This document shows positions 1 through 37,548 of a stretch of DNA of 37,548 bases, in pieces. Source of the stretch: Pseudomonadota bacterium (lineage in GTDB: Bacteria; Desulfobacterota; Desulfobulbia; Desulfobulbales; Desulfocapsaceae). Position 1 is the first letter of the stretch, and every line of letters begins with the position of its first letter. The DNA lies in NCBI GenBank assembly GCA_018820855.1, contig JAHJNL010000047.1:1-37548 (forward strand), in the 5' to 3' direction. A program made the translations under genes and the position numbers. The notes below the pieces were generated by a model that made no database searches, was not told the origin of the DNA, and saw only the letters and a list, made by a program, of their open reading frames with translations.

Positions 1-63
1 CCGCGTCCCCGGATTATTGGATATTGGGAATAACCTTTGCGCTTGTACGAAGCGAACAATACT

Positions 64-135
64 GAGGAGCCCTGTGCGGGAAAACCGCACGCAGGGATCT
101 GTGAGAGGGCGGTCGGGCAACTGGCTGGTCTATCT
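64..135 (+). mobile_element. 3' end of a group II intron (domains V and VI)
   Basis: Positions 67-99 fold as group II domain V. The lower stem is 67-74 with 92-99, there is a two-base CG bulge at 90-91, and the upper stem 75-79 with 85-89 is capped by a GAAA-type loop. The preceding bases (about 40-62, containing GTACGAAGCGAACAATACT) match the stretch usually found between the intron-encoded reverse transcriptase and domain V. The following 100-132 is a domain VI-like stem ending near CTAT, where the 3' splice site would lie. The reverse transcriptase would be to the left of the window. One G.A mismatch in the catalytic triad region may mean a variant or a decayed copy. The 3' exon runs into the leader of the next gene. 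Confidence 0.75.
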
Positions 136-209
136 TAATGGCTCCTAATGACATCGAGCGGGCGAGCTTGGCTTGTCCATCGGACAAAGGAATATCACGA
201 GGTGCTCTC

Positions 210-752
210 ATGCGTGAGTTGAAACTGAGCAAGACCTTTACCCTAATCGAACCAGGGCCTGTTGTCCTTGTGTCAACCCATGATGGGCAGAAAGACAACA
301 TCATGACTATCTCCTGGACTATGGTGATGGATTTCACTCCGGTGTTTGCCATCACCACGGGTGAATGGAATCACTCTTTCGCGGCGTTGCGAAAAAATAG
401 GGAGTGCGTTATTGCCATTCCCACGGTTGACATGCTGGATAAGGTGGTTGGTATAGGGACGTGCTCTGGGAAAGACACAGACAAGTTTGCCAAGTTCAAG
501 CTTACACCTGTGCGGGGCAAAGTCGTCGGGTCACCCTTGATCAAGGAGTGTCTCGCCAACATAGAGTGCAAGGTCATCGACTTCGTTGAACAGCACAATA
601 TTGTCGTGTTAGAGGGCGTTGCCGCATTCTTCGATACCACGCGCAAGGAGAAGCGCACGGTTCACGCTGTTGGCGACGGAACGTTCATTATTGACGGGCG
701 CAAGATTGACCGGAAGAAGATGATGGCCTCCAGGCTCCCATCCGGCATTTAA
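210..752 (+). CDS. Flavin reductase-like (FMN-binding split barrel) protein
   Basis: The product resembles the DIM6/NTAB flavin reductase family, which bind FMN and reduce it or act as flavoprotein partners. The hallmark stretch 'NIMTISWTMVMDFTPVFAI' and the later 'GVAAFFDT' region fit the family barrel, and the 180-residue length is normal. I start at ATG 210 because GAGGTG lies just upstream. The open frame extends to 138, but that part overlaps the intron exon junction and lacks family similarity. The stop codon lies in ATTTAAC (747-753), which fits the R'' consensus of an attC site, but no partner arm was found. No redox partner gene is adjacent, so the substrate is unknown. Confidence 0.8.
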   Translation: MRELKLSKTFTLIEPGPVVLVSTHDGQKDNIMTISWTMVMDFTPVFAITTGEWNHSFAALRKNRECVIAIPTVDMLDKVVGIGTCSGKDTDKFAKFKLTPVRGKVVGSPLIKECLANIECKVIDFVEQHNIVVLEGVAAFFDTTRKEKRTVHAVGDGTFIIDGRKIDRKKMMASRLPSGI

Positions 753-864
753 CGTTCATTGGTCAGCCACGAGGCAATTCTGGGAACCAAAATGAAAAGC
801 AACACGAAACACGGGGCCGGACCAAGTCAACGTACTAATATTATACCAAATACTATTAAAGAAG

Positions 865-917
865 AGGCTGTTTCAGCCTTTAGAAGCCCCTTTTTGACCG
901 AAAAATGGGGCTTCTAA
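865..917. terminator. Two adjacent hairpins between convergent genes
   Basis: AGGCTG/CAGCCT (865-870 with 874-879) forms a small stem. Directly after it, TTAGAAGCCCC at 880-890 pairs perfectly with 907-917, and the inner loop can extend the stem with TTTTT/AAAAA. The site sits between the convergent flavin reductase and DHH genes, where a bidirectional terminator is expected. There is no T run after the stem, so termination is an inference. It could instead be a short repeat element. Confidence 0.45.
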
Positions 918-1046
918 CAGATTTCTTCTATGCCACGAGCGAACAGATATTATATTCAAGGCTGCGTCCGGAACATTACTTTGCACAGCCTCCCTTCTTT
1001 TTTTTGAACAGCCGTCGTGTTGCAATATTTCCCGAAGAGAAAAGGC

Positions 1047-2039
1047 TCAACGTTTTTTGATTTTGCTGGCAATATAGTCACTGATTTCTGTTGGTAGCTC
1101 TCCTGCTTTATCTGCAAAGGCTGAAGTTGGTATTTCTGCCCTCGCTGCACTCTTATGGCCGCCGGCCGAACCCAGCTCTCCAAACAAACGCTTGGCAACC
1201 TTGCCGGCGTCCAGACGAAACCCGGCGTTCCTGAGAATGATGATTACCTTTTTTCCGTAAATTCCAGAGACCACACACCAGGTGGCTTCAGCCATCTTCA
1301 GAAAAAAATCGGCAATGACTACCAGAGCATCGGAATCCTTAACGACGCCCATATGAATATACGCCGTATCACCAATAATAGTAAGGACTTCGAAGGCCTT
1401 ACGAAAGTCAGCGATGTTTGTTTTGTTGATCTCTGATGATTCGATTTTTTTGATGATATTGAGATTGGCATGGGGATACAGATAACGAAATGCCTTGATA
1501 TCAGCACTTGTTGACGTTCTGGTAAAATTATCTGTGTCCGTCTTTATGCCGTAGAACAGGGCGGTCGCTAATTTTGCCGAAGGGACGATGCCTGCAGCCT
1601 TGAGGTATTCCGTCATAATGGATGAAACAGCACCGTATTCTTCGCGTATATCCATGAAAGGGACCTTCAGAGAAGGATCAGGTGAATGATGGTCAATGAT
1701 AATAGTGAAATCCAGGTTGCTCAAAGCTTTATGGTGATGCGGTTGTGAATCAACAAGAGCCCACTTCGTCACCTTAGTAAGGTCGGTTTTGGTAATGTAT
1801 GGGAGCGTAACCTTCAAGCCCCTGATCATAGCCAGATTATCAGAACGTTTGATGGCATTAACCCGGCAGATAATGGTCTTCTGAACCTTTCTCCAGAGCA
1901 GTCTTTTTAGACTCAAGGCACTGGCAATGGCATCCGGATCGGCAACAATCGGGATGCAGACAGTATCCTCCGGTGAGACAAAATCAAGAAGGCTTTCGTA
2001 ACGGCCTTTATGGGTGGCTGACTGTGCAGGTTGGGTCAT
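1047..2039 (-). CDS. DHH-family phosphoesterase (NrnA-like)
   Basis: This 330-residue protein has the DHH phosphoesterase layout. A DxD-like metal motif (VADPDAIAS, residues 32-40) comes first, then an Asp in WALVDSQPH (98), and the name-giving IDHH at 115-118. A C-terminal DHHA1 domain carries GSAGGHKSAAR near residue 295. Family members cleave short oligoribonucleotides, cyclic dinucleotide breakdown products or pAp using Mn2+. The first motif reads DPDA where the family usually has DGDA or DADA. The protein is longer at the N-terminus than a minimal domain but contains no other recognisable part. It is monocistronic and convergent with the flavin reductase gene. The natural substrate cannot be decided from sequence. 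Confidence 0.85.
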   Translation of the reverse strand: MTQPAQSATHKGRYESLLDFVSPEDTVCIPIVADPDAIASALSLKRLLWRKVQKTIICRVNAIKRSDNLAMIRGLKVTLPYITKTDLTKVTKWALVDSQPHHHKALSNLDFTIIIDHHSPDPSLKVPFMDIREEYGAVSSIMTEYLKAAGIVPSAKLATALFYGIKTDTDNFTRTSTSADIKAFRYLYPHANLNIIKKIESSEINKTNIADFRKAFEVLTIIGDTAYIHMGVVKDSDALVVIADFFLKMAEATWCVVSGIYGKKVIIILRNAGFRLDAGKVAKRLFGELGSAGGHKSAARAEIPTSAFADKAGELPTEISDYIASKIKKR

Positions 2040-2245
2040 AACATTTTACCGATACTGGCTCGTACATCTTTTATTGTGGTCTTCAGGTCTTCCCTGAGGA
2101 ACCATTAAAAGTTCACTTTTCTGAGCCTGAAGGCATTGATGTGGTCCGCTAAAAAAAAGATATTTTTCTCAAGCGGCTTTTTTCAAGACCATCCTTTTCT
2201 CAAACTCATAAGACCTGAGCTGGGCATCAATACCGCCTTCAAGGA

Positions 2246-2724
2246 TCATTTTCCGCTCATGTGCTCCAGCAGGTCCAGGAACAGGAACAAATAGGAAGCG
2301 GCTACTGCTCCATCCCGGGAGACGGTGTCGTAAATTGGGTCATCTTGCATAACGGTACGAAATCCGCCATAGAATTTTGAATATTGACTAATGGTGTAGC
2401 ATTTGAAGGCCAAAACTCTGCTCACGTACTAAAAGCCAGCGATAGTATTTCCATACATTCCAACACTGAGCGGCCAAACCTGGACAGCTCGTTCACACCA
2501 GGGCCTTGTCGCCTAAATTGCAGCCCACCAAGATATTGGTGCTTTTCCGCTTCTTTCATAACAATCTGCCAAAAATCAGTACCGCCAACGAAATAAAAAT
2601 ACCCCAACTCCTTATTCTTAGCGAGAATAAAAATATTACTTTGTTTTTTTTGGGTCTTGGGGTGTGAGGCGTAATGGAAGGAAAAAGATACATAAGGGAT
2701 TCGCTTACTGGGAGCCAATCTCAC
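2246..2724 (-). pseudogene. Two small overlapping ORFs of unknown origin, probably a decayed gene
   Basis: Reading leftward, a GTG-started frame (2724-2422, about 100 codons) ends in TGA at a GTGA overlap with a second frame that runs from 2425 to a stop at 2246. The first contains a protein-like stretch 'YFYFVGGTDFWQIVMKEAEK'; the second contains 'FRTVMQDDPIYDTVSRDG'. I recognise neither. Both have globular-looking composition, which is unusual for shadow frames. They could be one gene with a frameshift or two coupled small genes. The region from 2040 to 2245 shows only a further short open stretch and no identifiable gene. Confidence 0.25.
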
Positions 2725-2915
2725 CCAAATAGTTGGCTGTGTGAGTGAAGGTGGTCCAGCCGCAGTGTGTCGGTGTCCACTTTGCGGTAGAGCAGCAGCA
2801 GGTCAGGATTGACGTGGCATTCATGGTATCCTGACCAATAGCACCTCAGGTCATAGTCTCGATACTGCGGCTCTAACGGATCATCGTTTATTAATGCCGT
2901 CAAGAGGGTCATCAT
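2721..2915 (-). pseudogene. YafQ-like mRNA-interferase toxin, N-terminus missing
   Basis: The 64-residue frame matches the C-terminal two thirds of YafQ/RelE-superfamily toxins: 'PLEPQYRDYDLRCYWSGYHE', then CHVNPDLLLLYRK and a final HSHSQLF. Those motifs include the usual catalytic histidines and the C-terminal HS-LF signature. Family members are about 90 residues; here the first ~30 are replaced by unrelated sequence, and the frame is closed by TAG upstream. No RelB/DinJ-type antitoxin ORF is visible on the upstream side (2916-3230). It is best read as a broken toxin-antitoxin remnant. Confidence 0.65.
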
Positions 2916-3234
2916 GATGGGATCGGGGGTTGACCGGTGTCTATTTTCTCCAACCTACTTCAGAATGATAAAACTAGCACCTTGCTAAAACAATATTAAA
3001 TGATTTATATATTATAATCACTTAGACCCCAATTGATGAAGCAAACCCATCTACGTCTCGCATCTTGAAGAGAAGCATTGCCTCATTTTGAGATATCGGG
3101 CGTGCGGGTTTTACGGAAACTACTGAACTCCTGTTAGACAGATAACTATGAACCTGAGTTTCAACCTAGAGGATGCAAGCCAAGTTGCTATTGGGGCATT
3201 TGCTTTAGCTGTACCTCTTTCATTCTCTGAAGAA
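2916..3234. other. Intergenic region without a recognisable gene
   Basis: No open frame with family similarity was seen. The region is AT-rich around 2980-3020. It separates the toxin remnant from the first attC-like site and may contain decayed cassette DNA. Confidence 0.4.
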
Positions 3235-3285
3235 GCCTGAAAACCAGACCTCCACTCTTGGTCGCTGGTTATTAAAGCGTTAGGC
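3235..3285 (+). repeat. Diverged attC-like recombination site
   Basis: GTTAGGC at 3279-3285 is a perfect R' box (GTTRRRY). GCCTGAA at 3235-3241 can pair with it, with one extrahelical G. Inside, AACCAG (3242-3247) pairs with CTGGTT (3265-3270). At 51 bp it is shorter than usual attC sites, and the spacer lengths are asymmetric, so the call is tentative. The next gene starts 40 bases later, as a cassette gene would. Confidence 0.4.
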
Positions 3286-3325
3286 AGCTAGGAATTTTTC
3301 TACCTTGAAACCTGGAGACACAACG

Positions 3326-3799
3326 ATGCGCAAGCGAATCATCACCCCAGTTCAACAAGAAACCGCACCTCTTGACCATGAATGGCTGAATATGGAGGGG
3401 CTCGCGGAGGTGGAAATCACCTCGGAGGATGCCGCTCATCCAATTGAGTCCGCGTTGCTACCTGGTCGGGCCTCAGGGTGGCGTGCCGCAGGTCCCGGAA
3501 AGCAAACGATCCGGCTTCTCTTTGCAAATCCGCAACGGCTTCGGCGGATCAGGCTGAACTTCGTCGAGCTCAGCACAGAGCGCACGCAAGAGTACGTCTT
3601 GCGTTGGTCGCCGGATGGCGGGCAGTCGTACCGGGAAATCGTTCGGCAGCAGTGGAACTTCAGTCCCCAAGGCGCAACCAGCGAGACGGAAGACCTTCAC
3701 GTTGACCTCCCGGCGGTCACTGTGCTCGAGTTGAGTATCATTCCTGACATAAGTAAAGGGAATGCCTACGCTTCTTTGGCGCAGTTACGGCTTGCCTAA
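3326..3799 (+). CDS. Carbohydrate-binding-like small protein, putative integron cassette gene
   Basis: This 157-residue soluble protein looks like a beta-sandwich of the galactose-binding / F5-F8C-like type: 'RRIRLNFVELSTERTQEYVL' followed by WSPDGGQSYREIVRQQWNFSP. The resemblance is to fold-level patterns, not to a named family, and no catalytic site is evident. No signal peptide is seen. I start at ATG 3326 because CTGGAG lies 10 bases upstream; the frame also opens at a TTG at 3305. The stop codon lies inside GCCTAAC, the 5' half of an attC-like site, which is typical of integron gene cassettes. The preceding attC-like site ends 40 bases before the start. Confidence 0.6.
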   Translation: MRKRIITPVQQETAPLDHEWLNMEGLAEVEITSEDAAHPIESALLPGRASGWRAAGPGKQTIRLLFANPQRLRRIRLNFVELSTERTQEYVLRWSPDGGQSYREIVRQQWNFSPQGATSETEDLHVDLPAVTVLELSIIPDISKGNAYASLAQLRLA

Positions 3800-3854
3800 C
3801 CATGCCGATTCATCCGACACCAAAAAGCGGTTCGGCCTAATTGCGACGTTATTT
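3794..3854 (+). repeat. attC-like site after the carbohydrate-binding-like gene
   Basis: The 61-bp element opens with GCCTAAC (3794-3800), a perfect R'' box holding the stop codon of the upstream gene. Inner arms CCGAC (3814-3818) and GTTCGG (3830-3835) pair with one extrahelical base. It closes with GTTATTT (3848-3854), which keeps the conserved GTT but departs from GTTRRRY. Size and order match 59-base-element attC sites. Confidence 0.5.
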
Positions 3855-3919
3855 TCCACAAACAGCAATACCCTCCTGTAGATTTATTCTTTCCTCTTTC
3901 CGGGGTTGAGGACTAGATT

Positions 3920-4465
3920 ATGGCAGATGATGCTAACACAGAAACCTGGACTCTTGATGATGGGAAAAAGTTAACACTTCGCCATATAACACCTGACGAT
4001 GCTGGCATAGAACAAGCATTCGTTCGTAAACTTTCTGCCAAGTCTCGCTACATGCGCTTTCACGGCACCATCAAAGAACTGAACAAAAAGGATCTGGCGA
4101 CGTTTACGAACCCCGATCCGCTCAACGCGGAAGCTCTGATCATCCTGTACAAAGGAGAAAAAGATGAAGATGAAGAAGAAGTCGGTGTAGCACGATTCGT
4201 GATCGATCCGGATAACCAGGGGTGCGAGTTTGCGATTGTCGTTGCTGATGAATGGCAAGAACGGGGGCTTGGAACGAAGCTAATGCAAACATTAATAAGT
4301 CGTGCTAAATCGCGCGGGATAAAACAAATCCATGGGGCCGTACTCAAAAATAACTTGGATATGCGTCAGTTTGTCAAAAAGTTTGGTTTTGAAGTAACTG
4401 CCGACCCCGATGACTCCTCTGTCCTACTGGTTAATAAATATCTGGGGGAACAGTCAAAAATATGA
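3920..4465 (+). CDS. GNAT-family N-acetyltransferase
   Basis: The 181-residue protein has a GNAT fold. The acetyl-CoA pyrophosphate loop is WQERGLGTKLM (Q/RxxGxG/A) after a beta-4 strand CEFAIVVADE, and a C-terminal FVKKFGFEV motif closes the fold. An acidic run of Asp/Glu (KGEKDEDEEEVG) sits between beta-2 and beta-3 and is unusual. The N-terminal 'RHITPDDAGIEQAFVRKLS' resembles the GNAT domains attached to acyl-CoA synthetase-like protein lysine acetyltransferases (Pat/AcuA type), so protein acetylation is possible. The gene is followed after 50 bases by the START-like gene with no attC between them, so both may share one cassette. Confidence 0.8.
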   Translation: MADDANTETWTLDDGKKLTLRHITPDDAGIEQAFVRKLSAKSRYMRFHGTIKELNKKDLATFTNPDPLNAEALIILYKGEKDEDEEEVGVARFVIDPDNQGCEFAIVVADEWQERGLGTKLMQTLISRAKSRGIKQIHGAVLKNNLDMRQFVKKFGFEVTADPDDSSVLLVNKYLGEQSKI

Positions 4466-4515
4466 TTTTTCGACATGCAGGTCAAAAAGCCAGATTTTCA
4501 ATAAGGTTGCACTAA

Positions 4516-5199
4516 ATGAATACAACAAGGCATAGATATAACTTTCTGGCCTGGGTGATCACATGCCTTCTCTTAATTCCTGTTGCCGCTAATTCCTCTG
4601 ATTTCATTTCGTTGGCTGATCGCGAGAAAGTGCTCATTGCCCAAGGAGAAATAATTGTTCGCGAAATCGAGACCGCCACCAAAAACGGTAGGACATTTGA
4701 GGCAATAGGGATCATCAATGCCCCCAGAAGCATCGTATTGCAAGTCTTATCAGAATACGAAAAATATCCTGAATTTATGCCTAATGTTAATCAGATAGAA
4801 ATAGTCGGGCAGGAACATAATGAATCAATCGTTAACTATATTTTGTCACTTCCGCTTGGGAAGAAAAAGAAATATCGCCTTAAGCTCATAGTAACTAAAC
4901 CTGAAAGTCATTCCTCTTTGATAGAATGGCAATTACAGAAATGGGATGAATTGAAAACAGAGGAGACTATTCGTGATACAAGTGGGTTCTGGCGGTTAGA
5001 AGAGAAAACTGAAAGCCGTACGCTCGTGCTCTACCATGTATATACTGATCCGGGGCCTATTCCATTTGGTTTGGGGTGGATAGTTGATGTATTGAGTAAG
5101 AACAGTGTACCGGAAACTCTTTTGCAAACTAAAGCCCGAAGTGAGGAAATTACTAGGAATAATGCTTCTCGACCTGAAATAATAAAGCACAGAAAATAA
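4516..5199 (+). CDS. Exported START/SRPBCC-like domain protein
   Basis: A signal peptide is visible (basic NTTRHR, then hydrophobic LAWVITCLLLIPVAANSS, residues 10-27). The mature part matches the START-like (polyketide cyclase / coenzyme Q-binding) fold, with the diagnostic 'APRSIVLQVLSEYEKYPEFM' and a C-terminal amphipathic helix preceded by a DPGPIPFGLGW loop. Such proteins bind hydrophobic ligands; the ligand here is unknown. The 227-residue length is normal for the exported versions. The stop codon is inside AAATAAC, the R'' side of the well-formed attC-like site that follows. Confidence 0.75.
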   Translation: MNTTRHRYNFLAWVITCLLLIPVAANSSDFISLADREKVLIAQGEIIVREIETATKNGRTFEAIGIINAPRSIVLQVLSEYEKYPEFMPNVNQIEIVGQEHNESIVNYILSLPLGKKKKYRLKLIVTKPESHSSLIEWQLQKWDELKTEETIRDTSGFWRLEEKTESRTLVLYHVYTDPGPIPFGLGWIVDVLSKNSVPETLLQTKARSEEITRNNASRPEIIKHRK

Positions 5200-5281
5200 C
5201 AAATCGCTGAACTTGACGGGAAACAATAGGCGTGGCTGACGGAAACGCTTCTGGCCCGCCAAGTCAGCTCAAACGTTGGTT
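5194..5281 (+). repeat. attC-like site with good geometry
   Basis: The order is as in integron attC sites. R''-like AAATAAC (5194-5200) carries the stop codon; then come a 6-nt spacer, the L'' arm (5207-5220), a loop, the L' arm (5255-5267), a 7-nt spacer, and R'-like GTTGGTT (5275-5281). The arms CTGA-CTTG-CGGG and CCCG-CAAG-TCAG pair over most of 13 positions with one extrahelical A in L''. The 88-bp length is in the attC range. Confidence 0.6.
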
Positions 5282-5306
5282 GCTGCTCAAATAGGTTTCT
5301 AAATTA

Positions 5307-5960
5307 ATGAAATCAAAAAGGCTCAAGGGGTTATTTATCCCAGGTTATGCTTGTACCTCTCAAATCTGGCAATCGATTCACAAAGAACAAGATTCGATAT
5401 GTGAGGCAACCTATGTTGATTGGCCAACCCAAATGACCCCCAACTTTCACCACGTGGACGATTTCGCTAATTGGCTGCACGGTTCCATGGAAATAGAAAA
5501 ATATAGTTTTATCGTCGGACATAGTCTGGGAGGGCTGGTCGCATTCCGGCTAGCCGAGATAGTAAAAAGGGTTGATCCAATAATTATTTTGATAGAAACT
5601 TTTCTGGCCCCAGGTGCACCATTCTTCCAGAATCTTTTATTCAACGATGCGACTTCTGCCCACACGCAAGTAATTCCTAAGATGTTAAATCTTGAAAAAG
5701 TTCACTACTCCCCCTTTCTTAGAGAAAGGCTTCGCCACGTTGATATTAGAAAATCGGTTATAGAGCAGAAAAAGCAACTTTATGCTTTCTACGGAGACCG
5801 AGGATGTGGAAGTCCGGACAGGGTTCTAAATGAATTGCAGTGGTCGGATGATTTAAAGGCCTACATAGAAGTAACGGTTATTCCCGATGCTTGTCATTTT
5901 CCAATGGCAGAAAACCCAAGGGCAACGCTAAAAGGTCTGAAAAGTATCTTATACTCGTAA
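5307..5960 (+). CDS. Alpha/beta-hydrolase fold protein
   Basis: The 217-residue protein has the nucleophile elbow GHSLGG with Ser73, an N-terminal LFIPGYACTSQIW oxyanion region, and a C-terminal DACHFPMAENP motif supplying the catalytic His. It resembles small esterase/BioH-like hydrolases, but the substrate cannot be named. No signal peptide is seen, so it is cytoplasmic. The start ATG 5307 lies 26 bases after an attC-like site, and the stop precedes another candidate site, so the gene probably forms a single cassette. No clear Shine-Dalgarno is visible, which is common for cassette genes. Confidence 0.8.
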   Translation: MKSKRLKGLFIPGYACTSQIWQSIHKEQDSICEATYVDWPTQMTPNFHHVDDFANWLHGSMEIEKYSFIVGHSLGGLVAFRLAEIVKRVDPIIILIETFLAPGAPFFQNLLFNDATSAHTQVIPKMLNLEKVHYSPFLRERLRHVDIRKSVIEQKKQLYAFYGDRGCGSPDRVLNELQWSDDLKAYIEVTVIPDACHFPMAENPRATLKGLKSILYS

Positions 5961-5965
5961 AAGCA

Positions 5966-6079
5966 GGCCAACACAGCTAGCACCGGACCCGTAGGATTCG
6001 CACCGCTAAATTAAGTTGGTTCCGGCTATTGGGATTACTGCTATAATGACATTATCCAAGTCCCGCCCACGTGTTGGTA
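5966..6079 (+). repeat. Candidate long attC-like site
   Basis: R''-like GGCCAAC (5966-5972) and R'-like GTTGGTA (6073-6079) are set so that CCAACAC (5968-5974) pairs perfectly with GTGTTGG (6071-6077). An internal hairpin is possible between the AGCACCGGACC region and GGTTCCGGCT. The length, 114 bp, is long but within the attC range. The inner arms are not in the ideal place, so confidence is moderate. Confidence 0.4.
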
Positions 6080-6120
6080 GCGCAAGCCGGTGGCCAGCAA
6101 TATAGAGGAACAGGAAACCC

Positions 6121-6384
6121 ATGAATCAGAAGATCACGATCAGGAACGTGACAGATGACGATGTGGGCGTGATAACCGAGGTGACGGTCGCTGCGTTTAA
6201 GACCCTGGAGATCAGCAATCAGACGGAACAGTTCATCATCACGGCACTACGTGCTGCCAAGGCCCTTACGGTATCACTCGTTGCAGAAGTGGATGGCCAG
6301 GTGATAGGGCGCAGGCGACGCTTTACAGCGCGACTGACCCTTGCCGTTCGGCGCCCCCTCCAGTTTAATATTCCCAAGAAATAA
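6121..6384 (+). pseudogene. Truncated GNAT acetyltransferase
   Basis: The first ~60 residues match the N-terminus of a common GNAT family: 'ITEVTVAAFKTLEISNQTEQ', then ALRAAKALTVSLVAEVDGQVIG. Full-length members have about 160-180 residues and continue into the acetyl-CoA loop. Here, after VIG, the protein changes to an Arg-rich tail (RRRRFTARLTLAVRRPLQF) with no family similarity and stops at residue 87. The acetyl-CoA-binding half is absent, so activity is unlikely. The join lies near 6308 and the tail is GC-rich, suggesting a recombination junction. It begins 41 bases after the candidate attC site. Confidence 0.7.
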
Positions 6385-6388
6385 ATTT

Positions 6389-6430
6389 ATAATTGACATT
6401 ACATACCGATTGGTATGTAATGTCAATTAT
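6389..6430. promoter_or_regulatory. Symmetric promoter/operator of the TetR gene
   Basis: Two perfect 19-bp arms (6389-6407 and 6412-6430) flank a 4-bp centre GATT. The core is ACATACC-N4-GGTATGT, a typical TetR-family operator. The palindrome contains TTGACA at 6393-6398 and TGTAAT at 6416-6421, 17 bp apart, a near-consensus sigma-70 promoter. By symmetry the same promoter exists on the other strand. Binding of the regulator would cover both promoter boxes, so autorepression is strongly suggested. Confidence 0.8.
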
Positions 6431-7025
6431 GGACACTTCAACACAAGAAACCGCAAAAGACAAGATACTTGAATGTGCTTTTTACGAAATATATAGGCGT
6501 GGGTTTCAAGCTGCCAGTCTCTCTAATATTCTAAAAGATACAAATCTTACGAAGGGCGCTTTGTATCATCATTTCCCTAACAAAAAAGCATTGGGACTAG
6601 CAGTCATTGACGATTATATCTATGCATGGCTAAAAAAAAGAATTTTCGACCCACTAAAATTGAGTCATAGGCCACTTGACACATTGCTTAAAATTATAAG
6701 CGAATCTAGAGTAAATCCTTCTATTCAAATAGAATTGGGATGTCCATTGAACAACCTAATGCAAGAAATGAGTTCTTTGGATAAAGATTTCAATGCTCAT
6801 TTGATCAGAATTCAATTGGCATGGCAAAAATCCATCGAAAATGCGATACGACACTCTCAACAACAAGGGGAAGTCTCTTCAGATTTAAATGCAGAACAAA
6901 TTGCTTTGTTCATATTTTCTTCTTGGGAAGGGTGTATGGGGACAGCAAAAGTAAACAAATCTAAACAGGTTTTAAGTGGTTGTCTTGAAGTACTAGAGGA
7001 TTATATCCTTTATTTAAAAAGTTAG
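6429..7025 (+). CDS. TetR/AcrR-family transcriptional regulator
   Basis: The N-terminal HTH is canonical: KDKILECAFYEIYRRGFQAASL, then a recognition helix in TKGALYHHFPNKKALGLAV. The C-terminal ligand domain carries a GCPLNNLMQEM stretch with a Cys, seen in TetR subfamilies that sense electrophiles or small organic ligands; the ligand is unknown. Start choice: ATG 6429 (or ATG 6420) lies at the end of the operator palindrome. No Shine-Dalgarno precedes either, and the promoter -10 ends at 6421, so transcription would begin at about 6428 and the mRNA is probably leaderless. The gene is AT-rich compared with the core genes to the right, consistent with transfer. The target may be itself plus DNA near the second palindrome at 7066. 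Confidence 0.85.
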   Translation: MDTSTQETAKDKILECAFYEIYRRGFQAASLSNILKDTNLTKGALYHHFPNKKALGLAVIDDYIYAWLKKRIFDPLKLSHRPLDTLLKIISESRVNPSIQIELGCPLNNLMQEMSSLDKDFNAHLIRIQLAWQKSIENAIRHSQQQGEVSSDLNAEQIALFIFSSWEGCMGTAKVNKSKQVLSGCLEVLEDYILYLKS

Positions 7026-7065
7026 ATGACATCAAAACAGCCAATATTTTTCAGAGGACTTTTTT

Positions 7066-7109
7066 TTTCGCACCAGCAACATACCAACCGGTATGTTGCT
7101 GGTGCGAAA
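7066..7109. promoter_or_regulatory. Second TetR-type operator palindrome
   Basis: Perfect 20-bp arms (7066-7085 and 7090-7109) flank the centre AACC. The core ACATACC-N4-GGTATGT is identical to the operator upstream of the TetR gene, while the outer arms are unrelated. It therefore probably binds the same regulator. In RNA it would form a very stable hairpin 40 bases after the TetR stop, but no T run follows on the plus strand. It lies upstream of a gene-free region. Confidence 0.7.
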
Positions 7110-7601
7110 TAGCTCATTCTTAAGGAAGCGAAAAATGATACATATGGAAAGAATACCGTAAGAATTACACCCGTTACTCGAAGTAAAGCGCAAAGGACGA
7201 ATGTTCTCCAGATATCGGTTACATCTGGCCACCTTGCAAAATTGCCTTTTCGCCCAAAGTCTTCGTTATGAAATAAATTGTATCCTCGGAATATCAAATA
7301 TATGCCTGTGGTAAAATTTATCTCATGCCTCGATTTTGAACGAAAATTCTAATTTTTCAAGGTACCCATCTATGTGAAGGAAATAGTTACTGGAAAGAAA
7401 AAAACGGGAATTATATTTTGACGCGGTTGTTGAGAATATTGATGGTGAGAAACTTGCCTCAGCAAAATAAATACACCGGGTCATTGATTGAATCAATTTA
7501 GGTAAAACAGGATCAATCAGAAAGTCAGTTCAAACCACCATTTTTTTTGGCTCAAACTGGAGGGTATCTCAACCTCTGTTAATCTAACGTCAGGATTTTT
7601 T
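7110..7601. other. Gene-free region before the FabF-like gene
   Basis: A good start context at 7121-7136 (AAGGAAGCG then ATG) opens a frame that stops after nine codons. A shifted frame continues for about 40 codons, so a decayed gene is possible, perhaps the former TetR target. A perfect palindrome ATTGATT-G-AATCAAT lies at 7483-7497 and could be an operator for the downstream gene. Nothing else is recognisable. Confidence 0.35.
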
Positions 7602-8840
7602 ATGCAAAATCGTCGTGTTGTAATCACAGGGGTTGGCTTGATCACCCCAATGGGGAATGATGTTGAATCTAGCTGGAAAGCTATTTTGGCAGGTCAATCG
7701 GGTATTGGTCCCATTGACACTTTTGATGTAACAAAATATTCGGTTAAATTTGGTGGATTAATCAAAGACTTTGATGCTACCGATTATATAAATTGCAAAG
7801 ATGTTAAAAAAATGGATCCCTTTATTCGTTATGGTATTGCAGCGGCAGATCAAGCCATTTTAGATTCAGGCCTAGAAGTAACAGAAGAAAATTCCACTCA
7901 AATTGGAGTGTTGATCGGTTCCGGCGTTGGTGGGATCAAATCCATAGAAAATCAAGCGCTAATTTTGGAAAAATCCGGCCCTCGACGCATTACGCCTTTT
8001 TTTGTACCCATGACCATTATCAATATGATTTCGGGTAATGTTTCTATTAAATATGGTTTTAAAGGACCAAACCTTTCCATCGTAAGTGCCTGTGCGACAG
8101 GAGTTCACTCCATTGGAGACTCTGCCCGTATGATCCAATACGGTGATGCAAATGTTATGATTGCGGGCGGGGCTGAACATTGTGCAACTCCTCTGGGTTT
8201 GGCAGGTTTTGCTGCTGCCCGTGCTTTGTCTACTCGCAATGATGATCCATCTGCAGCGTCTCGCCCTTGGGACGCCGATCGGGATGGGTTTGTTTTGTCA
8301 GACGGTGCTGGCGTCGTGGTCCTGGAAGAATATGAGCATGCAAAAGCTCGTGATGCTCATATTTATGCCGAAATTATTGGTTATGGTATGTCGGGAGATG
8401 CTTATCACATGACCTTACCTTCCCAGGGTGGAGAAGGGGCTGCCCGTTGCATGAATAATGCTATAAGAAATGCGCGTATTAAGAAAGAACAAGTGGGGTA
8501 TGTGAATGCCCATGGTACTTCAACGCTAGCCGGTGACCGAGGTGAATCTGATGCAGTTAAGACTGCTTTTGGTGATCATGCATACAAGTTGGCCATCAGT
8601 TCCACCAAGTCCATGACTGGTCATGCCTTAGGTGCCGCAGGTGCAATAGAAACCATCTTTACTGCCTTGGCTCTAAGAGACCAAATTTTACCACCCACTA
8701 TTAATTTCGACAATCCTGGTGAAGGTTGTGACTTGGATTATGTGGCCAATGAAGCCAGAGATTCAAATTTTGATGTGGCCTTGAATAACTCTTTCGGGTT
8801 TGGTGGTACCAATGGTAGTTTGATTTTAAGAAAACTATAA
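7602..8840 (+). CDS. fabF: 3-oxoacyl-ACP synthase II (FabF-like)
   Basis: This full-length 412-residue thiolase-fold condensing enzyme has the KAS II triad: Cys164 in VSACATG, His304 in NAHGTST and His341 in [11 protein letters not shown], with Lys336 just before. The C-terminal FGFGGTN loop is present. It would extend acyl-ACP with malonyl-ACP in fatty acid synthesis. No acpP, fabD, fabG or fabZ lies nearby, which is unusual because fabF normally sits in a fab cluster. The gene is AT-rich and follows the TetR region, so it may be acquired, either as a second fabF or as part of a specialised lipid or polyketide pathway. The start ATG has CAGGA seven bases upstream. Confidence 0.9.
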
Positions 8841-9359
8841 AGGGAAAAGAGACCACATTAGTGGTAAATGGGACACTCTTTTAAGATTCATACCTCAAAC
8901 GGTAAAAAATCGTCGAACAAGGCCAATTCAGTGGAAAATCCAGGTTTGGCTTTGTTGAAATTTCGTGCGAAAGGCACAGGGTTTATTCGTTAATAAGCTC
9001 TGTGTTCCCCTGTTATCCACTCATCGCAACGTTATAAATACAAAAAAAGCACTTGATCGGTACCAGCAAAAGTGGACCTGCAGGCAGGGGAAAATGCTTT
9101 CCTTATTCAGAGCGTTATACAAGAAAAAGAATTATAAGTTTTGCATGAAGCAGAGAAAATCAAGTATCTGCCTATAAATAACAATAAGGGGCAGACCACG
9201 GTTTCCCTCAATCAATTCCGCCTTAACACGGTGAAATCGGAGTAGTCTCCTATTTTCACGGTGTACTGGTCCGGTTTTTGTCTGGCAGCCCGATTACGGG
9301 AATAAAAGAAGGTTCTGCAATATGCCGGAACCGCGCGGAGTAATGAGTGGTCATAAGAA
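8841..9359. other. Intergenic region with hairpins
   Basis: AACAAGGCCAA (8916-8926) pairs with TTGGCTTTGTT (8946-8956) with one G.U pair, a possible terminator after fabF although without a following T run. A lysine-rich frame at 8965-9177 has no family similarity and is probably not a gene. Around 9228-9262 a CACGGTG direct repeat flanks a small GGAG/CTCC hairpin, which may belong to the promoter of the next gene. Confidence 0.4.
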
Positions 9360-9839
9360 ATGGAAGCTGAAGTGAAACACCTGGAAGATGAGCAACTGGC
9401 AAACGGCGTTGTGGTACGGTTTTATGATGAATCCCGCAGGGTGGCCGGTGATCGCTGGCAGGTTACAGTACGCTACGATGCTGTGGTCTCGGTCTCTGAA
9501 ACCTTTTGGAGTCTGGTGAGTGGGGAGCCGGAATTGATTGAGGAGATTCGTGCCGCCTTAGGGGCCGAGATTGTCCTTACCAATGTCAATGAGCGGAATT
9601 TTATTTCAGCGGAGGAAAAGGAGGCGTTGGTTGCCAAAATAGTCAGCCGGGCTCGGAAAAATATCTTCGGCTATCTCGCTGATCCTGGATTTCCCGAGCG
9701 TTATTTTAAACGGTGTTTTAAGGAGGCGCGTGAGGAAATTGAGCGGAAAAAGAGAGAGGTGTGGGTTCCGGACAACGAAGATGTTGAAGAGCCCGTTGAT
9801 TTTTCCCATCTTTTTTCAGATGTGAAAAAGAGCGAATAA
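9360..9839 (+). CDS. Conserved-looking hypothetical protein
   Basis: I do not recognise the family. The 159-residue product is soluble and highly charged. It opens with beta-rich VVVRFYDESRRVAGDRWQVTV, followed by a helical middle and a Lys/Arg/Glu-rich helix (FKEAREEIERKKREVW), and ends in an acidic tail. It contains no cysteine and no membrane segment. The reading frame has a codon pattern like the core genes to the right, not like the AT-rich fabF region. ATG 9360 is preceded by GAGTGG at about 10 bases, an acceptable ribosome site. Two strong stem-loops follow the stop, suggesting a single-gene transcript. Confidence 0.6.
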   Translation: MEAEVKHLEDEQLANGVVVRFYDESRRVAGDRWQVTVRYDAVVSVSETFWSLVSGEPELIEEIRAALGAEIVLTNVNERNFISAEEKEALVAKIVSRARKNIFGYLADPGFPERYFKRCFKEAREEIERKKREVWVPDNEDVEEPVDFSHLFSDVKKSE

Positions 9840-9843
9840 CGCA

Positions 9844-9913
9844 AATAACGTCAGGCGACAGCTGACGTTATTCGAACCAAACAATCACAGGTTGAGCCGG
9901 TGATTGTTTGGTT
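9844..9913 (+). terminator. Two tandem perfect stem-loops
   Basis: The first has 11-bp perfect arms (9844-9854 and 9862-9872). The second has 14-bp perfect arms (9875-9888 and 9900-9913). They begin four bases after the stop codon of the upstream gene. Neither is followed by a T run, so they may act as an mRNA 3' end stabiliser or a factor-assisted terminator. From 9914 to 10183 nothing recognisable is seen. Confidence 0.5.
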
Positions 9914-10183
9914 GAAATTGCCAGAGCGTAGATACCACCACCAGACTTGCACTCCAGGTTGAGATGTCTAGTGAATGTCAGATTTGATCGTGCCACGTTT
10001 TTGAGGCTGTCAGATATAGTATAGACAACTACACTTCAATCTATTCACGATGCTCCTGCCAAAAAACTATTTTGGTTGTCAGCAGTAAAGATTGCCAGTA
10101 AAATTTTATTAATTTAAACTTATATTATTAAAACGCTTAGTTGTGCTGGTATCCCTCTTAGCTTTTATTCAATTCTTCATCTC

Positions 10184-10822
10184 TTAATCATCAGAACTGA
10201 TTAAATCAGGATAATACTTTTGGGCGCAATCCTGACATATGCCATGGCTGAATTGGACATCAGAATGATCTGAAATATACTTTTCCATTGTATGCCAACT
10301 ATCATCGTCATTACGTATCTTTTTACAGTACGAGCAGATGGGAAGAATACCTCTCAACGTTTTAATTTCATTCAGTGCGTTTTGCAGTTCTTCATTTGCT
10401 TCCTGAAGACGGATATTCTTGTCTTCGAGCTCTTTTCTAAGATACCCCAATGTCAGGTGCGTTTCGACACGGGCCAACACCTCTTCCATCTGAAAAGGTT
10501 TACTGATATAGTCCACACCACCTGCGGCAAACCCTTTCATTTTATCAGTCACCTCATCTAATGCGCTGATGAAAATAACCGGCACGTCTTTGAGACGTGC
10601 TTCCGATTTCAATGCCTCGCAAACCTGATAGCCGTTCATACCTGGCATCATGATGTCCAGCAAAATGAGATCCGGGCTTTCTTTTCGAGCTGCTTCTAAA
10701 GCAATCTGGCCTGTCAGGGCCGGGCGAACAGTATAGCCTTCGCTCTCAAGGGCCTGCGCCAGAATCCTGATATTTTCTTTTATGTCATCAACTACCAGGA
10801 CATTTCCGTTGCGTAAGCTCAT
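10184..10822 (-). CDS. Response regulator with C-terminal zinc-ribbon-like tail
   Basis: Residues 7-125 form a receiver domain with acidic pair Asp12-Asp13, phosphoacceptor Asp56 in LILLDIMMP, Ser in IFISA and Lys in YISKPF. A coiled coil follows (about 130-165, LRKELEDKNIRLQEANEEL). The C-terminus is a CxxC...CxxC module (CSYCKKIRNDDDSW...GICQDCAQKYYP), a motif seen in many response regulators that lack a DNA-binding or enzymatic output domain. Zinc binding is inferred from the cysteines. The gene is seven bases after the hybrid kinase gene and clearly in its operon, so it probably receives phosphate from that kinase. Confidence 0.85.
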   Translation of the reverse strand: MSLRNGNVLVVDDIKENIRILAQALESEGYTVRPALTGQIALEAARKESPDLILLDIMMPGMNGYQVCEALKSEARLKDVPVIFISALDEVTDKMKGFAAGGVDYISKPFQMEEVLARVETHLTLGYLRKELEDKNIRLQEANEELQNALNEIKTLRGILPICSYCKKIRNDDDSWHTMEKYISDHSDVQFSHGICQDCAQKYYPDLISSDD

Positions 10823-10829
10823 ACTGTTC

Positions 10830-13403
10830 TCACTCCCTCTTTGCCCCTTTTATCAGGGATAGAATTGTCGCATATTCATAATCATGGGCCCATTCCTGCA
10901 ACTTGACACCAAGACGGGGATCAAGCTCTCCGATCTGTACTATCAAGAGGTCAATGGCCGTCATGTCCGCTCGCGAAACCGTATCTTCAAACTTTTCCTG
11001 TAACTCAAGTGGCAGATTGGCTATCTGCTTCTGCCATTCATCGGGCGTGTCGGTTGCCGGCCCTTTTTCAGGAGCACGATTGTCTTCGTACAGCCAACGA
11101 ACCCCTAACTGTCTTTCCATAGCCTCATAAATATCTGCCTCTCTGAATGGCTTGGCAATAAAGTCGTCACATCCGGCGGCCTTTCTTGCTTCCTGTTCGA
11201 TCTTTAAGTTATTGGTACTAATGGCAATAATTTTTGTTAAACCTTTTTTGTCCATGGATTTGATTTGTCTGGTGGCCTCAAAGCCATCCATCACCGGCAT
11301 TCTTATATCCATAAAAATGAGATGGGCAGGCCATTTTCTATAAAGCTCAAGGGCCTTTTGTCCATCTTCCGCCCCTTTAAGGTCAAAGCCGAAGGTCTCA
11401 AGGAGTCTGATAAGGAGGAGTCTGTTGGTGGAGTTGTCATCTACGACCAGAATACGGTGTCTGGGGTGCCCAGGTTTTAAAGCAACCACTCTGCGAAGTG
11501 GTGTTATTGCTTTTGTTGCCGCGGCCTGAGCCGTCTTGATGAGAATATCAAATTTAAACACGGCCCCTTTGTCGACCACGCTTTCCACGCTCATCTGACC
11601 GCCGAGAAGTTCAACAAACTTTCTGCTGATTGTCAACCCAAGTCCCGTCCCTTCCATGGCCAGACGACCGGCCTCTGCCTGTTCAAAGGCCTCGAAAATT
11701 TTCGTTAATTCTTCAGGGGCGATTCCCGTGCCGGTGTCTTCCACTTCAAAAAGGAGTCTCAGAGGGGTGTGTGACTTGTCAGAGGGTACGCTGTTTCCTT
11801 CATGCACATTCACACGCACGGTGATATTTCCATTTTCCGTGAATTTAAATGCGTTGTTCAACAGATTGATGAGTATCTGTCTGAGCTTGACAGGGTCGGT
11901 ACGAACAAATCGCGGAACCTTGCCTCCCCGTTTAAAAATAAGATTTTGTTGTCTGTTGGCAGCGGGAATTCGGAACATTTCTTCTATCTCGCTCAGAAGA
12001 CAGTATAAATCAAAATCATATTCCTTTAAGATGACCCGTCCCGCTTCGATGGTGGAAAGATCCAGAACCTGATTGATCAGAGAGAGCAGGTATTCGCCGC
12101 TTCGGCTAATGGTGCCAAGATACTCAATTTCATGGAGAGCAAGGGAGGCGCTGCGGCTCAGGAGTTGGGAAAATCCCAAAATGGCATTGAGCGGGGTGCG
12201 CAGTTCGTGACTCATATTGGCCAGGAATAGGCTTTTCGCCTGATTAGCCCTTTCTGCGGTCAGTTTGGCATCTTGAAGGGTGGTTTCATATTCATTACGT
12301 TTTTCGATAAAATAGGAAACCGATTGCGCCATGCTTGCAATTTCATCTTCCCCTTCAACGGGAATGGGAAGGGGATTCCCATCTACATGCGATTTCATAC
12401 TCTGCTCAAGGCTGAGAATGCGACCAATGACTGAACGACGGATAAAGAGAAAAATAAGGATGGCACTGCTGACGACGATGACCGGAATCAGCATGAAGAG
12501 TCTTCCCAGTAGCCCTATCTCTTCAGTAACTTTTTGACTTTGCAATTGAATTTCTGATGAAACCTTTGAGAACACCTGCTCGGTCTGTTTGACCAGATCA
12601 TCGGATAAGAATGAAATTTGTGTCAGCTTGTCCTGAATCAATGTCTTCCGCTGTAGATGCTTTCCAGTCAAGGCCAGTAGTCCTTTTTCGCCTGAACCAT
12701 ATCGATCAAAGGTACTGGAATAGTCCTTGAAAGAGACTGTCTCGAACTGTCCATTCTGCAATGCGTCATCAATCTCATTTTTTAATTCAAGGATCTGACT
12801 TTGATACTCTTTAAGGCGCTGACTGTCAGAAATGTTTGGCACGTCCCGCAACAGACTGAATACCTGAACGAACAATTCTCGAATATGACGTGACGATGCC
12901 TCCTGCAGTGGTTCACTTTCCAAGGTCAGTGATTCCCATGTATGCCTCATATGAATGGAAAGTTGCAGGATTCGTCGATCAATGCCCATACCATCTTTTA
13001 CCAGGTTCACTACATCCTGCAGATTTTCAAATAGTTGTTGCGATCGCAGTAACAGCTGCGGGGCTTCATTTACATGTGCCGCTTCTAATTCAGCGATGAG
13101 ACTTTGGATTATTTTAAGGTCTATTATCATCCTTTGTGAAAAGAAATCCAGAAGGATAGGGTTTTCATTAAGAACAAGATCAGATCCGTCGGAGATCAGT
13201 CCTTCGACTTCCTTTGCCAGTTTTGAGGCAGTAATGAGGAGAGGGAGCTGTTCCTTGGAAATCGACTGGAATAGTGTGGCGGATTTATCGAAATAGCGTT
13301 TGGCTATTCCGTTGGAAACAAATGCCACCAGAACGATCAATGACAATCCCAGGAATACCTTGAGTGATATTCCGGAGACAATTTTTTTCCCCAATAATTT
13401 CAT
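10830..13403 (-). CDS. Hybrid sensor histidine kinase
   Basis: Of 857 residues, a first membrane segment (13-30) and a second (about 302-321) enclose a ~270-residue, mostly helical periplasmic domain. A HAMP domain (322-375) follows, then HisKA with His399 in [14 protein letters not shown] and a HATPase (N box around Asn516, G1 DTGTG 556-560, G2 GTGLGL). The receiver domain has phosphoacceptor Asp699 in [14 protein letters not shown] ~100-residue helical tail closes the protein; it is helical like an Hpt domain, but I see no phosphotransfer His motif. The start ATG overlaps the stop of the solute-binding protein gene by four bases, so translation is coupled. The periplasmic domain has the size and helical character of domains that contact binding proteins in TorS/LuxQ-like systems, which fits the neighbour. 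Confidence 0.9.
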
Positions 13404-15019
13404 TTGCTCTTTTGTTTCCAGTAGACCGTGTCCAGAGGGGTCATTAATCCCCAGATACTTTGATTGGCGCCTGCAAGGTTTTTGTCGTAAGCGATGGCAA
13501 AAAACGGTTGGAAGAGCGAATATACCGGAAGCTCGTCGACGATTATCTCTTGGAATTGCTTATACAGTGCATACCGTTTTTGGAAGTCAAGCTCTGAAGC
13601 GGCCTGTTCCATGAGGTTATCTGCTGTCGCATTACTGTAGCCTTGCGTATTGGACCAGATAACCCCTTTGCGAATATTTGAGCTCAAATAGGTTCGGTGA
13701 ACGCCGATCACCGGATCTCCCCAGTTGAATACATCGTCCATGGTCACATCGAATTCCCAGTTGGATACATTCTTGATCCATTCATTGAAATTTGCAGGAT
13801 GCTCAATGATGGCTTCTACACCCAGATTTCTCAAAAGAACTTCACCTATATAATCAGTTATGTGTTGATTGATGCCTGTCTTTTCAGGCATATAGGTTAT
13901 GCGAAAAGAAAATCTCTTCCCCGTCTTGTCACGTTTATACCCGGCTTCGTCCAGTAATTGATTGGCCTTTTCGAAATCCTGCTCATACAGGTTCACATCA
14001 GACGAGTAAAAAGGATTAGCTGATGAAATCGGCCCAGTCTCCATGACAGCTTCGCCTTTAAACGTTGTATCGACAATAAACTTTCGATCGATGGCATAGG
14101 CGATGGCTTTTCGAACCCGCACGTCATTAAAGGGTTTCTTCCGGAGGTTAAACGCCAGCCAGTAAATAGGGCCGATGCCTTTGAAGCCATTTTTGATGAC
14201 CACCAGATGATCCAGGCTTTGCAGGTGGTTTAACTCCATCAAATCTTGAAAACTTGTCATCATCTGGATGTCGCCGGTTTCCATACCCAGGCTTTCTTCT
14301 AAGGTATTACGAATAATCTTGATGGTTAAGCGATCGAGATAAGGACGACCTTTGATAAAAAAGTCGTCGTTTTTTACCAAGCGGATCTCTTTTCCTGGGA
14401 CAAAGCTCTCCAGTTTGAAGGGACCGGAGCCGATTGGTTTCATATTTGCCGGGTGGTTCTTTACATTTTCAATTGTTCCATAGATATGCTTCGGGAGGAT
14501 GGGGAGGAGGGCCGGTGACATGGACAGTAAGATTGCAGGATGGGGTTTTTTTAAACGAATGATGACTGTGTAAGGATTCGGCGTGTCCACCCGCTTAACA
14601 GAGGCCATCATGGACTTAAACGGATGCAGGGCTTTTACGGTCATGATGGAAAAGGCCACATCCTCGGAAGTAATGGGTTTCTTGTCGTGAAATAGTGCAT
14701 TCTTGACTAAGGTAAGTGTGACTGACAATCCGTCTTTTGAGATCTCCCATTTCTCTGCAAGATAGGGATGTGGGTTCCACTCGTTATCGAATCGAAGCAG
14801 GCCGGCAAAAATTTGAGTACCTGGAAAGGCAGTGGCCAGACCGGATTGGATTGCCGGATTCAAATTGGAGGGCGTTGAATAGAGGCCTACCACAAGTTCA
14901 CCGCCTGATTTGGGAACTTCTGATTCAGCAGCAAAAGAAGAACACTGCAGAATGCAAAGAAATAGTGTGGCTATTGCATAGTTGACGATCTTAAGTCTGG
15001 TTAACCAATGATTCACCAT
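13400..15019 (-). CDS. Family 5 extracellular solute-binding protein, likely a sensor partner
   Basis: The 539-residue protein has a signal peptide (hydrophobic [19 protein letters not shown], about residues 13-31) and the SBP-5 (DppA/OppA/NikA) fold: '[20 protein letters not shown]', [29 protein letters not shown] and a C-terminal [11 protein letters not shown]. The family delivers peptides, nickel or sugars to ABC importers. No permease or ATPase gene is nearby; instead the gene overlaps a hybrid kinase gene by four bases (ATGA). I infer that the protein binds its ligand in the periplasm and presents it to the kinase. A Cys lies near the signal peptide end, but the context is not a clear lipobox. 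CAGGG lies upstream of ATG 15019. Confidence 0.88.
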
Positions 15020-15224
15020 GGTTTTTCCCTGTGAAGTTGTTAGTTTTTTTATAAATTACTTACTGTTAGTTATTTAGAAAAAGTTAACTGTTTTGCTGAT
15101 CGAGTGGAGAATTTTCTGATTTCCAGGGGGATGTTCTCTCCTCTTATAAATTCGTATAGTTGGGTAGGGGCTGGTAGGTCTGGGGAGTGGCTTGGCAACA
15201 AGTTGAAAATTAGTGATTAATTTT

Positions 15225-15262
15225 AAAAAAAAGACGTTGCTAGCCCATAGCCTGTCTTTTTT
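15225..15262 (-). terminator. Rho-independent terminator downstream of metH
   Basis: On the minus strand GAC...GGCTA loops to TAGC...GTC and is followed by a run of eight Ts (15232-15225). The A-rich left side makes the element work on both strands in principle. It would end the metH transcript before the solute-binding protein operon. Confidence 0.65.
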
Positions 15263-15330
15263 ATTATAAGAATAAATAATAACAGAAGTTAGCCGCTTCT
15301 CTTGAAGCTGAAGTCTTTCTTTAAAATGCG

Positions 15331-15380
15331 TCCCCCCACAGGGATCCTCCAGAGTATGGGGACAAGTACCCTGTGGGGGA
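15331..15380. repeat. GC-rich inverted repeat between operons
   Basis: TCCCCCCACAGGG (15331-15343) pairs with CCCTGTGGGGGA (15369-15380) with one bulged C and a 25-base loop. It lies between the metH stop (15519) and the terminator. It may be a second termination structure or a regulatory site. No other element was seen in 15381-15518. Confidence 0.4.
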
Positions 15381-15518
15381 GCGTGCGCATCAAATCCGGT
15401 TGAACAGGTTGAGCTTTGGTGCCAATCAGATACCTGTTTGCGTGAATTCGGACAACGATGAATACGTCGATATTCTCTGCTTGGTATTCACTGTTTATAA
15501 GATCTCCAAGTGTTCAGA

Positions 15519-17945
15519 TTACACGACAAAGTAATGTGCCTGCGGATGGTGGATCACCAGGGCCGAGACACTCAGTTCCGGGGTCATTTGCAGGGATGAA
15601 CTGAGTTTGACTCCGATTTCTTCAGCTTTCAAGAGGGAGAGGAGTGGTTTCTGCAGCTCTAAGTCCGGGCAGGCCGAGTAACCGAAACTGTAGCGTTGAC
15701 CTGATGTACCGAGTTGCATCTCTTCACGCATGAGATTGTGGGTATACTGGGCCAGGGCTTCGGCTGTTTCCACACCAAAACCGTGAAGGAGCAGGTATTC
15801 ATGGTACTTGTTTGCTGCATAGAGTTCCTGACATATCTGAGCGAATTTCTCACCAAGAGTTACCACAAAAAATCCTGCACAGTCTTTTCCTTCCTTTTCC
15901 GTTCGGAAAAAATCCACTAGACTTCTTCCTGGCTCACGCTTTTGTCGGGGGAGGGCGAATGTGTACTGTGTATTTTCGTGCTCAACGATCAGTTTTTCTC
16001 CATTGCGGTAACAGGAAAACCAGCCATAGCAGATTTTCGGATCCAGCAACTGCTCCGACAAAACCTGTTCGCGGATGGCTTCAAATTCTGGAATGACTGT
16101 GTTATCCAACAGCTCCTGATAGGCTGATTCATCAAGTTTTGCCCGTCTGTAACCCCAGCGGCCGCGGAAAAGGATCTGGCGGTTGAGAAGGGGAAGAAAA
16201 TCAGACGGTGCAACACGCAATGTCTTTTTGCCAAGGAAAGGTGGTTCAGGGATGGATTCAAGTGTTGGAATATCGTTTTTTGCCCTGCCGCCATTTGTGG
16301 GATGGCTCTTTTCTTTACCTTCCCAGGTCGTTGCCTGCAGGCTTCCTTTTTCAAAATCCTGAATGGCCTGTAACCCTGTAAAGGCGTCTCGGCAATAAAC
16401 CACAGGGCCGTCATAGAGAGGGACGCAGTCCTGGGCCACAAATTTTCTGGTCAGGGCAGCTCCTCCCAGGAGTATAGGATGTTTGAGCCCTGCTGCTTTA
16501 TACTTCCCCATGCTTTCCTGCATGATCATGGCCGATTTTACCAGCAGTCCGCTGAGACAGATAATATCGATGTCCGGATTATTCAAGACGGTTTCAATGA
16601 TGGTCTCAGCAGTGACCTTGATCCCCAGATCGATGACTCTATAGCCGTTGTTGGAGAGAATAATGTTGACCAGGTTTTTGCCGATATCATGGACATCACC
16701 CTGCACCGTGGCCAGCAGGATACAGGGTGCATCACCACGGTCGTTTTTATCCATGAAGGGCTCAAGGATGTCCACAGACTTACGCATGACCTCGGCCGAC
16801 TGGAGGACAAATGGTAACAGCATCTCACCGGATCCGAAGAGCGCTCCAACTTCCCGCATGGCAGGAACAAGATGCTGATTGACGATATCAAGGGCCGAAT
16901 AGCGATCAAGCAGCATTCGCAGGATGTCGGGGAGGTCCTGTTGGCTGCCAAGGAGGATCTGATCCCGGATAAGCTGTTCCGGTGTTTTCTCTTCTTTTTC
17001 TTCTTTTGCTTCTGTAACCTTATGTTTCTCAAAGTAATGAATATAGGCCATGAGCGGTGAGACATCACCGCGGACCCGGTCATAAAGAAGGTCTAAGGCT
17101 AATGTTCTACTCTTCTCATCTATGGACTCAAGGCTGATACAGTTTGTCGGATCAATAATTACCGCATCCAGTCCGGCCTTTACAGCCTCATGCAGAAAAA
17201 CAGCGTTCAGTACCTTTCTTGCAGGGACGGGCAGGCCAAAGGAGATGTTGGAGAGACCGAGCATGGTGTGACATCCCGGCAGTTCCGCCTTGATCCGTTT
17301 GATACTGTTGAGGGTTTCGATAGCGGCCTGGCGCAGATTCTCATCACCAGAGCCGATGGTGAAGGTGAGGGGATCGAAAAAAATGGAATTGGCACTGATA
17401 CCATGTCGTTCGGTAACCAACTGGTAGATGCGTTTGGCAATATTGAACTTGGAGTCGCAGTCCATGGCCATCCCCTGTTCATCAATGGTGAGCGCTGTAA
17501 CACAGGCGCCATATTTTTTGACCAGGTGACAGATTTCGTCCAGTGTTTTTTCACCGTCCTCAAGATTGATGGAATTGACAATGGGTCTGCCGGGGTAAGC
17601 GGCCAGGGCTTTGGCTATGACAGCAGGGGAGGTGGAGTCAATCATAAGCGGTGCCTTGAGCGTTTTGCCATACATCTGCACTAATCGAACAAGGTCGCTT
17701 TCTTCATCTCGTCCGGCCCAGGCAGCATTAAGGTCGATCATATGGGCGCCCTGGCGTTCCTGCTCGATTCCTACCTGCAGACAGCCTTCAAAATCATCAG
17801 CAATGAGCATTTCCCGGAATCGTTTGGAACCCGTGGGGTTTGAACGTTCACCGATAATCAACGGGGCTGGTTGCTGCCTGATGTCCACCGCCTGGTAGAG
17901 ACTTGCCACCTGAGCCAGCGTTCCTTTACTGTTGTCCTGGCTCAT
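15519..17945 (-). CDS. metH: Methionine synthase, folate / cobalamin / reactivation part (split MetH)
   Basis: This 808-residue protein carries three of the four MetH modules. The pterin-binding domain (about 25-290) starts at IGERSNPTGSKRF. A cap and cobalamin-binding domain (about 325-545) has the DxHxxG signature GDVHDIG with His419 as lower axial Co ligand, then CLSGLL and LLGGAA. The AdoMet reactivation domain (about 590-808) has RYSFGYSACPDLE, which matches the RxxxGYxACP motif. The homocysteine-binding module is missing here and is encoded by the preceding gene, whose stop overlaps this start (ATGA). An unusual Lys/Glu-rich linker at 308-324 joins the pterin and cobalamin modules. The product transfers methyl from methyltetrahydrofolate via methylcobalamin. 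Confidence 0.92.
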   Translation of the reverse strand: MSQDNSKGTLAQVASLYQAVDIRQQPAPLIIGERSNPTGSKRFREMLIADDFEGCLQVGIEQERQGAHMIDLNAAWAGRDEESDLVRLVQMYGKTLKAPLMIDSTSPAVIAKALAAYPGRPIVNSINLEDGEKTLDEICHLVKKYGACVTALTIDEQGMAMDCDSKFNIAKRIYQLVTERHGISANSIFFDPLTFTIGSGDENLRQAAIETLNSIKRIKAELPGCHTMLGLSNISFGLPVPARKVLNAVFLHEAVKAGLDAVIIDPTNCISLESIDEKSRTLALDLLYDRVRGDVSPLMAYIHYFEKHKVTEAKEEKEEKTPEQLIRDQILLGSQQDLPDILRMLLDRYSALDIVNQHLVPAMREVGALFGSGEMLLPFVLQSAEVMRKSVDILEPFMDKNDRGDAPCILLATVQGDVHDIGKNLVNIILSNNGYRVIDLGIKVTAETIIETVLNNPDIDIICLSGLLVKSAMIMQESMGKYKAAGLKHPILLGGAALTRKFVAQDCVPLYDGPVVYCRDAFTGLQAIQDFEKGSLQATTWEGKEKSHPTNGGRAKNDIPTLESIPEPPFLGKKTLRVAPSDFLPLLNRQILFRGRWGYRRAKLDESAYQELLDNTVIPEFEAIREQVLSEQLLDPKICYGWFSCYRNGEKLIVEHENTQYTFALPRQKREPGRSLVDFFRTEKEGKDCAGFFVVTLGEKFAQICQELYAANKYHEYLLLHGFGVETAEALAQYTHNLMREEMQLGTSGQRYSFGYSACPDLELQKPLLSLLKAEEIGVKLSSSLQMTPELSVSALVIHHPQAHYFVV

Positions 17946-18880
17946 CTCAGCACCTCTTTACGGTCGGCAGGGACTGCCGATTGCAGGGCTTTCACCAGAC
18001 CCTTGATATGATCCGGCGAGGTTCCGCAACATCCACCCACAATGGAGACCCCTTTTTTGGTGACAAAGTCATACATGTGACGACCGTATTCCTCGGGTGA
18101 TTGAGGATAATGGGTTTTGCCGTTCACCACTTCCGGCATGCCCTGGTTGGGAATGCAGGAAATTCTTTTTTGCCAGTGCCTGCTCAGATAATCGATATGC
18201 GGCTCCATGTCGGTGGGACCGGTTGCGCAGTTGAGTCCCAGGGAAAAAACGGGAAGAGGAGCAATGGTGGCACAGACTGCGGCTATATCTGTTCCCACGA
18301 GCATGGTACCCTGTCTCTCAAAAGTGACTGAGGAGAGGACAGGGAGGTCAACTTTAAGTTCTTCCAAGAGGTCAAAAGCGGCCACAAGAACGGTTTTGAT
18401 CTGGAGAAGGTCCTGACAGGTTTCTACGATCAAGGCATCGACTCCGGCATCGATAAGGGAGCGCATCTGTTCGGTCACTGTTGCGGCCAGGTCCTGAGGT
18501 GAGATATGTCCGAGGACAGGCAGTTTGGTGGTGGGCCCGATGGAACCGGCTATGTAGCGAGGATGCGTTGTTGTGGAAAATTCAGAAACCGCCTTCCTGG
18601 CATTGGCCACTGCCGCCCTGTTAATCTCATCAACCCTGTTTTCCAGGCCGTACTCGGAAAGGACAACGGATGAGGCACCGAATGTATTTGTTTCCACCAC
18701 CATTGCACCGGCAGCCAGGAAATTCCGGTGCAGGGTGACGATACTTTCAGGGCTGGAGAGGTTGAGATATTCGTTGCAGCCGTCAAGTCCGTCCCAGGCC
18801 GCAGGATCAATATCCATAGTCTGCAGGGTGGTGCCGCAGGCACCGTCAAAGATCAAAAGAGGTTCTTGGGAAAATGTCAT
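17942..18880 (-). CDS. Homocysteine S-methyltransferase module of split MetH
   Basis: This is the Hcy-binding (S-methyltransferase) domain alone: LLIFDGACGTTLQ at the N-terminus, VETNTFGAS, and the zinc ligands Cys in GLNCATG and the pair in GGCCGTSPDHI. In standard MetH this domain is fused to the pterin-binding module; here it is a separate gene overlapping the next one by ATGA, so the two subunits are probably made in equal amounts and form a complex. I start at ATG 18880, which gives the usual short N-terminus. The frame extends to an ATG at 18964, adding 28 residues unlike the family. Promoters for this gene and the divergent kinase must lie in about 18881-19130. No SAM riboswitch was recognised there. 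Confidence 0.88.
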   Translation of the reverse strand: MTFSQEPLLIFDGACGTTLQTMDIDPAAWDGLDGCNEYLNLSSPESIVTLHRNFLAAGAMVVETNTFGASSVVLSEYGLENRVDEINRAAVANARKAVSEFSTTTHPRYIAGSIGPTTKLPVLGHISPQDLAATVTEQMRSLIDAGVDALIVETCQDLLQIKTVLVAAFDLLEELKVDLPVLSSVTFERQGTMLVGTDIAAVCATIAPLPVFSLGLNCATGPTDMEPHIDYLSRHWQKRISCIPNQGMPEVVNGKTHYPQSPEEYGRHMYDFVTKKGVSIVGGCCGTSPDHIKGLVKALQSAVPADRKEVLR

Positions 18881-19130
18881 TGTTTCTGTATTGTTAAAAG
18901 AAGGAGTTATTAAGAGCAGTTTCTGTGCCGTGTTCCCCGATGGATTTTCTGCAGGGGGTGTCATTCATGCCCCATAGTAGCGCAAATATCAATCTCTTTT
19001 TGCTCAGTTATTCTACAATCATCTTGACGTTAAGAATTCTCAAAAAAAAAGATACTATTTGGATTCTATATGCTATGGTCAACTTCTTCAAACAATATAC
19101 GCCTTAATATCAAGTTCATTGCCTGTAACA

Positions 19131-20960
19131 GTGATTAAAAAACTCTACTACAGTTCTGCCTATTCTTCAAAGACCATTGTCAGGGATCTCCTCCTGTGGC
19201 TGATACTTCTCGTATTTCTCGTAGGTGGGATTGCTGAGGTGGGGTATTCTGTTTATTCAGAACGTCTCGCCAAGGTTAAACTGAATCAGCAGGCTGATAT
19301 TCTCATTGAGGAGATTTCCTCAATGCTCTCTGCTCCTTTATATAATATTGATCAGCAGAGTCTAACCTATATCGGCAAGATCTACTCGCGCATTCCTTAT
19401 CTTCAGGGAATACGCATTGAGGATAAACAGAAAAGCATACTGTTTGACTCCATTGGCCAGAATTCTATCCAGTTTTTCAGAGAAAAGGATATCCTGTATA
19501 ACGATCAATATCTTGGCCGCATCTCGCTTAACGTTGCCGAGTGTAAGGATCACAGGCATAGAAAACAGACCCTGGTCATGATCTTTTTTATGGGCCTGGC
19601 TTTGATCTGTGCGTTGGTGGCCGGAATTCATGTTATCATGCGTTACATACTGATAAATCCCCTCGAACGATTCAACAGCGGGCTCTCGGAAATCGCAAAT
19701 GGAAATTACTCTGTTCGCTTGGAACCGGTACCGCATCAGGACTTAAACTGTTCCGTTGAAGCGGTGAACAGCCTGGCGGGCCATATTGAGCACGTTGTCG
19801 GCGAACTGAGCTTTACCCGTGATTTTCTACAGAATGTTCTTGATTCCATGCCATCAATCATCATCGGTGTTGATCGTGACTGTCGCATCACCAAAATGAA
19901 TCGTTCTGCCATTCGCAGTACAGGAAGGACAGACGAGGAATGTCAGGGCAGGTTGGTTTCAGATATCTTTCCCGGCCTTGAGGGCAAGGGTCTGGAAATG
20001 ATAAACAGGTCCATTCTTGAACGCTTGCCGATAACTGTCGAAAAGAAGAACTGCCCTGTCCTGGGCGAAAAGAAATATAGTGAGATAACTGTTTATCCCT
20101 TATATGGAGCAGATGCAGATGGTGCCGTTATCCGTATAGACGACATTACAGACAGGACACGATTACAGGAGATGATGGTTCAGACTGAGAAGATGATGTC
20201 TGTCGGAGGACTCGGGGCGGGAATGGCCCATGAGATCAATAATCCCTTGGGCGGTATTCTTCAGGCTGCCCAGAATATAGAGCGGAGGCTTTCACCTGCG
20301 CTTGAGAAAAATACAGAAGTTGCCCGGCAGTGTGGGTTTGAACTGCAGGCCCTGCAGACCTATCTGCAAGATCGCCAGATCTATGCCATGCTCGCCGGTA
20401 TACGTGATTCCGGTCAGCGGGCCGCACAGATTGTCCAGAATATGCTGCAATTTTCCCGGTGTAATGATTCGGCCATGCAACGCTGTGCTCTTGCAGAAAT
20501 CCTTGATAGGGTCATAGCGCTTGCCGGTGCCGATTATGATCTGAAACGTAAATATGATTTTAAAAATTTTCGTATTATTCGCAATTATCGGCCGGATATT
20601 GAGGTGGTCTGCAGCAGAACTGAAATAGAACAGGTCTTGTTAAATCTCCTGAAAAATGCTGCCCAGGCCTTCGGACCTGTTAATGCGGATGGATCACACT
20701 CCCCGGAAATCACAATTAATGGCTATCAGGATGCTGAATATGTAACTGTGGAGATCATTGATAACGGCCCCGGTATTGAGGAAGATGTCAAAAAACGAAT
20801 TTTCGAACCTTTTTATACCACGAAAAAGGTCGGAGAAGGCAATGGCCTGGGTCTTGCTGTTTCCTTCTTCATTGTTGTGGATCAACATAATGGCAGGCTG
20901 TCCGTTGAGTCCACACCAGGCCAGGGCACGATGTTTGTGGTGCAGCTTCCCAGAAGGTAA
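19131..20960 (+). CDS. PAS-domain sensor histidine kinase
   Basis: With the GTG start at 19131 the protein has 609 residues. Membrane segments at about 19-39 and 148-168 enclose a ~105-residue periplasmic sensor. A HAMP domain, then a PAS domain (about 230-345, FLQNVLDSMPSIIIGVDRD), precede HisKA with His367 in GAGMAHEINNPLGG and a HATPase (DNGPGI, GNGLGLAVS). The AGMAHEINNPLGG box is that of NtrB-type kinases, which often partner with NtrC-family regulators. No response regulator is adjacent, so it is an orphan here. The start is uncertain: the frame opens at a TTG at 19059, and no convincing ribosome site precedes either codon. It diverges from the metH pair. Confidence 0.85.
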   Translation: MIKKLYYSSAYSSKTIVRDLLLWLILLVFLVGGIAEVGYSVYSERLAKVKLNQQADILIEEISSMLSAPLYNIDQQSLTYIGKIYSRIPYLQGIRIEDKQKSILFDSIGQNSIQFFREKDILYNDQYLGRISLNVAECKDHRHRKQTLVMIFFMGLALICALVAGIHVIMRYILINPLERFNSGLSEIANGNYSVRLEPVPHQDLNCSVEAVNSLAGHIEHVVGELSFTRDFLQNVLDSMPSIIIGVDRDCRITKMNRSAIRSTGRTDEECQGRLVSDIFPGLEGKGLEMINRSILERLPITVEKKNCPVLGEKKYSEITVYPLYGADADGAVIRIDDITDRTRLQEMMVQTEKMMSVGGLGAGMAHEINNPLGGILQAAQNIERRLSPALEKNTEVARQCGFELQALQTYLQDRQIYAMLAGIRDSGQRAAQIVQNMLQFSRCNDSAMQRCALAEILDRVIALAGADYDLKRKYDFKNFRIIRNYRPDIEVVCSRTEIEQVLLNLLKNAAQAFGPVNADGSHSPEITINGYQDAEYVTVEIIDNGPGIEEDVKKRIFEPFYTTKKVGEGNGLGLAVSFFIVVDQHNGRLSVESTPGQGTMFVVQLPRR

Positions 20961-20988
20961 CGGGTAAAAACGAGTTGCTTGCGTCCCT

Positions 20989-21486
20989 TTAATCCATTGG
21001 GATTAGGGCAAAGCCCCTGTTTTGATATGCTATCATGGATATGTATCCGTTTTGGATGATTTTCAGTTCCGGTCGGAAATCATTGGGAGATATTCCATTA
21101 AGCTCTGCTGCAATGAGACACTGCTCCATGGCAATGCCTTTGCCGGCAAATTTTTTCAACCATTTATGGACTTCAGCCTTTGCTGCCTGTTCCTCTTTTT
21201 CAACGTAAAAGTCCCCCTTGGTAACGAACTTACTGGCCTTGCCGCGAAAGGCGATAATCGCTTCGGGCTTTACTCCTGCAGCCTGGAGTTGGGAGAGGGT
21301 TTTGTCTATAAGGATGAGGCGGACAACCAGTTTTTCGGGGATGCCGATGTTGACATCAAAATAGACCTTTGCTGTTGTCAATCCTGACAGCGAAGGACTC
21401 TGTTGGTATTCTTCACTCTGGGCAATGCCAAAGGTGAGAAGCAGAAATACAGGAAGCCAAAAATATGTGAGTTTCCGAGTAACCAT
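20989..21486 (-). CDS. Exported DsrE-family protein
   Basis: This 165-residue protein has a signal peptide (WLPVFLLLTFGIAQS, to about residue 24) followed by a DsrE/DsrF-like domain: 'AKVYFDVNIGIPEKLVVRLI', GVKPEAIIAFRG, and a Cys at 123 in AMEQCLIAAE. In cytoplasmic relatives (DsrE, TusD) a Cys in this area carries sulfur; here the protein is exported, so a periplasmic sulfur or thiol role is inferred. The start ATG 21486 is set by a strong AGGAGG seven bases upstream; the frame runs further to 21549 without such a site. It is the last gene of a minus-strand cluster with a small exported protein, a BFD-like protein and uvrC. Confidence 0.82.
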   Translation of the reverse strand: MVTRKLTYFWLPVFLLLTFGIAQSEEYQQSPSLSGLTTAKVYFDVNIGIPEKLVVRLILIDKTLSQLQAAGVKPEAIIAFRGKASKFVTKGDFYVEKEEQAAKAEVHKWLKKFAGKGIAMEQCLIAAELNGISPNDFRPELKIIQNGYISMIAYQNRGFALIPMD

Positions 21487-21512
21487 AGCAACCTCCTGAG
21501 AGTGTATTGCCT

Positions 21513-21547
21513 GGCGAGCTGTAGCAGAAAAAACAATACAGCTCGCC
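21513..21547 (-). repeat. Perfect intercistronic hairpin before the DsrE-family gene
   Basis: GGCGAGCTGTA (21513-21523) pairs perfectly with TACAGCTCGCC (21537-21547) around a 13-base A-rich loop. On the minus strand it lies between the stop of the small exported protein and the ribosome site of the DsrE-family gene. No T run follows. It could be an RNA-processing or stability element, or a factor-assisted terminator. Confidence 0.5.
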
Positions 21548-21582
21548 AAGAGTTATTTTATGATGAGGCTTTCTCTGCCTGA

Positions 21583-21939
21583 CTAACAGCCGACCTCGAT
21601 CTTTTTTTCTATTTTTACAGCAGTATGCTTTTTTTCTTCAACTACGTACCAGATCTTTACTCCATGATCCTTGTCAATTTCCTGCAGTGAGGAGTAACCG
21701 ACAAGGGCTGTATTCCAGTTGAGCAGGATGGTCATTCTGTCCCCTTTGCTTGTCTTGATCGTAAGTGTCTGCTTCTCCCGGTTAAAGCTTTTTACCTTTC
21801 CCTGCACTACCAATATATCCTGGCTCAGAGACATGTCTTTGTTGTCATCCCCTGCAAAGGCAAGTGGAGAAACGAAGAGGAAAAAAAACAGGAAGAGTGC
21901 GGTGATAACTGGGGTTATAGTATAGGTACTTGTTTTCAT
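21583..21939 (-). CDS. Small exported protein of unknown function
   Basis: Start ATG 21939 is chosen because GAGGGG lies eight bases upstream; the open frame extends far upstream but overlaps the BFD gene. The 118-residue product has a signal peptide (VITALFLFFFLFVSPLAFA, ending near residue 28) and a small beta-rich mature domain: VVQGKVKSFNREKQTLTIKT, then DRMTILLNWNTALVG. This pattern resembles small OB-like or copper-binding-like periplasmic domains, but no metal-ligand set is clear. It ends in Gly-Cys, with the only Cys at the last position. The neighbours suggest co-expression with the DsrE-family protein. Confidence 0.7.
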   Translation of the reverse strand: MKTSTYTITPVITALFLFFFLFVSPLAFAGDDNKDMSLSQDILVVQGKVKSFNREKQTLTIKTSKGDRMTILLNWNTALVGYSSLQEIDKDHGVKIWYVVEEKKHTAVKIEKKIEVGC

Positions 21940-22099
21940 TAAATTCCCCTCTTGTTTATTTTGTCTGATTGTCTGTAGCTTGTCGTTGTAACCAGCAATC
22001 TGAAGATGGAAGCATGTTGCTAATAAAAATAAGGTAAACACGGATACCACAATGTGCCAGGTTTGGTTGTGAAAAAAATGGCTGGCAGGGAAGAGAGGG

Positions 22100-22312
22100 T
22101 CAGCCATGATGCAGCCGTTCTTCAAGGAGGGCAGAGACCTTTTCCATGCAGCGTCCGGATTTGCAGGAACCACCACCGATACCGGTAATTCTGGCAATTT
22201 CCTCAAAGCTTTTGGCTCCGTCTTCTATTGCCTGAATAATTGCACAGAGTTTGATACCCTTGCATATGCATCCGGGTTTTACGCGGGCCAGGATTTCTTC
22301 TTCGGTGGCCAT
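22100..22312 (-). CDS. BFD-like [2Fe-2S]-binding domain protein
   Basis: The product of about 70 residues is a stand-alone BFD-like domain, with cysteines arranged as CIC near the N-terminus and CKSGRC toward the C-terminus (GCICKGIKLC...GGGSCKSGRC). In bacterioferritin-associated ferredoxin and related domains four such cysteines bind a [2Fe-2S] cluster. An extra Cys lies in KLCAI. I start at the second ATG (22312) because CAGGAG lies just upstream within the frame; the first ATG is 22327. The gene begins close behind uvrC and is probably co-transcribed. Its electron-transfer partner is unknown. Confidence 0.8.
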   Translation of the reverse strand: MATEEEILARVKPGCICKGIKLCAIIQAIEDGAKSFEEIARITGIGGGSCKSGRCMEKVSALLEERLHHG

Positions 22313-22330
22313 GCCAAGCTCCTGCATTGA

Positions 22331-24133
22331 TTAGTGTTGAAAGTGGTTATGGATGGCTAATGCCAGTTCCGGGCCGATACCCGGGACTGAAGAGAGTTCT
22401 TCTACTTCAGCACTGCGAATTCGATCGACACTGCCGAGTTGTTTCAACAGGCTTTTTTTTCGGTCAGGGCCGATGCCGGGGATCTTGTCCAGGGTGGAGG
22501 CCAGGGTCGCTCTGTTGCGCAATTTACGGTGGAAAGTTACTCCGTAACGGTGTGACTCGTCGCGGATGCGCATGAGATAAAGAAGGACTGGATTGTGCGC
22601 CTGGAGGAGGATGGGATTTTTACGTCCCGGCTTGTAGAGTTTTTCTCCTTCTGTGTCCTTCTCTTTAGCGATACCGATCCAGTCAAGTCGGCCACGGATA
22701 CCGAGTTCATCGGCGACCCGCATGGCCACTCCCAGTTGTCCTTTGCCGCCATCCACGACAAAGAGATCAGGAAGACTGTTTTCTGCCACGCCACGCCGGA
22801 GACGTCTTTGCAGGACTTCTTCCATCATTGCGTAGTCATCCGGGCCAGGCACAGTCTTTATCTTATAATGTCTGAATCGCGTCGGGGCAGGATTTCCCTT
22901 TTCATAGCAGACAAGTGAGCCAACTGCCTGTTTACCGCTGGTATTTGAGATGTCGAGACATTCGATTCGCTCTGGGCTGTGATCCAGATGCAGAAGTTTT
23001 TCCATGGAGGCAGAGAGTCCCAGCCAGGAACGTTCCTGTTTTTCTTTTTCATCGAATATGTGGGCAGCATTGGTATTTGCCATCTGCAGCAATTGCACAC
23101 GGTCTCCGCGCTTGGGCACTTTCAGCTGTACTGATGAGCCGAGAAGTTCTGAAAAACGTTCGCTAAGAATTTCCAGATCATCAATAACAAAGGGCAGTAC
23201 AAGTTCTTTTGCCGGAATGGTGTTCTGATCGTAGAATTGGTTCAAGGCCTGAGCCAGGATGCTTTGGTCGGTTTCCATGGGGTCGGAGAGAAAAAAATTA
23301 CGACTGCCGGAAATAATACCATCCCGGATAAAAAGGATGGCAATACCAATAGAGGTCCCTTGACGGCAGTAGCCGAGGACATCAAGATCCCTGAGATAGT
23401 CGGATGCCACAATCTGTTTTTCGAGCGTCTTGGAGAGTGCGGTGATCTGATCGCGAATCTCTGCCGCCCGTTCAAAGAGAAGTTGCTCTGCTGCTGCCGT
23501 CATCTCTGTTTTGAGATTGGTGAGCAGGCTTCTGTTACGCCCTTCCAGTACCATCAGCACCTTGTTTACCTGGATCTGATATTGCTCCTTATCTGCGAGG
23601 TCTACACAGGGGCCTGGGCATTTGCCCATCTGCAGATTCAGGCAGGGTCGTTTCCTGGGTTTTACAGTACTGCCCTTGCATTTTCTTAAGGAAAACATGT
23701 TAGCCAGCAATCTGAGAGTCGCCCACATGGAAGAGCTTGAGGAGTAGGGCCCAAAATATCTTGCCCCATCTTTTTTTCGCCTGCGAGTCATATGGACACG
23801 AGGCCAACTCTCCTGGACTGTGACTTTGATAAGGGGATAATTTTTGTCATCGCGAAGGATGATGTTGTATCTGGGTTTGTACTTCTTGATCAGCGAGGCT
23901 TCGAGAATCAAGGCCTCTTTCTCAGTGTTGGTGAGCAGGATGTCAACCTTATGAACTTTTGCGAGCATCACTGTGGTCTTGTTGTGATCTGAGCCTGCAA
24001 AGCGGGTGTAGGAGGTGAGACGTTTCTGCAGGTCCTTGGCTTTTCCGACATAGAGCACCCGAGATTTTTTATCGAGCATCTGATAGACGCCTGGGGAGTG
24101 GGGGACAGTTGTCAGAAAGTCTAGGGGAAACAT
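22331..24133 (-). CDS. uvrC: Excinuclease ABC subunit C
   Basis: UvrC is the dual-incision nuclease of nucleotide excision repair, acting with UvrAB. The 600-residue length is normal. The GIY-YIG nuclease domain is at the N-terminus (SPGVYQML at 13-20 and VLYVGKAKDLQKRL at 27-40). A UvrB-interacting UVR motif lies around 205-240 (LLFERAAEIRDQI). The C-terminal RNase H-like endonuclease carries LDISNTSGKQAVGS and VVDGGKGQL, and a helix-hairpin-helix pair ends the protein (LDKIPGIGPDRKKSLL, LSSVPGIGPELA). It is the first gene of the minus-strand cluster and diverges from the riboswitch-controlled bzaF gene. Confidence 0.97.
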   Translation of the reverse strand: MFPLDFLTTVPHSPGVYQMLDKKSRVLYVGKAKDLQKRLTSYTRFAGSDHNKTTVMLAKVHKVDILLTNTEKEALILEASLIKKYKPRYNIILRDDKNYPLIKVTVQESWPRVHMTRRRKKDGARYFGPYSSSSSMWATLRLLANMFSLRKCKGSTVKPRKRPCLNLQMGKCPGPCVDLADKEQYQIQVNKVLMVLEGRNRSLLTNLKTEMTAAAEQLLFERAAEIRDQITALSKTLEKQIVASDYLRDLDVLGYCRQGTSIGIAILFIRDGIISGSRNFFLSDPMETDQSILAQALNQFYDQNTIPAKELVLPFVIDDLEILSERFSELLGSSVQLKVPKRGDRVQLLQMANTNAAHIFDEKEKQERSWLGLSASMEKLLHLDHSPERIECLDISNTSGKQAVGSLVCYEKGNPAPTRFRHYKIKTVPGPDDYAMMEEVLQRRLRRGVAENSLPDLFVVDGGKGQLGVAMRVADELGIRGRLDWIGIAKEKDTEGEKLYKPGRKNPILLQAHNPVLLYLMRIRDESHRYGVTFHRKLRNRATLASTLDKIPGIGPDRKKSLLKQLGSVDRIRSAEVEELSSVPGIGPELALAIHNHFQH

Positions 24134-24309
24134 TGGGGGGATTATTCAGATTGTATGTAGGATGACGGTTTATAAGGTCTTTTGACTATAGGGTACCTTG
24201 AAAAATTATAGTTTTATAATAGTCACAGGGAGAGGCCTTGGCAAGGAATGGCTGCAAGAGAGACTTTACAGAAAAATCAAATTAGAGTAGATGATGTTCG
24301 TTTATATAC

Positions 24310-24484
24310 TTTTCCAGGTGCCGCATAGTATGTGGTGAAAAGGGAATACGGTGTAAATCCGTAACGTTGGGCCAACGCTGTAAGCGGGGACAATGGTCAC
24401 AGGATGCCACTGCTGATATCTTTCAATAGAGAGGGTGGGAAGGCGTGACCAAAGGTTGATCCGTGTAGTCAGAAGACCTGCCGG
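24310..24484 (+). promoter_or_regulatory. Cobalamin (adenosylcobalamin-type) riboswitch
   Basis: The conserved cobalamin riboswitch elements occur in order: CAGGTGCC near 24315, GGTGAAAAGGGAA (24337-24349), CGGTGTAAATCC (24353-24364), the B12-box region GCCACTGCTGATATC (24407-24421), GGGAAGGCGTGACC (24438-24451), and the closing AGTCAGAAGACCTGCC (24467-24482), which pairs back with GGTGCC-type sequence. With the terminator immediately downstream, it should reduce transcription of the next gene when cobalamin is abundant. Confidence 0.93.
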
Positions 24485-24511
24485 GAAAAGAAGGATTAAG
24501 TTGTCCGCCCA

Positions 24512-24551
24512 AGTCCGTATTGCATGAAAACTGCAATGCGGACTTTTTTTA
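24512..24551 (+). terminator. Riboswitch-controlled Rho-independent terminator
   Basis: AGTCCGTATTGCA (24512-24524) pairs with TGCAATGCGGACT (24532-24544) with one T.G pair, followed by a run of Ts to 24551. It lies about 30 bases after the cobalamin aptamer and 36 bases before the ThiC-like start codon. This is the expected expression platform for a transcription-terminating riboswitch. Confidence 0.92.
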
Positions 24552-24587
24552 TGCCCTGGCGGTAGAGACATAAGGAGAAGGTGAATC

Positions 24588-25898
24588 ATGGAAACACAGT
24601 TAGAATTGGCACGAAAGGGCACTGTTACTGCGGAAATGGCAGAGGTGGCCAGACAGGAAGGACTGGGGGCCCAGTGGATTTGTGACCGGGTGGCTGAGGG
24701 CAGGATTGTCATCCCAGTGAACCCTAACCGAAAAGAGCAGAAGATAGTAGGTATTGGATACGGCCTGCGTACCAAGGTCAATGCCTCCATTGGTACTTCC
24801 TCAGATATCAAAGATCTTGAGCTTGAAGTGCAGAAGGCGCAGACAGCAGAAGAGGAAAAAGCAGATACACTGATGGAACTCTCCACCGGAGGCAATCTGG
24901 ATGAAGTACGCAGGAAGATTCTTGACTGCTGTTCGCTGCCGGTGGGAAATGTACCATTGTATCAGGCATTTTCCGAGGCAGGCAGGAAGTACCATAATCC
25001 CAATAAGCTCGATAGTGAATACCTCTTTGAACTTATCGAACGGCAGCTCAGTGATGGGATTTCTTTCATGGCCATTCACTGCGGAATTAATCGTTTTTCC
25101 ATAGAACGATTGCGGAAACAGGGATATCGCTACGGAGGATTAGTGTCAAAGGGCGGCACTTTTATGGTATCCTGGATGGAATATAATAATTGTGAAAATC
25201 CGCTTTATGAGCAATTTGACCGAGTATGTGCCTTGATGAAGAAATACGATGCGGTCCTCTCACTTGGCAACGGAATACGTGCCGGGGCAATTCATGACAG
25301 TCATGATCGCGCTCAGATGGCAGAGATGGTGATCAACTGTGAACTGGCGGAACTGGGTCGTGACATGGGTTGCCAGATGATGGTGGAGGGTCCGGGGCAT
25401 GTTCCCTTGGATGAGATCGAGGGCAATATCATGCTGGAAAAACGGATGAGCGGCGGGGCACCCTACTATGTGCTAGGACCCCTGCCTGCAGATTCAGGGG
25501 CAGGCTACGATCACATAACTTCTGCAATCGGAGCTGCCAGTGCTGCACGCTACGGAGCAGATCTTATCTGTTACATTACGCCTGCTGAACACCTGGCCCT
25601 GCCAAACGTTGATGATGTGCGAGAAGGAGTTCGGGCAACGCGTCTGGCCGCACGCATTGGTGACATTGCCAAGTATCCAGAGCGCAGGGAACTTGAAAAG
25701 AAAGTGGCGATCAGCCGCCGAGATACAAACTGGGAAGAACATTTCAAGCTCCTCATGTTCCCGGAAAAGGCAGAAGCTGTGCGCCGATCAAGAGCGCCTG
25801 AAGACCAAAAAACCTGTACTATGTGTGGGGATTTTTGTGCTATGGAGCGAGGGAAATCACTCTTTGCCGAGGATATAAGGGGAGATAAAATTGGCTAG
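24588..25898 (+). CDS. bzaF: ThiC-like radical SAM enzyme, probable 5-hydroxybenzimidazole synthase (BzaF)
   Basis: This 436-residue protein is a ThiC-family non-canonical radical SAM enzyme: GTSSDIKDLELEV, SLGNGIRAGAIHDSHDRAQ, MMVEGPGHVPLDEI and LGPLPADSGAGYDH are family blocks. The C-terminal cluster motif is C410-x2-C413-x3-C417, one residue shorter than the CX2CX4C described for ThiC of E. coli type. ThiC makes HMP-P for thiamin; its paralogue BzaF makes 5-hydroxybenzimidazole from the same substrate (aminoimidazole ribotide) for the lower ligand of cobamides under anaerobic conditions. Control by a cobalamin riboswitch, not a TPP riboswitch, favours BzaF. Thiamin synthesis (thiC) cannot be excluded from sequence alone. 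The start ATG has AAGGAGAAGG upstream. Confidence 0.8.
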   Translation: METQLELARKGTVTAEMAEVARQEGLGAQWICDRVAEGRIVIPVNPNRKEQKIVGIGYGLRTKVNASIGTSSDIKDLELEVQKAQTAEEEKADTLMELSTGGNLDEVRRKILDCCSLPVGNVPLYQAFSEAGRKYHNPNKLDSEYLFELIERQLSDGISFMAIHCGINRFSIERLRKQGYRYGGLVSKGGTFMVSWMEYNNCENPLYEQFDRVCALMKKYDAVLSLGNGIRAGAIHDSHDRAQMAEMVINCELAELGRDMGCQMMVEGPGHVPLDEIEGNIMLEKRMSGGAPYYVLGPLPADSGAGYDHITSAIGAASAARYGADLICYITPAEHLALPNVDDVREGVRATRLAARIGDIAKYPERRELEKKVAISRRDTNWEEHFKLLMFPEKAEAVRRSRAPEDQKTCTMCGDFCAMERGKSLFAEDIRGDKIG

Positions 25899-25923
25899 AT
25901 TTTTCCTGCGTGACAGTTTATGA

Positions 25924-25966
25924 CAAAAAGGGACCAGAGCGGCAGATTTTCATCTGTCGCTCTGGT
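25924..25966 (-). terminator. Terminator of the chemoreceptor gene
   Basis: 15-bp arms (25933-25947 and 25952-25966, one G.U) close a TTTC loop. On the minus strand the stem is followed by CCCTTTTTG, a T run expected for Rho-independent termination. It lies 11 bases after the chemoreceptor stop and may also end the convergent bzaF transcript. Confidence 0.8.
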
Positions 25967-25976
25967 GTAGTTCCTG

Positions 25977-28900
25977 CTACAGTTTGAATCCACTTACCAT
26001 ATTTCTCAGTTTTTCCGCAATGCTGGAGAGTTCTGCAGCGCTGCTTTGGACCTCACCGCTTGAGGTTGCCATCTCGCTGGAGGATTGACTGACCATGCTG
26101 ATATCCTGGGCAATCTGAGCTGATACCGCGGAACTCTGGGCCACGTTCTCATTTACTTCGGCTAGGCCCTGAGCTGCCTGGGCAACGTTATTCGCTATCT
26201 CGTCGGTAGCGGCAGTCTGTTCATTTACTGCACTGGTGATAGTGTTGACAGTATCATTGACGTTATTGATGACATCCGTAATCCGTTTGATCTGTGCTAC
26301 CGTGGCTTCGGTTGAACTCTGAATACCCTCTATCCGGGATTTGATCTGACCGGTTGCCTCTGCGGTCTGTTTAGCCAGTTCCTTGATCTCGTTAGCTACC
26401 ACAGCAAAACCCTTACCTGCCTCTCCGGCACGGGCGGCCTCGATGGTAGCGTTAAGGGCGAGCAGGTTGGTCTGACCGGAGATATCGGTGATCACCTCGG
26501 TTACCTTACTGATTTCGCTGGCTGCAAGACCAAGTTCCTGGACCTTGATTGTGGCACTTTTCGCCTCTTCAACTGCTTCAGCGGTCACCTTACTTGCCTG
26601 TATTGTATTGTTGTTGACATCGGCAATGGTGGCGGTCATTTCTTCTGCAGCTGAAGCCACAATATTCATATTAGTGGTTGTCTGTTCAGTGGCTGCGGCA
26701 ACGGAGTCCATATTAACACTCATCTCTTCGGCCGCAGTGGCCACAGAGTTTGACTGATCGGAGACGTTAGCGGCGCTACCGGACATTTGTTCGGCAATGG
26801 CTGACAGCTCAGTGGTAGCTGATGATATGGTTACCACTCCCTGCACTACCTCTTTGAACATCTGCTGCAGTTTGAAAATAAAGCCGTTGAAATTTGTTGA
26901 GAGCTCCTGCAGCTCATCGTAGTTGGACTGTTTGTAAACTTTGCAGTTTTCGCAGTTGCTGACCTTGCCGCTTGTTACATCGATGCAGTCAGGATTCTCT
27001 GCCATGGTGCCGCTTATTTCCCAGCACATCCCTTTTTTACCGTAACTCTTACATGATGGTGTATTGCACTTTTTTACCTTGGAGCAGACCGGACAATCCA
27101 CCTTCAGACGCTGGGTCAGATCGCTTTCCCCCTGGGCAAGCTCTCGCAGATTAGCAACCACCACTTTGATCGGGGCCATAATAAGTCGCAGCATGAAGAA
27201 TGCAACGGGGATAATAATAAGACTGCTGACAAGGGTAATCAGATTCATCAGCTTGTGCATAGCCATTACCGGGGCCAGCGCTTCATGTTTGTCGATTTTA
27301 GCAATCAGGCCCCAGGTTAGATCACCGACCTTGACAGGGCTGTAAGCCGCCAATATCGCGTCACCGTTATAATCATTGGCAAACTTACTGCCTGAGTTGC
27401 CTGCCAAGGCCTCATTGCTGACATCGGTATTATCTTTTCCTTTCTCTGGATTGGCAAATGAGCCTTTGACGGTGTGGGATGCGTCTTCCATAGAGTCAGA
27501 CCGCATTAAATTGTCAGGACCAACCAGATAACTTTCACCGGTTTCTCCCATGCCCTCACGCTGCTGCATGATGGAGTTTATGGCATCTGAGGATAGCTGC
27601 AAGGCAACCACCATCTCAACGTTACCCTCATGAATAAGGGGTTGAGCGATAAAAGCGGCGGGATCATTGTTGCTGGGGGCATAGGGCGCAAAGTCGGCAA
27701 TTCCGTAAGACTTGCTTTTTATGACTTCGCGAAAGAGCTTACCCATGTTGGAGTCGGAGTATTTACCGTTTTGGAAATTTGTCTGGTAGTCTGCTTTTTT
27801 TGTTGTTGTATAAAAGCAGTAGCCGTCAGGTTCCATCAGGAAGAGGTCGGCGTAACCATAGGCCTCGATGTACTTTGCATAGTATTCATTTCCTTCATTA
27901 TCAATAGGGCTGAATGCCTCGGCAATATCAATCTCGGCAAGAATTGCCCAGGTAAGATCAAGAATCTTAAAGGGAGCCGCCACGACAAGGACTGGATTAT
28001 CATTATAACCAATTGTTATATCTGCTTTATCTTCACCGGCAAGTGCCCATCTGACGGCCTCGGTGTCCACTTTACCCTTGGCCGGATTAGCAAAAGAACT
28101 TTTCACGCTGCGGTTAACAGAATCGAGGTAGGAGTCTGAGCGCATCAGTTTGTCAGGTCCGACCAGATAGGTCTCGCCAGTTTTGCCAAGCCCCGCCCTG
28201 ATTTCCATGATATTATTGATCTTATCGCTGGAGAGCCGCACGACCATAACCCCCCGCAAGGTCTCTCCTGTGTACATCGGAACGCCCACAAAAGCAGTAG
28301 GGACATTATTATTTGGTGCATAGGGCTCAAAATCAACGATTGAAACGTCCCTGCTGTGAACTGTTTTTCCCCATATTTTACCCAGGCCTGTGTCCTTATA
28401 AGGACCGGTGCGTATATTTGTTCCGAGGTCTACCTCTTTGGCTGCGCTGTACATCACATGTCCGTGAGTTGCACAGATCATTAAGATATCAGAATAGTCG
28501 GCATCTTTCTGGAACTGAGTGACGTTATGACCAAACTCCTGCCAGAGTTGCTTGTATTCAGGGGTTGTAACGTCATATGGCCCATCAGCTGTGACAAATG
28601 TATCTTTATGGTATTTGACAAGATTGTCATAAAGATTCACTGCATCCAGGCTGCGTGCGAACATCTCCATGTCGAGTAATGCTTTTTCAAAGTAATCCTT
28701 GAGCATTAACGTTTTCAGGTCATGTTGTGCCTCAAGCTTTCGAAAGGCCTCTGCTTGCAGAGTATTGACGGTTTCCATCAGGACGTTCAGATCGTTTTTG
28801 CGCTGATCGAAAAAGCCCTCGATCTGCTTTTTTTTGATCTCACGAACACTGGTCAACTGGTGAAAACTCAATTTGGTCAAGGAAGTGTTGGTGCTTTTGG

Positions 28901-29000
28901 AGCAGATGTATCCGCTGATAATCAGTGGCACGATGCCGATTACCAAAAAAGTAGTGATCAGTTTGACTCCGATCCTTTTGAAAAATTGAATAAATTTCAT
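25977..29000 (-). CDS. Methyl-accepting chemotaxis protein with duplicated sensor and cysteine-rich insert
   Basis: The 1007-residue receptor has membrane segments at 14-32 and about 586-605. The periplasmic region is very large and contains two similar halves (about 169-363 and 383-575), each with D(F)xPYAPxNNxP, [16 protein letters not shown] and [16 protein letters not shown] followed by MRSDS; these are Cache-type sensors. A HAMP-like linker follows, then an insert with eight cysteines (636, 639, 645, 650, 659, 672, 683, 686) including CW at 659-660. The signalling hairpin tip is [19 protein letters not shown]. No CheR-binding pentapeptide is present at the C-terminus. It follows a small gene by 42 bases and probably shares its sigma-54 promoter. 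The ligand is unknown. Confidence 0.92.
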
Positions 29001-29041
29001 GACTCCTCCTTATTGTTCATTCTATGACTACCAGCGGTTTT

Positions 29042-29422
29042 TCATGGTTGAACAAGCGAACGACTTCGTATTCTGGTGATTACTTTTTCAAGATCTGCAA
29101 TGTCGTGATCTATAAAGGTGATGAAACGCGGTTTGAGCATGTGGCTAACTGCAACGACTTCAGTATCCAGATTTGGCAGAACCAGAATGACCCGAAATTG
29201 GTCAAACTTATCGTGTATTGCGAGCAGATTTTTAAATTCCTTATCCGTTGCTGCAAAGAGAATCATCACATCACCACTGCGCAGTTTCAGGCTATGATGG
29301 CTGTTAAGCTGAGATCCTTCCGGAATAACTGCTATGGATGACAGGCTGTTCCTGGCAAAAAGTTGTCTTCTGAATTGATCTGCTGCCGCAGATTCAGTAT
29401 CTGCATAAAAAAAAACATTCAT
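29042..29422 (-). CDS. Small receiver-like protein of unknown function
   Basis: The 126-residue cytoplasmic protein starts at ATG 29422 with a strong CAGGAG 11 bases upstream. The alternation MNVFFYAD, DVMILFAAT, VILVLPN, PRFITFID looks like the strand pattern of a receiver or Rossmann-like fold, but there is no DD pair or clear phosphoacceptor, so it would be a pseudo-receiver. That is a fold-level guess. It has no cysteine and no membrane segment. The gene lies between a sigma-54 promoter and the chemoreceptor gene and is the first gene of that transcript, so a role in the same signalling pathway is likely. Confidence 0.65.
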   Translation of the reverse strand: MNVFFYADTESAAADQFRRQLFARNSLSSIAVIPEGSQLNSHHSLKLRSGDVMILFAATDKEFKNLLAIHDKFDQFRVILVLPNLDTEVVAVSHMLKPRFITFIDHDIADLEKVITRIRSRSLVQP

Positions 29423-29473
29423 GACAGGAGTCTCCTGAGATCTTTTAAAAGAACGGTTTGTTTACTGTCACAA

Positions 29474-29489
29474 AGCAAACAGTATGCCA
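29474..29489 (-). promoter_or_regulatory. Sigma-54 promoter for the receiver-like gene and chemoreceptor
   Basis: On the minus strand the sequence reads TGGCATACTGTTTGCT. This fits TGGCAC-N5-TTGCW with one mismatch, with correct spacing of the -24 GG and -12 GC. Transcription would start near 29463, 40 bases before the ATG at 29422. The gene upstream on the same strand encodes an NtrC-type activator, which such a promoter needs. Confidence 0.8.
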
Positions 29490-29509
29490 ACCTGGCTGAA
29501 AAGAAAAGT

Positions 29510-29542
29510 GTTAACATTCTAACGTAAAATCAAAATGTTAAC
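29510..29542. promoter_or_regulatory. Palindrome, candidate activator-binding site
   Basis: GTTAACATT (29510-29518) and AATGTTAAC (29534-29542) are perfect inverted halves. They lie 20-70 bases upstream of the sigma-54 -24 element, close for an NtrC-family enhancer but possible. It is the only strong palindrome between the promoter and the end of the activator gene apart from 29589-29617. Confidence 0.5.
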
Positions 29543-29588
29543 TGGACTTGTGAGGTGAGAGGATTTGTGTTGGGAGGATGGTTCTGTT

Positions 29589-29617
29589 TACAAGATTAGA
29601 CAGCGTCTAGTCTTGTA
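29589..29617. repeat. Inverted repeat downstream of the NtrC-type gene
   Basis: TACAAGATTAGAC (29589-29601) pairs with GTCTAGTCTTGTA (29605-29617), 13-bp arms with one T.G pair and a 3-base loop. It follows the stop of the NtrC-type regulator by 26 bases on the minus strand, so it may be that gene's terminator, though the T run is missing. It also lies about 100 bases upstream of the sigma-54 promoter, a typical enhancer distance, so it could be a second activator site. Confidence 0.5.
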
Positions 29618-29642
29618 GACAGGAGGTGAAGAGCATGTGCTG

Positions 29643-31043
29643 TTAATCAGTCGGGGGGGATAATTGAGAAGAGGGAGAATCGTGCTTGTCGAGTAACTGA
29701 TAGATACGGGCCCTGGATAGACCTGATATTTGGCAGGCTTTTTGGATATTATGACCGCTGAGCTGCATCAGGTTTTCCCAATAGTGGAGTTCAGTCTGAT
29801 TTTTATATTCTTTCCATGATGGGAGGGAACAACCAAACAGCTTATTGTTCTTTCCTCCTTGCTGTATGGTTGCCCGGGCAAGGCTGACACGCAGTTGTTG
29901 AGGAAGATGGACACTGAACAGGGTCGGGATACCGATGGTTTCGGCAAAGATCTGTTCCACGGTCTGGTATAACTCTCTGACATTGCCTGGCCAGTCGTGG
30001 TTCATCAGGGCCTCAATAAGATCAGGACCAATCCCTTTGGTTTGCTGGTCATATCGTTCACACAGTTTGCCGAGAAAATAGGTGACCAGTTCCCGGATAT
30101 CTTCCAGTCTCTCTCTAAGTGGCGGCAGTCTGATGGTCATGGCCTGGAGTCGGAACAGTAAGTCGCTGCGAAAGGTACCGTCTGCAACCATTTGTTTCAG
30201 GTTACGATTAGTCGCGGCGACCAAACGAAAGTTGGAATTGATCTCATTGGCACCGCCAACGGGACGGAACTTTCGTTCCTGTAATACCCTTAAGAAAGTT
30301 TTTTGTATTGCCGGCGGCAGTTCGCCAACCTCGTCAAGAAACAGGGTACCCTTATGGGCGTGTTGAATCAGCCCTTCCTGTGTTCTGTCTGCTCCGGTGA
30401 ATGCTCCTTTGACGTGGCCAAACAATGTACTTTCAATCAGGGTGTCCGGCAGTGACGCACAGTCTACCACCACAAACCGATTAGAGGATCTGTCACTGTT
30501 TTCATGCAGAGCCTGGGCGAAAAGCTCCTTGCCTGTGCCGGTATCGCCAGTTAACAGGATACTCACGTCACTGGCAGCAGCACTGGCGAGTTGGTCCAGA
30601 CAACTGCACAAGGTACTGGAATTGCCAATGATGGCTTGTCGTTTCAGGGCCACCGGTATAGATTTGAAGCGCTGTTTTTCTTCGCGGAATTGCAGAGCCC
30701 TGGTTAAATGCAGGGGCAGGTCACGGATGACATGCGGCTTTTCGATATAACTCCATGCACCGCCAACAATGGCTTTTTCCGCACCATCAGCCGCACCGTG
30801 TCCGGTGATAATGATGACCTCCGGGTGTAATGGAGCCCCAATGAAGTCCGGGATAAATTCAAGTCCGTTGCCATCCGGCATCTGTACGTCGAGCAGGATT
30901 ACGTCCCAGCCACCTTCACTTGCCAGAGAGAGCCCCTGCCGTAGGGTATTGGCTGAGTCGGTTTCGTATCCCTTGCGCTGTAACTGCTCAATCAGCATGG
31001 TGCAGAGAACTCTATCATCGTCAACAATAAGGATTCGTGCCAT
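29643..31043 (-). CDS. NtrC-family sigma-54-dependent response regulator
   Basis: The 466-residue protein starts at ATG 31043 (AAGGGGA upstream); a longer frame to 31109 adds residues without similarity. The receiver domain (1-120) has phosphoacceptor Asp52 in VILLDVQMPDGNG. The AAA+ domain has Walker A LLTGDTGTGKELFAQ, the sigma-54 contact loop GAFTGA and Walker B GTLFLDEVGELPP. The C-terminus is a Fis-type HTH, HNIQKACQISGLSRARIYQLL. It should activate sigma-54 RNA polymerase when phosphorylated. The kinase gene lies upstream on the same strand, and a sigma-54 promoter lies just downstream, before the receiver-like and chemoreceptor genes. That is the most obvious target. Confidence 0.93.
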   Translation of the reverse strand: MARILIVDDDRVLCTMLIEQLQRKGYETDSANTLRQGLSLASEGGWDVILLDVQMPDGNGLEFIPDFIGAPLHPEVIIITGHGAADGAEKAIVGGAWSYIEKPHVIRDLPLHLTRALQFREEKQRFKSIPVALKRQAIIGNSSTLCSCLDQLASAAASDVSILLTGDTGTGKELFAQALHENSDRSSNRFVVVDCASLPDTLIESTLFGHVKGAFTGADRTQEGLIQHAHKGTLFLDEVGELPPAIQKTFLRVLQERKFRPVGGANEINSNFRLVAATNRNLKQMVADGTFRSDLLFRLQAMTIRLPPLRERLEDIRELVTYFLGKLCERYDQQTKGIGPDLIEALMNHDWPGNVRELYQTVEQIFAETIGIPTLFSVHLPQQLRVSLARATIQQGGKNNKLFGCSLPSWKEYKNQTELHYWENLMQLSGHNIQKACQISGLSRARIYQLLDKHDSPSSQLSPPTD

Positions 31044-31298
31044 TACCGGATCCCCTTTTATAGTTATAGCAATGGACACCTGTTGAGGTGGGATGATGTT
31101 GCCGGTCAACCTTGCTCAGAAATATTTTGTGTGTGTTCATAGGCTTTGCTGATAGATAGTGTTTGTACCATTTGTTTATAAATAGAGTCAGAGATCCAGT
31201 TAATATAAAATATCATTGTTAGGGGCATATTACAATTTGGTTAGGATTATATTTTTCTGCAGGTCGAATAGTCACATGTCAGGTAGTTGTATTTACGG

Positions 31299-34200
31299 TT
31301 AGGATTGAGGGTGTGAATTTGTCCCTGTGGATGTTATTGAGTGTTCGCTGGAATCAAGTACCGTCCGAATAGTTTTTGCCAGTGTTGTCTGTTTGATCGG
31401 CTTATTGAGAAACGCTCGTATGCCATATTCACGGGTCTTCTCTTCATCAATTAGTTCTGAATATCCTGTGCAGAGAATGATTGGCATGTCAGAACGCTGG
31501 GCCAGAATATGTTCTGTCAGTTCTTTGCCGTCCATATCCGGCATGGTCATGTCGGTCAGCATCAGATCGTATTGGAGCGGGTCCTCTCGAAAAGATGCCA
31601 GCGCTTCAATGCTGCTGGAAAAAGTGGAAACCTGATAGCCCAGACTGGTAAGCACCCTTTGGCGTATGATAAGCATATGTTGCTCATCATCGACAACCAG
31701 AATGTGCTCATTCCCTCGGGGCATTGTCTCGTCTTTTAGTGGCAATACAGACTCGTTTTCCTTTGTCACTGGTAAGAAGACAGTAAAGGTGGTTCCCCTC
31801 TGCAGCTCACTGTCCACTGTGATATGGCCATGGTGACTCTTGACAATACCGTGGACAACCGCCAGCCCTAAGCCAGTTCCTTCACCTACGCTTTTGGTGG
31901 TGAAGAAAGGATCAAAAATCCGTATCAGATTGTCTTTTGCAATACCACTACCTGTATCGCTTATTGTAAGTTTGACATGTGTGTCAGGGCTCAGGTTGGC
32001 GGGCATGACCTGCTCGCTGTCAGCAAAATTCTCTTTGGCTAACGTAATGGTGAGGGTTCCGCCTTTGCTAAGCATGGACTGTTTTGCATTAGTACAAAGA
32101 TTCATCAGAATTTGATGGATCTGGGCCGGATCAGCAAAAACCGACGGGCAGTCTGGCTCGATTTCCGCTTTAAGGACAATGGAAGACGGCAGTGTTGCCC
32201 GCAGCATTTTAACCGCCTCCCTGATCAGAAACTCTAACTGGACCGGAACAAAGCCCTCTTTTTGGCGGCGGCTGAAAAGGAGAATTTGTTGAACAAGACT
32301 GGCAGCCCGGTCCCCGGATTGAATCACTTTTTCAAGATCCAGATAGGGCTGGCTCTCAGCGGGGAGACCATCCATAGCCATCCTGGTGTAACCGAGGATG
32401 GCTCCGAGAATGTTGTTGAAATCGTGGGCAATACCGCCTGCGAGGGTACCAATCGCTTCCATTTTAACGGCCTGACGAAGTTGTTGCTCCAACTCGAGTT
32501 CTCTGGAGATGTCGTGCTTGACCGCCACAAAGTTTATGATGCGTCCTGTATCATCCTTGACAGGCGTTATGGTCGTTTCCTCGGTAAAAAAATCTCCGCT
32601 TTTCTTTTTGTTGACAAATCTGCCGTGCCAGACCTTGCCACTACTGATAGTGAGCCAAAGGTCCTGATAGAATGCCGGAGAATGTTCGCCGCTCTTCAGG
32701 AGTTTTGAACTCTGTCCCACTGCCTCTTGTCTGGTATAACCAGTCAGTTTTTCAAAGGCCGGGTTGACATACTGGATTGTTCCGTTTTCATCGGTTATCA
32801 TGATCACATCCACTGCCTGATCGATGGCAGTGGCCAGTCTCCTGTTGCTCTCTTCTGCCAGGACCCTTTCCGTTATATCCTGTACTGTTCCCAGTGAATT
32901 GACCGGTTCACCATTGTTATTGTATGTTGCGATCCAGCGTTCCTGGACAAATTTGATCGTCCCGTCAGCCAGTAACAGCCGGTGGGTGATTTCATCATCT
33001 GTTGTTTTATTCGTTATGGCTGCAGTGAAGGCTTGCTTGACGAATTCACGGTCGTCTGGGTGAACCTGCTGGAGTAATGCTTGAACACTTGGTTTGAACT
33101 GTTTGGCATCTTGTGAAAAAATTCGATATACTTCATCGGACCATGATAGGGCACCGGTGGCAAAATGATGTTCCCAGTGTCCGATCTTGGCCATTTTTTC
33201 GGCCTCTTTCAGGCTGGCCTCACTTTTCACCAGTTCAACAACTGTCTCGAAACGAAGATTTTCACTGTATTGGGCATGGAGCCTGGCATTAAGAATAGGA
33301 GCAAGGTAAGAGCAGATGGATTCCAGCAGGGTGGTATCGGCATCTGTGTAATCTTCATCCTTGTTGGCAATGCAGATAATACCGATTACTTCTTCCTGGT
33401 AGCGGATGGGCACGGCCAGTCCATTCTGCAAAGCTATGTGGCCGACAGGAACGGTTAAGGCGCTGTTTTTCATCATTGTTTTACCGTCTTTGAGCGTCTG
33501 TCCCCAGAGACTATCCCAGTTTTCAGGCGGAAAAATGATATTTAGGTCCTGCATATTATACAGTTTCCGGTACTCACCGGACAAAGTCGGGCAGATCAGT
33601 TTCCCCTGCTCATTGAGATAACAGAAAAAACCGAAACTGCTTCGCAGAGCCTTCAGGATAATCTGCAGGACCCTCTGATACACAGTGTCATCACCTGTTG
33701 TCAGAAACTGTGTGATAATCCGATTCTGCAGGGTGAGTTCTCCCTTGGATTGTTCCAGTTTTTCCTGGAGCTGTTTTTTCTCAGTGACGTCGTCGTAGAC
33801 TGCTACTACTTCGCCGGAATCCAGACGAAATAGATAGTTTTCTCGACAGCTTTCCAGATACTTATCCCGGTAACGGGAAATCGGTAAATACTCAGGTTTG
33901 CCGGTGGAGTGTACCCGTTGCATGACATTAAGCAGGTTGGACTCTCTGATTCCCGGAAAAATTTCCGTTACCCTGTGCCCTATCAGTTTCCGCCGATTTA
34001 CCTGGTCGATTTGTTCACCACTGCAGTTGATGTCGATAAAAACAAAATCTCGCCCATGGTCAACGGGGCGATACACGGCCCCTCCTTTATGCATATTGTC
34101 AAAGAGCGAATGATAGCGTATTTCATTTTGACTGAGCAGTTGAATGTTGCGATAAAGATGGGCACTGAGCCGATATACAAGGAAAAAAATAAGGGCAGCT

Positions 34201-34370
34201 GTCAGGCAGAGGAACAAAGTGTTTTGCGGGCTGAATAGATGACCGATGTCCCATTCAGCCATTGTCGGGTTGAAGAAACGGAGAAGTGCCAGGCCGGTTC
34301 CGGCAGCGAAAAAATAGATGAGGACAACGCGCAGGGCTGCTTTGGCAGCATTTTTGTCGAGGACTTTCAT
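31299..34370 (-). CDS. Multi-PAS/GAF hybrid sensor histidine kinase
   Basis: The 1023-residue protein has two N-terminal membrane segments (about 12-32 and 50-68) with a very short outside loop. A PAS domain (about 82-200), a GAF domain (about 225-370), a PAS (about 390-505, with PAC) and another PAS (about 512-625) follow, so sensing is mainly cytoplasmic. HisKA has His649 in GGIAHDFNNILGAILG; the HATPase has DTGSGI (805-810) and GTGLGLAVVHG. A C-terminal receiver has phosphoacceptor Asp940 in LMLTDMTMPDMDG. The AHDFNN box is typical of kinases feeding into receiver-only or NtrC-type regulators. The gene lies 255 bases upstream of the NtrC-type gene on the same strand; they are the likely pair. 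Confidence 0.92.
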   Translation of the reverse strand: MKVLDKNAAKAALRVVLIYFFAAGTGLALLRFFNPTMAEWDIGHLFSPQNTLFLCLTAALIFFLVYRLSAHLYRNIQLLSQNEIRYHSLFDNMHKGGAVYRPVDHGRDFVFIDINCSGEQIDQVNRRKLIGHRVTEIFPGIRESNLLNVMQRVHSTGKPEYLPISRYRDKYLESCRENYLFRLDSGEVVAVYDDVTEKKQLQEKLEQSKGELTLQNRIITQFLTTGDDTVYQRVLQIILKALRSSFGFFCYLNEQGKLICPTLSGEYRKLYNMQDLNIIFPPENWDSLWGQTLKDGKTMMKNSALTVPVGHIALQNGLAVPIRYQEEVIGIICIANKDEDYTDADTTLLESICSYLAPILNARLHAQYSENLRFETVVELVKSEASLKEAEKMAKIGHWEHHFATGALSWSDEVYRIFSQDAKQFKPSVQALLQQVHPDDREFVKQAFTAAITNKTTDDEITHRLLLADGTIKFVQERWIATYNNNGEPVNSLGTVQDITERVLAEESNRRLATAIDQAVDVIMITDENGTIQYVNPAFEKLTGYTRQEAVGQSSKLLKSGEHSPAFYQDLWLTISSGKVWHGRFVNKKKSGDFFTEETTITPVKDDTGRIINFVAVKHDISRELELEQQLRQAVKMEAIGTLAGGIAHDFNNILGAILGYTRMAMDGLPAESQPYLDLEKVIQSGDRAASLVQQILLFSRRQKEGFVPVQLEFLIREAVKMLRATLPSSIVLKAEIEPDCPSVFADPAQIHQILMNLCTNAKQSMLSKGGTLTITLAKENFADSEQVMPANLSPDTHVKLTISDTGSGIAKDNLIRIFDPFFTTKSVGEGTGLGLAVVHGIVKSHHGHITVDSELQRGTTFTVFLPVTKENESVLPLKDETMPRGNEHILVVDDEQHMLIIRQRVLTSLGYQVSTFSSSIEALASFREDPLQYDLMLTDMTMPDMDGKELTEHILAQRSDMPIILCTGYSELIDEEKTREYGIRAFLNKPIKQTTLAKTIRTVLDSSEHSITSTGTNSHPQS

Positions 34371-34714
34371 ACTCTGTTCAGGATATTGACAAAGGTGTTG
34401 AAATTTAAAAAAAAGAATAACAAAACAACAGTTAGTTCAGTGGGAACGCTCTGTTGTCAATGGCACATCTGACAAGGAGAGTTTAATAAAATAAAGATCC
34501 ATCTGTGTGTTAACACTATCAAGCTCATCGTATGAAAACAAATTAAAAAGTAATCTACTTATTAATAATTCTCAGATGGTGAGGGGAAAGCTCAATATGG
34601 GTATGTGTAAAAATGACATTAACCGGGAAAGGTGGTAACAGAAATCCTAAAAACAATCAAAGAAAGCCTCCTGCGCAGGGTATACGAGGCAGGGAGAGAC
34701 ATGTCGTTTCCCGT
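34371..34714. other. Intergenic region between kinase and GNAT gene
   Basis: The kinase promoter should lie here on the minus strand; a weak AT-rich stretch is seen but no confident boxes. Near 34620-34715 lies the 3' side of the tandem-GNAT gene, without a clear terminator. No gene was recognised. Confidence 0.4.
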
Positions 34715-35611
34715 TCACAGTGTTTTTGTACATTTATAGAGGCTGAAGGTTTCTTCCAGATAAGGAATCATCCGTTTTCTGGCAAAGGCGATCATGCCGC
34801 TAAACTGGGCAGGGATGAGGAAGCTTGCATCGGTGGCAACAAAGCTTTCCGGGCTGGCCATGTGGGTTTTGATGGCCTCGATGAGAAGGGGAGCGGTGAA
34901 TCCATACTGCTGCAGGTCTTCCCGCACGAAAGAAGTGGTGTAGCGGATGGTTTTTTTTGAGATGCGGTGAGTAATAACCCAACCGGCAATCTCACCGCGG
35001 TAACGCAGGCCGAGGCTGTTGAGATATTCAATCTCTGTTTCGTTGCTGAAGGGGGAGAGAATTTCCGGATACCAGGGGGTTTGTCTCTGTCTGTCCCTGA
35101 TGAATGTTTTTTCTGCCTGGGGCAGATCCTTCCATAAAAAGACTTCACAGGAAGGGGGGAGGAGGGATTTCTTGAGAAAGGGGGCATTGAGGATCCTGCC
35201 CCGGTCACGGCTTTTACACACCAGTCCACTGAATTCGGGAGGAGAATAGGCTTTGGCTCTGAGTAGATTGGCTATGGCAGCACTCTCAGGTTCCTGGTCC
35301 TGGTAGAGGATAATGAACTTTTGGCATCCCCGATGTTTGGCTTCTTTTTCAGCCATGTTCAGAAGTGCTCCTGCCACTCCCTGTCGTCTGTGCTGAGGAA
35401 GGACAAAGAGGGATTTCAGTTCGGCAATTTCAGGAGAAATCTGTTCGCTCAGGGCGAGTCCTACCGGTGTCTTGTCAATGCGGGCGCCTGTGGAATAGAA
35501 GGCATGACGGTTGGCCTCCTCATGCTTGACCAGGTGTTTGTACCTGTCAAAGGTGAGTCCTGTAAACTCCAGGCCCTCTTCGGCGCATAGGGTGGTGACA
35601 TCAAGGGCCAT
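34715..35611 (-). CDS. GNAT acetyltransferase, probably tandem
   Basis: The 298-residue protein contains one clear GNAT domain: a beta-4 strand IAELKSLFVLPQ followed by the acetyl-CoA loop HRRQGVAGALL (residues 74-84). The second half (about 170-298) has the length and strand pattern of a diverged GNAT domain (LRYRGEIAGWVITHR) but lacks a clear acetyl-CoA loop. Tandem GNATs of this sort often modify small molecules or peptides. Its start overlaps the end of the preceding kinase-like gene by 11 bases, so they are translated together. With the NHLM-type transporter next door, a role in modifying an exported peptide, or self-protection, is possible but unproven. Confidence 0.75.
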   Translation of the reverse strand: MALDVTTLCAEEGLEFTGLTFDRYKHLVKHEEANRHAFYSTGARIDKTPVGLALSEQISPEIAELKSLFVLPQHRRQGVAGALLNMAEKEAKHRGCQKFIILYQDQEPESAAIANLLRAKAYSPPEFSGLVCKSRDRGRILNAPFLKKSLLPPSCEVFLWKDLPQAEKTFIRDRQRQTPWYPEILSPFSNETEIEYLNSLGLRYRGEIAGWVITHRISKKTIRYTTSFVREDLQQYGFTAPLLIEAIKTHMASPESFVATDASFLIPAQFSGMIAFARKRMIPYLEETFSLYKCTKTL

Positions 35612-36158
35612 GACCGAATTCTCTGCTGAGGCGGGTAAAGGCTGTCGGCTGATGCCCGTTATTGAGGTGTTTTATAATCAGGTCCGCACATTGGCAAGGG
35701 GAGAGTTGTTCTGTATCCAGATGCAGGTCGTAGAGCATATCTTCATGGACAGCGGAGATCTGTTCTGCTGAGAGAATTTTCTTTCGTCTTTTTCTTCCGG
35801 CATTACGTTCATGGAGTGCTTGCAGAGAACAGCTCAGGCCAACAAGGTATGTGGGAACAGAGGAAAAATGGTGAAGAATCGGCACCTTCATTGCGTCATT
35901 GACAAGGACTATATCCAGCAGTGCCCGGTTGCCTGCTGCGGCAAAGGTTGCTGCTGAGGCAATAAAACCCTGGTAGATGGCAGGCAAGCAGGCACGCTGC
36001 AAAGCGTTCATGGGACGTTGCGTCAGTCCCTCGTAAAAACGGTCCATGGAGATATGGACATAGGGAAAGTGCAGCTGCTCTGTCAGCTGCCGGCAGAGGG
36101 TGGTCTTGCCGGATCCTGATGGTCCGTTCACCAGAATGATTTGACCGACTCTTTCCAT
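35601..36158 (-). CDS. Chloramphenicol-phosphotransferase-like P-loop kinase
   Basis: The 185-residue protein has a Walker A GPSGSGKT (12-19), a switch-like VHISMDRFYEGL and the pattern VGLSCSLQALHERNAGRKRRK, which matches the CPT-like family. These transfer phosphate to hydroxyls of small molecules; chloramphenicol is only one known substrate, so resistance is not implied. I start at ATG 36158, seven bases after the transporter stop (36163), because the longer frame (36194) overlaps that gene. It sits between the NHLM-type transporter and the tandem GNAT in one operon. Confidence 0.8.
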   Translation of the reverse strand: MERVGQIILVNGPSGSGKTTLCRQLTEQLHFPYVHISMDRFYEGLTQRPMNALQRACLPAIYQGFIASAATFAAAGNRALLDIVLVNDAMKVPILHHFSSVPTYLVGLSCSLQALHERNAGRKRRKKILSAEQISAVHEDMLYDLHLDTEQLSPCQCADLIIKHLNNGHQPTAFTRLSREFGHGP

Positions 36159-36162
36159 GTGA

Positions 36163-37548
36163 TTACACCAATTGCCTTTTGGCCAGGGCTGCAAAAAGCC
36201 CTTCCTGCTGCATCAGTTCCTGGTAACTGCCTTTCTGTTCCACAGTCCCTCGGTTGATGACATAGATGGTGTCCGCGTTTTTAATGGTGCTGAGGCGATG
36301 GGCTATCACCAGCCTGGTGATGTGCATCTCGTTCATGGATGTGGAAACAATCTGCTGGGTCTGATTGTCGAGGGCGGAAGTCGCCTCATCAAAGAACATG
36401 ATTCGCGGTTTCATGGCAAAGGAACGGGCAATGAGCAGTCGTTGTCGCTGACCGCCGGAGAGGTTGGTGCCGCCCTCGGAGACATAGGTGTGCATTCCCA
36501 TGGGCATGCTTCTGATATCCTGTTCAAAGCCGGCCTGTCTGGCAGCTATCCAGGCCTCATCAATGCTGAGCTGAGAGGAGCCGACTATGTTGACAAAGAT
36601 ATCTCCGGCAATCACTCTCCCTCCCTGAAGAACCGTCCCTATCTGTTGACGCACGGCCTGGACATCGATATTCTGCAGATTCTGACTGGAATAGAAGATG
36701 ACGCCTTTTTCAGGTTTTTCAAATCCCAGAAGGAGTCGAAGCAGAGTGGATTTGCCGGATCCGGAGGGACCGACAATGGCAACAAATTCTCCGGGTTTCA
36801 CAGTCAGGCTGAAATTTTGCAGAATAAGGGGACTGTTCTCACTGTAGCGGAAAGTGACGTTGTTGACCTCGATATTGCCGTCAAGTACTCCCGGATGTAC
36901 ATGATCCTTACTGATTTCCGGTTGATTGAGAAGAATGGGACGGGCTCGTTCATAGAGCGGGATGACACGCAGGACAGTAACCAGTGTAGAGCCAAGACCG
37001 AGGATGGCGCCCATGAATGAACCGTAAGCAGTAACAAAGGCGATAAAAGAACCGGTGCTGAGGCTTTCCTTAAGGTAAAAAGAGGCTACGAGATAGATAA
37101 TGCCGATGGCTATGATCGGGTAAATGCTGTGGAAAGTGGAGAAGATGTTGGAGACCATACCCACCTTGTAGGCGGCCTGCTTTTCCTTTGCAAAAGCCTT
37201 TCCCCAGACAGAAAATGCGCGGTGCTCGGCCCCTGCCACCCGTAGCTTGGCAAGTCCGGTGAGAAACTGGAGGACAATGCCTGAAATCCGTCCCTTGATA
37301 TTGAGGAGTTCCCGTCCGTATTTGATGTCAAAGTAGCCGGAACATACGGTAACAAGAAAGGGCGGTATGGTTGTCAGGACGGCGACAAAGGCCAGTTTGA
37401 CGCTGTAGTAAAAGAGGACAATGAGGTAGAAAACAGAAAAGAAACCGGTGAGAAGGGAGCTGAGCCCTGCTCCGGTGAGGTGTTGGCGGATGGTGGTGAT
37501 GGCATTGACCCTGGAGGCGAGATCACCCACGGTGTATTGACGAAAAAA
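36163..37548 (-). CDS. NHLM-type bacteriocin-export ABC transporter, C-terminal part
   Basis: The frame is open at the right window edge, so the N-terminus is missing. The visible 461 residues start with [17 protein letters not shown], a hallmark of ABC transporters of the NHLM (nitrile hydratase leader microcin) bacteriocin system, followed by a type-I exporter membrane domain with several hydrophobic segments ([38 protein letters not shown]). The ATPase domain has Walker [11 protein letters not shown], signature LSGGQRQRL, Walker [14 protein letters not shown] and switch IAHRLST. It would export a leader-peptide natural product. The partner transporter, peptidase fusion and precursor should lie to the right. 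A CPT-like kinase and GNAT follow in the same direction. Confidence 0.85.

Follow-up and report, generated by a model that had tools for sequence, protein, structure and literature searches.

A predicted sigma-54 circuit for a pseudo-receiver and a chemoreceptor in a bacterium of the Desulfocapsaceae

A bacterium related to Desulfocapsa (Desulfocapsaceae; GCA_018820855.1, a 4.8-Mb assembly) probably possesses a locally wired kinase/activator/sigma-54 circuit for one chemoreceptor and a pseudo-receiver that would act as an array adaptor. We analyzed 37,548 nucleotides of contig JAHJNL010000047.1 (the window) and found on its minus strand, one after another, a hybrid kinase with PAS/GAF domains, a REC-AAA+ activator with GAFTGA, a sigma-54 promoter, a 126-aa gene and a 1007-aa chemoreceptor gene, which was consistent with the original prediction of a kinase, an NtrC-type regulator, a sigma-54 promoter, a receiver-like protein and a chemoreceptor lying in one direction. 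The interval assigned to this circuit (29042-34370) contains the kinase, the regulator, the promoter and the small gene, but the chemoreceptor (29000-25977) is located outside it; the circuit is self-contained only in part, since RpoN and CheW-domain genes are encoded elsewhere in the genome, which also has flagellin and 16 MCPs over the cut-off. We propose that the hybrid kinase would phosphorylate the receiver of the adjacent activator, that the activator would bind a dyad at 29584-29622 and open sigma-54 RNA polymerase at 29489-29474 (a predicted step with strong comparative support), and that one transcript, judging from strand and spacing, would carry the 126-aa pseudo-receiver and the large dCache chemoreceptor. 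Because both would lie on a kinase-controlled transcript, the kinase's signal would decide whether the receptor enters the cell's chemosensory arrays, and the pseudo-receiver, supplied by the same promoter, would serve as a phosphorylation-independent docking protein or adaptor at the receptor/CheW array.

The promoter TGGCATACTGTTTGCT (-24/-12, 29474-29489, minus strand) scored 21.5 out of 22 on a hand-set score, which was matched by 0 of 200 mononucleotide shuffles, and GGC and TGC were invariant across six aligned promoters. A sigma-54-like site was present within 160 bp in 53 of 80 small-gene copies and 22 of 452 control genes, a site scoring at least 21 in 17/80 copies versus 1/452 control genes, and in further genomes a sigma-54-like site accompanied 32 of 40 small-gene copies versus 7 of 229 controls. 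The near-perfect score and the -24/-12 elements kept in relatives thus bear out the good sigma-54 promoter that had been predicted at this position. A 39-bp dyad (29584-29622), TGTCTACAAGACTAGAC-N3-GTCTAATCTTGTAAACA with flanking C/G, has its centre 114 bp upstream of -24/-12 and is the predicted enhancer (UAS); its perfect half-site pair was found nowhere else in the assembly, and it has counterparts in relatives. Significant dyads (p <=0.05, 40 shuffles each) were present in 28 of 63 small-gene upstream regions, and the half-site recurred in further genomes: at a threshold of 13 bits, a matrix built on six loci and tested on 39 others matched 17 of 27 loci whose activator is adjacent, 6 of 12 loci lacking one there, and 13 of 281 controls. 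Among near relatives, no significant dyad was found in the last 300 bp of L013 (both copies), L022, L026 and L064; half-sites are located farther upstream in L022 and L064, and none in L026. The dyad with its counterparts, the kept -24/-12 elements and the genome-unique half-site pair strongly support the predicted control of both the small gene and the receptor by the regulator and sigma-54, and the predicted promoter wiring of the circuit, as read from the sequence, is well supported.

Two palindromes had been predicted upstream of the promoter, and they fared differently. The dyad stands, whereas the second inverted repeat, GTTAACATT-N15-AATGTTAAC (29510-29542; chance expectation 0.02 for the window), was not apparent in the five relatives aligned and was therefore rejected as the main activator site; outside the window its pattern had a single occurrence (3 mismatches), no more than the reversed-pattern control. 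One site common to both circuits of this genome was also rejected, because two small-gene promoters on contig C13 are without the window dyad. By eye, these contig C13 promoters share repeats like TGTCTGA(T/A)AAAT(C/T)AGAC.

The activator (29643-31109, minus strand) begins at TTG 31109 or, likelier, at ATG 31043. Its AAA+ domain matched Sigma54_activat (PF00158, 218.7 bits, cut-off 20.2) with GAFTGA present in the translation, its receiver matched Response_reg (PF00072, 76 bits) with the DD, D, T and K residues present by eye, and its C-terminal block, which reached 12.7 bits for the Fis-type HTH PF02954 (under the cut-off of 22), was HTH-like and conserved in an alignment of 19. It is not an NtrC (NR(I)) orthologue (TIGR01818, 323.1 bits versus a cut-off of 558.6), and it stayed under the cut-off for each of the 25 best-scoring NCBIfam families. 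Among the 38 parsed activators of the genome, only two, this one included, belong to its subfamily, and half-sites outside the dyad amounted to two single places (one mismatch) versus five for the control, which does not support an activator serving many promoters. The subfamily is wider than the module: only 33 of its 97 strongest matches have a small gene within 2.5 kb, and other members precede unrelated genes. The hybrid histidine kinase (1023 aa, 31299-34370, minus strand), which had been proposed to sense an intracellular signal, has, according to Pfam, PAS, GAF, PAS_3, PAS, HisKA and HATPase_c domains and a C-terminal receiver, with two N-terminal membrane helices recognized by eye. We infer the kinase-activator pairing from adjacency alone; in further genomes, 19 of 40 small-gene copies had a kinase gene within the first three genes upstream on the same strand. 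The gap between kinase and regulator is 189-255 nt here, and the two may form two transcripts at the window locus; the mechanically called ORFs overlap in some relatives such as L015.

The small gene (29042-29422, minus strand), which would come first on the predicted sigma-54 transcript, belongs to a family present in 17 of 56 genomes (its own genome counted), 52 of 395 genomes of the phylum (42/245 genera) and 55 of 192 genomes of the class (25/62 genera), including the cultured Desulfogranum mediterraneum DSM 13871; one copy (G009, L022) is split across two frames. Pfam gave no PF00072 match for the window protein and NCBIfam no consistent family; among 77 family members, no Pfam family matched more than 2, with PF00072 absent among the 25 of 27 families listed. 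A PDB sequence search with the family profile returned nothing below E 0.5, and no second domain was found in the 126 aa. The family has its own signature, P98 in 74/77 members and R99 in 69/77. At the active-site positions, which were assigned by eye from the predicted model, the residues of receiver phosphorylation are essentially missing from the 77 members (acidic pair, positions 7 and 8, and beta-3 Asp, position 57: D/E in 0-3%; Lys, position 103: 0%; Thr/Ser, position 83: 6%); Asp at position 59, just after strand 3, in 27/77 members leaves a small doubt on the missing phosphorylation site. The AlphaFold2 model, an alternating beta/alpha fold, was of intermediate reliability, at a mean pLDDT of 75.4 and with a spread from 75 to 44 over the five models. 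Foldseek placed the TadZ atypical receiver first (E 1.2e-3), the superposition on this receiver (4lda) giving Z 11.5 and rmsd 2.4 over 111 residues at 14% identity, and a few non-receiver folds came within 1 Z of the top match (the N-terminal part of AdiA reached 11.0). The small protein has a predicted CheY-like fold with no recognisable phosphorylation site, so that "receiver-like" holds for the modelled fold and fails for the usual phosphorylation residues. TadZ has a CheY-like receiver without the usual phosphorylation site, and in TadZ/CpaE a receiver-like domain is joined to a ParA-like ATPase domain. The small protein resembles this atypical receiver, its best structural match, in its CheY-like fold, but with only 126 aa and no ParA-like ATPase domain it is not a TadZ/CpaE protein.

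The chemoreceptor gene (25977-29000, minus strand) starts 41 bp past the small gene. Its product, for which orthologs were found, has tandem dCache repeats, a putative HAMP domain, an 8-Cys module at residues 636-689 and an MCP signalling domain (PF00015, 109.2 bits, cut-off 34.6; dCache_1, 54.6 bits, cut-off 45; HAMP PF00672, 17.7 bits, under the cut-off of 25). A full-length AlphaFold model agrees with two dCache repeats, but its Cys module and the greater part of its cytoplasmic region are unreliable (pLDDT <50). The Cys module is not a two-CW domain (NF045718, 16.2 bits versus a cut-off of 35).

Further, the predicted unit of activator, enhancer, sigma-54 promoter and pseudo-receiver, as judged by sequence comparison, recurs in many related genera, and the genes behind it are interchangeable and frequently chemosensory. 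Among the 73 small-gene copies not at a contig end, one of the first three genes upstream on the same strand encoded the activator (or its HTH fragment) in 50, and 23 had no activator close by; in the further genomes of the class survey, the activator was just upstream in 27 of 38. The receptor had first been regarded as the output of the circuit; in other genera, the gene following the small gene and such a promoter is variable: MCP, CheW or CheA genes are downstream in about half of the copies (a chemosensory gene within the next four genes in 39/77, and 24/38 in further genomes), 14 of the 49 next genes that carry no MCP label are CheW, and in 38 of the 77 copies none of the next four genes is recognised as chemosensory. 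Since the loci were sampled via the small gene, these counts do not show that every such promoter carries one.

We consider an array docking or adaptor protein the most likely role of the pseudo-receiver, with feedback on the activator as the main rival. More broadly, and more tentatively, the 126-aa family could be a new class of phosphorylation-independent, CheY-shaped array proteins, made only when a dedicated switch fires, that couple a condition-specific receptor into arrays or re-tune it there (in relatives, this would apply to a CheA/CheW cluster) as part of a widespread plug-in cassette of these anaerobes. Less likely than the adaptor role is feedback, in which the pseudo-receiver would be no array component but, once made, would dock onto its own activator or kinase, serve as an anti-activator or decoy and so restrain transcription from the sigma-54 promoter; the receptor would then be only one output among many. 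A protein with a receiver-like fold could imitate the receiver of the activator, and in both surveys the small gene was accompanied more constantly by an activator upstream than by chemosensory genes downstream. However, 64 of the 97 strongest subfamily activators have no small gene detected behind them, 8 of the 73 copies have a chemosensory gene without an adjacent activator, and besides the frequent chemosensory genes after the small gene there is one natural CheW fusion, a single ORF in L122 on a 10-kb contig.

Ordinary sigma-54 control of the chemoreceptor by a neighbouring NtrC-type system, with the small ORF a minor, functionally irrelevant leader gene, is improbable. Such control has precedent in the predicted sigma-54 sites before che/mcp operons, for instance in Geobacter (PMC2577667), and in the RpoN-linked MCP control described for Borrelia (PMC11723614), and the gene after the subfamily activator L211 has an MCP-like beginning, no small gene being detected there. 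However, the spread of the small protein over 42 of the 245 sampled genera, its kept P98 and R99 and the diversity of the genes after it suggest selection on the protein. Equally improbable is signalling from arrays with this receptor to the kinase or activator, comparable to the alternative-function chemosensory system Che3/CrdA of Myxococcus. Some loci (L024, L101) do have genes for CheA-like and for CheW or CheY-like proteins immediately after the kinase and activator, but the window locus has no CheA and its activator adjoins its own hybrid kinase.

Discussions of chemoreceptor content usually tie it to flagellar regulation; here, one receptor (in some relatives a chemosensory cluster) appears to own a sensor-activator-enhancer-promoter cassette that is repeated across many genera and brings with it an uncharacterised pseudo-receiver family. 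The family has a clear signature and a cultured carrier, and an enhancer sequence is predicted, so that binding, RpoN dependence and CheW/MCP interaction are directly testable. AtoSC, ZraSR and NtrBC are NtrC-type two-component systems with sigma-54 promoters, and the locus resembles them in its histidine kinase, its REC-AAA+ GAFTGA activator, a dyad about 100 bp upstream of -24/-12 and a target adjoining the regulator, but differs in that the target is a pseudo-receiver with a chemoreceptor. CheV combines CheW and a receiver in one protein; the L122 ORF is similar in joining the small domain to CheW, but its domain order is reversed and it has no phosphorylation site, and the window protein, which has no CheW domain in Pfam, is not a CheV, the fusion being confined to L122. 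In the CC-licensed full-text literature, which leaves subscription papers largely outside, no title or abstract opening named the small family or a dedicated chemoreceptor activator in these bacteria. The available part of the Geobacter study is similar in its predicted sigma-54 sites ahead of chemotaxis genes, but describes no dedicated activator, enhancer or pseudo-receiver (PMC2577667). Likewise, the available portions of the papers on the sigma-54 regulome of D. vulgaris describe no target made up of a pseudo-receiver and a chemoreceptor (PMC4641369, PMC3333781); a table there gives an ncRNA downstream of DVU0653, and a legend refers to a missing gene annotation at that place.

The window, contig 24 of a 4.8-Mb assembly, carries on its minus strand a hybrid kinase (34370-31299; PAS, GAF, PAS_3, PAS, HisKA, HATPase and receiver domains by Pfam), an activator (31109-29643; receiver, Sigma54_activat and AAA lid), an intergenic stretch, a 126-aa gene (29422-29042) and a 1007-aa chemoreceptor (29000-25977; dCache and MCPsignal), after which a ThiC-family gene lies convergent on the plus strand. 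The original prediction of a kinase, regulator, sigma-54 site, small gene and chemoreceptor in one direction was borne out by strand and Pfam content. The named relatives were Desulfocapsa sp. bins, Desulfobulbaceae bins and the isolate Desulfogranum mediterraneum DSM 13871. The stretch 34715-36194, upstream of the histidine kinase, encodes a chloramphenicol-phosphotransferase-like kinase (PF07931) and a GNAT acetyltransferase, and the two genes overlap at their ends.

The small protein had no Pfam match of meaningful score and none in NCBIfam. Its AlphaFold2 model from seven sequences (mean pLDDT 75.4, pTM 0.75) has a CheY-like beta/alpha order, and the closest solved structure was the TadZ atypical receiver (Foldseek E 1.2e-3; Z 11.5, 111 residues, rmsd 2.4), with many receivers also among the best fold matches and a few doubly wound folds of other kinds no more than 1 Z lower. 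Essentially none of the 77 members carries the acidic pair that follows strand 1, an Asp at 57 or the Lys that follows strand 5; 27/77 have Asp at position 59, and a signature H-x-L-x-P-R-F/Y is kept (P98 74/77, R99 69/77, H94 58/77). Therefore, the small protein is most likely a pseudo-receiver rather than a phosphorylatable response regulator: the receiver-like character foreseen for it holds for the predicted fold, but not for the usual phosphorylation residues.

Of 56 genomes searched, 17 have the small protein, and the window's own genome has it three times; a 15-row profile found it in 52/395 phylum genomes (42/245 genera) and a 77-row profile in 55/192 class genomes (25/62 genera). Neighbourhoods were inspected for 81 copies. 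In 50/73 copies away from contig ends, one of the three closest genes upstream on the same strand was an activator gene or its HTH fragment, and MCP, CheW or CheA was within the next four genes in 39/77 copies with enough downstream sequence; the other 38/77 had no chemosensory gene there, so that the association is partial. In addition, 14/49 genes that directly follow the small gene and are not labelled MCP had a CheW domain, and a few weak copies adjoin unrelated genes (loci L102, L112, L119, L121). A further sample of 40 copies, from genomes first met through the class-wide 77-row profile, had an activator of the same subfamily in 27/38, a chemosensory gene in 24/38 and a kinase among the three upstream genes in 19/40. 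Two CheA-like proteins (L020:1238-3145 and L024:5498-7396) have stretches for dimerisation, ATPase and CheW, with no Pfam match to Hpt, and a third (L013:2460-4385) was recognised only by a kinase-like match and by CheW hits; an apparent triple CheW can be two plus an insertion, and an Hpt that seems missing can be encoded separately (PMC10542144).

The sigma-54 site TGGCATACTGTTTGCT (29489-29474) scored 21.5 of 22 on a hand-set scale, a value matched by 0/200 mononucleotide shuffles of its own upstream region, and sigma-70-type sites were not in excess in a general promoter scan (8 found vs 7.3 expected). Sigma-54-like sites (score >=18.5, <=160 bp upstream) preceded 53/80 small-gene copies vs 22/452 control genes, the other genes on the same stretches; at >=21 the counts were 17/80 vs 1/452, and in the genomes added by the class-wide profile 32/40 vs 7/229. 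Moreover, the -24/-12 elements keep their GGC and TGC in all six related promoters aligned. Conservation supports the predicted sigma-54 promoter at 29474-29489 as that of the small gene. A hairpin, CAGGAGACTCCTG (29425-29437), overlaps the likely ribosome-binding site and could affect small-gene translation. Another MCP of the genome (L187:2027-4198, contig C43) has a top-scoring sigma-54-like site, TGGCATGTTATTTGCT, 277 bp upstream.

The predicted enhancer is a dyad, TGTCTACAAGACTAGAC-N3-GTCTAATCTTGTAAACA (29584-29622 including flanking C/G), whose centre is 114 bp ahead of the -24/-12 site. Loci L014, L015, L016, L017, L021, L023, L027, L077 and L082 have a similar dyad 102-125 bp upstream, so that one of the palindromes first proposed recurs in relatives; the other (29510-29542) was not seen in the alignment of five relatives. 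With 40 shuffles per region, a dyad at p <=0.05, not always of the window's sequence, was found in 28/63 upstream regions, and none at this level in L013 (both copies), L022, L026 and L064; half-sites occur farther upstream in L022 and L064, and none in L026. A half-site matrix built from six loci, one training row of which held a padded, non-real base, was tested on 39 loci outside the training set, and half-sites of >=13 bits were found in 17/27 copies with an adjacent activator, 6/12 without, and 13/281 control genes. The window dyad occurs once in its own genome, where one mismatch yields its two half-sites and two single ones (reversed control pattern, 5); this rarity is the best evidence that the circuit serves one promoter. 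GTGTTAACAC, in the kinase upstream region (34503-34520), is similar to one arm of the 29510-29542 repeat, and a link between this region and the small-gene promoter is possible.

The window activator belongs to a subfamily with 2 members among the 38 activators parsed in its genome (AAA-region scores of 570 and 316 bits, others at most 233), the same two alone matching its C-terminal region, and the small gene comes after both. By C-terminal match (E <=1e-8), the subfamily occurs in 137/395 genomes, and 33 of its 97 strongest hits have a small gene <=2.5 kb away. The genes that follow other members include an HTH gene, a possible acyltransferase and an Hsp20-like gene, and the one in L211 has an MCP-like beginning (by eye, from first residues). 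Therefore, since the subfamily is wider than the small-gene loci and varied genes lie behind it, this activator type appears to be a general local switch, of which the pseudo-receiver/chemosensory cassette is one frequent use. The second circuit of the genome (L013:6628-14510) has one subfamily activator and two tandem small-gene/MCP pairs; by eye, the promoters of these pairs share a TGTCTGATAAATCAGAC-like repeat differing from the window dyad, which suggests insulation between the two circuits.

We predict from adjacency that the kinase would act on the activator next to it, and further that the activator would act through the dyad on the sigma-54 promoter (a step with strong comparative support), that the small gene and receptor, 41 bp apart on one strand, would share a transcript, and that the receptor would enter arrays, as follows from its family. 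In a single case (L122:6495-7493), the small domain and a CheW domain form one continuous reading frame, preceded by a hybrid kinase and activator and followed by an MCP, which points to the chemosensory array as the workplace of the small protein. A phosphorylation-independent adaptor at the array is a tentative reading of the pseudo-receiver; in the main rival, which we consider somewhat less likely, it would feed back on the activator. Sigma-54 sites ahead of chemotaxis operons were predicted earlier in Geobacter (PMC2577667), an MCP of Borrelia is known to be under RpoN-linked control (PMC11723614), and the D. vulgaris sigma-54 regulome includes two chemotaxis operons, chemotaxis being among the functions tied there to promoters for which no enhancer was predicted (PMC4641369). 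A full-text literature search, with subscription journals largely outside its reach, found no description of the cassette or the small-protein family. The circuit is of an ordinary type, its dedicated output is unusual, and the conserved protein that it includes is uncharacterised.

The chemoreceptor has two dCache repeats (Pfam and predicted model). Eight cysteines (C-x2-C-x5-C-x4-C-x8-C-W-E plus another three; residues 636-689, window 26934-27095, minus strand) lie between a HAMP match below the Pfam cut-off and the signalling helices, and they are kept in 7/7 examined receptors of the same type. This module, scoring below the NCBIfam cut-off for the nearest named family, two_CW, is possibly metal- or redox-binding. 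The genome has 16 MCPs over cut-off, three of which come after a small gene, and RpoN, flagellin and CheW-domain genes are found elsewhere in the assembly. Another of its MCPs, L182, also matches the cysteine-module region.
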